Assembly: GCA_944472135.2 (NCBI GenBank) | Contig: OX235270.1 | Coordinates: forward strand, 144,661,632 to 144,725,631 | Direction: 5' to 3' | DNA length: 64,000 nt | DNA from: Trichobilharzia regenti | Lineage: Eukaryota; Platyhelminthes; Trematoda; Strigeidida; Schistosomatidae | Shown: piece by piece, positions 1-64,000 of the stretch | How positions within the stretch are numbered: position 1 is the stretch's first letter | How the letters are laid out: each line of letters starts with the position of its first letter | Program-made: the position numbers and the translations under genes | The notes under the pieces: generated by a model | Told to the model about the DNA's origin: nothing | Database searches by the model: none | What the model saw: the letters and a program-made list of their open reading frames with translations, nothing else

Positions 1-369
1 ATCTAATTGACGGGGTTAAGTGGAGCTCAGCTAAAATTAAAATTGAGTGAAAGTCAAGTTAACAACATAGTGGTGGTAATAAGGGTTGAGAAACAATCAA
101 GCAAGAAAAAGACGAAACAAAATTACTTATTTGGCGTTGAGATATATCAGGTCCACTGTAGACTTAGTGACTGAACAATTTTCTTCTGCTGTAGATAGAG
201 TTCAGATTTTAATATATGAATGGCCACTGCTACTCTTTTCGCAAGATTTTCACTCATTCAGTAGATGACTTTGAAGTTACTCTGTGGATTTGCTTGGTGC
301 TCCGATTCGATCATGTGTTCCATATTGAAGCTTCGTGGGGGGGGGACCTATTATCTCCTGATTAAAACC
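1..369. other. Unassigned flanking DNA
   Basis: No convincing gene or repeat was recognised. Two short open frames here (86-268 and 265-462) have no recognisable domain. The right part may be the eroded continuation of the Penelope-like fragment that begins near 370. Confidence 0.3.
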
Positions 370-850
370 ATGACAATGGGTAAGTGTTGGATGATACATT
401 CGGATAGCGAACTCTGGGTACGGCCAAGGTACCTAGCTTCAAACGACCGGGTGAATTTTTAGATGCAAATTGATAAAACCAGCAGTGGTAGCTTATCCTT
501 CACATTCATGCAAATCATTGGTTTCGTAGAGAAGGTTAGCCGGAGTTAGCCGAAGAAGGTTTTCTTGAGTGAGCAGGACAGGCAGTTTCTCAGTATTTCT
601 GCTGATGATGAGTCTTCATTGAATTATAGGTTCAGGTAAAGTAGTTATTTGGAAACAGAGAGTGTGGACAGTTGTGGTAGTTTGGGTTTCAAAGATTTTG
701 TGATCAAACGTTCTGGGTAGCCGTTTTCCATAATGATTCTCCTCAGGGTTTTCTAATTCCTCTTCTGTAGTATCACAGCTGCGAATTCTGCGGCTCAGTG
801 AACTGATAGATTTTCTATGTAGGGGCACCTATCTGTGGAAGTCAGTAAGT
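370..850 (-). pseudogene. Penelope-like element fragment, decayed
   Basis: Read on the minus strand, the translation shows pieces typical of the region between the reverse transcriptase and the GIY-YIG nuclease of Penelope-like elements. These include a segment like EELENPEENHYGKRLPRTF, then FSTKPMICMNVKDKLP, then a YLGRTQ piece matching the GIY-YIG signature YIGRT. Stops and frame changes interrupt it, so it is a dead fragment. The family call rests on motif order and is moderately sure. Confidence 0.55.
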
Positions 851-1015
851 GGTCCGTTCAATATCTAATCGGTATGTGACATTATTTATTTTCCCCTCTG
901 TACCAACTAGTATGTACATTCTACCTATAAACTCACCATTGCCTCGACTATATAAACACTTGAATGTATTTATCCTTATTGCTGTTATCACCTCTTTTAT
1001 TAACCACTAACTCAC

Positions 1016-1379
1016 ATTTTGATGTGGTTTTGTTCTCTGAGCTGGATGGTTAGTTTGCGAAGCTTTCATCGCCCTACTGGGTGACATCTTCAGCGCATAC
1101 TTCAATTTGAAGTGAGCTTTTAGATTTCTCCACGAGTTTATTAATCATTCCTTCTGGTGACCTTGGACGTGATTGGTTGTTTATGTCCATACACACACAT
1201 ACAAACACACATAAACAACCAATCACGTCCAAGGTCACCAGGAGGAATGATTAATAAATTCGTGGAGAAATCTAAAAGCTCACTTCAAATTGAAGTATGC
1301 GCTGAAGATGTCACCCAGTAGGGCGATGAAAGCTTCGCAAACTAACCATCCAACTCAGAGAACAAAACCACATCAAAAT
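1016..1379. repeat. Foldback of two Penelope-like tails (inverted repeat)
   Basis: Positions 1016-1184 and 1211-1379 are near-perfect reverse complements separated by 26 bases rich in CA. Each arm is a copy of the tail found after the Penelope-like ORF at 16575-17066 and again on the minus strand at 63035-63465. Each arm carries the hammerhead-like core described separately. The arms differ at a few bases, so this is not an exact mirror artefact. Confidence 0.85.
1295..1336 (+). ncRNA. Penelope-type hammerhead motif (weakened)
   Basis: CTGAAGA (1302-1308) fits the core CUGANGA and GAAA lies at 1328-1331. The helix II strands between them pair imperfectly: one A-C mismatch, and the closing pair is changed to G-U. 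Helix III would be the minimal AGCU type known from Penelope-like ribozymes. The mirror copy lies on the minus strand at about 1059-1100. Activity is uncertain. Confidence 0.45.
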
Positions 1380-1484
1380 TATCCACCTGAGCTACAAATC
1401 TTCTCTATCATAACTATCTCACATCCCTGAAATCTGATTCCGTTGAGCCACATTGTTTCAAATGTCTACTTGTTTCACGTTAGA

Positions 1485-1712
1485 CCACGGACTGATATCA
1501 GTTAGAGAGCCATTGGGAAAGCACCACTGGAGTACTGAACAGCTGTTCAATCCTCCTAGTTAGCGGCCCATCGGCAGCACACACCCACTGGGTTTCCAAC
1601 CCAGGACCTTCAGGTTACAAGGTGAGCTCGTATACCATTCATCCAATTGGTACCCGATTCAATCAATTGTCAGCCCATGAATTCTAACTTCTACCAACTC
1701 GTGGTTTCCAAT
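1485..1712 (-). repeat. Dispersed monomer of the 401-bp ribozyme repeat, decayed
   Basis: On the minus strand the order is the conserved segment around the phrase AGAAGTTAGAATTCA, then a tRNA-like head with a B-box-like stretch, then a hammerhead region. The ribozyme core has drifted (CCGATGG in place of CUGANGA), so it should be inactive. It matches the tandem unit at 4681-5081 in order and orientation. Confidence 0.75.
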
Positions 1713-1739
1713 GGTTCTCTAACTGATATCCAACCTGAA

Positions 1740-2478
1740 ACAAACAGAATCCCTCACAAACTAATTCTTCAGATGTCAGCAGGGTAAGCAACGGGCATAA
1801 CCAGCTTGTTAATATTCTGGTCGACAGGCATTTGGATTCATGTGAAAAATAGGCTAAATCCATTCTATCCATCTAACTCATATCACCCACTTCATTTTAC
1901 AACTCTCCCTCAGAAGTCTATATAGAAAACTATATGCTAGCACTAGAAAGTACAAAAACTCAACTATACCCTACTTAGCTCGTGTTCTGTGCGATAAAGA
2001 AAGCATTAGGCGTGATACCTTTAACTTATTAAATAGTCAGTAGAACAACTGGATCTCGTCTTTCCAACTCATATCATTTATAGGTACAACGTTTTCTTTC
2101 TTTCTTTTCCCTTTCTCTCTCTCCCTCTCTTCTTTCTGTTATGTGTTGCTTTGTTTCTTTCTTCCTTACAAACTCTATTTAAATCATTCTTCTTCATTTT
2201 TTCACACTGTATATCTCGACCTTCTGTTACCGCTTACTCCAGTAAATATGCTAGCACCTACTTTTCTAACACCTTCAAACACTCTGTTCAATTTCGGCTT
2301 TGCTACTAACATGCCAATATGTTGTTGTCAAAACGAACTGAGATTACCCTTAATCTATGTAGAACTTTATTTATTCTTAATGTACAAACTGGATGCAATA
2401 CTGTAGTGAAATGCTGAGAATTCCATTCTGTATCACAAGTACTGTTTTGGAATAAAGCAAATTATTATTATTATTGTT
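1740..2478 (+). pseudogene. 3' end of a CR1/SR1-like non-LTR retrotransposon
   Basis: The first 200 bases translate to a broken C-terminal reverse-transcriptase tail with a VDRHLDSCEK-like stretch, matching the better-preserved copy at 33655-34375. A T-rich 3' untranslated region follows. The end near 2409-2476 (attccattctgtatcacaag, then a polyadenylation-like AATAAA and ATT repeats) is the same terminus as at 34789-34850. The open frame at 2143-2406 lies in this untranslated region and is not a gene. Confidence 0.65.
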
Positions 2479-2958
2479 AAAAAAATATTCTATTATGTAA
2501 TTGTGAGACCTGATGAGAATTTACCAAAAACGCATATTTGAGGAAATCAGTCTAGGTGGCATTTCACGGATTTCATACTTAAAGATTCCTTCCTCACTGT
2601 GTGTTCATGTATTGAAAACTGAACAAGACAGATATTCATATTATCCATTTTACCTTAATTCTATACCTTGTGTTACCATAGCAACTTATGCGTAAACATA
2701 ACAGACTCCAGTAAAGTGTATTCGTGTGAATGTGAGTGTTTCTCTCCTAAAATGATCTTTATCAAAAACAGCAAAAACAATTTTCTGCAAGAAAAACAAC
2801 AACAAACAAACCGAATTGTTTTCGTCTGACGTACTGACTAACTGATTGAATGAGTTTCAGCCTAAAAATCTAGTACACAGAAATGCATCACTTCTAGTTG
2901 TCATACAAAGTTAGAGAAAGGAAATATTGGGAAAAAAGCGATTCTAAAAAACTAATAT
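2479..2958. other. Intergenic stretch, nothing recognised
   Basis: AT-rich sequence between two retroelement fragments. The 60-codon frame at 2513-2695 shows no domain. No RNA gene or regulatory signal was identified. Confidence 0.3.
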
Positions 2959-2959
2959 T

Positions 2960-3705
2960 GTAATGGGATCTCCGTTGGGTTCACTACTATCAGACTGCTT
3001 CGTGACAAGCCACGAGAAAGGTTCACTAACGCCGAGCATTGACAATTTACGACTGTATAGAAGATACGTAGATGATATATTCATTATCTGTGACAACAGT
3101 AATGAATCCAGTGTACGGTTGCAGATATTTAACTGTTGCCATCCACTAATAAAATTCACTCTTGAAATGGAAAACGAGTCAAAAATTCCATTTCTTGATG
3201 TGGAACTAACGAGACGAACTGATGGGACCTTAAAAAGGTAGATCCATAGAAAAGTTACTTGGAATGGTCAACTAACAAGCTTTTATTGATGGGTGCCCAT
3301 TCAACAAATGCGGAATTTAATTAAATCATTTGCCACCCGCAACCAACGCATCTGTAGTCCTGAGAAATCTTCATCCAAAGTGGATACCCGCCAAGATTCA
3401 TTGATAAAAATATGAAACCAAGAATTTCGAAAAACGAAACTTCACTTGAACCGAAAAAGAAACTCCATATGAACTTGGATTTCAAGGGAGATTTAACAAG
3501 CGATATTCTCCAGAGAATGATCGCATCATCTCTGAGAGGAACATTTTTTGCAGCAACAATAGGTATTTGCGATCGTATAGCTAAAAAAATGAACTCACCG
3601 CCGAAAAGAGACTTCGCCGAACTACGGAAGTATGAAACACAAAGAATAGTAACATGGAAAGACATGAAGGTTTACTTGATATGGGAAATCACAGACAGTG
3701 AATAG
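2960..3705 (+). pseudogene. Penelope-like reverse transcriptase fragment
   Basis: Positions 2963-3241 encode the core of a Penelope-type reverse transcriptase. MGSPLGSLLSD is followed by the catalytic YVDD box in YRRYVDDIFIICD, then by the typical IPFLDVELTR block. A stop follows at once. Further on, in another frame (3412-3705), a FKGDLTSDILQR block matches the connector that precedes the nuclease in this family. Frame changes and stops show that it is inactive. Confidence 0.7.
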
Positions 3706-3944
3706 GCATCTGAGCTAGTAAGAACAGTCTCCAACCATTGACACTTAGCATCCCGAAGACTCCAAGCAGACAAGCAGTCTACACCTCCCTAAGTGGCTGA
3801 CTTCAACCAACTGCCAAAAAAGGGTTTCAGTGGATAAATGTTCCAAAGCTATTACATGACACTGTCGACACTCATCCAGGTATGTCTCAGCAAAATTTCA
3901 AGCTTATTTTATACTAAAAGGTTAAATTTATAATCAGTTTGCCC

Positions 3945-4145
3945 ACGGATTGAACTCAGTTAGAGAACCATTGAAAACTAGCGAGTACTGGACAGCTGTG
4001 TAGTCCTCCTAGTTCGCGAGTCATCGGCAGTACGCATCCACTTGGTTTGCAAACCAGGACTTTTCAGTTACAAGGCTAGTTCATATACCATCCAGCCAAT
4101 TGGCACCCAATTCAATGAATTCTAACTTCTACCAGTTCTTACACA
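3945..4145 (-). repeat. Dispersed 401-bp-type monomer, decayed
   Basis: The minus strand shows the tRNA-like head and a hammerhead region. The two outer strands (GTACTG and CAGTAC) survive, but the core reads CCGATGA and the helix II sequence differs, so cleavage is not expected. This copy and the plus-strand copy that follows lie tail to tail. Confidence 0.7.
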
Positions 4146-4179
4146 TCAAACTCTTGAAAACTAATCTGATTCTCGTTGG

Positions 4180-4520
4180 TGACTACTACTACAGGACAGA
4201 GTTTCCTGGAGTTCTAGTGGGAAGTCACGACCAGTGAAGTCCATCCAGTCAAGTGTGTGAGGATGGATATCGCAACGACAACATTGGTTGGTGGTTGCAC
4301 GAAATCACGAATTGGTAGAAGTTAGAATTCATGTACTGTGAGGTGATTGAATCGAGTACCAGTTGGCTGAATGGTATGCGAGCTTGCCTTGTAACCTGAA
4401 GATCCTGGTTTGGAAACCCAGCGGGTGCGTGCTGCCTATGAGCCGCGAACTAGGCGGATTACACTGCTGTCCAGTACTCCAGCGGTGCCTTCCAAATGGC
4501 TCTCTAACTTTTATCAATAC
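4180..4520 (+). repeat. Dispersed 401-bp-type monomer, decayed, plus orientation
   Basis: The copy begins near the ggagttctagtgggaag segment and includes the A-box region (ttggctgaatgg). It ends after a hammerhead region whose core is changed to CCTATGA and whose GAAA is GATT. It shows the element's natural order: body, tRNA-like head, ribozyme, 3' end. Confidence 0.7.
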
Positions 4521-4742
4521 CATGAAAAACACACCTGTTATTATTAAAATTACACTGTTCCGTAGTGTATTTGTTTTTTTTTATGTTGTACTGTGTACAA
4601 AAAAAACTTTATGCATTTACTTTTATTTTAGTATGTATGTATGATTCACGTGAGTAATATTTGTTGTCTGAATTTATTTCGATTGCATGGAGGATTTAAT
4701 CATGAGCTGACATCAGTTAGAGAACCACTGGAAAACCTGGGA

Positions 4743-4788
4743 GTACTGGACAGCTGTTTCGTCCTAGTTTGGGACTCCTCAGCAGTAC
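4743..4788 (-). ncRNA. Type I hammerhead ribozyme, array unit 1
   Basis: Minus strand, 5' to 3': helix I strand GUACUG (4788-4783), core CUGAGGA (4782-4776), helix II GUCC/GGAC (4775-4772 and 4764-4761) closed by loop CAAACUA, core GAAA (4760-4757), then a tiny palindromic helix III ACAGCUGU. C17 is at 4749 and the helix I partner CAGUAC at 4748-4743. Every invariant core base is present (position 7 may be any base), and the predicted cut falls between 4749 and 4748. Helix III has only three pairs with a two-base loop, as in other animal satellite ribozymes that act best as dimers. Identical copies lie every 401 bases, at +401, +802 and so on, up to 8352-8397. Confidence 0.88.
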
Positions 4789-4798
4789 GCACCCACCG

Positions 4799-4853
4799 GG
4801 ATTCGAACCCAGGACCTTCTGGTTACAAGGCGAGCTCGTAGACCATTGAGCCA
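4799..4853 (-). promoter_or_regulatory. Internal pol III promoter (A and B boxes) of the 401-bp unit
   Basis: Minus strand TGGCTCAATGG (4853-4843) fits the A-box consensus TRGYNNARNNG apart from one degenerate position. GGTTCGAATCC (4809-4799) is a perfect B box, 44 bases downstream. The B box sits in a perfect T-arm (CTGGG/CCCGG). The ribozyme begins about ten bases later, so a pol III transcript would pass directly into it. Repeats in every unit. Confidence 0.75.
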
Positions 4854-7800
4854 CTGGGACCCGATCCAATGGTCCTTGAATTCTAACTTCTGCCAGTTCA
4901 CGACATAGCGCGACCACTTCGCAATGTCTTCTTCGATGAGTTACTGCCTCATCTTCAACCTGCTGTACCCTACTGGTCACGGCTTCCCACTAGAACCCCA
5001 GGTTAACTGCCTGAATAGGGCCAGTCACTAGTGAGCATCAGATGAATTTTTAAGTATTGGTTTGTTGTAGGGATTTTGTTTGATTGCATGGAGGATTTAA
5101 TCATGAGCTGACATCAGTTAGAGAACCACTGGAAAACCTGGGAGTACTGGACAGCTGTTTCGTCCTAGTTTGGGACTCCTCAGCAGTACGCACCCACCGG
5201 GATTCGAACCCAGGACCTTCTGGTTACAAGGCGAGCTCGTAGACCATTGAGCCACTGGGACCCGATCCAATGGTCCTTGAATTCTAACTTCTGCCAGTTC
5301 ACGACATAGCGCGACCACTTCGCAATGTCTTCTTCGATGAGTTACTGCCTCATCTTCAACCTGCTGTACCCTACTGGTCACGGCTTCCCACTAGAACCCC
5401 AGGTTAACTGCCTGAATAGGGCCAGTCACTAGTGAGCATCAGATGAATTTTTAAGTATTGGTTTGTTGTAGGGATTTTGTTTGATTGCATGGAGGATTTA
5501 ATCATGAGCTGACATCAGTTAGAGAACCACTGGAAAACCTGGGAGTACTGGACAGCTGTTTCGTCCTAGTTTGGGACTCCTCAGCAGTACGCACCCACCG
5601 GGATTCGAACCCAGGACCTTCTGGTTACAAGGCGAGCTCGTAGACCATTGAGCCACTGGGACCCGATCCAATGGTCCTTGAATTCTAACTTCTGCCAGTT
5701 CACGACATAGCGCGACCACTTCGCAATGTCTTCTTCGATGAGTTACTGCCTCATCTTCAACCTGCTGTACCCTACTGGTCACGGCTTCCCACTAGAACCC
5801 CAGGTTAACTGCCTGAATAGGGCCAGTCACTAGTGAGCATCAGATGAATTTTTAAGTATTGGTTTGTTGTAGGGATTTTGTTTGATTGCATGGAGGATTT
5901 AATCATGAGCTGACATCAGTTAGAGAACCACTGGAAAACCTGGGAGTACTGGACAGCTGTTTCGTCCTAGTTTGGGACTCCTCAGCAGTACGCACCCACC
6001 GGGATTCGAACCCAGGACCTTCTGGTTACAAGGCGAGCTCGTAGACCATTGAGCCACTGGGACCCGATCCAATGGTCCTTGAATTCTAACTTCTGCCAGT
6101 TCACGACATAGCGCGACCACTTCGCAATGTCTTCTTCGATGAGTTACTGCCTCATCTTCAACCTGCTGTACCCTACTGGTCACGGCTTCCCACTAGAACC
6201 CCAGGTTAACTGCCTGAATAGGGCCAGTCACTAGTGAGCATCAGATGAATTTTTAAGTATTGGTTTGTTGTAGGGATTTTGTTTGATTGCATGGAGGATT
6301 TAATCATGAGCTGACATCAGTTAGAGAACCACTGGAAAACCTGGGAGTACTGGACAGCTGTTTCGTCCTAGTTTGGGACTCCTCAGCAGTACGCACCCAC
6401 CGGGATTCGAACCCAGGACCTTCTGGTTACAAGGCGAGCTCGTAGACCATTGAGCCACTGGGACCCGATCCAATGGTCCTTGAATTCTAACTTCTGCCAG
6501 TTCACGACATAGCGCGACCACTTCGCAATGTCTTCTTCGATGAGTTACTGCCTCATCTTCAACCTGCTGTACCCTACTGGTCACGGCTTCCCACTAGAAC
6601 CCCAGGTTAACTGCCTGAATAGGGCCAGTCACTAGTGAGCATCAGATGAATTTTTAAGTATTGGTTTGTTGTAGGGATTTTGTTTGATTGCATGGAGGAT
6701 TTAATCATGAGCTGACATCAGTTAGAGAACCACTGGAAAACCTGGGAGTACTGGACAGCTGTTTCGTCCTAGTTTGGGACTCCTCAGCAGTACGCACCCA
6801 CCGGGATTCGAACCCAGGACCTTCTGGTTACAAGGCGAGCTCGTAGACCATTGAGCCACTGGGACCCGATCCAATGGTCCTTGAATTCTAACTTCTGCCA
6901 GTTCACGACATAGCGCGACCACTTCGCAATGTCTTCTTCGATGAGTTACTGCCTCATCTTCAACCTGCTGTACCCTACTGGTCACGGCTTCCCACTAGAA
7001 CCCCAGGTTAACTGCCTGAATAGGGCCAGTCACTAGTGAGCATCAGATGAATTTTTAAGTATTGGTTTGTTGTAGGGATTTTGTTTGATTGCATGGAGGA
7101 TTTAATCATGAGCTGACATCAGTTAGAGAACCACTGGAAAACCTGGGAGTACTGGACAGCTGTTTCGTCCTAGTTTGGGACTCCTCAGCAGTACGCACCC
7201 ACCGGGATTCGAACCCAGGACCTTCTGGTTACAAGGCGAGCTCGTAGACCATTGAGCCACTGGGACCCGATCCAATGGTCCTTGAATTCTAACTTCTGCC
7301 AGTTCACGACATAGCGCGACCACTTCGCAATGTCTTCTTCGATGAGTTACTGCCTCATCTTCAACCTGCTGTACCCTACTGGTCACGGCTTCCCACTAGA
7401 ACCCCAGGTTAACTGCCTGAATAGGGCCAGTCACTAGTGAGCATCAGATGAATTTTTAAGTATTGGTTTGTTGTAGGGATTTTGTTTGATTGCATGGAGG
7501 ATTTAATCATGAGCTGACATCAGTTAGAGAACCACTGGAAAACCTGGGAGTACTGGACAGCTGTTTCGTCCTAGTTTGGGACTCCTCAGCAGTACGCACC
7601 CACCGGGATTCGAACCCAGGACCTTCTGGTTACAAGGCGAGCTCGTAGACCATTGAGCCACTGGGACCCGATCCAATGGTCCTTGAATTCTAACTTCTGC
7701 CAGTTCACGACATAGCGCGACCACTTCGCAATGTCTTCTTCGATGAGTTACTGCCTCATCTTCAACCTGCTGTACCCTACTGGTCACGGCTTCCCACTAG

Positions 7801-8256
7801 AACCCCAGGTTAACTGCCTGAATAGGGCCAGTCACTAGTGAGCATCAGATGAATTTTTAAGTATTGGTTTGTTGTAGGGATTTTGTTTGATTGCATGGAG
7901 GATTTAATCATGAGCTGACATCAGTTAGAGAACCACTGGAAAACCTGGGAGTACTGGACAGCTGTTTCGTCCTAGTTTGGGACTCCTCAGCAGTACGCAC
8001 CCACCGGGATTCGAACCCAGGACCTTCTGGTTACAAGGCGAGCTCGTAGACCATTGAGCCACTGGGACCCGATCCAATGGTCCTTGAATTCTAACTTCTG
8101 CCAGTTCACGACATAGCGCGACCACTTCGCAATGTCTTCTTCGATGAGTTACTGCCTCATCTTCAACCTGCTGTACCCTACTGGTCACGGCTTCCCACTA
8201 GAACCCCAGGTTAACTGCCTGAATAGGGCCAGTCACTAGTGAGCATCAGATGAATT

Positions 8257-8526
8257 TTTAAGTATTGGTTTGTTGTAGGGATTTTGTTTGATTGCATGGA
8301 GGATTTAATCATGAGCTGACATCAGTTAGAGAACCACTGGAAAACCTGGGAGTACTGGACAGCTGTTTCGTCCTAGTTTGGGACTCCTCAGCAGTACGCA
8401 CCCAAACTAGGACGAAACAGCTGTCCAGTACTCCCAGGTTTTCCAGTGGTTCTCTAACTGATGTCAGCTCATGATTAAATCCTCCATGCAATCAAACAAA
8501 TCCCTACAACAAACCAATACTTAAAA
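8257..8526. repeat. Foldback closing the right end of the 401-bp array
   Basis: Positions 8257-8382 and 8401-8526 are reverse complements, apart from one missing A in the right arm. They are separated by an 18-base spacer (8383-8400) and bounded by GGG/CCC. The spacer is the 5' half of the hammerhead of the partial tenth unit, so the turn-around point lies inside helix II of the ribozyme. The right arm keeps only the 3' half of a ribozyme on the plus strand. Confidence 0.9.
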
Positions 8527-8929
8527 TGAATTTATTTCTACAAATTTATTTCTTATGATAGATGAAGGCAGTTTTGATTAAGTTTGTTTTTCCCTCCTAC
8601 TGTGTGTACGTATTCAATGTTGTTTACATTCTGTGTGCATGGATACAAAAAATAAAAAAACAAAACGGCCTATTTCCTAATAAAGAATATATATATATAT
8701 ACTTTAGACTCTGAAAACAAAGTTCAGAGTGTCACTCACTAAAATGTAGCTTAATATTTTTGTTGTGTTTCATTAATGCATCAGTATATCACAGGCATAT
8801 CTGTCGTTCACTGTTCACTTGTTGGTAAAACTAATAGCAAAACAACATTGGTGTATAACAAACTTTATTTTTTTTTATAGGAATTGACTGATAAATACTA
8901 ATACCAATCATAATATAAAGGAACTATGT
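8527..8929. other. AT-rich spacer, nothing recognised
   Basis: Contains a short AT dinucleotide run near 8688-8700 and T-rich tracts. No gene or known repeat was identified. Confidence 0.3.
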
Positions 8930-9130
8930 ATGTCGAACCAAACGAACCTACCAGGAACTTATTCATCACCCGATCGATGCATATGCAGGAGTTGGTGATG
9001 GGTCGGACACATGCTGAAGTGGCTGTTTAGTCACACCACACGTCAACCCGTCTTGAGGTGAACTAGGTGTGTATGTGTGGTTCGGAGGGTGACGTGTAGG
9101 AGGAGGTAGGAGGTGATGAGCCAATTGTGG
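8930..9130 (+). repeat. Possible eroded RTE 3' segment
   Basis: The stretch ggtgatgggtcggacacatg translates to a VGHM piece resembling the WIGHTLRK block of the RTE C terminus at 23271-23300. A G-rich stretch resembling the GRPRVTWRR block follows. The match is weak and broken, so this call is tentative. Confidence 0.3.
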
Positions 9131-9567
9131 AGGTAGCTAAAATCAACTGTGGGGGACAGGATGAAAAGACAGGAACACAAGCAAACAATAGGAAGAAGAA
9201 TTGTTGTTATACAATTCTTTTTAAAATCAATCTAAACATTTTGAAGGGTAGTATTGTATTTTATGATCCACTGAGGGAGAGGAATCTCCAGTGGTTGCGC
9301 CGTAGGAAGAAGATACTGCATGCTGGTCTCGTCTCACTAGAGGCAGAGGTAAGTGTGTTCGATTCTCCAGAAAACCAATTTTCAGTCAGTGGGTATTTGA
9401 TTATATTTGGAGTAACTAGCTTGTCACATGCTCGGATGGTGTTCTCAGGACTTTTCTTGCCGGATTCGCCAAGGGCGTTAGGACAGTATACTACCTAATG
9501 GTTGTGTGTAAGGCTTGAAGATGGCTGTGTACTGTATGCATGTGTCTCTTTCTGATAATATCTGTAT

Positions 9568-9818
9568 GCGTCGGTGGCACAGCGGTAGAATGCTCGCCAA
9601 CCACGCCACACGTGGTTCGAGGTTCGACCACCGACCGACTCTCTCCTAAACCTCGCTTAGCCGGTAGTAAGACTGGTAAAGAGGGAAGGTTGGACACGAG
9701 GCTAGCGACCTCACCCCGTGAAAATAAACACCACTGCAACTGAAACTTCAAAGTTCCATCTTGAAGCCCTATGTTCCACTAGGAATGTAGAGTGATAAGA
9801 TAAAAAAATTAATAATAA
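9568..9818 (+). repeat. tRNA-headed SINE, copy 1
   Basis: Starts with GCGTCGGTGG. The A box TGGCACAGCGG is at 9575-9585 and the B box GGTTCGACC at 9621-9629. The shared body (gaggctagcgacctcac, then ctgaaacttcaa) and the tail cctatgttccactaggaat come next, ending in an A/T-rich stretch with AAT repeats. The body and tail match the RTE at 20478-23535. Confidence 0.85.
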
Positions 9819-10261
9819 TGGTACTTTAGGTTTATATTGCTATCAATAATTCAGTGACTCAGTTGAAATATACTACTGCTCGGAACCACTTCAATTGGTT
9901 CAATCTTGCTTAACATTTACAGACACACTCTAAGATGAGGATGATATTGATGATGACATGACGAATAACGATGTTGATGGGGGGATTGTGCCCGTGTTTT
10001 TTTGGAAGGAAAAACTGTTCACCATCAAACATCTAATGCCGAACACCTTACATTGATTTAACTTTCACTATTCCCGAACACTAATATTAAAACAATGGGC
10101 GACATTATAAAACAACGACGGATATCAAAGTGAACGCATGATTAGTGGCGGAAATCAAATTGAATCTCGTGGTTTAACCATCAGAATTACAGGACTTGTA
10201 GTCGTTTATCACCTGTCAGTTTCATTGCAAACATATGGAGTTTTCAGCTGCTTCTGCTACG
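9819..10261. other. Spacer, nothing recognised
   Basis: No gene, RNA or repeat could be identified in this stretch. The right end passes into the Penelope-like fragment. Confidence 0.25.
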
Positions 10262-10553
10262 TACAAATGGCGTACGCGAAGTCCCTTAAGACGATATTGA
10301 GGGACTCTGTGTAGCACTGTGAAGCATTCATGCAAGTGGGGGTGCTCGATGTCCGGAGGTGATAAGGTGTTCGAGGAGACAGCTTCTGCTATTCTTCTTT
10401 TCTCCTCTGGCTAACTAACCAAGCTAGACAGTGTTCCACAAAACGTTTGTGGACTTGACGTTGCGTACGGCCGATATACTTTGCTCCACACGAGCAAGTA
10501 AATCGATAGGTACACACTGAAGTGGCCAACAGTGCTGTCTTATCCTTAACGAT
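10262..10553 (-). pseudogene. Penelope-like GIY-YIG nuclease fragment, left arm
   Basis: On the minus strand the frame gives TYRFTCSCGAKYIGRTQRQV followed by HKRFVEH. This is the C-terminal GIY-YIG nuclease of Penelope-like elements, with the CxC zinc-type pair and the YIGRT signature. The frame at 10389-10613 runs into unrelated sequence at both ends, so the gene is truncated. Short of the reverse transcriptase, it is a dead 3' piece. Confidence 0.75.
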
Positions 10554-10571
10554 AGACTGGATTAACTGTTT

Positions 10572-10806
10572 GCGTCGGTGGCACAGTGGTTGGGACGCTC
10601 GCCGACCATGCACATGGTCCGGGGTTTGATCCCCGACCCCAGACGCACTCCTTTACCTCTCCAAACCAGTAATAAAAAAGCCGGTAGAGGGGAAAGGTTG
10701 GGCATGAGGCTAGTAACCTCATCCTGTAAAGTTAACACTGCTACAGAAACTTCAAGTTTCTAGCTGGATGCCCTATGTTCCACTGGGGACGTGAAGGAAA
10801 AAAACT
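10572..10806 (+). repeat. tRNA-headed SINE, copy 2
   Basis: GCGTCGGTGGCACAGTGG head with A box, a B-box-like GGTTTGATCCC (one change), the shared body gaggctagtaacctcatcc, and the tail cctatgttccactggggac ending in an A-run. It sits in the spacer of the Penelope-like inverted repeat. Confidence 0.85.
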
Positions 10807-10930
10807 GTCTGCTGGAGAATGTGATGCTTAAGGTGGCTACTGGAAATGTCTTCTTCAAACATTTAGAAAGTCGGTTTCTGATAGTTTCCTTTGCGATGTC
10901 ACTTTTGAATAAGATAAGATATCGCTTTTG

Positions 10931-11290
10931 GGCCACTTCAGTGTGTACTTATTAATTCACTCGCTCGTGTGGAGCAAAGTATATCGGCCGTACGCAACGT
11001 CAAGTCCACAAACGTTTTGTGGAACACTGTCTAGCTTGGTTAGTTAGCCAGAGGAGAAAAGAAGAATAGCAGAAGCTGTCTCCTCGAACACCTTATCACC
11101 TCCGGACATCGAGCACCCCCACTTGCATGAATGCTTCACAGTGCTACACAGAGTCCCTCAATATCGTCTTAAGGGACTTCGCGTACGCCATTTGTAAAAA
11201 GCTGAAGCATTAGCTATTCGGGATCTGAAACTGGACCTCTGCATTCAAAAACGCTGCATACATTCACTTGCTCTGCCGTGGCCAGAGTAA
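10931..11290 (+). pseudogene. Penelope-like nuclease fragment, right arm and 3' tail
   Basis: Plus-strand mirror of 10262-10527. It extends to about 11290 with the end of the coding region (a LCIQKR-like block appears in altered form) and then AT-rich 3' sequence. Stops and frame changes are present. Confidence 0.65.
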
Positions 11291-11924
11291 ATTTCTCGCT
11301 TTAATTTTGCTTCTTGTTTTTATTATGTAAGTTCACTATTATTATTAATTTTACTATCATTATTATTCCCATCATCCATATTTTACTACCACTCTATTAC
11401 TGCTTATTAATAACATTGCTTTTTCATACAGATTTTATATTTTTAAAAACACATATCGCCTTTCAACTAGTTCCTGTCCATTCTACACTAGCTTATTGAT
11501 TAGTCATTATCTCACACTTATAAGGTCATACTAACTCCTGCCTATTTTTAACTTACAATTAGTCATCCCTTCTAACACCTTATCTCATGTAATACATTTT
11601 TCGAGGACAAAGTTTACCAGTATCTGATTAGTCTAAAGATTTCTTTGTTAAATAAAATTACGATTGTACAGCTCATGAAAATGAACCGTAGAAAAGAAAA
11701 TTCTTCTTCTTTGCTGTTTACACCTTTTTTCGTATGACTAAGTATAGGAATATTTCGTTCATATCCAGTAGTAGTCGATAAGCGGGTGGAGCACCGCGGG
11801 TATGTGGACGAATACTCATCACCGATGACACTGAACAGTAACAGTCGTGCTAAATCGTCCAATGAAACACCTGCTCAGGTGTACACCCAGGTTATCAAAT
11901 TCTTCTCTTATCAATGTCAGCTCA
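11291..11924. other. AT-rich sequence, nothing firm
   Basis: Probably includes Penelope-like 3' untranslated sequence to about 11600. A short motif at 11650-11690 (attgtacagctcatgaaaatga) recurs near 53505 in changed form. No gene was identified. Confidence 0.3.
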
Positions 11925-12175
11925 TGATGAAATCTGATGATATATTTGATAGTTGGAGGCAATCGACAGGAAGCCTTGGATCTAGATTTGGTGCTAGTTG
12001 CCACTCACCAGTCAGCAAGGTGTGTCTGCAACCTTGAAGGAACTCATGTCTCTCGGCGAGCTATCTAGAATGGTGACCACATTGCAAAAGCTGACTGATA
12101 GAATTCAGTATGCACCAAAGAAAGGACTAGATACGTCACACTAACTAGTTACTAGTGTCCAATCAAAATACATGA
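11925..12175 (+). repeat. Unclassified interspersed repeat, family C, copy 1
   Basis: Shares a string of landmarks with 39230-39605, 57125-58435 and 61300-61745: gttggaggcaatcg, aggaactcatgt, gtgaccacattgc, gatagaattcagtatgcacc, and a segment ending cacactaactagtt. No protein motif is visible. It may be a SINE or a DNA-transposon remnant. Confidence 0.6.
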
Positions 12176-13140
12176 TGAAATCCTGTGACCAGTGAAATCT
12201 CTGAAAACCGACAGTTGAAAATTAATTTGATTAGTTAGGCTTTGTAGTGAACTAATATTGGTTAGACATCATTCAGGGTAGCTCTGTATAACAAATCGAT
12301 AAAAGTTAGAATTCACAGGCCACTGTATTCCAGCCCATTTAGCTGAATGGTTTTTGAGCGATGTTTAACTGGTATTGGTCCTTTACAATATCCAACAGTC
12401 AAAATTATTTCAAATAACCACAAATCCAAAAATCTGTTTATTCGACATCATATTGTATAAGAATAACTGTCTGGAAAAGACATCGTGAACACCTACTTAC
12501 TATATGGCTACATGTTTAGGTATTCCGACTAAATTTGCAATTATTACCCATTTTTTTCCCAAACTATAGATAATTGTTCTGACATTTGCATATCATCTCA
12601 TATTTTGACTTCATCCTCATTATTTGTCTCTGTTCCTGTTTAATCTTAATTTTAATACTTCTCATTGTCGTTTTGTGATGATACTGATAATGTGTTGTTC
12701 TCTGCGAATGCGATTTTTTATTTAAGTGAGTCAAGGACAAATGGCCTTGGACTGTGATCGCAGATTGTTTGGCATATGATTTTTCCTAACAGCATCTTGA
12801 TACCACCTTCCTGATTCTCAGGTACTTCTTAAGGTTGATTTTAGTCAGTTAATTTTGTTTTACAGTATCTGGTCTGTACCTGAGAAGGCACTGAACCTCT
12901 ATAGATGTTGAATGACATTGTTAAGGTAATTTTGAGTATTTGAAACTCCATTAGTGTTGTTAAATAGTAAAGCGGGTTTTGTTACAGATAACTGCTCTAT
13001 TGTTTACCAGACTTGGGAAATTTTCAGACTGCGCGTAAACTCAATGAAGTAGAACGCAATGATTGGCTTCGTGCGTCCAGACCATAACACATCGGTTTCA
13101 GTCTCTACATTCTTTGTCACAATAAATAGCTGAGTGATGA
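12176..13140. other. Spacer with faint monomer traces
   Basis: A very eroded plus-strand 401-bp-type monomer may lie at 12290-12400 (the agttagaattcacaggccac and ttagctgaatgg segments). The rest shows nothing recognisable. Confidence 0.3.
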
Positions 13141-13144
13141 CCAG

Positions 13145-13672
13145 GTCTCTACATTGACACAGGTTAGAAAACCATTGGAAAACCAGCCTCGAGTATTGGA
13201 CAGCCAGCTATTCCGTCAGCCTAGGCCGAGACTCCTCATCAGTACCCACTCACCACAGGGGGTTCAAACCGCGGACCATCTGGTTACAAGGTGAGCCAGC
13301 TCGTAGATCATTAAGCCACTGGGGCCGATCTAATTCAGTGGCTTATGAATTCCAGCCTCAGCCAATTCACGATATAGAGAGACCACTGAATTGGCAGAAG
13401 TTGGAATTCATAGGCTGACCACTAGATCAAGTCTCACGGCTTTAATGTTCTACTAACCTGCTCACCTTGTAACCAGGTGGTCTAGGGTTCGAACCCCCCC
13501 TTGTGATGGATGGGTACTGATGAAGAATCTCAAACTAGTCTGACGAAATGGTTCTCTGCCCAGTACTCCCAGGCCGGCTTTCTAATGGTTCTCCAACCAA
13601 TGTCAGTTCATCACGATGGAATTCTGTAACTAATCAAATCGAATCCCTACAAACCAACACTTGAATATTGTC
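13145..13672. repeat. Two 401-bp-type monomers, head to head
   Basis: Positions 13145-13385 form a minus-strand copy and 13386-13672 a plus-strand copy. The plus copy retains the B box GGTTCGAACCC and helix II-like strands, but the core reads TGATGAAGA before an altered helix II (ATCT...GTCTGAC). Its 3' end ctacaaaccaacacttgaa is the common 3' terminus of dispersed copies. Confidence 0.75.
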
Positions 13673-13689
13673 GACACTGACTGACTGAA

Positions 13690-13800
13690 CAGTTAAGGTG
13701 ATGATGGTGCGCGGGGTCGAACTTGAAAGGTCAACTACGAAGTAGACACCAGGACAATAGGAAGAGCATTCTACCGCTGTGCCACTGATACTGATAGGAA
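13690..13800 (-). repeat. SINE head, eroded
   Basis: The minus strand reads gtggcacagcggtagaatgc, an A box, followed by a weak B-box-like ggttcgacc stretch. The head matches the SINE family but the body is missing. Confidence 0.5.
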
Positions 13801-14690
13801 TGATTATTTTTCCACCTTTAACAGAAAGACTCAGAGGGAAATGCTTTATTATTATTATTATCAGTATCATTATTTTAGAGATAACAACAGTAACAATAAG
13901 CTCAGTCAGTGTAGTAACACACTGTTCATATGTAATAGACACAGTTTCTGGAATAGAAGGAGGAAGAAGAGGCAGAAAGAGAGATCACATAAAGTAACTG
14001 TCTAATACAAGAAAGACAAACAGGTCAAGTGTGTGTGAAAAGCGTATGTATATGAAAGCGATATAAGGATATTGCAGTAGTAGGACTGTACTAAAATACA
14101 AAATAGACATTGACACTTGAGTGAATACTGATCACATTGGGATATTATATATATATATATATATATTCATCTATATATGTACTAAAAATATAGGAGATCA
14201 TACTAGTGTATGCAATATATATCGTCGATACATGAAATATATTGTGTAATCATATAATATTAATAATGACAAGGATTCATATATATATATGAATGTATGT
14301 GTTGTAATATATACAAGAAGTGGATGTGTGAGCAAACACAATTAGGGTTATTACATAATTGAAAGGTACATGATTGAATGGATGGCTGTGTGAATTCAAG
14401 CACTAGTGGATTTATGCATTCCATTATCAGGTGGTAGATGATGGACATTGGAATCCGTACACCCCAATCCCACACAATCACGCACACACACAAACACACA
14501 CTCGCATACACACATAAACATAAAAGAAAATAAAGAAAATAATAATTGAAATTATAGAAAATCTAAAAATAAGTTTGTTTCTTTTTTTTGGGGCTGGGGT
14601 GGCGTGGGATGGTTGGTTGGTTGGTTGGTATGGAGAGTGGATGTGGGCAACAGTCACGAGACGACAAAATAAATAAATAAATAATAAAAG
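13801..14690 (-). other. Probable 3' untranslated region and flank of the USP9X-like gene
   Basis: Lies just downstream of the stop at 14691 on the minus strand. It is rich in AT, CA and TTGG simple repeats (AT run 14147-14166, CA run 14481-14512, TTGG run 14612-14632). A minus-strand AATAAA lies at 13843-13848. No other gene was seen. The polyadenylation site is inference. Confidence 0.35.
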
Positions 14691-14909
14691 TCAAGTGGAT
14701 AATTTTAAAAATAAATCATCTTTTCTATCGTTGGAAATATTGATGTTGTTGCTGTTATTATTATCACTATCATTATCGTCCATGCCTACACTGCCAGCAC
14801 CAGCAGATGACATCATCAACGGTGTTAGTGGCGATGATAAACCTTTTGGTTCTGGATTGTTACTTCGTGGCATTGTGGAGAGTAAACGAGTTGCTTCACG
14901 TAATGTAGT
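14691..14909 (-). CDS. USP9X/fat-facets-like deubiquitinase, terminal exon
   Basis: This is the last coding exon. It opens after a minus-strand acceptor ctgcaacag and encodes TTLREATRLLSTMPRSNNP, then a serine-, methionine- and asparagine-rich tail ending FLKLST and a TGA at 14691. Joined to the previous exon it reads FQRTVSAQ followed by TTLREATRLL. That strongly resembles the extreme C terminus of animal USP9X (FQRTISAQ followed by a TLAYATALL-like block, from memory). The acidic, asparagine-rich tail is not conserved and overlaps a long run of short repeats. The intron before it is 13.7 kb. Confidence 0.72.
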   Translation of the reverse strand, partial: TTLREATRLLSTMPRSNNPEPKGLSSPLTPLMMSSAGAGSVGMDDNDSDNNNSNNINISNDRKDDLFLKLST

Positions 14910-15290
14910 CTGTTGCAGAGGAAAACAAAGAGTGCAGTAATAACAATAAAGTAGATTGAATAAGCCGTTAAACAGTATTTGTGATAACAATACCAAGGCT
15001 TAACTAAGTGATAAGAATATCATTGTACTAATATGACACCATAATCTGCTCTATTCGCTTCACATTTGCCGAAGCAATCTTTATGAAACGCCTGAAACCC
15101 AATTTTTGCGTGTGTTCACAAAGAAGCAGTTATCAGATTTCTCTTGCCCTGGTTGATGACTGAATATCTCTTTATTCTCTCTTCCTTTCATTTGATTACG
15201 TATTCTTTGGCTTTAACCACACCCCACTTAGATATTATGTAATTTTTCTTGTCTCGTGTTCCTATGATTTCAGTTGAACTCACCATATTA
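14910..15290. other. Intronic sequence, nothing recognised
   Basis: Start of the 13.7-kb intron of the USP9X-like gene, read from the left. No repeat or RNA gene was recognised before the RTE fragment that starts near 15297. Confidence 0.3.
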
Positions 15291-15296
15291 TTATTA

Positions 15297-16088
15297 TATC
15301 CTTTAATTCCTAGAGGAGCATAGGACTTCAGCTGCGCACCTCCATTGCCTTCGGTTTTCTGCTAACTTTTTCACTCCGCTCCAAGTTCGCCCACATGCTT
15401 TAATCTCCTCCTCGCATGACCTCCTCCAAGTCACACTTGGACGACCAACTCGCCGCCTCCCTTTCGGGTTCCACTGGAGCGATGGTTTGTCTAGTGATGT
15501 CACTTGATGGTTTCCTCAGAGTATGGCCAGCCAATCCATCTCCATTTCTTCGTGCCTATTTGTTTCACAATCGGTTCCTGGTTGGTTCGCTCCCAGAGAT
15601 CCCTGTTGCTGATCTTTTCTGGCCATCTGATCTTGAGTATTGAACGAAGACAGCTGTTGATGAAGGTCTGTAGTTTGTTTGAGATGGTCTTTATGACTCG
15701 CCAAGTCTCTGGTCCGTATAGTAGCACTGACTTTACATTGGAGTTGAAGATCCGGATCTTATTTTTGATGCTGAGTGCTGTTGACCTCCACACAGATTTG
15801 AGAGTAATGAAAGCTTGTCTTGCTTTTCCGATTCTGGCTTTGATATCCTCGTCAGTTCCGCCTGTAGTTGAAACGATGCTTCCCAGGTAGGTGAAGGAGG
15901 TTGTTTCTTTCAGGTTCCTCCCATTCATGCTGATTGTTGTCTGTTGTTGGTGTTGGCCAGGAATCTTCATCACCTCTGTTTTATCTATGTTCACTTGAAG
16001 TCCTATCTTTGATGTTTCTTCCGCCAACTTGTTGCTTTTCACTTGCATATCTTCCAGTTTGTGGGAAATCAGGCATATATCACCATAC
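15297..16088 (-). pseudogene. RTE retrotransposon, 5'-truncated copy
   Basis: On the minus strand, 16048-15500 encodes 182 residues nearly identical to the C-terminal part of the intact element at 20537-23503, from the NKLAEE block through the KKWRWIG block. A frame change follows, and the rest of the C terminus reads in another frame (15503-15303). The 3' tail with TAAAGGATA-like sequence and ATT repeats is at 15290-15310. High similarity suggests a young insertion, but it is dead because of truncation. Confidence 0.88.
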
Positions 16089-16218
16089 TGTCACTAAAAT
16101 TATTAGTTACTGATCCCCTTTGCTCATCTCTTTAACATCGTATGCATAAGTAGATTTTTGTTTAAACATGAAGTTTAAACATACAGAAAATCCCAATGCA
16201 GCTATATTAATCTGAATA

Positions 16219-16345
16219 GAAATCTGTCATCATCATCCATTGCAAAGCACTTGTTAATGTCAGGTCACAAAATCAATATTATTAATGACTGTTTCACAAT
16301 TATTTCATCACATAACTCCAATTCAATGTTGGTTATTGAAGCACT
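16219..16345 (+). repeat. Left copy of a 127-bp direct duplication flanking a Penelope-like insert
   Basis: Starts gaaatctgtcatcatcatcc and ends attgaagcact. It matches 17449-17580 with few changes (the right copy has an extra cgtcat). The duplicated sequence is itself the C-terminal piece of a second Penelope-like family (ISSHNSNLKLFIEAL in the right copy). Confidence 0.8.
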
Positions 16346-16574
16346 CGTTTCTTTAAAGAAACGAGTTAGATAAAACTCACAACTTAATAAACAACGTCTT
16401 CAACGACATCAAATTCACAAAGGAAGAGGAATCCGAGAACAAAGTACCATTTTTGGACGTCTTAGTCAAACGAACAGCCACAGGGGAGTTAGAAACTCAA
16501 GTTTATAGAAAATCAACTCACACAGACCAAATCCTAAATTACAACAACAACAACCCAATAACACACAAAAGGAA

Positions 16575-17066
16575 TTGCATACAAACACTATTCAAGAGGC
16601 AAGGACTCATTACAGCACTCCCCCCTTAAGAAAAATTGAAGAAAGATATCTCATGGATGTCTTTCAAAAGAATGGATATCCACGGAATTTCACCAAAAGA
16701 CGTATACACTCAAGCCAACCTATCAAAGCAAAAGCCACCAAGGAAAGCATAAAGAAAATCACCTTAACATATATAAAGGATGTCTCAGAAATCACTACAA
16801 GATTATTCAAACCTTTAGGAATTGACGTCGTACACAAACCAACAAATTCACTTCACTCAATTCTATGTAAACCAAAAACAGTGAAAGAAGATAAAACCAA
16901 CATTATGTACAAAATAAATTGTAACAACTGTGAAAAACACTATATTGGCCAAAGTGGACGTCCCCTTCGTCTTCGTATCCACGAACATAAGTTAGCCATC
17001 AAAAGACATGATATCCACTCCCTCATTTCACTACTCACAGACAACCACGGACATCAATTTGACTGA
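16575..17066 (+). CDS. Penelope-like element GIY-YIG nuclease region (partial, non-functional)
   Basis: A 163-codon frame inside the element at 16346-17448. It lacks the reverse-transcriptase half and stops where related copies continue, so it is a remnant. The residues HYIGQSG and RLRIHEH fit the GIY-YIG endonuclease that Penelope-like elements use for nicking target DNA (family knowledge). Confidence 0.65.
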   Translation: MHTNTIQEARTHYSTPPLRKIEERYLMDVFQKNGYPRNFTKRRIHSSQPIKAKATKESIKKITLTYIKDVSEITTRLFKPLGIDVVHKPTNSLHSILCKPKTVKEDKTNIMYKINCNNCEKHYIGQSGRPLRLRIHEHKLAIKRHDIHSLISLLTDNHGHQFD

Positions 17067-17364
17067 GACAACGTTCAAATATTAGACAGAGGAAACACTA
17101 AGAATGCTAGAGAATTTTTAGAAACCTGGTATTCCAGTGAATCATCAATCAATAGACACATAGAGATAGACAAAATTTATCAACCAATAAGAAAGAAACT
17201 TCACACACAAAGGGTCAAAGTTGAAGTCAAAGAAACGGTCAGTTCCAATACAAGTAACCTAGAAGGTGTGAAAACACACAAAAGCAACCAATCACGTTCC
17301 AGGTCACCAGGAGAGATGATTAACAAACTCGTGGAGAAATCTAAAAGCTCACTTCAAATTGAAG

Positions 17365-17410
17365 TATGCGCTGAAGATGTCATCCAGTAGGGTGACGAAA
17401 GCTTCGCAAA
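17365..17410 (+). ncRNA. Penelope-type hammerhead ribozyme motif, well-formed
   Basis: Helix I strand TGCG (17367-17370), core CTGAAGA (17371-17377), one unpaired T, helix II GTCATCC/GGGTGAC (17379-17385 and 17390-17396) closed by AGTA. GAAA (17397-17400), a loopless AGCU helix III, U17 at 17404 and helix I partner CGCA (17405-17408) follow. This is the minimal architecture described for ribozymes in Penelope-like elements. The extra T after the core and the two-pair helix III make solo activity doubtful; dimers would be needed. Confidence 0.6.
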
Positions 17411-17448
17411 TTAACCATCCAGCTCAAAGAACAAAACCACATCAAAAA

Positions 17449-17580
17449 GAAATCTGTCATCATCGTCATCATCCATTGCAAAGCCTTTGTTAATGTCAGG
17501 TCACAAAATCAATATTATTAATGACTGCTTCACAATTATTTCATCACATAACTCTAATTTAAAGTTGTTTATTGAAGCAC
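17449..17580 (+). repeat. Right copy of the 127-bp duplication
   Basis: Begins directly after the end of the Penelope-like tail and continues into unique sequence (ttgcgtgaatcgcgtacatcc). The frame at 17487-17690 (GHKINIINDCFTIISSHNSN onward) is the C-terminal piece of an older Penelope-like family into which the newer one was inserted. Confidence 0.8.
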
Positions 17581-17729
17581 TTTGCGTGAATCGCGTACAT
17601 CCTGAACCATATGTACAAAAACACAATAGACTTCAACCTTCGCCTACCATGGACGACTACGTGACCTATCTAAATATGATTGGTCATTAGTGTGTACTTT
17701 TGTTTTATATGCCTGAGTAATTGTTACGA

Positions 17730-17955
17730 GCGTCGCCGGTGGCACAGCGGTTAGGACGCTCACCGACCATGTACATTGTCCGACGCACTCCTTTACCTTG
17801 CTAAGCCAGAAATAATGCTTATGAAGAGAAAAGGTTGGGCATGAGGCTGACTAGCAACCCCATCCTGTAAAAATAAACACCACTGCTACAGAAACTTCAA
17901 GTCACTACCTTGAAGCCCTATGTTCCACTGGGAATGTGAAGGAAAGAAAAAAATT
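17730..17955 (+). repeat. tRNA-headed SINE, copy 3
   Basis: Head GCGTCGCCGGTGGCACAGCGG with A box. The B-box part is shortened (ccatgtacattgtccgacgc), then the standard body (gaggctgactagcaacccc) and tail (cctatgttccactgggaat). Deletion of the B box would prevent pol III transcription. Confidence 0.85.
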
Positions 17956-18284
17956 GTTATGAACTTTATTTTTATTATTATTGTAAACCATGTTATCATC
18001 TCGCCAAATTTGTCTTCTAAATGCCTTATGTAAACTTCAAGTCTCTGTGTAAAAACTATATAAATCGAATTTTCTGAGCACTGTTCATTAAGTTTGTAAC
18101 CGTCTGTCAGTTGACATCATGTAAAATTTGGAAGTATTTATCTTTAGGCTATAAGCAGATGATAAGAAGCCAAAGAAATAAGTCATGGCACTTACTATCT
18201 TATTCTGCAAAAACCATTGTTGTTCTAGCTTTATTGGAAGAATCTGCTAAGTTATTTAAAATAATATAACTTAACTATTTTTGG
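17956..18284. other. Intronic spacer, nothing recognised
   Basis: AT-rich sequence without identified features. Confidence 0.25.
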
Positions 18285-18640
18285 CAGCTCTATGCATCAT
18301 TATGGAACAGAACATTGAGTTGCAGTCAAATCTCTACCACACCTTCACCGAAAATGAAGACATAGGCTTCAGATCCTTATCAACAATTTCCTTTACTATC
18401 TGGGTACTGAAGATAAGATGGACAGGAAGGTTTAGCATCAAGGAACTCTGTCAAGCAACGAACCAACAAGATGAACCTACTGCCACATACAAAAATACCA
18501 GATAAAAGGCAGGCAGGACGCGAAGGGTTAATGTTGGAGGAGATCGTGTTGTGAAGAGGAGGAGACTAGAGCTCATGGACAGTCTTGGAGCCGGCTATAG
18601 GGGACTGCGGGAAAACAGGGAATCAAAGGGGATAAGGTTA
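18285..18640 (+). pseudogene. RTE-like fragment, strongly decayed
   Basis: Opens with a match to the TLRIIIEQSLEWQSPLY block (here IIMEQNIELQSNLY). It then jumps to the C-terminal region (KIRWTGRFSIKELCQATNQ resembles KIRWPEKISNRDLWERTNQ). A large internal deletion separates the two. Confidence 0.6.
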
Positions 18641-19602
18641 CTGATATTCACATATGTTCTCTGGATATTTTAATTTCCGAATGAGAACTTATGTGGATTG
18701 TACAATTCATATGCATACATACTGAAATGGCGTATTTCTACTAAGTAACGGAAACATTTTGCGTCATCAATAAAAGAAATCATAAGAGTGATGAACATAT
18801 ATGTTGTTAAAAAACGATGATGATACATATTAATAGGTTCTTTATGTATCTTGTGTTTGTGCGTGTGTGTGTGTATGTGTTAATTATCTGGTCACCTGCC
18901 AAACATGAAATGTTTATAAGATTCAGTAACCTGGTTAGGTATTCATGTAGGCTAATAGTTTAAGCGGCTACAAGTAACTTTGTTGAATTAACGTCAACAC
19001 TTGTGATTACATTCGTATTTAGAAAAAATAGGCAGAAACAAAACGTCAAGTTGGGTAGAAACACTGCAATTTAGTGTATTGAGCGAAATTAACCTTTGCA
19101 TTCTCTTGAAATTAAAGTTAAGATATACATTATATATCATTCCTTCGGTTCCGAGTTGGACACGAAGGGTTTCATCACCACCTTTTCAATTTATTCTGTT
19201 CTCTGCAGTACTTTAAAAATAAGTAATCTTCTTTATCAAAAATTTAAAACAGCTAGTCCGTTTTATAAATTTAGATAGCATTATTAGAAGACGAAGATTA
19301 TCTGAAAACCAATTTGGGATGTATCGGCTCTATACATTTCGAACAATCTGATCACACATTTACTTGTCAAGTCAATATATATGGAAAAGTTAAATTAAAC
19401 AAAGTGACAAAAAGAATTAAGAATAATTAACACAAACGTTTGGTAATCAGATCATCAAATAAGGATTACTAAGGTAGTTTAAGAGTAATAATAAACTGTT
19501 TTTGAATACACAGGGGGAAGAGGCTTAAGTTTATGAATAGCTATAGTCTCAGCGTATTTCAATAAGCGCCCTTGACCGTTTTATAGATGGCCTTAAAGGA
19601 AG
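18641..19602. other. Intronic sequence, nothing recognised
   Basis: AT-rich, with a GT run near 18857-18876. No repeats or genes were recognised in about 960 bases. Confidence 0.3.
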
Positions 19603-19603
19603 T

Positions 19604-19850
19604 GCGTCGGTAGTATAGCGGTTAGGACGCTCGCCGACCATGCATATGGTCGGGGTTCGATCCCCGGCCGACGCACTCCTTTACCTCACTGAGCCAGAAA
19701 TAATGCTGGTAAAGAGGAAAGGTTGGGCATGAGGCTGGCTAGCAACCCCATCCTGTAAAAATTAAACACTGCTACAGAAACTTCAAGCCACTAGCTTGGA
19801 GCCCTATGTTCCACTGGGAACGTGAAGGAAAAATTATTATTATTATTATT
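19604..19850 (+). repeat. tRNA-headed SINE, copy 4 (best head)
   Basis: The head 19604-19674 folds as a tRNA-like cloverleaf. A seven-pair acceptor stem is formed by GCGTCGG (19604-19610) and CCGACGC (19668-19674). The A box TAGTATAGCGG (19611-19621) and B box GGTTCGATCCC (19654-19664) are both perfect. The body gaggctggctagcaacccc and the tail gccctatgttccactgggaa end in (ATT)n. It looks competent for pol III transcription and is probably a recent copy. Confidence 0.9.
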
Positions 19851-19919
19851 AACAATAATTTTTCCTTCACGTTCCCAGTGGAACATAGGGCTCCAAGCTA
19901 GTGGCTTGAAGTTTCTGTA
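19773..19919. repeat. Foldback of the SINE 3' end
   Basis: The last 70 bases of the SINE are followed by their reverse complement. The mirror axis is in the ATT repeat near 19846 and the arms run 19773-19840 and 19852-19919. The arms are almost identical. Confidence 0.9.
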
Positions 19920-19944
19920 TTTCTGTATTATTATTATTATTAAC

Positions 19945-20022
19945 GTCGGCGACCATACCACGTTGAAACACCGGTTCTCGTCCGATGACCGAATTAAGCA
20001 ACGTTGGGCCCGGTTAGTACTT
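19945..20022 (+). pseudogene. 5S rRNA pseudogene, 3'-truncated
   Basis: Seventy-eight bases match the start of metazoan 5S rRNA: GTCGGCGACCATACCACG, then ACACCGGTTCTCGTCCGAT, then GGGCCCGGTTAGTACTT. The final third of 5S (after TAGTACTT) is missing and unrelated sequence follows. It sits directly after an (ATT)n tail, which suggests a retrocopy made by the local retrotransposon machinery. A 5S-derived SINE head is an alternative. Confidence 0.75.
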
Positions 20023-20477
20023 ACGATTACGCTACATTTTGGTCATAAATAAAATCTCTTATTACTCTAAAATTTTATGCAAAGTGTTTGCGGAAATTAT
20101 CACAATTATTAACCTTTCGAACACTGAATCCAAAAAATACAATCTTATTGACAGATAATACACATAACTCACTGTTTGGATTTGTGGAATTTTTAAACAT
20201 AAACACATCTATAATTGTATATATTGTTGGATTTATATGTTCAAGTTGCTCCAAGTCAGTGAGTTTATGGTTAAGATATCATTTTAGTTAACTGTACTGA
20301 ACTATATTGCATGTTGTCTTATTGTATAGTTGTCGTCGCTTTTTGCCCTTTTTTCTGTGAACTGTTTCCTTTGTTGATGTTGTTCTCATTGTTTGTCCGT
20401 TATTTTCTGATTTTGAGGGGAGCAACCCAAAAAGTTGCTTCTCTCTAAACTTTTACTTAATGTAATCATTCTTTTCT
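20023..20477. other. Sequence upstream of the intact RTE, nothing recognised
   Basis: AT-rich sequence between the 5S pseudogene and the RTE leader. It could contain further RTE 5' sequence, since the true 5' end of the element is not clear. The 67-codon frame at 20088-20291 has no recognised domain. Confidence 0.3.
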
Positions 20478-23400
20478 CAGGCGTGAGGCTAGCAACCCCA
20501 CCCTGTAAACAAAATTGCTACAGAACCTTCAGCAAAATGAACCTCCTTGCACCAAAAGAAAAAGTCTGTGTAGGAACATGGAACGTCCGAACTATGTACG
20601 AGACTGGAAAAGCTGCCCAGATCGCCAACGAGATGAAAAGATACGGAATACAAGTGCTGGGAATATGTGAGAGCAGATGGAATGGGAGTGGACTCACCAA
20701 ATTGTCAACAGGTGAGTCAGTGATCTACTCCGGTCACCCAGAAGATAACCACACGCACACCGAGGGCGTGGCTATCATGATGTCACCAACGGCAACGAAA
20801 GCCCTGATACAATGGGAGGCGATTTCGTCCAGGATAATGACCGCCAGGTTCAACTCCAAAGGAAGGAAAGTGTCAATCATACAATGTTATGCACCCACAA
20901 ACAACGCAGACCTCGAGAAGAAAGAAGAATTCTACAGGCAACTACAGGCAACAATGGACAATACTCCAGCTGGCGACATGAAAATACTAATGGGAGACAT
21001 GAACGCCAAACTGGGACCAGACAATACGGGAAGGGAACTCATCATGGGTAGAGAAGCTCTAGGAGAAATGAATGAAAACGGAGAACTCTTCGCCGACTTC
21101 TGCGCCTTCAACGAACTGGTGATTGGTGGCAGTGTATACAAGCACAAAGATATCCACAAGGCTACATGGGTGTCACCAGACGGGCAAACCAAAAACCAAA
21201 TCGACTTCATCTCAATCTCAAGGAAGTGGAGGCGCAGCCTACTGGACACAAAAGCAAGAAGAGGAGCAGACGTTGGCTCAGACCACTATCTCGTACAAGG
21301 GACAATCCAAATCAAATTAAAAGCTTTCAGGGAATCAGGAGCTGCAGATAGACCACAAGCCAAGTTCAACACTCAAAAGCTGAAGGACCAGGCTACAAAG
21401 GACATCTTCATTGCAAGCATAAAGGACAAAGCCGAGACACAAATCAACACTAGCGAAGAGGTCGGCGTTGAAAAGCACTGGAACAACTTGAAAACGGTGT
21501 GGAGCCAAACCTGCATAGAAATTCTAGGCAGAAAAAAGAGACAGGACAAACAGTGGCTCACTACGGACACTTGGAAACTAATAGAAGAGAGAAGGACAGT
21601 GAAGCAAAAGATTATCCAGTGCTACGACGAGCAACAAAAACAGGAGCTGAATGCAAGCTACAATACACTGAACAAAAGAGTGAAGAAAAGTGCCAGGGAA
21701 GACAAAAGAAAATATTATGAAACCATGGCAAACGAAGCAGAACAAGCTGCAGGCAAAGGAGACCTCGCCACACTCTACCAAACAACTAGGAACCTTTCGG
21801 GCAAACGTTCGACACAGATTAAGCCAATAAAGGACGACAATGGAAAGTCAATCACCAAAGAGGTGGAACAGAGAAAGCACTGGGTTGAACACTTCAAAAG
21901 ACTTCTAAATCGTCCGCCACCTACAACACGTCCAGCAATACCAACAACGGAAGCAGAACTACCAGTGAACACTGACCCCCCGACGAAATCAGAAGTCCTG
22001 AATGCAATCAAGATGCTTAAAACTGGGAAAACACCGGGACCAGATGGAATCCCAGCAGAGGCTTTGAAAATAGACCCAGAGACAACAGCGGACTTGATGA
22101 CACCACTACTGGAGAAGGTGTGGAAAGAGGGCAAAGTACCCGAGGATTGGAAGAACAGTTACTTATTCAAACTTCCAAAGAAAGGAGACTTAAGTCAATG
22201 TAAAAACTGGCGTGGAATTATGCTTCTGTCCATTCCAAGCAAGATACTAAGTCGCATCATCCTGGAGAGAATCAAACAAGCCCTAGATGAAAAACTTCGT
22301 CCGGAACAGGCTGGATTCAGGAGAAACAAATCATGTATTGATCAAATCGCCACTCTACGGATCATCATTGAACAAAGCTTGGAATGGCAGTCACCTCTCT
22401 ATCTCAACTTCATCGACTTTGAAAAGGCCTTCGACAGCGTCGATCGAGAGGTCATTTGGAAACTACTTCGCTACTACGGGGTCCCATCGACAATTATACA
22501 CCTCATCCAACAGTTATACGACAATGCTGCATGCCAAGTAATCCACAACGGGAAACTTACGGAAGCCTTCGAAGTGAGGACGGGAGTGAGGCAAGGCTGT
22601 CTACTATCACCAATGATCTTCCTGATTGCAATTGATTGGATAATGCGACAGACAACGGCAACCAACGAGGGAACAGGCATAAAATGGACTGACACAAAAG
22701 ACTTGGAGGATCTGGATTTCGCCGATGATATATGTCTGATTTCCCATAAACTGGAAGATATGCAAATGAAAAGTAACAAGTTGGCAGAAGAAGCATCAAA
22801 GATAGGACTTCACGTGAACATAGATAAAACAGAGATGATGAAGATTCCTAGCCAACATCAACAGCAACAACAGACCACAATAAGCATAAATGGGAAGAAC
22901 CTGAAAGAAACAACCTCCTTCACCTACCTGGGAAGCATCGTCTCAACTACAGGCGGAACTGACGAGGACATCAAAGCCAGAATCGGAAAAGCAAGACAAG
23001 CTTTCATTACTCTCAAATCTGTGTGGAGGTCAACAGCAATCAGCATCAAAAATAAGATCCGGATTTTCAACTCCAATGTGAAGTCAGTGCTACTATACGG
23101 ATCAGAGACTTGGCGAGTCATAAAGAGCATCTCAAACAAACTTCAAACCTTCATTAACAACTGTCTCCGCTCAATACTCAAGATCAGATGGCCAGAAAAG
23201 ATCAGCAACAGGGATCTCTGGGAGCGAACCAATCAGGAACCGATTGTGAAACAAATAGGCAGAAAGAAATGGAGATGGATTGGCCATACGCTGAGGAAAC
23301 CATCAAGTGACATCACTAGACAAGCCCTCGAGTGGAACCCGAAAGGGAGGCGGCGAGTTGGTCGTCCAAGGGTGACTTGGAGGAGGTCATGTGAAGAGGA

Positions 23401-23535
23401 GATGAAAGCATGTGGGCAGACCTGGAGCAGGGTGAAAAAGTTGTCAAAAAACCGAAGTCAATGGAGGTGCGCAGCTGAAGCCCTATGTTCCTCTAGGAAC
23501 TAAAGGATACAATAATAATATAATAATTATTATTA
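20478..23535 (+). mobile_element. Full-coding RTE-clade non-LTR retrotransposon
   Basis: The leader (gaggctagcaaccccacc, then ctacagaaccttcagc) is shared with the SINE body. One long ORF follows. The 3' end has a very short untranslated region after the stop at 23503, then AATAAT/ATT microsatellite sequence, typical of RTE elements. At least seven partial copies occur in the window. No clear target-site duplication was seen, and the 5' boundary is approximate. Confidence 0.9.
20537..23503 (+). CDS. RTE retrotransposon polyprotein: endonuclease and reverse transcriptase
   Basis: Encodes 988 residues from the ATG at 20537, chosen because the conserved endonuclease starts ten codons later; an upstream in-frame ATG at 20435 lies before the leader. 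The apurinic-like endonuclease covers about residues 10-260, with N16 (GTWNVRT), E45 (CESRW), D154 and N156 (GDMN), and D249/H250 (GSDHY). The reverse transcriptase covers about 480-800, with motif A FIDFEKAFDSVD (625-636), motif B TGVRQGCLLSP from 682, and catalytic FADD (728-731). The C-terminal block KKWRWIGHTLRK, then GRRRVGRPRVTW, is usual in the RTE clade. No stop or frame break was seen, so it may be active. It lies antisense to the USP9X-like host gene, within its largest intron. Confidence 0.93.
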   Translation: MNLLAPKEKVCVGTWNVRTMYETGKAAQIANEMKRYGIQVLGICESRWNGSGLTKLSTGESVIYSGHPEDNHTHTEGVAIMMSPTATKALIQWEAISSRIMTARFNSKGRKVSIIQCYAPTNNADLEKKEEFYRQLQATMDNTPAGDMKILMGDMNAKLGPDNTGRELIMGREALGEMNENGELFADFCAFNELVIGGSVYKHKDIHKATWVSPDGQTKNQIDFISISRKWRRSLLDTKARRGADVGSDHYLVQGTIQIKLKAFRESGAADRPQAKFNTQKLKDQATKDIFIASIKDKAETQINTSEEVGVEKHWNNLKTVWSQTCIEILGRKKRQDKQWLTTDTWKLIEERRTVKQKIIQCYDEQQKQELNASYNTLNKRVKKSAREDKRKYYETMANEAEQAAGKGDLATLYQTTRNLSGKRSTQIKPIKDDNGKSITKEVEQRKHWVEHFKRLLNRPPPTTRPAIPTTEAELPVNTDPPTKSEVLNAIKMLKTGKTPGPDGIPAEALKIDPETTADLMTPLLEKVWKEGKVPEDWKNSYLFKLPKKGDLSQCKNWRGIMLLSIPSKILSRIILERIKQALDEKLRPEQAGFRRNKSCIDQIATLRIIIEQSLEWQSPLYLNFIDFEKAFDSVDREVIWKLLRYYGVPSTIIHLIQQLYDNAACQVIHNGKLTEAFEVRTGVRQGCLLSPMIFLIAIDWIMRQTTATNEGTGIKWTDTKDLEDLDFADDICLISHKLEDMQMKSNKLAEEASKIGLHVNIDKTEMMKIPSQHQQQQQTTISINGKNLKETTSFTYLGSIVSTTGGTDEDIKARIGKARQAFITLKSVWRSTAISIKNKIRIFNSNVKSVLLYGSETWRVIKSISNKLQTFINNCLRSILKIRWPEKISNRDLWERTNQEPIVKQIGRKKWRWIGHTLRKPSSDITRQALEWNPKGRRRVGRPRVTWRRSCEEEMKACGQTWSRVKKLSKNRSQWRCAAEALCSSRN

Positions 23536-23639
23536 ACATCAATCTTATGGTTCATCTCGATTAGGTGTTTAGCTATAGACGAAGTTGGTAGTCTGACACC
23601 TGCATCTATTGGTTTTTCACAATTTATTTATTTTTTAGC

Positions 23640-24106
23640 CATTTTGAAATATGCTCTCCCACCCCGCACCCTTATATATGTGTGACAACACACACGAAAT
23701 TTGGTAAATAGTGTGGGATGTAATATAATCATTTATGCACTTTTGAGGTTTCCAGTGGAGCATATTTTCAGCTTTTTCGACAATTACAAGCTGAGCTGCT
23801 GCATAGGTTCTACGGATGATTGAATTCAACCTTTGTCTCAAAATCCAAACAGTTTATTTCCCCGTTATAGGGTAATTTGATGAAAACATTTTTCTTAAGG
23901 GCGGTATGGATTGCAGGTTTAGAGACTAATTGACTTCTACACCTGTTTAAAAATTTTAAAGGATATCCTTTTTCAACAACAGTATCCATCAATATTGCAT
24001 TTTCTTTGTCTATAACATCAGCCCTACAAATACGTTGAATCCTCTTAAATAGACATTTCACCAAGTCTGGCAGACAGGCTTGATTCACCAAAAGTTTATT
24101 AGTCAT
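23640..24106 (-). pseudogene. Penelope-like connector fragment
   Basis: Two minus-strand frames (24106-23810 and 23841-23635) together read like the region between reverse transcriptase and nuclease: FKRIQRICRADVIDKENAIL, MDTVVEKGYPLKFL, then KLPYNGE and RQRLNSIIRRTYAAAQL. It resembles the blocks at 3412-3600 and 53685-53900. The nuclease is missing and the frame is broken once. Confidence 0.65.
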
Positions 24107-24179
24107 TCGTTTCGAGCTTCTAGGTGTACTTTGCTAACGAAATGCCAATAAGCGTGAAACCTAGGTCCAGGACTTCATG

Positions 24180-24357
24180 CTGATCGCCTTGTAACCGGAA
24201 GGTCCTGGGTTCGAATCCCGGTGGGTGCGTACTGCTGAAGAGTCCCAAACTAGGACGAAACAGCTGTCCAGTACTCCCAGGTTTTCCAATGGTTCTCTAA
24301 CTAATGTCAGCTCATGATGAAATCCTGAAACCAATCAAATCCCTACAAACCAACACT
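24180..24357 (+). repeat. Dispersed 401-bp-type monomer with complete ribozyme
   Basis: Partial tRNA-like head (anticodon side and perfect B box GGTTCGAATCC), then the hammerhead, then the element 3' end caaaccaacacttgaa. The 5' body and the A box are missing. It lies in the largest intron of the USP9X-like gene, antisense to it. Confidence 0.88.
24229..24274 (+). ncRNA. Type I hammerhead ribozyme, dispersed copy
   Basis: Helix I GTACTG (24229-24234), core CTGAAGA (24235-24241), helix II GTCC/GGAC (24242-24245, 24253-24256) with loop CAAACTA. GAAA (24257-24260), helix III ACAGCTGT (24260-24267), C17 at 24268 and helix I partner CAGTAC (24269-24274) complete it. All invariant bases are present. 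It differs from the array version only at the free core position 7 (A instead of G). Confidence 0.85.
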
Positions 24358-24367
24358 TGAATTCCAT

Positions 24368-24471
24368 ATTAGTTTGTTTATTAGATATATCACACAGTGA
24401 AACACTATTATTTGCCAGTATATATAATACTGTTTCACTCACCGTGTGATATATCTAATAAACGAACTAAT
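24368..24471. repeat. Short inverted repeat next to the ribozyme monomer
   Basis: attagtttgtttattag at 24368 and its mirror ctaataaacgaactaat ending at 24471 frame two near-mirrored blocks with a short AT-rich centre. The arms are about 43 bases with a few differences. It could be a tiny foldback element or a hairpin insert. Confidence 0.7.
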
Positions 24472-24714
24472 ACGAAATTACTTACTACCACAGTGCCCAA
24501 GTTCTACACATATATTAATAAACCAGACAATTTGCTCAGTAAAATAACGGGGCATGATATACGCATATAGGATGCAAAGTTATACCCCAAAAAATACAAC
24601 AGACTAAATTATTTAAGAGTTTTTCGATTCTAGGACATTTCAAGGTTTTTGTTCATTTTTGCTGAACCCTTTCAGTAACTGTAAAATAAAACAGATTTAT
24701 GCAGAGGATCGCAG

Positions 24715-25556
24715 TTAAACCCCTACCATAAATTCATCGGCTTCGGAAAGGCCTTCAACAGATAGCGTTGACTGAGAAGTAATTTGGAAACTACTTCAAC
24801 ACCATAGTGTGTAGTGGTCCAAGTCTTCATCAACTTCATTCAACAGCTGGTTGGCTATATGACAATACCACATGTCAGATGATCCACTACAAAAAACTCA
24901 GTGAGGTGTTATAAGTGAATACAGGAGTAAGGCAAGGCTCCCAACAACTATCACCGATGGTATTCTTAATTTTGGTGGGCACTGGATTATGAGGAAGAAT
25001 GTGAGTGGGGGGGGGTGAGAAGAGAGGAGTACGCTGGACCACCTATAAGAAAACTCTAGAAAATCTGGATTTCATGCATGACTTACGTTCACTGTCAAGC
25101 AAACTCGAAGATCTGAGGGAGAAAACCAACAAACTGGCTGAAGAAGTAGCCAGGTGAACACAGAAAAAAGATGAAGGTGATGAAGATTCCCACACATCAC
25201 TGCCAACAACAATAACCAGCACCAATCGACATCAGTGGGAGAGATTTCACAGAGGTTACTTCTTTCACTTATCTAGGAAGCGCTAGGAAGCATCGTTTCA
25301 ACCACAGGCAGTTGGAATGGATGAATCTGTCAAAGTCAGAATCCGAAAGACAATATACTCCTTCATCAATCTGAAATCAGTTTGGAAATCTTCTGCGCTG
25401 CACTCAGCATGAAGAGAACAAGATTCGGATTTTCAACACAAATATCAGTGAAGTCAACCAGTTCTTCTTTGTATTTCAGAAACTCGGGGTGACATGAATA
25501 GCATTTCCAAAGAAGGTTGCAGACGTTTTTCAATAGCTGCTCCATTTTCTGGCTCT
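24715..25556 (+). pseudogene. Old RTE copy, left part
   Basis: Decayed reverse-transcriptase sequence. Traces of FIGFGKAFNR (motif A), RQGSQQLSPMVF (motif B), LDFMHDLRSLS (damaged FADD box) and FTYLGS-like blocks occur in several frames. It continues at 26105-26450 after an inserted minus-strand RTE fragment. Confidence 0.75.
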
Positions 25557-25562
25557 ATTATT

Positions 25563-26104
25563 ATTATTGTATCCTTTAGTTCCTAGAGGAACATAGGGCT
25601 TCAGCTGCGAACCTCCATTGCCTTCTGTCTTCTGACAACTTTTTCACCCCGCTCCAGGTCTGTCCACATGCTTTCGTCTCCTCCTCGAATGACCTCCTCC
25701 AAGTCACCCTTGCACTGACGACCAACTCGCCGCCACCTTCCCTTTCGGGTTCCACTTGAGAAATGGCTTGTATAGTGATGTCACTTAATGGTTTCCTCAG
25801 CGTATGGCCAGCCAATCCATCTCCATTTCTTCGTGCCTATTTGTTACACAATCGGTTCCTGGTTGGTCCGCTCCCAGAGGTCCTTGTTGCTGATCTTTCT
25901 GGCCGGCCGTCTGATCTTGAGTATCGAGCGAAGACAACTGTTAATGAAGGTCTGAAGTTTATTTGAGATGCTCTTTATGACTCGCCAAGTCTCTGATCCG
26001 TATAGAAGCACTGATTGTACATTGAAGTTGAAAATCCGGACCTTATTTTTGATCCTGAGTGCTGTTGACCTCCACACAGATTTGAGAGTAATAAAAGCTT
26101 GTCT
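25563..26104 (-). pseudogene. RTE 3' fragment inserted into an older RTE copy
   Basis: Minus-strand sequence matching the RTE C terminus, including SETWRVIKSISNKLQTFINS at 26077-25844 and the HTLRKP block at 25815-25576. Its tail with ATT repeats sits at 25555-25575. It interrupts the plus-strand copy, so it arrived later. Confidence 0.82.
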
Positions 26105-26455
26105 TGCCCTATACTATAGATCAAATGGCCAACTGGTCAATCAAACGGAATTAGCAACAAGAAACTCTGGCTTGGAAAAAAGCCAACCAAGAGTTCACTG
26201 ATATGTAGATGAAAATGTAGATGGATCAGGCATACGTTGACGAGGCCGTACAATGACATCACACGCAATGCAGGCTATCGCTCGAGTGGAATCCTAGTGC
26301 GAAGTGACGAGTGGATCGTCGGTGCGAGGATAACATGGAGGAGATGAGAGATTATGTGCAACTGTGGAGCCAGCTGAAGAGTATAGCAGCAGACAGAACA
26401 ACGTGGAGATGTGTTGTTGAAGCTCTGTGTTCCACTCAGAAATCAGGGGAATAAT
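26105..26455 (+). pseudogene. Old RTE copy, right part
   Basis: Continues the copy at 24715-25556. The IRHTLTRPYNDITRNA-like block parallels the IGHTLRKPSSDITRQA block of the intact element. The 3' end gaagctctgtgttccactcag is followed by AATAAT repeats. Confidence 0.72.
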
Positions 26456-26597
26456 AATATACTGCAAATTCATGAAAAGTGGCTAGTTAAAAACTGTTTA
26501 CACCATCAGTTTTAGTGTCGTTTCTGGTCGATTTGTCCGGATAAACTCGTGATTTATTATATTTTCGCATCTGATATATCGTCAAAGCAAATTTCTA

Positions 26598-26957
26598 GTT
26601 CTGTTCACTAGACGCTTTAATGAATCCATCTTCTAACATAGCAGATGGAAGGTATACAATAGCAGTTATTCCTGAATTGGCTCTAGAGACGTATTCACCA
26701 GCAACGGTGTACGAAGGTAGTATATAGTAATAAGAACTAGTTGTCGGTAAGACTAAATGTTTATTATGAAATATAATTTCATGATTTATTGTAAAATAAG
26801 CTTCGACAGGGCTCCTAAGTGTAGACCAACATTTAAGTAAGACTATATATTTTTTTTGAAAAGCACAACCATGAAAAGTGATAGTGAAGTTTCTGTAAAG
26901 TTCAACATTTAGTCTTTGATTTTCACCCGACATATCTGCTGGGACGGACTGATGCAT
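26598..26957 (-). CDS. Orphan open reading frame, function unknown
   Basis: A 120-codon frame that ends KASSEQN and resembles no family known to the annotator. It has no clear signal peptide, membrane segment or transposon motif. It lies inside the largest intron, on the same strand as the USP9X-like gene but not compatible with its exon chain. It could be chance, an unrecognised repeat, or a nested gene. Confidence that it is a real gene is low. Confidence 0.18.
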
Positions 26958-27119
26958 GCGCCAACAATAATAACCTGATTGGACAGCTGCTAAATGATTT
27001 ATTTTGGAGGAACTTGAAGGTCATACAGTCAATCAGACAGTGATTGCCTGTTTATGGTTTGAATTTCCATTGATGTAAAAACTATATATGTATTGTGTTT
27101 TGTGAAGAATAAAAACAGT

Positions 27120-27245
27120 TCATATGAGCTGTGATCAATGCCATTATGGGTAAATTTTATTTTGATAAAGTCTCACAGTGTTATACAGTAATGTTTACTG
27201 ATGACGTTTCAAGCACAATTTACTGCTCATAATCATTTCAATCAT
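27120..27245 (-). repeat. Interspersed repeat with hammerhead-like hairpin, copy 1
   Basis: The minus strand reads atgattatgagcag, then tgtgcttgaaacgtc and atcagtaaacattactg, then AATAAA-like sequence. The copy at 55670-55760 has the same layout. A GCA/TGC stem precedes GAAACGTC, the usual right half of Penelope-type ribozymes, but the left core CUGANGA is not preserved. Confidence 0.55.
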
Positions 27246-27534
27246 ATCATATCACCTTGGTATGATTGAAATTGAAATGAGTAACTCCAACGTTTTCCGC
27301 ATTCGGCAAACTGGTCCAAACTTGCAAACATACACCATTGCATACCGCATTTACACATATATATTTTTCATATTCACTTATCTACGACCATGAACTTTTA
27401 GTCGAAAGTGATCTCTAAAATTCTGATGAAAAGTACACTTCTAATTGAATTTTTGATTTTCCCGTCGATTGATTGAACCGAAGTGCTCGATCTCAGGTTG
27501 GAATGTCGGTTTCTTGTGCAGATGTTTCGACAAT

Positions 27535-27645
27535 GTCTAGGAACATCATCACTCACTGAGAAATACAGATACATCCAGTTGAAGAGTCCCAAATAGGACG
27601 AAATGCGCATCCTGGATTCCACTGCTAGTCACCATCCACCAATTA
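27535..27645 (+). repeat. S-alpha-like repeat fragment with decayed hammerhead
   Basis: Helix I ATCCAG (27573-27578) and CTGGAT (27612-27617), helix II GTCC/GGAC and GAAATGCGCATC follow the schistosome S-alpha ribozyme design. The core reads TTGAAGA (27579-27585): the invariant C3 is T, so cleavage should be lost. The downstream actgctagtcaccatccacc end is the common S-alpha end. Confidence 0.8.
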
Positions 27646-27837
27646 AAAGTACACTTCGTTTTAAGTGTTTAACAGAAAGTAGACTAACATATAAAAGTCT
27701 GAGGTCAAATTTTGATCACAGCTAATACAATTTTGTTTATTTATTATATTTTGATGACTGTTTCATGATTCATATGATTGGACAAATCTTTTTAAAAATA
27801 AAATAAGAGATGTCCTTTTTTATATATACCTCTGAAG

Positions 27838-28100
27838 TCCATTCAGTCAAGTGTGAGGATGGATGTCCCACCGATGACATTGGTTGGTGCCGATCGCGCT
27901 AAATCACGAATTCGTAGAAGTTAGAATTCATGGGCTGACCACTGAATCGGGTCCCGATCGGCTGAATGGTATCGGAGATTGCCATGTAATCGGAAGAACT
28001 TGGGTTGAAAAGTCAGTGGGTGCTTACTGCCGATGATTCCCAAACTAGGATGAAACAGTTTTTCCGCACTTCCTGGTTTTCAATGATTCTTCAACTAATA
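27838..28100 (+). repeat. Dispersed 401-bp-type monomer, decayed
   Basis: Body (tccattcagtcaagtgtgagg, then agttagaattcatgggctg), A-box region cggctgaatgg, damaged B-box region, and a ribozyme with core CCGATGA before broken helices (TTCC...AGGATGAAAC). Confidence 0.75.
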
Positions 28101-28576
28101 ACAGTCCGTGATCAAATTGTAAAAGCCTTTGTTATTTTTATTTCGATTTATTTCCCTGAAGAAGTTCGGACCATTTTTCCGAAGGCAGAAAACGTTGCAA
28201 ATACTCAAATCAATTTCGCTGAGATTTTACAAATATAATTTTTATAAAGGTTGTTATTGTTGTTTTTATGGTTGTCTCAGTTAAATCTGACTTATCTGTC
28301 TGTTTCAGTGTTGGGAGGTGGTGCATGGTAGGCAAGATAGACAGACAACACTCAACACACCGTCATAACAATATTTTTGACCTTGAAAAGAACACTTATC
28401 ATTGAATTCTATTGAAGTAATAGAATTTCTTACTTAATTGATAAATTTGACTAGACTATAGCAATAATAACAATCACAACACAAAATATGAGATTATGCA
28501 ACTAACTGTGAAAAACAATAAAATTTCTTTCAAAACCAGCCAACCAACCAAACAACCAACTGTTACATTATCATAC
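28101..28576. other. Intronic sequence with a possible Penelope-type hairpin
   Basis: At 28150-28200 the order ctgaagaagttcggacc, ttttccgaaggcag, aaaacgttgc loosely resembles a hammerhead layout, but the GAAA spacing is wrong. Otherwise nothing recognisable. Confidence 0.3.
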
Positions 28577-28686
28577 CTGAGCTGATACAGTACGCTGAAA
28601 GCCAGCAGATGTTTCACCGTATTCATTAGAAGCTTGAATCAAATCACCCGACATATGTGAGCCAGGTTTTCGCGTGCTTATTAAAC
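28577..28686 (-). CDS. USP9X-like deubiquitinase, penultimate exon
   Basis: Acceptor tgaag before 28686 and donor CAG|GTATGA at 28577. Encodes the residues from LISTRKPGSHMSGDLI to ETSAGFQRTVSAQ (about 36 codons), starting in phase 1 and ending in phase 0. The FQRTVSAQ block is the strongest single tie to the USP9X C terminus. The downstream intron of 13.7 kb carries the intact RTE. The acceptor has a weak pyrimidine tract; AAG further in would break the frame. Confidence 0.72.
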
Positions 28687-28874
28687 CTTCATTGTAATAG
28701 AGGTCAAGAGAAATAGAAAATAACGTACACTTATTTACACACAAAAATATTTTATGCGAAAAAAAGTTGATTAATAGAAACAGACAAGCAAAGGTGAACA
28801 GTATGTGCCGATGACCCCGCTAAGTATTAAATCCCTAGACCTTCAGAATACAAGGAGTACTCTCTGACTATTCA

Positions 28875-29060
28875 ACCACTAGATTCTGTCTCATTGGCTG
28901 AATAATAAATGAGGTATTCAAGGAACCTGAAGGCCGTGGTTTTGATCCGCTATAGGGTCACAGTTAAGTACTGTTGAAGAGATCCAAATTAGGACGAATT
29001 GGTTGACCAGTACAGTCTGACTTTTCATTCTATGATCAGACTTGAAACCGATTAAACTAT
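28875..29060 (+). repeat. Dispersed 401-bp-type monomer, strongly decayed
   Basis: tcattggctgaataat (A-box region), ggttttgatccgc (B-box region) and a ribozyme remnant tactgttgaagagatccaaattaggacgaatt. Core and helix II are both damaged. Confidence 0.6.
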
Positions 29061-29109
29061 CTATTGGGAATGAAGGTGAAATATGCTGTATTACATTCAA
29101 TGGACTTTT

Positions 29110-29420
29110 CAGCATCGCACATATTGCAATTCAGAATCTTCTGAACACCTTCAGCAGCAATCTGGTTTTCTGAAAATATTCCAAGAAGCTTGTGCCTGAA
29201 AGGAAGCAAATATTCTCAAAGTGCAATTACCAGACATATTTTTGATACCAGACATCTCGTAGAGATTTCTAAGTCCTTCAAAATATCAAATAGACAAAGG
29301 ATAGCAAATTTACTACGATTTCCCGAAGCGATCGCAATCAAACGACGCAAACCAGACTTATGCATACAGAAAGAGAGTGTAGTTAACCTCTCACTCCCTT
29401 GGTAACTGAATTTTGATTTT
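29110..29420 (+). pseudogene. Penelope-like C-terminal fragment
   Basis: The frame 29190-29405 reads SAITRHIFDTRHLVEISKSF, then EAIAIKRRKPDLCIQKE, matching the end of the nuclease region in copies at 17487-17690 and 61915-62196. About 250 bases of AT-rich 3' sequence follow. Confidence 0.65.
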
Positions 29421-29734
29421 GATTACATTAATTAATTAGTCATCTAATTCAGTGATCTCAACTCACCGAACAAATCTCAGTCTTATAAACTGTAACCGCT
29501 TTTGTTTTTTTTTAGTTGCTATGTGAACCTACAAGCTAACACTGTTCTGTTAATTAATTTTTTCTGTTTTCTGTCTTACCTGTCCCCCTATTTTCAACTT
29601 TAAAAGCGTATAAATTGATGATGGAAACTTTTACTCCATCTTCCTTTATGACTGTAAGACATAGTCACTGAAAGTAGAAGACATCAAAATACTGACTATC
29701 TGTCCTTTATCATAGATGCCTTCGTCATATCTCC

Positions 29735-30150
29735 AGTGTTAGATGTTATAATAGGATGAGTAGTATTGAGGTTAGGCAGGTGGGAAGGAAATACAATCGA
29801 CGGTGTTGTGAAGTTACATCGATTGAGATAGTTGGGAAATGTGCCTAGTCATGCCTAGCTATCACTTTCCTCGACAGGCGATGATACGTGACACAGGATT
29901 AGCTAGGGAAAGAGCTGGTGGTGGTAAAACCAAAACATGACTCCAGTAGTCAAAGAAACCCATAGCAGTTAGTTTAAGCCAGCTACTTAGAGAGGTGTAT
30001 ACTGCCTGCCTACCTCGAGTTCGAGGTCCTCCAGATGGTAAGAACCAATGGCCGGAAACATCTAGTGATATGGTTCAAAGTCGTTTTCAATGGTCGCGTA
30101 GCTGTATTCACTCTTTGTGATTTGTCATGTCATCCAATAAAACTCTATTG
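29735..30150 (+). repeat. Unclassified interspersed repeat, family D, copy 1
   Basis: Shares landmarks with 42690-43080: gatgttataataggatgag, agtgaggttaggcag, gacacaggattagct, gaaagagctggtggtgg, and gaaccaatggccggaaaca. No coding motif was recognised. It could be an eroded RTE-like or endogenous retroelement tail. Confidence 0.6.
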
Positions 30151-30415
30151 TTCCTCCATATTACTATTCTTTTCCCATCACTCACACTTCAGTTTGTTTT
30201 ATCTCTCTCTTTACTCTCTTTTTTTGTTTGTATGCTACATGAAGGGAGACTGGCAACTAAGACTGTTGCATATTCGTTGAATCCAGTCAGTCAGACATAT
30301 TGCAATAATTTATCTCCTTTTACGAGATAGGTTTTTATAAGTTCTTTTCAGATATTTATCTCTCTCTTCACACAATACTCGTGCCAAATATTCTATGGCT
30401 GAATTTTTATGTTCA
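30151..30415. other. T-rich spacer, nothing recognised
   Basis: No feature was identified; the frames at 30035-30330 overlap repeat family D and have no domain. Confidence 0.25.
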
Positions 30416-30640
30416 CTATCCGTATGAGGATAAATTTTTATAAAATTTCTCCTTTTTTTTTACGAAAACAGACAGAAGGAGAGGAGGATATTCAGCATTC
30501 GACAAGATGACTTCAGCGAGTTGATTGTAAGAATTAAAATGCTTGTCAACAACACTGCTGGTTAGTTTGGTCGAAGGCATTAACCGATTAACCCTGCTTA
30601 CAAGCATTAAAGTTCTATGTGACATGACACAGTCTTATTT
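30416..30640 (-). pseudogene. CR1/SR1-like C-terminal fragment
   Basis: Minus-strand frame LVSRVNRLMPSTKLTSSVVD followed by KHFNSYNQLAEVILSN. It parallels VSRVSGVPVDHIVNVVVDRH followed by LTSCNKFAKGILSD at 34074-34190. Short and truncated. Confidence 0.6.
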
Positions 30641-31560
30641 AAGAGTTCTGATGAAGAGTAAGCGGGTGAAAATAAAGAACCGTTAGCATTTATGAATTTA
30701 TCAATTGTAAGAGAAGAGGTTGAGTTATGTCATAATGACTTATTTTATAAATCAATAAGATATGAGTGAGGGCCAAAAAAGATTTGAAGAGAAAATAACA
30801 CTTAGGTGGGTAGTATTCAGCTTATTTCCTACCACAGTGCCATCGATGTCACATGAGTCATACTGTGGTAAGAGCTAGCTACAAGCCAGAAATTGTAGAC
30901 AACAATTGAAATCAATGTTATGTCATGAGAAAAAACAATAACAAAGCTTAACCTTCAGGGACTCACCAACCAATCACGGTAGATTTAACGTGTGCAAATA
31001 CGATTCTCAGATATATGGATTAACTTTCTAAGAAACGGTCACAAGGAGTGCAGAATAACCTTCAGCAAGAAAATAGCCAATCAAAAGACGTTGCTTCTCT
31101 GCTAACAATAACGAATAATAACTCACATAAAAAATCTATAAATATCCCCTTATTTTCTCAATAAATAATCTGCTGACTGGCCCTTGTCTTCTGCCGTTAC
31201 AATACGACTGAATCGGTTTACACAGGTGTTGTTCTCGCCTGAAACTAAAACTAACAGTCTGACATTTACAGGGTGATGCTGATTTTAATGACCAAAAGGT
31301 CACTGTTACTTTGAGAAGTCCAGTTTAAATGAGTTGTGAAGTAAACGACAATGGAAAGATCTCACATTAGTTAAGATTATCCATTTTAGTAAACCAACTG
31401 CTTCAAATAAACTAACCACTGAGTGTTTGTCAGTTCACTTGACTGGAATCAACAGACTATCTGCCTGAATGACACTGCTGCACGAGATAATAACATTTTT
31501 CATAAGAGAAATAAGACTAGTAATGTGAAAAACGAAAATCAAGATAAATGTTTTATTTTT
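30641..31560. other. Intronic sequence, nothing recognised
   Basis: About 900 bases without a recognisable gene, repeat or RNA. Confidence 0.3.
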
Positions 31561-31574
31561 TATTATTTTTTTAT

Positions 31575-31806
31575 TTTTTTACGTTCGCAGTGAAACATAG
31601 GGTTTCGAACTAGAACTATGAAGTTTCGGTAGCAGTGGTGTTTTTGATTTTTACGGGATGGGATTGCTAGTATCATGCTCAGCCCCCCCCTTATTAGCAG
31701 CCTTATTACTAGCTTAGCGATGTACAGGAGTGCGTCTGTGGCCGAGGATCCGACCCCATACCACATGCTTAGTTGATGAGCATTCTACCACTGTGCCACC
31801 GACGCA
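31575..31806 (-). repeat. tRNA-headed SINE, copy 5
   Basis: Minus strand: GTGCGTCGGTGGCACAGTGG head at 31806-31787 with A box, damaged B box (ggatccgacccca seen on the plus strand), body, and the tail ending at an oligo-A (plus-strand T-run at 31555-31580). Confidence 0.8.
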
Positions 31807-32324
31807 CAAAAATAAATAATAGGGGTTTCAAAACCTCGATAGTAATCTGCATAAAAATGCCGAATATCAGAAGTTCTCTGCAGGATTCCTAAAAAGCCTG
31901 AAATTAGAGTGACGTTTAAACCGACCAACTCAATCAGAGGTAAACTGTCGGCAAAAGGACCCAATAGATCAAATTAGGGATGAAAATAGTACAAATTACC
32001 AGATCTCGGGTAATGACTGTAAGATCAATTACATAGGTCAGACTAGTAGGTCAAGGTCAAAGAGATTACTAAAACAAAAGCATTTAACCAGGTCTAGAAT
32101 GATTGACCCTGTCAAATTAGGCAGTGTAGGGAAAACTCTAGCAATTGCAAGGAATCATACAACAAAAAAGGATGGTGTGAAAGTATTAAAAAGTAATAAA
32201 GCCAAGTGGGGAGAGAAAGAGAGGTGAATCACGTAATCTGTGTTCAGAGAATCGATACCAGACATGTGAAGCAGAAATGATGCGGCACCAGTCGCATATA
32301 TATATAGAAGATATGAGATGCTCA
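31807..32324. other. Intronic sequence, nothing recognised
   Basis: Contains a short AT run near 32300-32310. Nothing else was identified. Confidence 0.3.
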
Positions 32325-32598
32325 CTAGCGACTGGCCCTATTCAGATTACCTGAGGTTCTAGTGAGAAGTCGTGACCAGTAAGGTGCAGCTGATCGGGTG
32401 TGAGGACAAATACTCACCGAAGACATTGGCTAGGGGTCGTGGTATGTCGTGAATTGGCAGAAGTTAGATTCAATTGGCGATTGGATCGGGTCCCAGTGGC
32501 TTAATGGCATACGAGCTAGCTCGCCTTGTAACCAGAAGGTCCTGGGTGCGAACGCTCGCGGTGGGTGCGTACTGCTGAAGAGTTCCAAACTAGGACAT
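32325..32598 (+). repeat. 401-bp-type monomer truncated inside its ribozyme
   Basis: Starts at gatgctcactagcgactggc, the common 5' end of dispersed copies, and runs through the A box (gtggcttaatgg) and a damaged B box. It ends right after helix II (CTGAAGAGTTCCAAACTAGG, then AC). The catalytic GAAA and everything beyond are absent. Confidence 0.85.
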
Positions 32599-32759
32599 TA
32601 ATAATCACACCTGCATTTGGTTTTTGACACTTTTCTTTAAACCAGCGCATACTTCATCTTACTATTAGACTAATATCACACATCTGCCTTCGACTCTCTA
32701 CCTAGGCCCCTCTTTGTTAAACAAGCTTGCTGTGTCCAAGCACAGTGCTGAATTATCAA

Positions 32760-33655
32760 GTGGTTGCATTTCTTTTTTTTTGATAGGAAGCAGTACACTG
32801 TTCACAATGGAAAGTTCTCCACCGTCTACTTACTCCAGCCGGTGTTCCTCACAGTTAGGGTGCTGTTCCTCCTCCCCATCTGTTTTTTTTCTCCTTACAT
32901 AACGATTCTGTTAAGTTTGCTGGTGACTCATCTGAATGTATCTATGCTGGGGTTACTTCTCAGTCAGACTGTTCCAAAATGAATAACCCCTTTTTATCAG
33001 AAATTGGTCAGTAGTCACTGAGGTCAAATGGTCTTATGCTAAATCCGCCTTCTAAAATGTCAGACTGTTAATTTCACTTTCGGACGCAAGCCATTTACAT
33101 GAACTAGTTAGTTCACATGGTTTCATCAGTATAGATGGTACAGAATTTGAAACTAAATCGAATGTTAAATACCTTGGACTATGTATTTCCTCTGATCGCC
33201 TTTCCTGGTCTTCCCACATCATGTTAGTTTCCAGAAAGATATTTTGTATAACATTGTGTGCGACGAAGTTAAGGCAACCTGGTAACACTCAGTCAGTCTC
33301 TACTTTCCAATTTTTTTAATTCCTGTATTCTGCCTAAACTTCTTTTTTCTCCTCTGCTTTAATCTTTGTTATAGTGTAAAAGGCACTAAAAGCCGTTAGT
33401 AGGGCGGCTGGAGTATTGCTGAACCAACTCGTTAATACTGGTGTAGATGGACACATGGACTTCTGCTGAAAAATATCGATTATTATCTTGTCAAGCCCTT
33501 AACATCCTCTCTATACACAACTCTCTCTTTACATCTCATCAGGTAGAAGTAGGAGCAACCAGAGAAGACTATTATGCTCGGACAACTAAGTACAAAAACT
33601 GCAATAACTCATTTGTCGGACACATATTTTATGTGATGAGAAGAGTGTAAGGCAG
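32760..33655 (+). pseudogene. CR1/SR1-like retrotransposon fragment, copy A
   Basis: Decayed reverse transcriptase. A VKFAGDSSE stretch parallels the FADD box (second A changed to G), then SNGLMLNPPSKMSD and KYLGLCISSDRLSWSSHI blocks follow. Ends near 33655 with the YYARTTKYKNCNNSFVGHI-like block and directly abuts copy B. Confidence 0.65.
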
Positions 33656-34855
33656 GATAATACCAAAATAAATAGCTTTCTATCGGAAGTCAGCAAATGG
33701 TCTGAGTCTAACGGTCTTAAACTGAATCCTTCTAAGTGTTGATTTCAGCTTAAGATGTAAACGACAGTTAAAAGAAGTCATCGATTCTCATGACACTTGT
33801 AAAATTGACGACAATGATATAGGAATCAAATCAGAAATTAAGTATCTTGAACTCATTCTCTCTTCTGATCTCTCCTGGTCTTCCCATGTCTTAGCAATCT
33901 CCAGTAAAATATTCCGCCTGACATTTTACATTAAGAAGTTAAGACACTCGGGTATAACTTAACCCCTACTCTTACAGTTCATAAACTCTTGCATCCTACC
34001 TATTCTTCTTTATTGTTCACCCTTATTCTTTCCTGGTTTGCTTAAAAAAGACTATGTCACAATTCGTAGAATACTGAAGACTGTCAGTAGGGTGAGTGGT
34101 GTCCCAGTGGACCACATAGTTAACGTCGTTGTCGATAGGCATTTGACTTCGTGCAATAAATTTGCTAAAGGGATTTTGTCTGACTTGGAGCATCCGCTTT
34201 ACCCTCAGCTTTCACCTTGCATCTCCTCAGGTAGAACAAGGAGTAACTTCAGAAAACTGTATGCTCGCACGTCTAAGTATAGAAATTCTATGATACCATA
34301 CTTGGCACGTATTTTATGTGATGAAAATAGTGTCAGGCAAGAATTAACTAACCTTTTTTCATCTAGTAAATAAACAATTTCCTCCATCCATTCTTATATA
34401 CCTTCAAGTTTTACTTTTATTACTTCTATTATATTTATGGTCCTGTTACTTCTCTGTTTTTTTTACTCTCAGAATTGCAAACATGACGGCAGTAATCTTT
34501 GTTTTTCCCCTCACCATATCATGTAAAGAAAACATTATATTCAATATTTTTAAACATGTTAGGATTTCTATACCACATTGCCAATACTGTGTGACACAAG
34601 CCAACGGCAATTTTCACTTGTATTCTTATTATTATTACCCTAGCTGTTATCATTATTATTGCTATTTCCATTTTATATGCTGCATGTTTTTGACACTACC
34701 TCTATTGTAAATGTGGAAAATTTTCTGTGTGATTAATTTTTATTTATAATTTGAGGAAATTAGATGCAATATTGTGATTAATGCTGAAAATTCCATTCTG
34801 TATCACAAGTACTGTTTTTGGAATAAAGTAAATCATTATTATTATTATTATTAAA
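33656..34855 (+). pseudogene. CR1/SR1-like retrotransposon fragment, copy B with 3' end
   Basis: Translation shows IKYLELILSSDLSWSSHV, then RLTFYIKKLRHSGIT in broken frames. The open frame 34038-34373 (111 codons) then reads RILKTVSRVSGVPVDHIVNV through GRTRSNFRKLYARTSKYRNS to a stop. This is the usual C-terminal end of this clade. The 3' untranslated region ends with a polyadenylation-like AATAAA and ATT repeats at about 34830-34855. Confidence 0.72.
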
Positions 34856-35098
34856 GTGGAAGTCTAAGTAAGCGGCCTAACTTCTTTTCATTCACTATTG
34901 CATTGGTGTTAATATTTCCACGAAAATTCTAATTTTATATTCATATTTTTATTGAATAATATTATTAGTGTTAGTACCACTGTTTTAGTTATCGCCTCTG
35001 TAATGAGAAAGTTAGATGCAATACTGTACTACTACATGCTGAAAATTCTATATTTGTACCAAAACAAATACTATATGGAATAAAACTATTATTATTAC
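34856..35098 (+). repeat. Second CR1-like 3' terminus
   Basis: Ends tgctgaaaattctatatttg, tatggaataaaac and ATT repeats at 35085-35098, a diverged version of the terminus at 34789-34850. It suggests the tail of a third, older insertion. Confidence 0.5.
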
Positions 35099-35199
35099 AG
35101 CTGATTTCAGCTGGGTTCACAAGAGAGTTCCAGAGACTTTATTATGTTGAAATATGGACAATTTCTTCTCTAATATTCACTAGTCTGACTGTGTGTCAG

Positions 35200-35435
35200 C
35201 TGTTCAGCGGTAGAATATATTCTTAAACTACGCATGTCGTCCGGTGTCCAATACCCAGGCGCCGACGCGCTCCTAGACTTCTCTCAGTTGGTAGTAGTAA
35301 TGCCGGGGAAAGAGGGGCAGTTAGGTGTGAAGCTAACACCCCGATCCTATAAGAAACAAACAAAGTTGCTATTAGAACATCAAAGCTCAAGTCTGAATCC
35401 CTATGTTCCATGCAGAACGCAAAAGAATAAAAAAG
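35200..35435 (+). repeat. SINE copy 6, strongly decayed
   Basis: Shows gttcagcggtagaata (A-box region), the body ggtgtgaagctaacacccc and the tail ccctatgttccatgcagaacg. The B box is not recognisable. Confidence 0.6.
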
Positions 35436-35889
35436 AACTCTCAATATGAAGGATTTCACTGAGGCATAACGGAGTCATTTTAGACGAAATGAAAAAAGCA
35501 ACAGCATGATCTTTGAGGAAAATACTAGAACGTTTTAATTTCATTCGTTTGCTGATGAGATATATTCGGATATATATTAGTTCACAACTGATATTCAAAT
35601 TTCATCCATTCAACCAGAAGTGAATGCCAAAACATTTCCCTGATGGTAGCTGGTCTCTTCATGAATGCATTTAAAGATTACATCTTTTCAAACATACTAA
35701 CACCTAAAATATCTCTGAGAAACGCTGATAATACTTTCGTTGGTTTAATATTTTCTCCTTAAAGCTGTTAGTAGCATTAAATAAAGAAACGTCAGTAAAA
35801 GAAAAGAATTTCGTTGTTTTTCCATTCACTAGGAACAACAAAACTCTTATAACCATGTCATAAATGTAACTTGTCAAAATCTAACTAAC
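35436..35889. other. Intronic sequence, nothing recognised
   Basis: No feature identified up to the donor of the exon ending at 35890. Confidence 0.3.
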
Positions 35890-36180
35890 CTGTAGGAACA
35901 TCAATGTAAAAACCGTCTGATTCACCACTGGCTGTATTTCTTTGGTTGTCTACACTGTCATACCGACATAAATTGGGCACTTCCAGTGAACTTTTGCGAC
36001 TAGAAGAACTGTTCTCTGATTCCATAAGATTCTGTAGCCACTTGACGATAGGTTCCCATTTCTCTGGATAATTTGATAGATATTTTACTACAGCCGAATT
36101 CTGAGAAGACAATTCAACAATGAATTTTGTACATTGATAAGCTCGTCGAGGATCTTGGCTATGTTCTTCATGAATTAAAT
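35890..36180 (-). CDS. USP9X-like deubiquitinase exon
   Basis: Acceptor ctccttcaag|AT at 36180 and donor ACAG|GTTAGT at 35890. Encodes DLIHEEHSQDPRRAYQCTKF, then a YLSNYPEKWEPIVKWLQNLM segment, an acidic serine-rich stretch (ESENSSSSRKSS), and GFYIDVPTG. The YPEKWEPIVKWLQNL block matches the conserved hydrophobic helix just before the C terminus of USP9X-type proteases (from memory: HHWSWAVQWLQ). Phase 1 in and phase 1 out both match the neighbouring exons. Confidence 0.75.
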
Positions 36181-36351
36181 CTTGAAGGAGAAAAATCAAC
36201 AACACAGGTGAGTTGTAAGTTTCTCTTAGTGAAGATTTAGGGATGAATACAGCTAATAAATCGGCTATTGCATGATAAAACCATATTTAATAACAATAAG
36301 AAAAGTGGTGCTATGACAGTCTATATATCACGTGTCAGCAAAGCATAGGAA

Positions 36352-36600
36352 CCACAGCAACAGTAGAGAATAGACACCACAGTTAAATGACCTTGAATCA
36401 GCCAATCAGATGATAGCTCAGCATTACAAATGCATGCTTTTCAGCATCTCCGTTGCAAGTGCCATTCTGATTCAGGGTTACGATTGGGGCAGGATTAAGT
36501 TAGAGTTATGATTAAAGTTAGGATGGTGCTGAGCGATCTGATTGGTTGGTTCAAGGTCATTTGACTGTGGTGTTTATTCTTGGCTGTTGTCGAAACTACA
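36352..36600. mobile_element. Candidate MITE with long terminal inverted repeats
   Basis: aatagacaccacagttaaat from 36371 mirrors atttgactgtggtgtttatt ending near 36582. The inverted arms extend about 45-60 bases (gaccttgaatcagccaatcaga against tctgattggttggttcaagg). The centre has no coding sequence. The subterminal ccaatcag/ctgattgg motif also occurs in the Merlin element at 57257-58130, hinting at a relation. Confidence 0.6.
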
Positions 36601-36714
36601 TAGAATATTAATTCATCATTTCAGTGAAGGCACATATAACTAATCAGAATAACTTCGACAACAGAGAATAAGTTCTACAGGTAAGGTTGTGTATATTGCG
36701 GTAGTTTTGTTTCT

Positions 36715-36785
36715 CTCCAGAGTCTCAAATAGGACGAAATGCATATCCTGGATTCCACTGCTAGCCACCATCCACCAATTGTACG
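36715..36785 (+). repeat. S-alpha-like hammerhead remnant
   Basis: Only agagtctcaaataggac, GAAATGCATATC and CTGGATTCC remain, followed by the S-alpha end actgctagccaccatccacc. The left helix I and core are lost. Confidence 0.7.
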
Positions 36786-36999
36786 CATTCAACAAGTTTC
36801 TAAAATCAATCTAGACATCAACTCTGATGGAGTTTTATAAGGAAGTTGACTTAGCAACTTCTTAACTGAATGTTTTGATACCAGGTTGAATGTTATGATT
36901 AGGCGTAAAGCTAAATTGAATTTTACTTCATTAGATTTTGCAGTTTCTTTTTTGTGTTAGTCATAAATCGGTGGAATGAAGCGGAACGTTGACATTGAA

Positions 37000-38037
37000 A
37001 AGAAAGAAAAAAAGTGACACTGAGCAGCGTCACAGAGGCAACTTGTGTAGACGGACGCCCGAACATCAACACTCAAACTAAAGTAGAAGTCATGAATGCC
37101 GTAAAGTTCATCAAGGCTGGGGAAGCGGCATGATCACACAGGATTTCTGCAGAAGCAGTGAAGATGGGCGCAGAGATCTCACTAGACATGTCATGACACG
37201 AGTGCAGAAGGTGTGGAATAAAGGAAGATACCTGTTGATTTCAAGCGAGTATATCTTGTCAAAGTTCCAAAACAAAGCGACCTAAGTCTTTGCAGGAACT
37301 GATGAGAAACTATGCTAGTATCCACCCCAAGCACAATATGTGGTCTCATCATCCTGGAGAGTAAACGATGATGTGGATGATAGATTTTATCCGGAACAGA
37401 CCGGACCGAAGAAAAACTAGTCACATGAGAATCGAATGCAAGGATACCCGTCATCATCGGAAAGAGCATAAAATGGCATTCAATTTTCTACGTCGACTTC
37501 ACCAACTCCGAAAAGGCAGGGAAGTAACTCGGAAACTGTTTCAACAATACGAAGTGTCGCAAACCCTTATAAACCTCATTCAGTAGCTATATGATGATGC
37601 CACGTGTCAAGTAGTTGACAACAGAAAGCGAAGTAAAGCCCTCGAAGGGAAGGCAGAAGCAGGACAAAGCTGTCTACTGTCACTGACAGTATTCCTGATT
37701 GTGCTTGACTGGCTCATGTGTCGACTTTGATCAAAGTTCATTGACTGGCGCATTCGGTAGACTGACAAATAGGCCTTAACAGATATGGACTCCGCGAACA
37801 CCCTATGTCTCGAAAATCTACAGAAGAAATCCAGCACGCTGGAAGAAGAAGCTGCGAAGACAGAACTTCAGGTGAACGTAGGAAAGACAAAAGTGATAAA
37901 GATATCTGGCGACCAACAACAACCAATCACCATCAACTGGAGGAATTTAAACGAAGTTATCAGTTTCATCTATCTAGGGAGCATAGTTCCAGCTATAGGC
38001 TTCCCCGAGGAAATTCACTACTACTTCTCACAGATTT
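37000..38037 (+). pseudogene. RTE copy, decayed, reverse-transcriptase half
   Basis: Matches the intact element from the EVMNAVKFIKAG-like block (KSEVLNAIKMLKTG) through TLEEEAAKTELQVNVGKTK at 37840-37900 to an FIYLGSIVPA block near 37965-38000. Stops and frame changes are frequent. It is unusually diverged compared with the copy at 15297-16088. Confidence 0.75.
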
Positions 38038-38157
38038 GACAATACAAGTATCACTGGTCATAAATGAAAGCATAGAAAAGGAACTGTCTTAGACCTTTTA
38101 ATGCCCTCTAAATTTATGTCATGTAGTAGTCCAGTATCAAATGTGTAACTGATTTAC

Positions 38158-38473
38158 CTAATAAACCTTGAACTTGTGGCGGTCCATATTCATTCGTTTC
38201 TTGATCATTATTCTGAGAGTTGGAATCATTTGAATATAAATCATTATCATTCGTTTCTGTTTTACTCCATGCCCACAGAGTTCGATCTCCATTAGGACGT
38301 GGTGACCATATCCATTTGTTATTACTGAATACAACTTTCTGATTAATCAAACCATCAATAACAGCTACAATTCTAGCCGGTTGAATTGAATCAGTGAGGC
38401 GTAGAAGTTCACCGAGTAAATCAAAGTACTGGCGTAATTCACTTTGAGGACGATTACGCAAACGATCGAGTAA
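38158..38473 (-). CDS. USP9X-like deubiquitinase exon
   Basis: Acceptor gaaattttag|TTACTC at 38473 and donor TTAG|GTAAAT at 38158. Encodes LLDRLRNRPQSELRQYFDLL, then GELLRLTDSIQPARIVAVID, a VVFSNNKWIWSPRPNGDRTL block, and an asparagine-rich linker ending VQGLL. Enters in phase 0 and leaves in phase 1, matching both neighbours. The tryptophan-rich WIWSPRP block is distinctive, but the annotator cannot place it in a named domain. Confidence 0.72.
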
Positions 38474-38747
38474 CTAAAATTTCATCAGAAAAAAAAGTAG
38501 AACAGAAAGTACTAGGCTAATAAAATGCTTGCAATGCCAAAGTGTCTGTGAATGATGCTCACCATTATACGAGTCACTAAATTTACTGCTGATATGCTCA
38601 CTGGAGGTAACTAGATTGTTTCGAATTGCACAGACGGTAGTTCTGTTAGGGAAATAGTTTTTTATTGATAATAGCTTGATTCCACGCAGTATTTTCAGTA
38701 CAAGTATGAAATTTTCAGCATGTGATTTAGGCCGACCATAAATATCA

Positions 38748-38826
38748 GGTGTGCGTCGGCAGGGGATCAAACCCCTGACCATATGTATGGTCGGTGAGAG
38801 TCCTAACCGCTGCGCCACCGACGCAC
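38748..38826 (-). repeat. SINE head only
   Basis: The minus strand reads gtgcgtcggtggcgcagcgg (A box) and a B-box-like ggtttgatcccct, then stops where the body should start. A head-only fragment. Confidence 0.7.
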
Positions 38827-39229
38827 ACAATATACACGAAGCATACTGAGTAGTTCAAATGATATTACGAGGGCGTACTGAATGCATCTACCAAAATGTC
38901 AACTTCAACTGATAGGTCAATTTGCACGATAGTTCATCTGACTTTAAAGCGTGATGCTACCACTGCTGGAATCTCACAAACTTTCGGCGTGGATACAAAA
39001 ACGTTCATTTGACTTCTACTCAAGTGAACTCTTAACAGTGAAATCAAAATATCTGACAGAGTATCAAATGTCATTTATACTGCCCAGTAATGTTGTCTGT
39101 CTTAGTGTTCGACCATTAAACAATGCCATAAAATGGCATAGCAACTCCAACTACTTAAAGTTCTTTAAAAATCATCACATTCATAGTTATTCCTGAATCC
39201 GGTGAAATCGTTAACTAGGTAGAGGGAAA
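38827..39229. other. Intronic sequence, nothing recognised
   Basis: The 81-codon frame at 38951-39196 has no recognisable domain. Confidence 0.25.
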
Positions 39230-39605
39230 GCTTAACAAACTCCTAGGCAAGAAAGAGCGTTCTTCAAGGATGTTCGGACCTAGGTTTCGTGTATGTTGGG
39301 ATTCATCAGCAATGCGTACCTGCAACCTTGAAGGAGCTAATCTCCCTCCTGAGATCCGAATCGGGCCATTCATTGTTGGAATCAGAAGGGACATGAGTTC
39401 CTACAAGACTGGAAATACGCCTTGCTGAGTACTAGCAACAAGCGCAAAACCCAGGTTCAAGGATTCCTACCGACTACCTCTAACCATATGTAATAACAAT
39501 TTAGAGTGCACCATGATGGTGAGCCACCTAGAATGGTGGCCAGATTGTAGACCTGAGTGATAGAATTCAATCTGTAGCATGACACTAATTATTGTCTAGT
39601 GTCTA
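39230..39605 (+). repeat. Interspersed repeat, family C, copy 2
   Basis: Shares ctgcaaccttgaaggagcta, gacatgagttcctac, aaacccaggttcaaggattc and agaatggtggccagattg with other family C copies. The order is the same but several parts are missing. Confidence 0.6.
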
Positions 39606-39897
39606 GTCTAAGAAGTGTGGACCCTCCATCCCTTACGGTTGAATCTAAATGCTGATCGCCCCGTCTTGTTCAATGTGACTACTATAAGCTTCAGTTGGCG
39701 ACTTCATGTGATGTCATTCAGCATTAACACCAGTAACACAGATATATACATGCTTTGTTTCCCCATTTTATTGGAGTTGTTCGTTATTTCGTTTCGACTG
39801 AAACTACTTATTTTGTCTCTTCTCACTTTATGAAATCAAACTGTCTTATTTGCAAGAGGAATTTTGTTGGGACTTTATATGTTGGACGTTTGATAGC

Positions 39898-40250
39898 GGA
39901 TTTGTATCGATCAGAGAACCATTGCAAACCAGAGGGTTATTGGATAGCTGTTTCGTCATAGTTTGACCCTCCTTTGCAGTACGCACCCACCCTAAGGGGT
40001 TCGAACCCACAGCATCCAGTTACAAAGGAAGCTCGTAGACCATCCAGCCAATTAGAATCAACTCAGTATCCAGTTCATGAATTCCAACTCCTACCAAATC
40101 CTCCAAATTTTAGCGTCACTTGCACCAGCCAATGTGACCGGCGGGTATTTGTCCTTACGCCCTACCTGATGGACCCCACTGATCAAGACTTCTCATCAGG
40201 ACTCCAGAAAACTTCGCCATGTCACCAGTCACTAGCAAGCATCACATTAG
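39898..40250 (-). repeat. Dispersed 401-bp-type monomer, near full length
   Basis: Minus strand: 5' end near 40250 (gatgcttgctagtgactgg), body, A-box region, B box GGTTCGAACCC, and a ribozyme with core CAAAGGA and helix II changes (GGTC...ATGAC). Inactive. Confidence 0.78.
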
Positions 40251-40299
40251 TTTTCAGCAACGAATCTGTTGGGATTCCATTTGTTTGGATTCACTCTAA

Positions 40300-40550
40300 A
40301 AATCTGATGAGATGCTCACTAGTGACTGAATGAATGACAAGGTTTTTTGGAGTTCTGGTGCGAATTCATGGTTATTTGGGTCTGCCAGGTTGAGCATGAG
40401 GACAAATACTCGCCGATGACATTGACTATTGATCAAACTTGTGACTGGAAGGTCGTAGGTTCGGACCGCAGTAGGGACGTACTGATGAAAAGTATGGCTT
40501 TCCAATACTACCTAGTTTCCAATGGTTCTCCAATTAACATTCACCAATGG
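40300..40550 (+). repeat. Dispersed 401-bp-type monomer, opposite orientation
   Basis: Starts gatgagatgctcactagtgactg and contains ggagttctggtgcg, a B-box-like ggttcggaccgc and the ribozyme remnant gtactgatgaaaagta. It is joined to the minus-strand copy end to end at their shared 5' ends. Confidence 0.7.
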
Positions 40551-40747
40551 TCAAACTGGAAATGTCTTATTTTGATCCCTGTGTCTCTCTTATTATTATT
40601 TTTCACTTGATGCATATATAAAAGCAGTTAATATTTCTAAGACTTGAAGAAATGTGAATCTCCGTGTTGATAATGTTGATCCGTTTAATTGGCATACATT
40701 TTAACCAGTAAAACAATAAAAACCAAATTGTCTAATGTTTAACTTAC

Positions 40748-41292
40748 AGCTACAATGAAGCATTGAGAAGCATCCCATGAATTAGCAGATAAATGTATCA
40801 TAAGTTCACGAATCCTCTGTCTCAGCGGAAGAGATTCACTTCCAGATAGTGTTGATGAATCACTTGAATTTGCAGCAAGACCAGCGGCTGATACACTTCC
40901 ACTATTACTCATAGTGGTCGTAGAAGCCCCACTACCTGTTGCTGATGATGCATAGACAGAGAAAACTTGATTTCCGATGTCACCAAGAACAAGTGATGAA
41001 TTTAAGCTAGGGATAACAGGATTGTCGATATAGGCTTTTAAAAGGACTTCACACAATCTAAATAATCCGACAAGTTGAGTAGAGTATGGCTTTGTTGTAC
41101 TGGAATTATCACTGGTAGTTGGTTGAACCTGTGATACAGGAGGCTGTAAAACACGATTCGTCAGTGGTGGAATAGACAAACCAAGCCAAAGTACAGTCTC
41201 CTTTTGTGGACGAAGTAAGAGACGACTTTGTGAAGTTTGACGGTATGCCAATGGTGGATGAGCAGGAACTGCATCATGAAGAGATGGAGTAT
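40748..41292 (-). CDS. USP9X-like deubiquitinase exon (largest in window)
   Basis: Acceptor ttttgatatag|AT at 41292 and donor GCT|GTAAGT at 40748. Encodes about 182 residues beginning DTPSLHDAVPAHPPLAYRQT. Next come an ETVLWLGLSIPPLTNRVLQP block, a QLVGLFRLCEVLLKAYIDNP helix, a serine/threonine/glycine-rich low-complexity stretch, and a final SLPLRQRIRELMIHLSANSW followed by DASQCFIVA. Phase 1 in, phase 0 out, consistent with neighbours. The open frame continues upstream to 41578 by chance; the acceptor fixes the start. Confidence 0.78.
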
Positions 41293-42015
41293 CTATATCA
41301 AAATAAAAATAAAAGTTTGACACATCAGTAAAGAAGACGGTAATAGAACGAAAGACAGCCTTCCGGATACATTTTCCATTAATGAGGCTTGTCAATGGAC
41401 GTGAACACTGAACATTTGCTTCTGGAACTGGAAGCCATTGGTGGGCAAACTCGAAGGCGCGAATGGTTTGATCGTGTACAAGTTCGACGAAGACGAACAA
41501 AAACGAATAAAAGTACACAATAAATTTGTATAAAACATTTGTTTGTAGACTTGTACTGTTTTCCACTTTCATTGCCAAACAATATAACTTCGTTCTTATA
41601 ATACTGGTGTTTTGGAGTTAAAGTCGAAGAAAGTACATAGTAGTTATCGGTGCCAAGCATCTTCGTAACAATAGGAACTTGGGGATAAGTTCCTTGATAA
41701 GGCTGTTATAGTGACACTGAAGGAAGACCATCGGCTATATTGAGAATGGGATATAAAACGCTGAATAAATCATTTAACCGATCAACAAAAAAGCATCCAT
41801 GCCAAATAACATATAGGAAGGTAAACCCTCCAATCGACTGCAGAAACATAAGTCAGGCAGACACAAAATAAATAACACGTTATTTGATGGTTGATGATCG
41901 GTTATCATTGAAATCCGGAGTGAATATTTAATCCTATCTGTAGTCAGTAAAAACAGAACACACTAGCATTTAGTAGTGGAATTATTTATCGACAAACTGA
42001 TGTACAATTCTGATT
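41293..42015. other. Intronic sequence, nothing recognised
   Basis: Open frames in 41293-41660 are read-through of the exon frame. No repeat was recognised. Confidence 0.3.
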
Positions 42016-42019
42016 AAAC

Positions 42020-42480
42020 ATTGCCTTCATTTAGAGAACCATTAAAGTCCACGCTGTATTGGACAACTTGTTCGTCTTTGTTTGGGACTTTTCACAGTAC
42101 TCAGAAATAAACATCAAGCGTCAGGGATCGAACTCAGCAGGTTACGAGGTGAATTAGTACACTACTAAACTGTCGGGGCGGGATCTAGTGGCTCATTAAT
42201 TCTGACCTCTGCCAATTGAAAAATTGCGCAAAGAACATCCAATTTCACCGGTGAGTATTTGTCCTCACGCCCAACTTGGTGGACCCTGGTGACCATGGCT
42301 TCCCACTGGAAATTCATGGAAACTTTATCCTAGAGTGAGTCACTAGTGAGCAGAAGATTAGTTTCCAACCGTGATGGGTACGTACTGATGAGAAGTCCCA
42401 AACTTGGACGAAACCGATGTCCGAATCTCCCTGCATTTCAGGGCTTCTCTAACTGAAATCCATTCGTGATCGAACACTTG
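42020..42480. repeat. 401-bp-type monomer (minus) joined to an inverted ribozyme end (plus)
   Basis: 42020-42360 is a minus-strand copy with recognisable body (gtgaccatggcttcccactg). 42364-42480 is a plus-strand piece with gggtacgtactgatgagaag, TCCCAAACTTGGACGAAAC and the 3' end. It resembles the foldbacks at 8257-8526 and 50231-50338, but is older. Confidence 0.68.
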
Positions 42481-42689
42481 AAAACTGGTGTACATTTGTA
42501 GGAAAATACGCATACCCTAAATTAAGATAGCTATTTCCATATATCCTTCTTACTGTGCTGTTTTTTGTCTTCCTTTCATCTTTTCGTACAAGGATCTTTT
42601 ATTTCTTCTCTTCTCAGTTTAATCCATCCGTCAGTTATTCAATGTTCTAGTGGAAGACATCGTACACAATACACTCGTTACGCCTCCCA

Positions 42690-43080
42690 TGTTATGTGAT
42701 ATAATAGGATGAGTAATAGTGAGGTTAGGCAGATAATGTTAGGTAAAGATGGAAAATCAATCAATAAGGTTGTCTAGCTACATTGATTGATATTGGCTAA
42801 CCAACGTGTTACATACGTCTAGCCATAGCCATCCTCAACGCGCAATCTTAGATGACATAGGATCAGCTTGGAAAAGAACTAGTGGTGGACAAAACAAAAT
42901 ATTGAAGCAACCCATGAAATTATTGGTAGTTATTTTGAGCTATGTAGGGAGGTGTAGGCTGTCTAGTTGGGGCCCACGGAATGCTCGAACCAATGGTTGG
43001 AGACAGTTGGTGATATGACTGGCTAGAATCGCCCTCAATCGCGAAGATGCATTCACTCTGTGCGACCTCCTGTACCCATT
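42690..43080 (+). repeat. Interspersed repeat, family D, copy 2
   Basis: Shares gatataataggatgagtaat, gtgaggttaggcaga, gacataggatcagct and ggaaaagaactagtggtgg with 29735-30150. It abuts the RTE fragment that starts near 43090. Confidence 0.6.
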
Positions 43081-43089
43081 AAACCTAAA

Positions 43090-44330
43090 TTTTTTCATGT
43101 TACACTACGGATAATTATTGAACAGAGCTTGAAATGGCAGTCACCTCTCTATCTCAACTTCATCGACTTTGAAAAGGCCTTCGGCAGCGTCGATCAAGAG
43201 GTGATTTGGAAACTACTTCTTCACTACGAGGTGCTGCCGACAATTATACATCTCATCCAACAGTTGTACGACAATGCTGCATGCCAAGTAGTCCACAACG
43301 GGAAACTCACGGAATCCTTCTAAATGAAGACGGGAGTAAGACAAGGCTGACTCGCTGATTACTGTCTCCAATGATTAATTTCCTGATTATGGTAGACTGG
43401 ATAATACAGCAGACAGCGGGTAATGAGTAAACAGGCATCAAATGCACGCACACATAAAAAACTTGGAGGGTCTGGACTTCGCCGATGATATATTTGTGAT
43501 ATCCCTAGAACTGGAAGATATGCAAGAGAAAAGTAACAAGCTGGCAGAACAAGCATCAAAGATAGGACTTCAAGTGAACATAGACAAAACAGAGGTGATG
43601 AAGATTCCTGGCCAACACCAACAGCGACAACAACAACAGATAACAATCAGCCAGAATAAATGGGAGGAACCTGAAAGAAACAACCTCCTTCACCTACCTG
43701 GGAAGCATCGTTTCAACTACAGGCGGAACTGACGAGGATATCAAAGCCAGAATCGGAAAATCAAGACAAGCTTTGATTATTCTCAAGCTTATATGGAAAT
43801 CAACAGCACTACTCAGCATGAATATAATCAGATGCGAATTTCCAACTTCAATGTGAATCCAGTGCTACTTAACATACGGATCAGAGGCTTGACGTGGCGT
43901 CAAGAAGGCCGCTTCGAACAAACTACAGACCTTCATCAGCAGATGTCTTCACTCAATACTTCGCACAAGATCAGATGGCCGGCCAGAAAAGATTAACAAC
44001 AGGGATCTCTTGAATAGAACCAACCAGGAACCAATTTTTCAACAAATATTTAGGACTAAATAGAGGTGGATTGGCCAAACTCTGAGAAAACAAGCCGTCA
44101 AGTGACATCACACGCCAGGCCCTCTCTTAGAGTGGAACCCCAAACAAGAGGCGGTGAGTTGGTCATGAGTGCGAGGGTGACATGAAGGAGGAGATCATGT
44201 GAAGAGGAGATGAAAGCATGTGGGCAGACGTGGAGTCAGGTGAAAACTTTGGCAGAGAACTTAACGCGATGGAGACGTACGTCTGAAGCCCTTTGTTACT
44301 CTAGTAATTAAAGGAAACGATAATATAATA
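43090..44330 (+). pseudogene. RTE copy, 5'-truncated
   Basis: The first 230 bases are nearly identical to the intact element: TLRIIIEQSLKWQSPLYLNF, FEKAFGSVDQEVIWKLL (motif A retained apart from G for D). A stop replaces the motif B start. The FADD box reads LDFADDIFVIS at about 43470-43503. Later parts are frame-broken, and the tail ends at about 44330 with AATAAT repeats. Confidence 0.85.
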
Positions 44331-45490
44331 ATAATTCTTTCCTTCTCCCCCCACGTCTCCGCTTATTATTGTTGCTTTGAATATCTTTTTTCTTTCTTTG
44401 TGTGCTGCATGGAGTGTAGCACCTCAAAATGCTGTACTTCTGTGCAGAGTTCCATGTTGAAACAAGTCAGTCAGTCATGCAATACACTACTCACAAAATC
44501 TTATCAGTAGAATCTGCTGTACGACTACTAGTAGTCAACAGGAGATAAAATGCATAAAATGACGACGCTGAAGCGTTTATCCATTCAGTTGAGTTAGCTG
44601 AAGACGATCACAGGAAATCGTGCACACAAACAGATAACTTGTTTGGTAATATTATGATCCTTTACGTGTGTACCTGCCTGCTAAATCCAAGTAAGATGGT
44701 AGAAAAATTAATGTGTATTCAGAGCATGACCTTTACAGATCTACTGTTCAAATTCATAGCTCTTCCTGCTTTTAATAAAACACTTTTTTTTAGCTGTCTC
44801 TTGGTTTTGTATCGAACTGAAATAAATTTTCTTACTTACTGACTTAAAAAGCCATTTATTAAATAAACCGCTGGTATGCGGTACTAACCATTTAAAACAA
44901 TTGTCTCAATGGCGGAAATTTAAAAAAATAAATTATTGGAAACACAATCCAAAAGGTGTCAGTACACAAATGACTATTATCATCATTATTTTCTCAAAGA
45001 AGATAAATGTCTAAAAGTTAATATGTAAACGTGCAATTTCTTTTTATGCCGACAAAATAACATAAATACTGACGGTGAATTTAACATTTAAACATTTGAA
45101 TTGCATAACATAACCGATGCTATTCAGTCCTTTAATAATAATAATTTCTGGTAGTGCTGTCTAAGCTAGTCAGGTCGTCAACCAACGACGAATATTACGC
45201 GAATTGACAACTTCATAAAACTCCCCCACAATCAATCATTTGTAAATACACATCTACTAGACATTAGCGCAGTAGATAAGTCAAAACCTGAAAATGTTAT
45301 TTCAATAGATAAGACAACTGTAGTTTATGTAAGAGCACAATATGGATTTGTACTGCGATGATGAAAAAGATGACAATATTACTTAACCAAATCAGAAACG
45401 GAAGCTTTACAAAACTTTAATAATAAAAGTAAGAAAATATTGAAGGGTAAAATCTCACCTACTTTACTAGTTCGCTAGTTTTCAGCCAGT
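44331..45490. other. Intronic sequence, nothing recognised
   Basis: More than 1.1 kb of AT-rich sequence without recognised features. Frame 44639-44842 has no domain. Confidence 0.3.
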
Positions 45491-45494
45491 TCCA

Positions 45495-46740
45495 AGTCAG
45501 GGAAAAGAGTTATGCTTGGGTGTGGGGCTAGCAAACTTAACCCGGAAAATCAACCCGATCGCTACAGAAACCTCAAAGCACAACAAAAATATGAGTAAAA
45601 ACCTCATTCTTCAGTAGAGCTATGGACACGCAACGGCGCAAGCTGGTGGAATCCTTTCGGAAGCCAGTCATCCAGCCAATGTCCTCTTTCGATGAAAGCA
45701 AAAATAAAAATCGAGACGTGGAATGCTCGTACAACTTACGAAGCTAAAAAGGTTGCCCAAGTAGACAAAAAAGTGAGGAAATATGTCATGGAAGTGCTTA
45801 GAACCTGCAAGTGCAGGTGGAGTGGATATGGGGTGTCAGTAATCTACTCCGGTCACCTAGACGACAAACACGAGCACACTGAGGTAGTGAGTATCTATCA
45901 TTGTGTCACCAACATCAGACAAAGCTTTGATGAATTGAGAACCCATCTCCTCCCTCAGAACTATGACAGCAAGATTCAACTCAGAAGGAAGGTTACAATC
46001 ATCCAATGTTAAGCACCTTAAAATAACTCGGAATAAGACGAGAAAGAAGATTTCTACAGACAACTGCGAACAGCACTGGACAACATCCCAAACGGTAACC
46101 TCAAAATCCTAATGGGAGATATGAGTGCCAATCCAAATGGAAGTGGATAATACAAGAAGAGAATTCATCATAGGTCAAGAGGCTCTCACTCACCAAAATG
46201 ACTGAGAACGAAGAACTCTTCGCAGACTTCAGCAGTTTTTATGACTTGGTGATCGAAAACAGCGTGTACAAACACGAAGATATACCAAAGGCAACACTGA
46301 TTCCACCTGACAGACATACCAAATATCAGACAGACTTCATCTGAATGCTACTTCAGGAAGTGGAGATGCAGCCTGTTGAACACAAAGTGGAGAAGTGGAG
46401 CAAATGTGAGCTCAGACCGTCATCTAGTTCAAGGAAACTTCAAGGTGAAGCTGAAATCCATGAAAACAAATGGAGACAGATCACTTTGATTCAAGTTCAA
46501 CAATCAGAAACTGAAGGACAAAACTACAAGGGATACCTTCACTACAGATCAGAACAGAGGAAAGTCGGAGACGCTATATAGTATCACTGGGGAAACGTGT
46601 GTGTGGAAGAAAACTGGAACTCTCTGTGGGTGATGTTCAAGGGGCCAGCTAAACAGGACCGAAAAAAATAAGACAAGATGTAGATGTGCTGTTGAAGCCC
46701 CATGTTCCACCTAGAACCTAAGGGAACAATCATAATAAAA
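45495..46740 (+). mobile_element. RTE internal-deletion derivative (5' half joined to 3' tail)
   Basis: Begins with the leader (ggtgtggggctagcaaac, then cgctacagaaacctcaaag). It runs through a decayed endonuclease (WNARTTYEAKKVAQ at 45720-45765, YSGHLDDKHEHTE at 45847-45885), and continues to the MLLQEVEMQPVEHK block. It then jumps near 46660 directly to the 3' end (gttgaagccccatgttccac) and an AATAA tail. All of the reverse transcriptase is missing. Confidence 0.75.
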
Positions 46741-47404
46741 TACCCGCTAAATTAGATGATTCAACAGTGCTGTTAGACAAATCAGATTACTTTACAATAG
46801 TGAGTGTCCATATATAGACGGTGAGTTCAAATGGTTCAACTTAATGCCTGAAATTTAGTAACTTCAATGGGAGGTATGATGTTGTCAAAGTTCATAAACC
46901 AAGACACCTCATTAGACCAATATTCCAACTTTTGAAGTGTTTAAATACTTAGCTATGGCAATTTAGATTTATTGATCCTTATGATCTTTAACAGAGATTG
47001 AATGATTGAAAATTAGGTGTGGAAGAAAAATGGTTAGTTTCGGTACCATCAGTTTTTATACACAAGTGTCAACAAATATGACTCTAAAAATAAACAAGAA
47101 AGAACTCCTTTCTGGACAGAAACTTGGACTCAGAACCAAAGTAACAACAGAAGACATGCTGTTATCAGTGCATCTGTGTCTGACACCTACAGTATTTAAA
47201 TTTAAGAGAAAAACATATAAATAAGTTTAGGGAATTCTCATGGGGTTACCTATGACCCAAATTTTAGCAGATAAATCCCATGACGGTAGGGAAGAGTCAC
47301 CTGTTTCATCTCCACACCCAAAATATGAGGAAGCTATGCTGATAGGTTTTTTTTGGACATATCTCAACAACATAGAGAATTCAATTCAAGTGCCAGTTTG
47401 CAGG
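46741..47404. other. Intronic sequence, nothing recognised
   Basis: No gene or repeat was identified in this stretch. Confidence 0.3.
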
Positions 47405-47665
47405 GATTTGATTGGTCACAGAATTTACTTATGAGCTGATATCAGTTATAGTATTGGAGAGCCAACTGTTTCATCAGACTAGTTTAGACTCCTCATCAGT
47501 ACGCACCCACCACCAGGGTTCTAAGCCAGGACCTTCTGGTTATAAGGCGAGCTAGCTCGTAGACCATTAAGCCACTGGGAATCGATCCAATGGCCAGAAC
47601 ATGAATTCTAACCTCTGCCAATTCACGATATAGCGCGACCACTTCGCAATGTCTTCTTCGATTAA
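47405..47665 (-). repeat. Dispersed 401-bp-type monomer, partial and decayed
   Basis: Minus strand: tRNA-like head with weakened B box, and the ribozyme remnant gtactgatgaggagtctaaac. It ends near 47665, where the shared gcgaccacttcgcaatgtct segment is followed by unrelated sequence. Confidence 0.7.
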
Positions 47666-47744
47666 TTGTCTTCGAAAAGTGATCCAGTAAATAGTACTGT
47701 TTCACTATGTAATTAATTAAATTAATATGATGACTGAATACTCT

Positions 47745-48765
47745 TCAGACAAGTAATCCACAACGGGAAACTTACGGAAGCCTTCGAAGTGAGGACGGGA
47801 GTGAGGCAAGGCTGTCTACTATCGCCAATGATCTTCCTCATTGCAGTAGATTGGATAATGTGATAGACAACGGGCTATGAGAAAACAGGAATAAAATGGA
47901 CTCACACAAAGAACTTGCAGGATCTTCGCCGATGATATATGTCTGATTTCCCACAAACTGGAAGATATGCAGGTGAAAAGCAACAAGTTGGCAGAACAAG
48001 CATCAAAGATAGGACTACTTTCAGGTGAACATAGATAAAACAGAGGTGATGAAGATTCCTAGCCAACATCAACAACAACAACAACAGACAGCAATCAGCA
48101 TAAACGGGAGAAACCTGAAAGAAACAAACTCCATCACCTACCTGGGAAGTATCGTTTCAACTACAGGCCAACGGAACTGACGAGGATATCAAAGCCAGAA
48201 TCGGAAAAGCAAGGCAAGCTTTCATTACTGTTAAGTCTGTGTGAAGATCAACAGCAATTAGCATCAGAAATAAGATCCGGATCTTCAATTCCAATGTGAG
48301 GCCAGTCAGTGCTACTATACGGATCAGAGACTTGCACTGTGTATCATAAAGAGCATCTCAAACAAACTACAGACCTTCATTTACAGTTGTCTTCGCTCAA
48401 TACCACTCAAGATCAGATGGTCAGAGAAGAACAGCAACAAGGCTCTCTGGGAGCGAACAAACCAGGAACCGATTGTGAAACAAATAGGCAGGAAGAAATG
48501 GAGATGGATTGGCCATACGCTGAGGAAACCACCAAAACACATCACTAGACAAGCCATTTCTCGAGTGGAACCCGAAAGGGAAGAGGCGAGTTGGTCGTCA
48601 GTTCAAGGGTGACTTGGAGGAGGTGATGTGAAGAGGAAATGAAAGCATGTGGGCAGACTTGGAGCCAGGTGAAAAAGTTGGCAGAAAACCGAAGGCAATG
48701 GAGACTCGGGCGGCCGAAGCCCTATGTTCCTCTAGGAATTAATGGAAATAATAATAATAAATAAT
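47745..48765 (+). pseudogene. RTE copy, 5'-truncated
   Basis: Starts within the motif B region (aagtaatccacaacgggaaa...) and shows VRTGVRQGCLLSPMIFL, then a damaged FADD box and the C-terminal blocks in shifting frames. Ends gccctatgttcctctaggaa with AATAAT repeats at 48750-48770. High nucleotide similarity to the intact copy. Confidence 0.85.
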
Positions 48766-49204
48766 GATATAGCGCTCCAACCGACTTTCTTGACTTATGT
48801 TTGTTGAAGCTTGGTGAACTAAAGTGTATGTTTTCCTAAGAATCGAGACTGTTTTACTCATTTTTGAAGGTAGCAGCATGAGGTGTACATTCAAGTCACT
48901 GACAGCCCGACTGACTATCTACGAAACCGAACTGCGTCCATGAATCGGTGATCGGATAGTAAAAGACATAGGCTAGGCACAATTCAACGACACAGTCCAC
49001 CGACCAACAGTAGAGCTGTACAGCTAAAAACTAATTGAACATTTATTTCAGATTTTATTTGTTAATATGTTCATAATAAATTTTTGGGAAAAAAAAGATG
49101 CGAGAGGAAAAATTATTCTGCTATCAAAGCAGAAAAAGAGAGAAAACTGAAATACTGGACCAACAAACATAATAATAATAAATATAATGGTATGTATGGC
49201 GTAC
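48766..49204. other. Intronic sequence, nothing recognised
   Basis: No feature was recognised up to the donor of the exon ending at 49205. Confidence 0.3.
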
Positions 49205-49316
49205 CTGGGATTCTGTAGGCATCAAACGATGTTTGGCGCAAGAGTATTGTAAGCAGATAGTATAGATTACCCATTTCTCTTTGTTGTGCTGGACTCCATA
49301 CACGTAATTTATGCGT
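49205..49316 (-). CDS. USP9X-like deubiquitinase exon
   Basis: Acceptor tatcctttag|ACGCAT at 49316 and donor CCAG|GTACGC at 49205. Encodes THKLRVWSPAQQREMGNLYY, then LLTILLRQTSFDAYRIP. The hydrophobic NLYYLLTILLRQ helix fits the helical repeat region that follows the catalytic domain in USP9X-like proteases. Phase 0 in and phase 1 out match the neighbouring exons. Confidence 0.72.
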
Positions 49317-49509
49317 CTAAAGGATAAAAATCAGTTATTTACTACTTTATAATCCGTTCAGTAATATAAACAGAGGCAATAAAATCGGATGAAATAAAAA
49401 GGACAATAAATAAAGTTTAGTGACTTAGATGACTGTTTTAAGAAATACACGATATAGTAGTAAGCAAGAGTAATAAAATTAGTGATATACACCGTAGTAA
49501 TGGTTTAAG

Positions 49510-49800
49510 TTTAATCATGAATTCATATCAGGTAGAGAGACGTTGAAGACCAGTGTGTACTGGAGAGTTGTTTCATCCTAGTTTTTGGATCGTTCAGGGA
49601 ACGAACCCTGAAACTTCAGGGTACTTGGCCGAACTCGCTGACACATCAGCCAAGTGGGCCGGAATTCGCTTATTCCTGAACTTTAACTTTTATCAATTCA
49701 CGACTTTAGTGTGACCGCCAGCCAATGTCTTCAGCGAGTATTTGTCATTACAGCCGATGCGGTAGATCCTACTCATCCCGACTTATCAGTAATATTTTGT
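49510..49800 (-). repeat. Dispersed 401-bp-type monomer, decayed
   Basis: The minus strand contains the body, a tRNA-like head with lost boxes, and a ribozyme remnant (plus-strand view: gtactggagagttgtttcatcc). Inactive. Confidence 0.65.
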
Positions 49801-49864
49801 ATGGAATGACATTCAATCAGTCATCCCACCAAAATGAAAACTGCCATTGAATTAAACACCTTAT

Positions 49865-50275
49865 TTATTTGATTGCATGGAGGATTTCATCATGAGCTGA
49901 CATCAGTTAGAGAACCACTGGAAAACCTAAGAGTACTATACAGCTGTTTCATCCTAATTTGGGACTCTTCATCAATACGCACACACCACCAGGGCTGGTT
50001 ACAAGGCGAGCCAGCACGTAGACCATTGAGCCATTGGGACCCGATCCAATGGTTCTTAAATTCTAACTTCTGCCAATTCACGACATAGCGCGACCATTTC
50101 GCAATGTCTTTTTCGATGAGTTACTGCCCCATCCTCGACATGCTGTACCCTACTGGTCACGGCTTCCCACTAGAACCCCAGGTCAACTGCCTGAATAGGG
50201 CCAGTCGCTAGTGAGCATCAGATTAATTTTCAAGTATTGGTTTTTGTAGGGATTTTGTTCGATTGCATGGAGGAT
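49865..50275 (-). repeat. Full-length 401-bp-type monomer
   Basis: Closely matches one array unit (start gattgcatggaggatttcat, end cgattgcatggaggat), so it even overlaps into the next unit by about 16 bases, as a piece of a former tandem would. The ribozyme has changes (core ATGAAGA, helix II GTCC/GGAT, cleavage site TAT), so it should be inactive. Confidence 0.85.
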
Positions 50276-50338
50276 ATGTCAGCTCATGATGAAATCCTCC
50301 ATGCAATCGAACAAAATCCCTACAAAAACCAGTACTTG
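50231..50338. repeat. Foldback at the end of the 49.9-kb monomer
   Basis: Arms 50231-50275 and 50294-50338 are reverse complements with one mismatch around an 18-base spacer. The spacer is itself the reverse complement of the monomer's next bases. The overall plan is the same as at the right end of the array. Confidence 0.88.
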
Positions 50339-50624
50339 AAAACCTTATTTATTTATTCAGTCAGTCAGTCAAATTGGAAACGTTTTCAGTATCGCATGTT
50401 GGACCTTGAAACATAACAAAAAACAAAAACAATGGGATCATAATTAGGTAAGCGAAATTTTTAAATATTTTATAAATCAGTGTAAAAATGAGTATAATAT
50501 GCTCATTTTCGGAGTAATGACATTCACTCATTTACGGAAATCTTAATGGTGTAGAATCCGTTAGCATGATCGATTAGTTATACCACTGGTAAATAAAAAT
50601 GAATATTTTAACTAGGATAACTAG

Positions 50625-51030
50625 GCATATTAAAATTAGCATTCCCTTAGGTCCCAATTGGAACAAAGAGTTTAACTAGCAGAACTCTGTTTCATCTTGT
50701 TCTCTGTAGTCTTTCCCAGACAGCTCCACCACTTCCAAGAAGGTTTCATTTCCTTCCCACTCTCGGACGCCCTACTCGTCATTTCCCATTTGGGTTACAC
50801 TCGAAGGCCCAAATGACGCGTGATGTCACTCATTGGTCTCGTCAACAGATGCTGAGTCCATCTCCATATCTTTCTGCAGGAAGGTATATGTAAACACTGT
50901 TCAAACTGTCAGAGCTGATTGAGATTAAAGTCTGAAGTGTGACCACTGGACGACGCTTTGCAGCATTGCAGTACACCACTAGAAGTGGATGATTCGCCAG
51001 ACACTGGCCACCACTATTCGGTTATAAAGC
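50625..51030 (-). pseudogene. Old RTE-like 3' fragment
   Basis: Minus strand resembles the C-terminal blocks: a stretch equivalent to WRWTQHLLTRPMSDIT, then NPNGK, and the tail ttggaacaaagag-like end near 50640. Strongly diverged, perhaps a different RTE subfamily, as also seen at 26105-26455. Confidence 0.55.
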
Positions 51031-51645
51031 TTTTTTTGCTATCACTCAGTGACCGAGTGCTGAAAACCATAACTATCCAGGCACATAGGCAGTAGGATAC
51101 GATTTAGATACTCTCTAACTTTGACATCGAGTAGCCCAAATTCAAATCGCAGAAATTCAGTTTCTCTTTCTAACAGCTACAAACAAGCACAAAAACTATA
51201 TCCAGCCCACATGTTTAAGTATGGTCATGCATTCCAGAAGTACTACAACTATGAAATGATGGCTTTTCCGCCTCTGTTACAACATTCTGATATTCGGCCT
51301 ATTCTGTAATTCAAATGAATCTTTTCTTTGAACATTTCCATCTTAAGTATCCTAAAGACACTAAGCACAATCGAGAATTCACACTATTGTCCATCAAGTT
51401 AATCTATACACAGTTATCATTTTATTTCTTTTTGTGGTGGTGTGTACGAAGGAACGTTATTCTTATATATTCCCACAGTTCAATTCGACAATAGCAATAG
51501 AATACAATATATCTATTTGACCATTCTATTTCTTATCACTTAATGCAAACTAAAATCACACGCTCAGTGATTGGTTAAAGAATATATATATAAACAGCGG
51601 TTTGATCAATAAAAAGTATACCTTGGCTGCTCTGTCTTGCCTTCT
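51031..51645. other. Intronic sequence, nothing recognised
   Basis: The 62-codon frame at 51121-51309 has no recognised domain. No repeat was recognised. Confidence 0.3.
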
Positions 51646-51649
51646 GTTG

Positions 51650-51845
51650 TTACACTTTGAGTTCCTATTGGAATATAGGACTTCAAGCTTGAGCTTTGAA
51701 GTCCCAGCAACAGTGAAATGTTTCCACGGGGTTAGGTTGCCGGCCTCGTGTTCCACCTTCCTTGTTTGCTAGGTTTAGCTACCGGTGAAGCGGTGTTCAG
51801 GAGGGTGTCGGTGGCTGGGAATCGTTTCCCTCACCACTGTGTATT
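51650..51845 (-). repeat. SINE copy, decayed
   Basis: Minus strand: a weak head (ggtgagggaaacgattccc), body gaggccggcaacctaacccc and tail cctatattccaatagg. No usable A or B box remains. Confidence 0.55.
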
Positions 51846-51949
51846 CTGTGTGTAAACCGCTGGCGCACGTATGCAAAGTACTACTTGGTTATGCATAAAC
51901 ACAGTGTGTAGGATACTTATTCATGAAGATAAGTCTATTAAAAAAACTA

Positions 51950-52035
51950 ACATTTACTTTGTAATTGATGATAATTATATATAATATTATAATATAATAT
52001 ATAATATTATATAATATATATATATATAATATTAT
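51950..52035. repeat. AT-rich palindromic microsatellite
   Basis: TATAAT/ATATTATA repeats directly downstream (on the gene strand) of the exon donor at 52060. It could form cruciform structures, but no function is implied. Confidence 0.8.
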
Positions 52036-52059
52036 AATAATTCATAAACGTAAACATAC

Positions 52060-52327
52060 CCAGTCCGGTGCACTTCCCGTGAAAGAAGAATTACAATCAG
52101 ATGGCTCTGTAGATGCCATTGAATTGGAAACATTCGAATCAATGAAAAAGTTCAACAGTCTTTTAGTTGCTTTTAAATTAGACAAGTGTACAGTGGCATG
52201 TGGACACATTTCAGCATAACCTCGAAGCATAGCGAATAAGGCACCGGCTTCTGTAGTGTTCAGCTATTTGCCCATTATCAAATAAGCCGAGTAGGTAGTT
52301 GATTAGACCTGTCAATGCACCATCAAG
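52060..52327 (-). CDS. USP9X-like deubiquitinase exon with an apparent +1 frame break
   Basis: Acceptor tgcctacag|CTTGATG at 52327 and donor GACTGG|GTATGT at 52060. The first part reads LDGALTGLINYLLGLFDNGQ, in phase with the preceding exon. From 52263 leftward the coding frame shifts by one and reads LNTTEAGALFAMLRGYAEMC, then LKATKRLLNFFIDSN, and leaves in phase with the next exon. The length (268 = 267 + 1) fits exactly one surplus base near 52264. An assembly error, an allele-specific mutation, or an alternative acceptor (aaatag|CTGAAC at 52262) could explain it. Confidence 0.68.
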
Positions 52328-52552
52328 CTGTAGGCAAAAGTGTAGATAAAGCAGAAAATAAAATCGACATCAGCTCCACTGACTATTTATCAACCAATTC
52401 AGTAAACTGAACATGCTTTGTACTATATATACTAAATATTTAATCTCAGCTAGACTAATTGACGATCACATATGCAATCGAAATGTTCTGACCAATAATT
52501 AATTCTGCTATTAAACATGTCACAGACGCTTATTTGTTTTTTATTTTTATGC
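52328..52552. other. Intronic sequence
   Basis: Upstream (gene strand) of the acceptor at 52327. Nothing else was recognised. Confidence 0.3.
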
Positions 52553-52776
52553 ATTTATGTTCCCAGTGGGACATAGAGCTTCAGGCTAGACGCTGAAGCT
52601 TCGGTAGCAATGGTGTTTATTTATACTGATGAGTTGCTAGCCTCATGCCCAACTTCCCTCCTTACCAGTCTTATTACTGGCTCAGCGAGGTAAAGGGGTG
52701 CACCAGCCGGGGACCAAACCCCGGACCACATGAAGTGTGGTTGGCGAGCATCTTACCACTGTACCACCGACGCACA
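52553..52776 (-). repeat. tRNA-headed SINE, copy 7
   Basis: Minus strand: GTGCGTCGGTGGTACAGTGG head with A box, the B box GGTTTGGTCCC (slightly changed), body and tail (plus-strand view: gttcccagtgggacatagag). Confidence 0.82.
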
Positions 52777-53659
52777 CAGACTTATTTAGGAATGCACTAA
52801 ATCCTTTATGCTTATTGCAAAACTGAATCATTTGAGTACGATGGGAATTTGTTTCATTACATATCGTTCACACGTTCTCTCCTTCATTGCTGTATACGAT
52901 TTCCAAGCTGCTAAAAGTTTTGTGGTAGCAACTTTTACAGGACTGAACATAAAGCTCCACCTACACACTGGAAGCTGAGACTGGAACAGAGGATTCTGTT
53001 TTGAAAAAAAAGGAGAAAAAAGTTGAAAAATTTTTGGAGCTTCATCCTCTATTAGATTCACTACCAGCCAGGTGTGGATTAAGAGTATATCGGCGGCCGG
53101 AAATCAAACTAGGACTACGTGAATGGTTGGAAAATACTCTAACACTGGTAATAACTTTTTTGATTTTGATGACTCAATTTTGTTTGTTTGCCTGTTATTT
53201 AATTGCTTATAATTCTTGTATTCATTCAGAACTCTTACATAATTTCGTATTATCTACTTTGTTTCTCTGTGCATCCTGAGTAAAACTCACTCATCAAACT
53301 ATTCATATTATTACATAACTTCTTTTAACAACTGTTTGTGACAACTCATCACATTTGTTACTACCCTAATTTCATTAACACCTAATTTTCTTGACTTGTA
53401 TTACCAATCTTCACCTGTTTAGTTAAAATAACCATAACCAATTGTAATTTTGTTTGACAAACTTGATGTACATATACGCACAAAATAACACATATATATT
53501 TGCGATTGTACAGCTAAGAAAATGAATTCGCCTAAAAGAGACTCTTCGCTGATCTACGTGTTTTGTTTTCATTAATGCCTGGATGGAGATTATCCATGAA
53601 ATGAGACGTACTATTGATCTACCGAAACCTTGCCCATACACTCATTAACTGCGCTTATG
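52777..53659. other. Intronic sequence, nothing firm
   Basis: Plus-strand frame 53001-53279 contains short hydrophobic stretches without a recognised domain. Parts of 53400-53660 may be early Penelope-like sequence. Confidence 0.3.
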
Positions 53660-54350
53660 TTATTCAAGATAAGCGTTAAATGAGTGCGATTTGCTCGGAT
53701 GAATGTATTGATGAGGAATTAAATAATATTAGGCAGTTACTGAGTGAAAACGGTTATCCAGAAAAATCCATTGATAAGAATATGACCAAAAGTCAAGGTA
53801 GCCCCAGGTACCGACAGTTCTGATAAAAAGCCTTATTCTTACAAATTCAGTTCCTTAGGGATAATATCACTGAAATGTTGACACAACGCCTTAGAAATGC
53901 GGTAAAAAGAGCATTTCCTGTCGGTGAATTACGCTGTGTCTTCAAAACCAGCTTGATTTTGTGTTCGGCAGTAAAAGAAAATCCGCCTAATTTCGTCTCT
54001 TCCATGTGTATCTACCAATTTAACTGCTCCTGTGGAGTCAATAAGTTACATAGGTAGTAAAATTAGGCGTGTTTATCGTCGGATTTCCGAGCAAAACCCG
54101 CATCGTGATTAAGTAAAGGACAAACAAAATCCATTCATAGCTCTATTGTATCTCATCTCATGGACACAGAAAACAAAATTGATGTTAACAAGGTGGTTTC
54201 CAATGTCGTCTACCGCAAACCAACTAATCTTAACTTCGTTTACTAAATATTGCTGAGGCAGTTAGGGTCTATATTAAGAAGCCTAATTTGAGCGTACAAA
54301 AGAAGTTAGTCCAGCCATTATCCTTACCATGGCCATCTGGCTTTGAATGA
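53660..54350 (+). pseudogene. Penelope-like element fragment with GIY-YIG region
   Basis: Reads ICSDECIDEELNNIRQLLSE, then NGYPEKSIDKNM (connector). The frame 53875-54057 then gives TQRLRNAVKRAFPVGELRC and MCIYQFNCSCGV (nuclease start); a frame change then restores GSKIRRVYRRISEQ. Ends near 54350. The same family as 61854-62378. Confidence 0.7.
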
Positions 54351-54515
54351 TCCTGAATTTTTGTGGAATTTTCCTAATTTCAGCTGATATTCTATTTGCT
54401 ACTATATCTTTATTATTTATTTATTATTACAATTTAAGCATCTTTAATGAACTGTAATTCCATTGTAATCTTGCTTTACAAATCGATATTATTTAAAAAA
54501 CACTGATATTGTTTA
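54351..54515. other. Penelope-like 3' sequence
   Basis: AT-rich sequence similar to the stretch at 62540-62614, probably 3' untranslated sequence of this family. Confidence 0.4.
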
Positions 54516-54519
54516 CAGG

Positions 54520-54665
54520 ATTTCATCATGAACTGACATTAGTTACAGAAGCATTGGAAAACTTGGGAGTACTGGACAGCTGTTTCGTCCTAGTTTAGGA
54601 CTCTTCATCAGTGCGCACCCACCGGGATTCGAATCCAGGACCTTGCCTTGTAACCAGAAGGTCCT
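54520..54665 (-). repeat. 401-bp-type monomer, ribozyme end only
   Basis: Minus strand: B box GGATTCGAATCC region, then the ribozyme with GCACTG, core ATGAAGA (C3 replaced by A), helix II GTCC/GGAC intact, GAAA, ACAGCTGTC and CAGTAC intact. Only the core base and one helix I base are changed, but loss of C3 should abolish cleavage. Confidence 0.8.
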
Positions 54666-55664
54666 CTTTTTCTGAATAACAATAATAATGTGGATTACGA
54701 CAAAATATGTACTTAAAACCTATGAAATACGTCTATATCCAAGAAAACGAAACATATTAACCTTGAAAAGGCAAATTGGCTGTCAACATTCTTGAAATAG
54801 GGATCTTGCAGTTCACGAAAAGGACATTCCTGTAGCATTGTTGACAACAGTGTTTTTTAGTTTACCTGGGGAGGAAGATTCCCCAGTTAACCAGGTCCAT
54901 ATGTGCTCAACAATTCACCTACTGCTCTGGAGTCAGGTGTATCAGTTGTTCAAGGTGAGTTTCTTTCATTAGGGTGCAAGAACACTATCCATTTTGGTTA
55001 CAAAGAGATGGAAACGTAATAATTGATTATCTGGTCAACTTATCTCTATTGACTCTTCCGTCTGAGTTCTTTGTAAAGCAGAAAATAGCCTATCTCGTTG
55101 CCGTGTCATGTTTGGCTCACGTGTATCTCTGAAGCTTTTGCTATTGTAATAGAAAAGTCATAGCTTTGTAAACCGTATCAAGTTTGTTCAACCACTCCTT
55201 CAGCCATGATCCTAATCTATCTTTGTTAACCTACTATAATTACTATTTTTAACTTGGCCCTATTAATTTTCCACCTTGTTTTTTTCAATACGTATATCCA
55301 TCCTCTATTATTTCAAGCGTTATGATTAATTTCACTGTGAACAATTTCCGGTATTAACCCACTTATCACTGTTATTTATTTAATCAAATAGAATTTTTTG
55401 CAATGTTGTCTTGCCATAATTCTCAGCGTGTCGCACAATTTGCATAGAACTATATACTACTAAATGATTGACTGAGATGAGTAGCTGTATACCCCACTCA
55501 TATCAGCCAGTAGAGCGGGCTAGCCAGATAGCCATGATCTAAACACTGGACGATCACTTCGCTCGTTTGGGCACGAGCTCATCAGTGAGATGAATCCAAT
55601 TTGACTCAGCTCAGACAACGTCAAATCGGTTCAAACTATCCAATTTTTGGTTAGCTCCTTCGAC
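54666..55664. other. Intronic sequence, nothing recognised
   Basis: About 1 kb without recognised features. A local inverted pair near 54855-54890 (acctggggaggaa, ttccccagtt) is short. Confidence 0.3.
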
Positions 55665-55669
55665 GACTT

Positions 55670-55760
55670 GATATGATTATGAGCAATAGTTTGTGCTCGA
55701 AACGTGGTCATCAGTTAACACTACTGCGTAACACTGTGTGATTTTTCGAAATAAAATCTT
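55670..55760 (+). repeat. Interspersed repeat with hammerhead-like hairpin, copy 2
   Basis: tgatatgattatgagcaata, tgtgctcgaaacgtggtcat and cactgtgtgatttttcgaaa follow in the same order as the minus-strand copy at 27120-27245. The right half CGAAACGT is retained; the left core is not a proper CUGANGA. Confidence 0.55.
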
Positions 55761-55934
55761 ATCCATAGTGGAATTATGCTGTGCCACAGTGTCCAGGTTT
55801 TATACTTATTTCCTTCGACGAACGTGCAACACCAGAAATCAAATTCACAATTTACGAATTGGTGGCGGTCTGCAATTTACACACACTTGGAGTAACGAAA
55901 TTTCACCGTTTGACTAAGTATTATGTGATTATTA

Positions 55935-56610
55935 CTGTTTCCTTTAGTTCCTATAGGAACATAGGGCTTCACCCGCACGTCTTCATTGAGTTCAGTTCTC
56001 TGCAAACGTTTTCACCTGGCTCCACGTCTGCTGCCCACATGCTTTCATCTCCTCTTCACATCACCTCCTCCAAGTCACCCTCACGCTGACGACCAACTCG
56101 CCACCCGCTTCCTTTTCGGGTTCCACTCGAGCAATGGCTTGTCTATTGATATCACTTGATGATTCGTTTCCTCAAGAATGGCCAGACAATCCATCTCCAT
56201 TTCTTCCTGCCTATTTGTTTCACAGTCGGTTCCTAGTTGGTTCGCTCATTGCCAGAGATCCCTCCCTGTTGCTGATCTTTTCTGGCCGGCCATCTGATCT
56301 TGAGTATTGAGCGAAGAAAACTGTTAATGAAGGTCTGTAGTTTGTTTGAGATGCTCTTTATGATGCGCAGTGCAAGTCTCTGATCCGTATAGTAGCACTG
56401 ACTGGCCTCACATTGGAATTGAAGATCCGGATCTTATTTCTGATGCTGATTGCTGTTGATCTTCACACAGACTTAACAGTAATGAAAGTTTGTCTTGTTT
56501 TTCCAATTCTGACTTTGATATCCTTGTCAGTTCCGTTGGCCTGTAGTTGAAACGATGCTTCCCAGGTCGTTGGTTGGGTAAAGGAGGTTGTTTCTTTCAG
56601 GTTCCTCCTA
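55935..56610 (-). pseudogene. RTE 3' fragment
   Basis: Minus strand matches the RTE C terminus from the FLGSIVSTTG-like block to the 3' end (plus-strand view: tttagttcctataggaacat). Several small insertions disturb the frame. Like the copy at 15297-16088, it lies on the gene strand. Confidence 0.82.
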
Positions 56611-56821
56611 AAAATAATTATACATAATTGCAATTGTGCATAGTTAAGTGAATGAATTCGTCGCTGAAATGGAGACTACTGTTCGTTGAACTCTTTGTTC
56701 TTATATTTTGATTTACTAATGTATTTACAAAAAGAACTGTAATTTAACACAACTGTATTGGATAAATTATTTAAATTATTTTCTGGAAATAAAGGAAATA
56801 AAAGTGAAGAAATGTACTCAC

Positions 56822-56924
56822 TATGTTTGTCTCTTTAAAGGAATAAAATCCTTGCAATACCGCGAGAATCATACTTGCAGTTTGTTGGCGTGCTACTGGT
56901 TTCGGATCAAGAAGCATAGAAACT
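56822..56924 (-). CDS. USP9X-like deubiquitinase exon
   Basis: Acceptor ttttctacag|AG at 56924 and donor AACATA|GTGAGT at 56822. Takes one base to complete a leucine codon, then encodes VSMLLDPKPVARQQTASMIL, AVLQGFYSFKETNI. The alternative acceptor two bases later would break the frame. Helical character fits the post-catalytic repeat region. Confidence 0.7.
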
Positions 56925-57256
56925 CTGTAGAAAAGAAAAATAAGTGTCAAAATGAAATCACAACCTATACAGTTTATAATGTCAGATAGAAATAGCATAA
57001 CCTCAAAATCAGAATAAAAACAAAGTTGAAGGATGTGTCTGTTATTACTACTGTTTGCATGATTCTCAGGATACAGTGAAACCAGTACCACTAAGCACAA
57101 TACAAATGTGAAATGTCACTGAGACTGATTGGAATAAATCTTGCACGAAACCAAGGTTGAAGGCTTCCTCTGGCCGATTGCCTCCAACCATCTAATATCG
57201 TCAAATCAATGTGCTCCACGATGGAGAGTTATCTAGCTTGATGGTGATCACATTGC

Positions 57257-58130
57257 GGCGAAGTTAAACTTTCGACACCACTAACTACCAATCAGCGAAT
57301 TATACAATGAGATTCACGAACGATGTCGAATTATCCAATGAGGTTCACGAACGCAGTTCAATGTTGTATAGCGCTTGATTCATTTCTAATGCGTGACCTT
57401 ACAACGCTACAGTTGCAATTCGAGGAGGTTAGTGTTTTCCACTATTTCCTGGATTTGAGTTGCTCCGGAAAGAGCGAATTTGTTTGTGTGGTTGTATCAT
57501 TACTTTAAAAAGCTATACCAAATCAACTGACGGGTTAATTCATCATCTGGAGAGGATAAGCTGATAATTTTAATATTTCGTAGGAACTTACTTTCACTAG
57601 GTCGCATCTCTCCCTAACCCAGATTTTGTATATCTGCAACTAATGGGTGTTGAAACAGGCTGTGAGAGCAGCAGCTGCCGAGATGGAGAATAGCCATGTC
57701 TCAACAGTTCAGTGGTACCAGCATTGCAGAGACATCGCATCATGGAAAATTGGGAAAATCACTTGTTTGCTAGGTGGGGAAGACGTTATCGTGCGTGTCG
57801 ATGAGACAGTGTCGGTAAAAACGAAATACAACCGTGGTCGCTAGCGAACGAACAATATTTGGGTAATAGGTTTGTATGACACCTCCCTCCGAAGGGGATT
57901 CGTCGAAAGGATAACAGATGGAAAAGCATTGACAGTCCAATGCTAAACTGGGAGATGTTTCTCTCACATGTTCGAAAAAGATATCCCATGTAACTTTTGC
58001 ATTCTCTATTTTGTGCTTTTTTTCTATAAATATACATTTCCATTCATCATATATGCCTCTTTAATGTAATTGGTTCGTTCAAGGTCGTTTGCTGATTGGT
58101 TGTTAGTGGTGTCGAAAGTTTAACTTTGCC
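57257..58130 (+). mobile_element. Merlin-type DNA transposon remnant with TIRs and TSD
   Basis: The 40-bp terminal inverted repeats, 57257-57296 and 58091-58130, differ at two positions. They are flanked by the 8-bp duplication CACATTGC at 57249-57256 and 58131-58138, the length expected for the Merlin superfamily. The internal ORF resembles an ISXO2/IS1595-type DDE transposase. At 874 bp it is shorter than a full Merlin and likely internally deleted. Confidence 0.88.
57647..57949 (+). pseudogene. Merlin (IS1595-like) transposase fragment
   Basis: The frame gives STVQWYQHCRDIASW, LLGGEDVIVRVDETVSVKTK, YNRGR, a stop, then NNIWVIGLYDTSLRRGFVER. The VRVDET block corresponds to the first catalytic aspartate (VEIDES-like in the family), and KYNRGR is a hallmark of the superfamily. 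The stop at 57842-57844 and the missing C-terminal part make it non-functional. Confidence 0.8.
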
Positions 58131-58435
58131 CACATTGCAAACCTGAATGATAGAATTCAGTATACACCAAACAAAGAGTTAGACACATCACACTAGTTAC
58201 ATACTAGTGTCCAATAAAAAATATCCAACACCGTTCTACAGGAGGTGAAACGCTAGGCCGAATAGATCAGTGATAACGTCTCTGACTGCAGCAGAACTGG
58301 GTGAGGCGGGACATGAGACATGAAAAGGGACATGAGTTCCTTCGAGGTTGCAGATTGCCGACGACTGCCAACTAGCACGAAACCTAGGTCAAACGCTACA
58401 TGTGGCCGGTAGCCTCCAACCATATAATATCATGG

Positions 58436-58699
58436 AGTTATTCATTATTTTCCACACACACACAGTGTTATTACTCACGCACTTTGATTTGTTTTGTTAC
58501 TAACTAGCAATAACCTTTGACCTCTGTTGTCAGTCTACGTTGCATATACAAACTCCTAAATAACCCAACTGTATAGCTTTGAAGTGAAGTTACGGAAAGA
58601 GTAGATCTCTTTACTGCTGACTCGTGTGTTCTTCTTATTCACTGACCGTATTAGCAACCAGAAAGTCTGCATTTTTACGTCAAATCAGCGTAAAGCGCC
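58436..58699. other. Intronic sequence, nothing recognised
   Basis: Contains a short CA run near 58454-58466 only. Confidence 0.25.
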
Positions 58700-58835
58700 G
58701 TATAACTTTTAAACAAATGCAATAGAAATATAATGTCAGTAGGTCCTGCTGAGTAGTTCCAGATGGGATGCGAAACGCCAGACTCAGATCCTGCTGCTAG
58801 ACCCTACTTATCAAGTTGAGATGAAAGAAATCCTC
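58700..58835 (+). repeat. S-alpha-like repeat, ribozyme end, strongly decayed
   Basis: ctgctgagtagttcc, gggatgcgaaac and gatcctgctgctagaccct follow the S-alpha layout (core, helix II, GAAA, helix I partner, end). The core CTGAGTA and helix II no longer fit. Confidence 0.5.
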
Positions 58836-58956
58836 AAGATATCCATTCTATTAGATCATATTTCAAGACAAAATCTATGAAATCAATCGAGTTAAAACAA
58901 CGAACAACAAGAAACTATGGCATTGAAATTTTGCATACACTTAATGAAAGACTTAC

Positions 58957-59246
58957 AAACACGGCTGATTCGGGCTAACATAAAGGAAATGCATTAAACA
59001 ACGTGCTGCACTAGGATTACTTGCAGCTAAACGTGTCAACAAGCCAAGCAGCTCAGAAATTAGTTTTGTTGACATTTCGGAAACACTTGTTGTTGATAAA
59101 CTTGTTATCGGTTCAGTGCAATTCAACGCCATGCTTAGTTTTACCCTTGGATGTAAAGCGAAAAATGTGTTGAACAAGAAATGAGACATTAATTTTGTCC
59201 CAAGGACAGAACGTTCCGGCTCTTGACGTAGACTGCTAACATCTGT
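58957..59246 (-). CDS. USP9X-like deubiquitinase exon
   Basis: Acceptor tctcttacag|ACAGAT at 59246 and donor GTTT|GTAAGT at 58957. Encodes TDVSSLRQEPERSVLGTKLM, a SHFLFNTFFALHPRVKLSMA block, ELLGLLTRLAASNPSAARCL and a MHFLYVSPNQPC end. Phase 0 in, phase 2 out, matching neighbours. A repeated ACAG at the acceptor leaves a four-base uncertainty, but only this choice keeps the frame. Confidence 0.74.
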
Positions 59247-59429
59247 CTGTAAGAGAAAAGAGGGAAAAGGGGGTAATCAGCCAGTTATATAAAAGTAAAA
59301 CTCAATAAGAAGTTTTAATTATGTCGTTATCCCAAAGGCTTTCGTGCAAAGTAAAAAGTCATTGGTTTGAATAAGCTTTATTTATATTGTTTCAAGTAGC
59401 GATACCGGGTAAACGAAAGTTAGCTCTTG

Positions 59430-59590
59430 TGACACAGTGGTGGTGGCACTTTGGTGTCTGAAACCAAGGTTGCAGTGTTCTATTCGCAGTGGGAATATCA
59501 CCACCTACAGGGAATGCAGGCATTTCCGAAACAGGATGAAATCCACCTCCTAGATTCCATTGCTAGTTACAGTCAAGCAAAATGATGTTA
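59430..59590 (+). repeat. S-alpha-like repeat, copy with head
   Basis: tgtgacacagtggtggtggc head, ctgaaaccaaggttgcagtg (B-box region lost), and the end gaaacaggatgaaatccacc, ctagattccattgctagtta. The left ribozyme half is unrecognisable. Confidence 0.65.
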
Positions 59591-59784
59591 GTATCTGTTC
59601 TTAATTCAGTTCTGGTTTTCGCATTAACTGACTGCACTGAAATTTCTCGCCTTTACTGATATATCAGTCGCTTCGGTTGACATAACAACAGAGGCGGAAC
59701 ACTGAGGTCCAGTCAACCAATGGGGGAATCAAAACTGGACTGAAAACACATAATAACTGATCCTCATTGTAAAAGAGGTGGCTT

Positions 59785-59950
59785 TTGTGCCAAGGTGACG
59801 TCGTGGATGACGCTCTGGAGTTTGAGACGATGGTTGCACGATTCGAGCCCCTGTGGGAACACCATCAACAAGAATACAGACACATCCAGACTAGGAGTCC
59901 TTGACACAACGAAATGCTCACTCACTGCTGATCACCATCCACCAAAATAC
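59785..59950 (+). repeat. S-alpha-like SINE with pol III boxes
   Basis: Head gtgccaaggtgacgtcgtgg..., B box-like GATTCGAGCCCC, the segment agaatacagacacatccag, then a decayed ribozyme (actaggagtccttgacacaa, cgaaatgc) and the end cactgctgatcaccatccac. Helix II is lost (GTCC then GACAC). Confidence 0.72.
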
Positions 59951-60650
59951 TTCAAAGTGCTATCATATTATTATTAGTAGTAGCAGTACTACTCGCATTC
60001 TAAACACAAAAGAAATGAAAGCAATATGTTGAACAAAAAGAAACGTATTTTAAAAGCAAGACAGATGAAAAAACAACAAAGACCCTCATGAACCTCCGAG
60101 ACCTTGATAAAATATTATCATGTTTATCATATGTGAATTGACACCTTTCCATATGACAAATAACATACACTCACACCACACACACACACACTCATACAAA
60201 AAATGAACACAATAACACTTTGACATTAGTCATTACAACTATATGATGACTGCTTGCGCATTTCTATTGGTACAAATGTCTATCGACAAGTGACCTTCAA
60301 ATAAACTAACTTAAATTTGTGTAAAAGAAAATTTTTTTTTGACTATATATTTTGATGGTTAATAGAAATCCGAATAATTCTGCTGAAGAAGCAGCTGTGG
60401 CTTACACAGCGATCTGTTTTTTGAAACAGATCTTGTTTTGATTTTCTTTTGAACACTTTAGGATTAATTTAAATAATTTATCATGAATCAATCTGAGTCG
60501 TCGCTCAAATTATTCCAGCAAGTTCGTTAACACTTACAGTCTGGAAACTTAATTTTATGTAACTGTGTTCATTAAATATTCCGTCATTTAAGAAAATTAG
60601 GGGTAAATGCGACACTAAGAAATCCGTAATTACTCTTTCTTCTCCATTCT
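59951..60650. other. Intronic sequence, nothing recognised
   Basis: Contains a CA run near 60177-60192. A short inverted pair (agatctgtttt / aaaacagatct) lies at 60400-60440. No gene was found. Confidence 0.3.
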
Positions 60651-60654
60651 TTTG

Positions 60655-60835
60655 CACTTCAAGCGGAACACAGAGTTGATTTTCTTTTTTATCGGGATGG
60701 AGTTAGTAGCCTCACTCCTGAGCTTCCCCTCTTTTCACCAGCTAGTAAAATTAGGAGATGTCTGAGAGTGCATTGGCACCGGAGAGTCGAATCCGTGTCA
60801 GAAACCTACCACTGAAAAGTGATTATCTTACACCA
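60655..60835 (-). repeat. SINE copy, strongly decayed
   Basis: Minus strand keeps the body (gtgaggctactaactccatcc-like) and traces of the tail (plus-strand view: caagcggaacacagag). The head is unrecognisable. Confidence 0.45.
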
Positions 60836-60894
60836 CAGATCATTAAAAGAAAAGCTTAAAGTCAATTTAAGATATTCTTAGAATACAGACTTAC

Positions 60895-61139
60895 CAATAT
60901 GCCTTCACACAAATCTCGTATAAACTGAAAATATTCTCGTGAGTAAATATTTTGATCACGTAGAAAAGTCATATTCTCTGTCCATATCTGTTGTGCAATA
61001 CGTGTTGGCATTGGTATAGATTTAGTTTTACTGATAACAGTTAAGGCGCTTGTTTCCAGTAAATCGTTTTCATTACACTGTGAATTCGATGCGGTGTCTA
61101 GTTGAGTTTGATCATCATTAGGTAAATGTGAATCGGATC
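60895..61139 (-). CDS. USP9X-like deubiquitinase, most upstream exon in window
   Basis: Acceptor ttttattttcag|GA at 61139 and donor ATATTG|GTAAGT at 60895. Entered in phase 1. Encodes an acidic linker (DSHLPNDDQTQLDTASNSQC), then SIPMPTRIAQQIWTENMTFL, RDQNIYSREYFQFIRDLCEG, IL. The IWTENMTFLRDQNIYSREYF block matches the segment that directly follows the ubiquitin-hydrolase catalytic domain in the USP9X group (family knowledge, from memory). The catalytic Cys and His boxes therefore lie to the right of the window. Together the ten exons encode about 831 residues. Confidence 0.75.
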
Positions 61140-61299
61140 CTGAAAATAAAAGTACACATCAGTGATTATTATTATTTATTTATTTAGCAAAAATTTGAGC
61201 AAAGTACATCCCTTTCGATAATTTCCTCTTCTGGTTCTACAATTATTTGTATATATATTTATATACACAGAATACATTTTTAATTGCACATTAGTTAGT

Positions 61300-61745
61300 A
61301 ACTGTGTGTCTAATCCTATCTTTGGTGCAAACTGAATTCTATCAGTCAAGTATGCAATATGGACAACATGCTACTAGGTGGCTCGCCATCACAGTGCACT
61401 GTGAATTGTTGATATTATTAGATGGTTGGAGGCAATCGGCTACAGGAAGCCTTGACTGGTAGAATTTAGTCTGCACCAAAGGTAGGACTAGATACATCAC
61501 ACTAGTTACTGACTAGCGTCCAATCAAAAATTTCCAATACAGTCCTACAGGAAGTCAATCGCGAGCTCGAATAGCTCCTCACTGGTAACATCTCTGACTG
61601 CAGGCAGCATCAGGTTTCACAAGTTCGAATCTTAGAAAGGACATGAGTTCCCTCGAGGGTGCAGATATGTCTTGGTGATGAGTGCAGACTAGCACAAGAC
61701 CTAGATCCAAGGCTTAACGTCGATTGCCTCCTACCATCTAATATG
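61300..61745 (+). repeat. Interspersed repeat, family C, copy 4
   Basis: Contains gttggaggcaatcggctaca, ctagttactgactagcgtcc, ggacatgagttccctcgagg, gcacaagacctagatccaag in the shared order. A B-box-like aagttcgaatc lies at 61620. The family may be a SINE. Confidence 0.62.
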
Positions 61746-61853
61746 CAGAATTCTCTAGAATAGTCGTCATTAACAATACTGATGTTCTTAAATACTATCC
61801 ATTTGGTAAATAAGATCAATGAAATTACAGTTCATTAAAGATGCATAAATTAT

Positions 61854-62614
61854 AATAAGCATAAAAATATAATAGAAAATAGAATATCAAATAAAAATAA
61901 GGAAATCTCTAGGGCTACAAATTAAGGATCATCAAAACCTTGATTGACGGTGAAAGTAAGGAAAGCGACTGAACCAACTTCTTCTCTTGGATACATAAGT
62001 TAGGTTTCTTAAAGTAGATCTCAACAAACTCAGCTATATGTAGTAGACGAACTCTTAAGGTAAAGTGAAGATTAGCAGGTATGCGGTAGATGACTTTGAA
62101 AGCTGCCTCGTTGACATCAATCTTGTGTTCTGTATCCACAAGATGAAACAGAATTGCGCTACGAATGGATTTTGTTTGTCTCTCACTTAACCCCACACAG
62201 GATGACGCTCAGAAATCCGACGATAAACACGCCTAATTGTACGGCCTATGTAACTAACTGTCTCCACAGGGGCAGTCAAATTGGTAGATGCACACAGAAG
62301 AGGCAAAACCAGGCAGTATATCTTTAACTCCCTAACGCAAAATAGAGGAGGTGGTTTTGAATGGATGGAGTAAGTCATCTACTGCATACCAAGTAATCTT
62401 CACTTTACCTTAAGAGTTCGTCTACTACATATAGCTGAGTTTGTTGAGATCTACTTTAAGAAACCTAACTTATGTATTCAAGAGAAGAAGTTGGTTCAGT
62501 CGCTTTCCTTACTTTCACCATCAATCAAGGTTTTAATGATCGTTAATTTGTAGTCATAGAGATTTCCTTAATTTTATTTGATATTCTATTTTCTATTATA
62601 TTTTTATGCTTATT
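61854..62614. repeat. Large inverted repeat of Penelope-like 3' ends
   Basis: Arms 61854-62095 and 62373-62614 are close reverse complements with a 277-base spacer. The left arm carries the C-terminal coding end and 3' tail on the minus strand; the right arm carries the same on the plus strand. Confidence 0.85.
61915..62378 (-). pseudogene. Penelope-like GIY-YIG nuclease fragment
   Basis: Two minus-strand frames overlap. One has VSYIGRTIRRVYRRISERHP (GIY-YIG signature). The other continues with RSAILFHLVDTEHKIDVNEA and KKPNLCIQEKKLVQSLSL. A frame change at about 62190 separates them, so the copy is dead. Same family as 53660-54350. Confidence 0.75.
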
Positions 62615-63034
62615 AAAACCTAATCGTCTTTCTCGGCTATAGAGCTTTTAGGTACCCAGCTTCTCATTTAGAATATCTTGTTCGTCCCTGTAACTGAAAC
62701 ACAGACTTGATATATGTTAATACGGAGGAATTTTTAGTATCGCACATAAAACTACCTAGTATCACCATGGATTGAATATGACATATTTTCAGCTTTTAAG
62801 TGTTCTATTTCCTAGCACAGTTATTTTGTTAAACAATCGCCTAGCAGCACGATTTTATTCCAAACAATCAGTTACTATTAACGCTATGGTTGAGTTATTC
62901 ACTGTTAAAGCTATAACAGCTACCAACTTATGTGTACAAAACTACTAAGAGAACTTGAATGCACCAGTTTGATTAAATCACTGGGCTACTCAAAATTCCC
63001 AACCCATCAAAATGCATCGCGTTCACTCCGTTTC
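62615..63034. other. Sequence without recognised features
   Basis: No gene, RNA or repeat was identified. Confidence 0.25.
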
Positions 63035-63462
63035 TGATGTGGCTGTGTTCTCTGAGCTCGATGGATTGCTTATGAAGCTGTCATTGCCTTATTAGGCGAC
63101 ATCTTCAGCACAAACTTCAATTGATTGAAGTGAGCTTTTACATTTCTCCACGAGTAGTTTATTAGTCATCTCTCCTGGTGTCCTTGGATGTGATTAGTGG
63201 TTTTTGTGTGTTTTCACACCCTCTAGGCTGCTTGTATTGGAACTAAGTGTTTCGTTGACTTGAACTTTGACCCTTTGTGTATGAGATTTCCTTCCTATCG
63301 ATTGGTAAATTTTGTCTCTATGTCGATGTGTCTTTTGATTGATGATTCACTGGAATACCAGGTTTCTAAAAATTCTATAGCATTTTTTGTGTTTCCTCTG
63401 TCCAACATTTGAACGCTGTTTGTTTCAGCCGAGTTGATGTCCGTGGTTTTTGATATGTATCC

Positions 63463-63465
<3 letters not shown>
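63035..63465 (-). pseudogene. Penelope-like 3' end with ribozyme-like tail
   Basis: Minus strand: DINSAETNSVQMLDRGNTKN, AIEFLETWYSSESSIKRHID at 63440-63310. The tail follows (plus-strand view: gacatcttcagcacaaact). The hammerhead core CTGAAGA is present near 63105-63099, but GAAA reads GACA, so it should be inactive. Its upstream end meets an AT microsatellite. Confidence 0.75.

Positions 63466-63513
<48 letters not shown>
63466..63513. repeat. AT dinucleotide microsatellite
   Basis: An uninterrupted TA run of about 45 bases at the 5' (minus-strand) edge of the Penelope-like fragment. Confidence 0.95.
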
Positions 63514-63516
<3 letters not shown>

Positions 63517-64000
63517 TGCTGCTCTTTCTGTTGCTCTCTTAGTCTGTGACTATTTCACTTTGATGAACCTGTCTCCTTTAACAATGTAGTATATTTCCCT
63601 TATATTATATATAATATGTGTGTTTGTTGACAGTCTGATCTTGGTGACATGTATCCATATAAATTGTGTGTTTGTTGACATGTCTGATATATTTTGCTAT
63701 GTATATATGGATCGATACTCCATTATAATTAGCCAATCATGTTCAGACTGTCTATTGATTGTTCACACACTTGTTCGGACATTCATACATATTTTTGCTC
63801 TCACACTCTTGTGTGACTTGGATTCTCCTGGTGTTTTGGAAAATAGAAGTATCATCGCAAACCTAGTGGTCTTCTGACTTCCGTCTTTCTTGCGTCAGGA
63901 CTATTAAATAGCTCGACCAGTACATAGCAATAATTTGGCGACGAGTACATAACAGTTTTCTGTATTTAATGTTATAAGTGAGTGGGTGTCATGTCTTTTG
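63514..64000. other. Sequence without recognised features
   Basis: Frame 63620-63877 (85 codons) is hydrophobic and cysteine-containing but matches no known family. A 15-base phrase tgtgtttgttgacag/atgt recurs at 63619 and 63667. Further upstream sequence of the Penelope-like element or of the USP9X-like intron is possible. Confidence 0.3.

Follow-up and report, generated by a model that had tools for sequence, protein, structure and literature searches.

The 401-bp tandem array in the window, i.e., the whole 64,000-nt stretch of Trichobilharzia regenti DNA analysed here, is probably the result of one retrotransposition of a 401-nt retrozyme, whose circular RNA a Penelope-type enzyme would have copied over many laps. 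The novelty lies in the edges of the array, its duplications and its inverted arm, rather than in the array itself. Array and inverted 126-bp arm stand between perfect 12-bp duplications and look like a single insertion. The pertinent features, with r for positions in the unit, are:

4669..4680, no strand: left target-site duplication TGAATTTATTTC, exact 12-bp repeat of 8527-8538
4681..8404, minus (the sense strand): long (P) arm with 9.3 retrozyme units of 401 bp, head to tail
5046..5082, minus: region between the P start (r401, 5082) and the E start (r35-36, 5047-5046), given for the junction of units 1 and 2
8401..8526, plus: short (E) arm, inverted piece from r309 to r34, 126 bp
8527..8538, no strand: right target-site duplication TGAATTTATTTC, exact 12-bp repeat of 4669-4680
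49858..50354, no strand: second, more diverged insertion, from a related subfamily, same plan as the array
49858-49870 and 50342-50354: 13-bp duplication ACCTTATTTATTT of the second insertion
49871-50275, minus: P arm of the second insertion
50276-50341, plus: E arm of the second insertion

Tandem Repeats Finder, run on the window, reported a period of 401 with 9.3 copies at 4660-8404. Comparison of each base with that 401 further on gave a single identical run at 4681-8003 (3323/3323), and 4681-8404 is therefore perfectly periodic. The array of identical 401-bp units that had been read from the letters is thus real: its 9.3 units differ by 0 mismatches. The P arm has its outer end at r401 and its inner end at r287; the E arm ends with CTTAAAA, one base less than the unit, and the two arms are joined via the common letters 8401-8404. 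The stretch r1-r36 between the cDNA starts is A/C-rich and free of G (A21 C9 T6 G0). The original prediction had mentioned neither the inverted arm at 8401-8526 nor the 12-bp duplication TGAATTTATTTC.

Within the units the following elements recur:

4732..4735, minus: first-unit TTTT of the sense RNA, a candidate pol III terminator (sequence)
4743..4788, minus: type I hammerhead, copy 1, predicted cut 4749/4748 (RF00163, 53.5 bits)
4788..4860, minus: degenerate tRNA-like module of the first unit (score taken from unit 2, 5189-5261)
4799..4809, minus: B box GGTTCGAATCC, first unit, nine in all every 401 bp (sequence)
4843..4853, minus: A box-like TGGCTCAATGG, first unit, recurring every 401 bp (sequence)
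5144..5189, minus: hammerhead copy 2 (RF00163)
5545..5590, minus: hammerhead copy 3 (RF00163)
5946..5991, minus: hammerhead copy 4 (RF00163)
6347..6392, minus: hammerhead copy 5 (RF00163)
6748..6793, minus: hammerhead copy 6 (RF00163)
7149..7194, minus: hammerhead copy 7 (RF00163)
7550..7595, minus: hammerhead copy 8 (RF00163)
7951..7996, minus: hammerhead copy 9 (RF00163)
8352..8397, minus: hammerhead copy 10, without the tRNA-like part upstream (RF00163)

Nine or ten complete hammerheads had been claimed. Rfam finds ten complete matches to Hammerhead_1 (RF00163, type I) on the minus strand, each with 53.5 bits (E 4e-11; gathering score 34) and spaced every 401 bp from 4743-4788 to 8352-8397. 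Mapping on the sequence places the predicted cut between 4749 and 4748 (r333/r334), the very position originally proposed. The A and B boxes were assigned by their usual consensuses. In the first unit the hammerhead follows the B box after 10 nt, in line with the ten or so bases foreseen, and the sequence count is nine B boxes versus ten ribozymes: hammerhead 10 lacks the tRNA-like part because the array breaks at 8404. The tRNA-like part of the proposed pol III promoter is real yet degenerate, since it scores 19.6 bits against RF00005, below the gathering score of 29; ARAGORN (bacterial code) found no tRNA genes in the window. The only TTTT run on the sense strand of the unit is at r347-350, 14 nt past the cut. 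By the rules for pol III start and termination, it could end a transcript after about 130 nt, short of the full unit. Matches of the window's palindromes to RNA families (miRNA and others) were all below gathering score and unrelated to the array.

Non-LTR retrozymes of metazoans form an established class (Cervera and de la Pena 2020, PMC7229834), and the array is a candidate member: 401 nt, ribozyme-bearing and non-coding. Every unit has its type I hammerhead, the tandem units fall within about 150-450 bp, a coding region is missing (longest open stretch 90 aa, checked on a fourfold sense unit), and the target-site duplication exceeds 4 bp, with 12 bp at the window array. G+C is 48.9%, where PMC7229834 gives <50% in its text and <45% in its Figure 1. 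The animal retrozyme that had been suspected here is supported as a candidate. Expressed circles are reported for the retrozymes of PMC7229834; the T. regenti unit was analysed as DNA. The authors proposed circular RNA as the template and saw strong helper candidates in Penelope elements. Neither "inverted" nor "head-to-head" occurs in the main text of that paper, and the portion of it available to us describes neither a double start site nor a whole array bounded by duplications.

The unit had also been considered distinct from S-alpha by its length and sequence. Novelty by length is not supported, for hammerhead arrays of 399-403 bp are already described in Schistosoma mansoni (W26.2, 399-402 bp; W27.2, 403 bp; Stitz et al. 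2021, PMC8490949). The likeness is one of tandem hammerhead repeats of near-equal length in a related worm, compared by length alone. Further W elements of schistosomes are W25.2, with a duplication suspected at one copy, and W36.2/SMalpha with 332-335 bp; in S. mansoni the W elements form W-chromosomal arrays and many dispersed autosomal copies (PMC8490949). In the part of that article available to us, reintegration by way of circular DNA is considered possible, Penelope is confined to the reference list, and the word retrozyme is absent.

Insertion scars were examined at 41 retrozyme loci, including the two in the window; the genome holds at least 41. A first sample comprised 36 loci picked by full-length matches, and arm lengths are hence biased upward; a second comprised 5 loci, with the other window insertion (49858-50354) as query. 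Exact repeats of at least 10 bp (range 10-14 bp) flank both outer ends at 23 of the 36 loci, with 12 bp in 15 and 13 bp in 5 of these 23; among shifted controls, 53/2160 reach a score of 9. All two-armed loci of the first sample (21/21) are head-to-head. One arm starts at r~36 (E), the other usually at r~401 (P), which leaves a gap of 36 nt. The end types, counted once the duplication at the window array had been trimmed off, are E+P in 17/21, E+other in 3/21 and P+P in 1/21; the automatic tally before had been 16 and 4 for the former two. In the second sample, three of the five loci are two-armed, all of them head-to-head and E+P; their duplications measure 13, 12 (16 if one mismatch is allowed) and 13 bp. 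The cDNA arms range from a few tens of nt up to 9448 nt. At the nick of the E strand the consensus ends with TT, then G, with T at -2 in 17/22. Repeats of at least 10 bp are missing at 11 of 14 single-orientation loci (contig C22 included) and at 2 of 22 multi-armed ones (L016, L019); when 15 loci, mostly of single orientation, were searched more widely for distant duplications, nothing new and convincing emerged.

These scars match the published Penelope signature. In Penelope, two adjacent internal start sites of reverse transcription explain a 30-40 bp tail, the start region is AC-rich, both strands are extended, and cuts occur at 5'-ATT-3' (PMC11167929); head-to-head arms with an optional 31-bp tail on one of them are also described (PMC3846280). 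Penelope-like elements and the retrozyme share head-to-head arms, a one-arm tail of 30-40 nt and short duplications (PMC3846280, PMC11167929), as well as an A/C-rich start region, an AT-rich target and, in some Penelope families, a hammerhead. The retrozyme starts, too, lie 30-40 nt apart on inverted arms, and in a Penelope element from this genome most ends fall at either of two points, separated by 35-40 nt. In contrast to 8-10 bp in rotifer Penelope-like elements, the retrozyme duplications measure 12-13 bp. The retrozyme works like a Penelope element but is not one: Penelope-like elements code for a reverse transcriptase (RT) and an endonuclease, whereas the retrozyme codes for nothing, neither an RT nor a GIY-YIG endonuclease.

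The sequence of events would then be as follows. Minus-strand transcription would yield unit RNA that cuts itself by its hammerhead, and a host ligase would close the monomer into a circle, as reported for other animals. A Penelope-type endonuclease/RT, probably a dimer, would nick both target strands 12-13 bp apart and prime cDNA on each strand at the internal RNA sites E and P, 36 nt apart; the duplications and the positions of the cDNA ends are observed. A ring-shaped template would set no limit to the number of laps of the RT. Joining of both cDNA ends would finally produce the head-to-head insert, the form observed. At the window array, cDNA synthesis would have covered 9.3 laps on the P strand and 126 nt on the E strand. 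We lean, with somewhat less assurance than for this single array, to a general process of rolling-circle target-primed reverse transcription: with two internal starts on a ribozyme-made circle and up to about 24 laps, one event would create a satellite-like array, and the hammerhead satellites of flukes would have originated in this way.

How circular retrozyme RNA gets back to DNA, and by which enzyme, is treated as a hypothesis in PMC7229834, PMC7761336 and PMC11722881. From the scars it gains concrete terms that can be tested: fixed RNA starts, a 36-nt step, duplications of 12-13 bp and many laps. If true, ribozyme-bearing satellite DNA of flatworms is born in single events, not by slow exchange, and internal starts let an RNA without a 3' end enter the genome.

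The nature of the template deserves a closer look. The distance from the cut is 103-104 nt to E and 68 nt to P, and the shorter arm exceeds the distance from cut to start in 18 of 21 two-armed loci. As the starts are merely 68-104 nt downstream of the cut, cDNAs of many laps need an RNA joined across it. This argues for a template that is continuous across the predicted ribozyme site, most plausibly a circle. So do the 9.3 window units free of mismatches and the recurrence, lap after lap, of variants private to a locus (6T and 265C in L035, 348C in L019, 391A in L014). Private substitutions covered by both arms, however, are common to both in just 4/27 cases, and L010 and L019 each seem to derive from two distinct RNAs, so that insertions do not as a rule stem from a single ring. 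Laps may also differ in blocks: laps 4-6 of the seven in L017 carry an inserted A, 2/4 laps differ in L018, a variant marks 4/5 laps in L021, and 135A occurs in 2/3 in L010. Arms ending at r333/r334 (3/66; Poisson 0.005, post hoc) suggest cut, linear RNAs as some of the templates; as a proof of linear templates, such 5' ends were dropped, since they concern only 3/66 arms. The uniformity of the cDNA 5' ends in the first sample (Rayleigh p ~0.003) is not interpretable because the loci were chosen via full-length matches.

An RNA joined across the cut could also be a long linear multimer left uncut, the transcript of an older array, integrated in the same Penelope-type manner. In vitro, a Penelope element used mainly uncut RNA (Frangieh et al., PMC11167929), arms of more than 9 kb occur (L040_41), the L021 variant is present in only four of the five laps, and the long arms of L010 and L019 change subfamily, as expected of a mixed multimer. 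Yet up to 24 consecutive ribozymes would have to stay uncut, units are near-identical within most inserted arrays while private variants separate the loci, and in the only satellite-like contig (L044_45) the units are mixed, a state that any multimer transcribed from it would take over. We consider this template unlikely. A still less likely origin is an ordinary satellite, in which an inserted monomer or dimer grew by unequal crossing-over or by the return of circular DNA, a route suggested for the W elements of S. mansoni (PMC8490949), the ribozyme being incidental. Schistosomes are, of course, known for their tandem hammerhead satellites (PMC8490949). In contig C22 (L044_45, 28 units) variants are shared by blocks, as exchange gives, L017, L018 and L021 have a few smaller blocks, and the longest arrays are compatible with growth inside an old insertion. 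However, block-shared variants number 0 in the window array and 0 in L042_43, and L040_41, which lacks a duplication, has one variant in 2/24 units. Short arms of 67-1354 nt, moreover, carry the same E/P ends as the long arrays, and no second process is therefore needed.

Mobilisation by a LINE, the RTE of this genome, through classic twin priming on linear RNA in the manner of a SINE, appears very improbable. Inverted 5' ends are known from LINE insertions, and a full RTE ORF is present in the window (20417-23503). Its tail, however, resembles the tail of another, tRNA-type SINE of the window (19797-19862 versus 23476-23546, 75%, partly ATT repeat), and the retrozyme is not among the matches listed for the RTE 3' end (23451-23530). 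In classic twin priming the second cDNA begins at varied sites, whereas the second start of the retrozyme is mostly fixed, 36 nt from the first; the nick consensus, TT then G, is unlike the TTTT/AA of the L1 type.

The Penelope-type enzyme that would have copied the retrozyme may stem from another family than that in the window, as the latter, the one family compared, shows no significant tail match and no Rfam hammerhead in its copy L048: shuffles equal the score of a tail common to both in 140/1000 (local) and 131/1000 (global) cases, so that a shared tail was rejected, and Rfam detects no hammerhead in copy L048 at E up to 10. A search for further Penelope families with PF01541 (GIY-YIG) returned one match only. 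By eye, CUGAAGA...GAAA is visible in the window Penelope family, and the motifs CAGCTCA and CTACAA are similarly spaced in this family and in the retrozyme.

The original prediction of an array of identical 401-bp units was borne out, with 3323 of 3323 bases equal to the base 401 downstream. So were its hammerheads: ten complete ones of type I lie on the minus strand. The tRNA-like modules, nine in all, are degenerate. In the sense unit, numbered r1 to r401 as the reverse complement of window 5082-5482, the features are placed as follows:

r229, sense unit: A box
r273, sense unit: B box
r333/r334, sense unit: ribozyme cut
r347-350, sense unit: TTTT run

The predicted fold of the putative circular form is unusually stable, at -129.7 kcal/mol versus -108.7 (sd 5.6) in 60 mononucleotide shuffles. 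Activity of every retrozyme copy is not likely, since hammerhead core changes are present in three host-genome loci (L019, L025, L038) and in a second insertion in the window. The window's best hammerhead (27573-27617; 64 bits) is the one nearest to the Rfam consensus; its flanks are only weakly similar to the array unit.

The array starts directly after TGAATTTATTTC (4669-4680), and its inward run ends at 8404. An inverted arm of 126 bp (8401-8526) follows the turn, four letters at the joint being common to both arms, and directly behind it stands a second copy of TGAATTTATTTC (8527-8538). The second window insertion (49858-50354) is more diverged and built alike: a 13-bp duplication flanks it, and its outer ends are at r401 and r34-35, the unit positions seen in the array. 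Two further large fold-back structures occupy window 10249-11209 and 61837-62631, with arms of 279 nt (97%) and 260 nt (93%), respectively.

The host genome searched comprises 954 Mb, with scaffolds C1-C8 (58 to 198 Mb each) adding up to about 911 Mb. One array unit as query gave at least 210 matches; from the matches listed we grouped 34 loci besides the window's array and fetched them all. Analysed together with the two window insertions, they form a first sample of 36 loci, biased toward loci with a full-length match. Querying with the second window insertion yielded a second sample of five loci; they are 88-89% identical to it and, by segment, about 91-98% to the array unit.

Two-armed loci make up 21 of the 36, and all 21 are head-to-head. 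The gap between the arms is -22 to +7 bp in 20 pairs and 218 bp in L015. L014, a three-piece complex, is a 22nd multi-arm locus and was excluded from this count. Each outer end was assigned to class E (r26-44), P (r383-r10) or other, E and P being the putative cDNA start sites near r36 and r401. The automatic tally of the 21 pairs was 16 E+P, four E+other and one P+P. Trimming off the window array's own duplication moved that array to E+P, which leaves 17 E+P, three E+other (L026, L035, L042_43) and one P+P (L016). The single-orientation loci number 14; one is contig C22, five are E-ended and eight P-ended. In the second sample, three loci are two-armed, all E+P, and two are single, both E-ended.

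Both outer ends are bounded by an exact repeat, 10 bp or longer, in 23 of the 36 loci (15 with 12 bp, five with 13 bp, and one each with 10, 11 and 14 bp); two of these lie in simple sequence (L027, AT repeat; L039, low-complexity). The search spanned the 10 bp on both sides of each end and reached further to the left of the window's array, where the duplication was already known. Controls with a shifted right flank scored at least 9 in 53 of 2160 cases. Repeats flank 20 of the 22 multi-arm loci (exceptions L016 and L019) and three of the other 14. In the second sample, the two-armed loci have duplications of 13, 12 (16 with one mismatch) and 13 bp, the two E-ended single loci 9-bp repeats. 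Of 22 retrozyme target nicks, oriented by the E strand, 17 have T at -2 and 11 have G at +1.

The mechanism of insertion is Penelope-like. A purified Penelope element is reported to begin reverse transcription at two adjacent internal sites, the 30-40 bp between them being the genomic tail; both strands are extended and 5'-ATT-3' targets are preferred (PMC11167929). Rotifer Penelopes have head-to-head arms at their borders and an optional 31-bp tail on one arm (PMC3846280), which resembles the head-to-head arms of the retrozyme and its P-to-E tail of 36 nt, a stretch free of G (r1-r36: A21 C9 T6). The host has a Penelope family of its own, with these copies:

16401-17447, window: Penelope copy
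1017-1412, window: Penelope copy
63031-63448, window: Penelope copy
L046-L058, host genome: Penelope copies

Among 40 candidates scored, 39 loci besides the window's copy are 92-93% identical to it. L054 holds a 606-aa open frame with a match to RVT_1 (5e-10) and one to GIY-YIG of only 0.92, under the cut-off. A Penelope protein of the host aligns over 47% of its length with a Trichobilharzia regenti protein (P0012) at 98% identity, and over 61% with a T. szidati protein (P0011) at 73%, so the worm most likely belongs to Trichobilharzia or stands near that genus. Ends were studied in nine fetched loci and the three window copies, in coordinates of copy L048, leaving out pieces cut by a locus border. 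Six lie at 2552-2556, ten at 2587-2592 and two elsewhere (L047 2413, L057 2534). L048 itself is head-to-head, with one end of each kind and an 11-bp duplication. Window copy 1017-1412 consists almost entirely of two 3' ends set head-to-head, again one of each kind, and is flanked by an 11-bp duplication with one mismatch (ACTAACTCACA, 1006-1016; ACTATCTCACA, 1413-1423). The other copies among these twelve are without convincing duplication. The retrozyme tail gave no match above chance to the tail of this family, and the helper may be another family.

A self-cut monomer begins at r334, which leaves only 68 nt between its 5' end and P, and 103-104 nt between that end and E; as a linear template it would yield no cDNA longer than that. 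In 18 of 21 pairs the shorter arm, whose length is not forced upward by sampling, is more than 5 nt longer than this limit. Of 55 arms, 28 go beyond one additional lap and 17 are longer than 802 nt. The longest arm (L040_41) measures 9448 nt and touches 24 laps, with one variant in two of them and two single ones. Next come L042_43 (7594 nt), the only one of the three with a duplication, and L030 (6020 nt), in which every one of 15 laps carries the same three variants. Locus-specific variants also recur lap after lap in L035 (6T, 265C), L019 (348C) and L014 (391A). Probably, then, a Penelope-type enzyme copied circular retrozyme RNA over many laps. Against a simple version of this, and lowering confidence in it slightly, some dispersed arrays carry small blocks of variants: L017 (laps 4-6 of 7 have an A insertion), L018 (208A in 2/4 laps) and L021 (181A in 4/5); L010 likewise has 135A in 2/3. 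Arms ending at r333/r334 (three of 66: L010, L037, L062; 0.33 expected, p 0.005, post hoc) are a hint that in some cases linear, cut RNA served as template; the ribozyme would then be active in the worm.

Of 27 private substitutions lying where both arms of a locus give coverage, four occur in both and 23 in one, two of the latter within the window's untrimmed duplication. Three diverged loci were set apart, with 0/17 (L019), 1/7 (L010) and 2/3 (second window insertion) common to both arms. The long arms of L010 and L019 change retrozyme subfamily part way, possibly because the reverse transcriptase jumped from one RNA to another while the insert was made.

For schistosomes, hammerhead arrays of this length are already published (PMC8490949), and animal retrozyme RNAs in circular form, as well as the hypothesis of a Penelope helper, are in print (PMC7229834, PMC7761336, PMC11722881). 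Among the open-licence papers listed, none describes, in its title or the start of its abstract, flanked insertions of many laps that bear a Penelope signature.

Contig C22 (L044, L045) consists of retrozyme array over 11,121 of 12,525 bp, in 28 units. Its variants are common to units in blocks, unlike the lap-constant ones of L035, L019 and L014, and resemble the pattern of an exchange-driven satellite; the contig may represent the retrozyme at a genuine satellite stage.

A tRNA-type SINE (19603-19833) and an RTE LINE (20417-23530) have 3' tails 75% alike over 72 bp, partly ATT repeat, and may form a SINE-LINE pair of their own. Unlike the head-to-head retrozyme pairs, the palindrome at window 19756-19936 is tail-to-tail.
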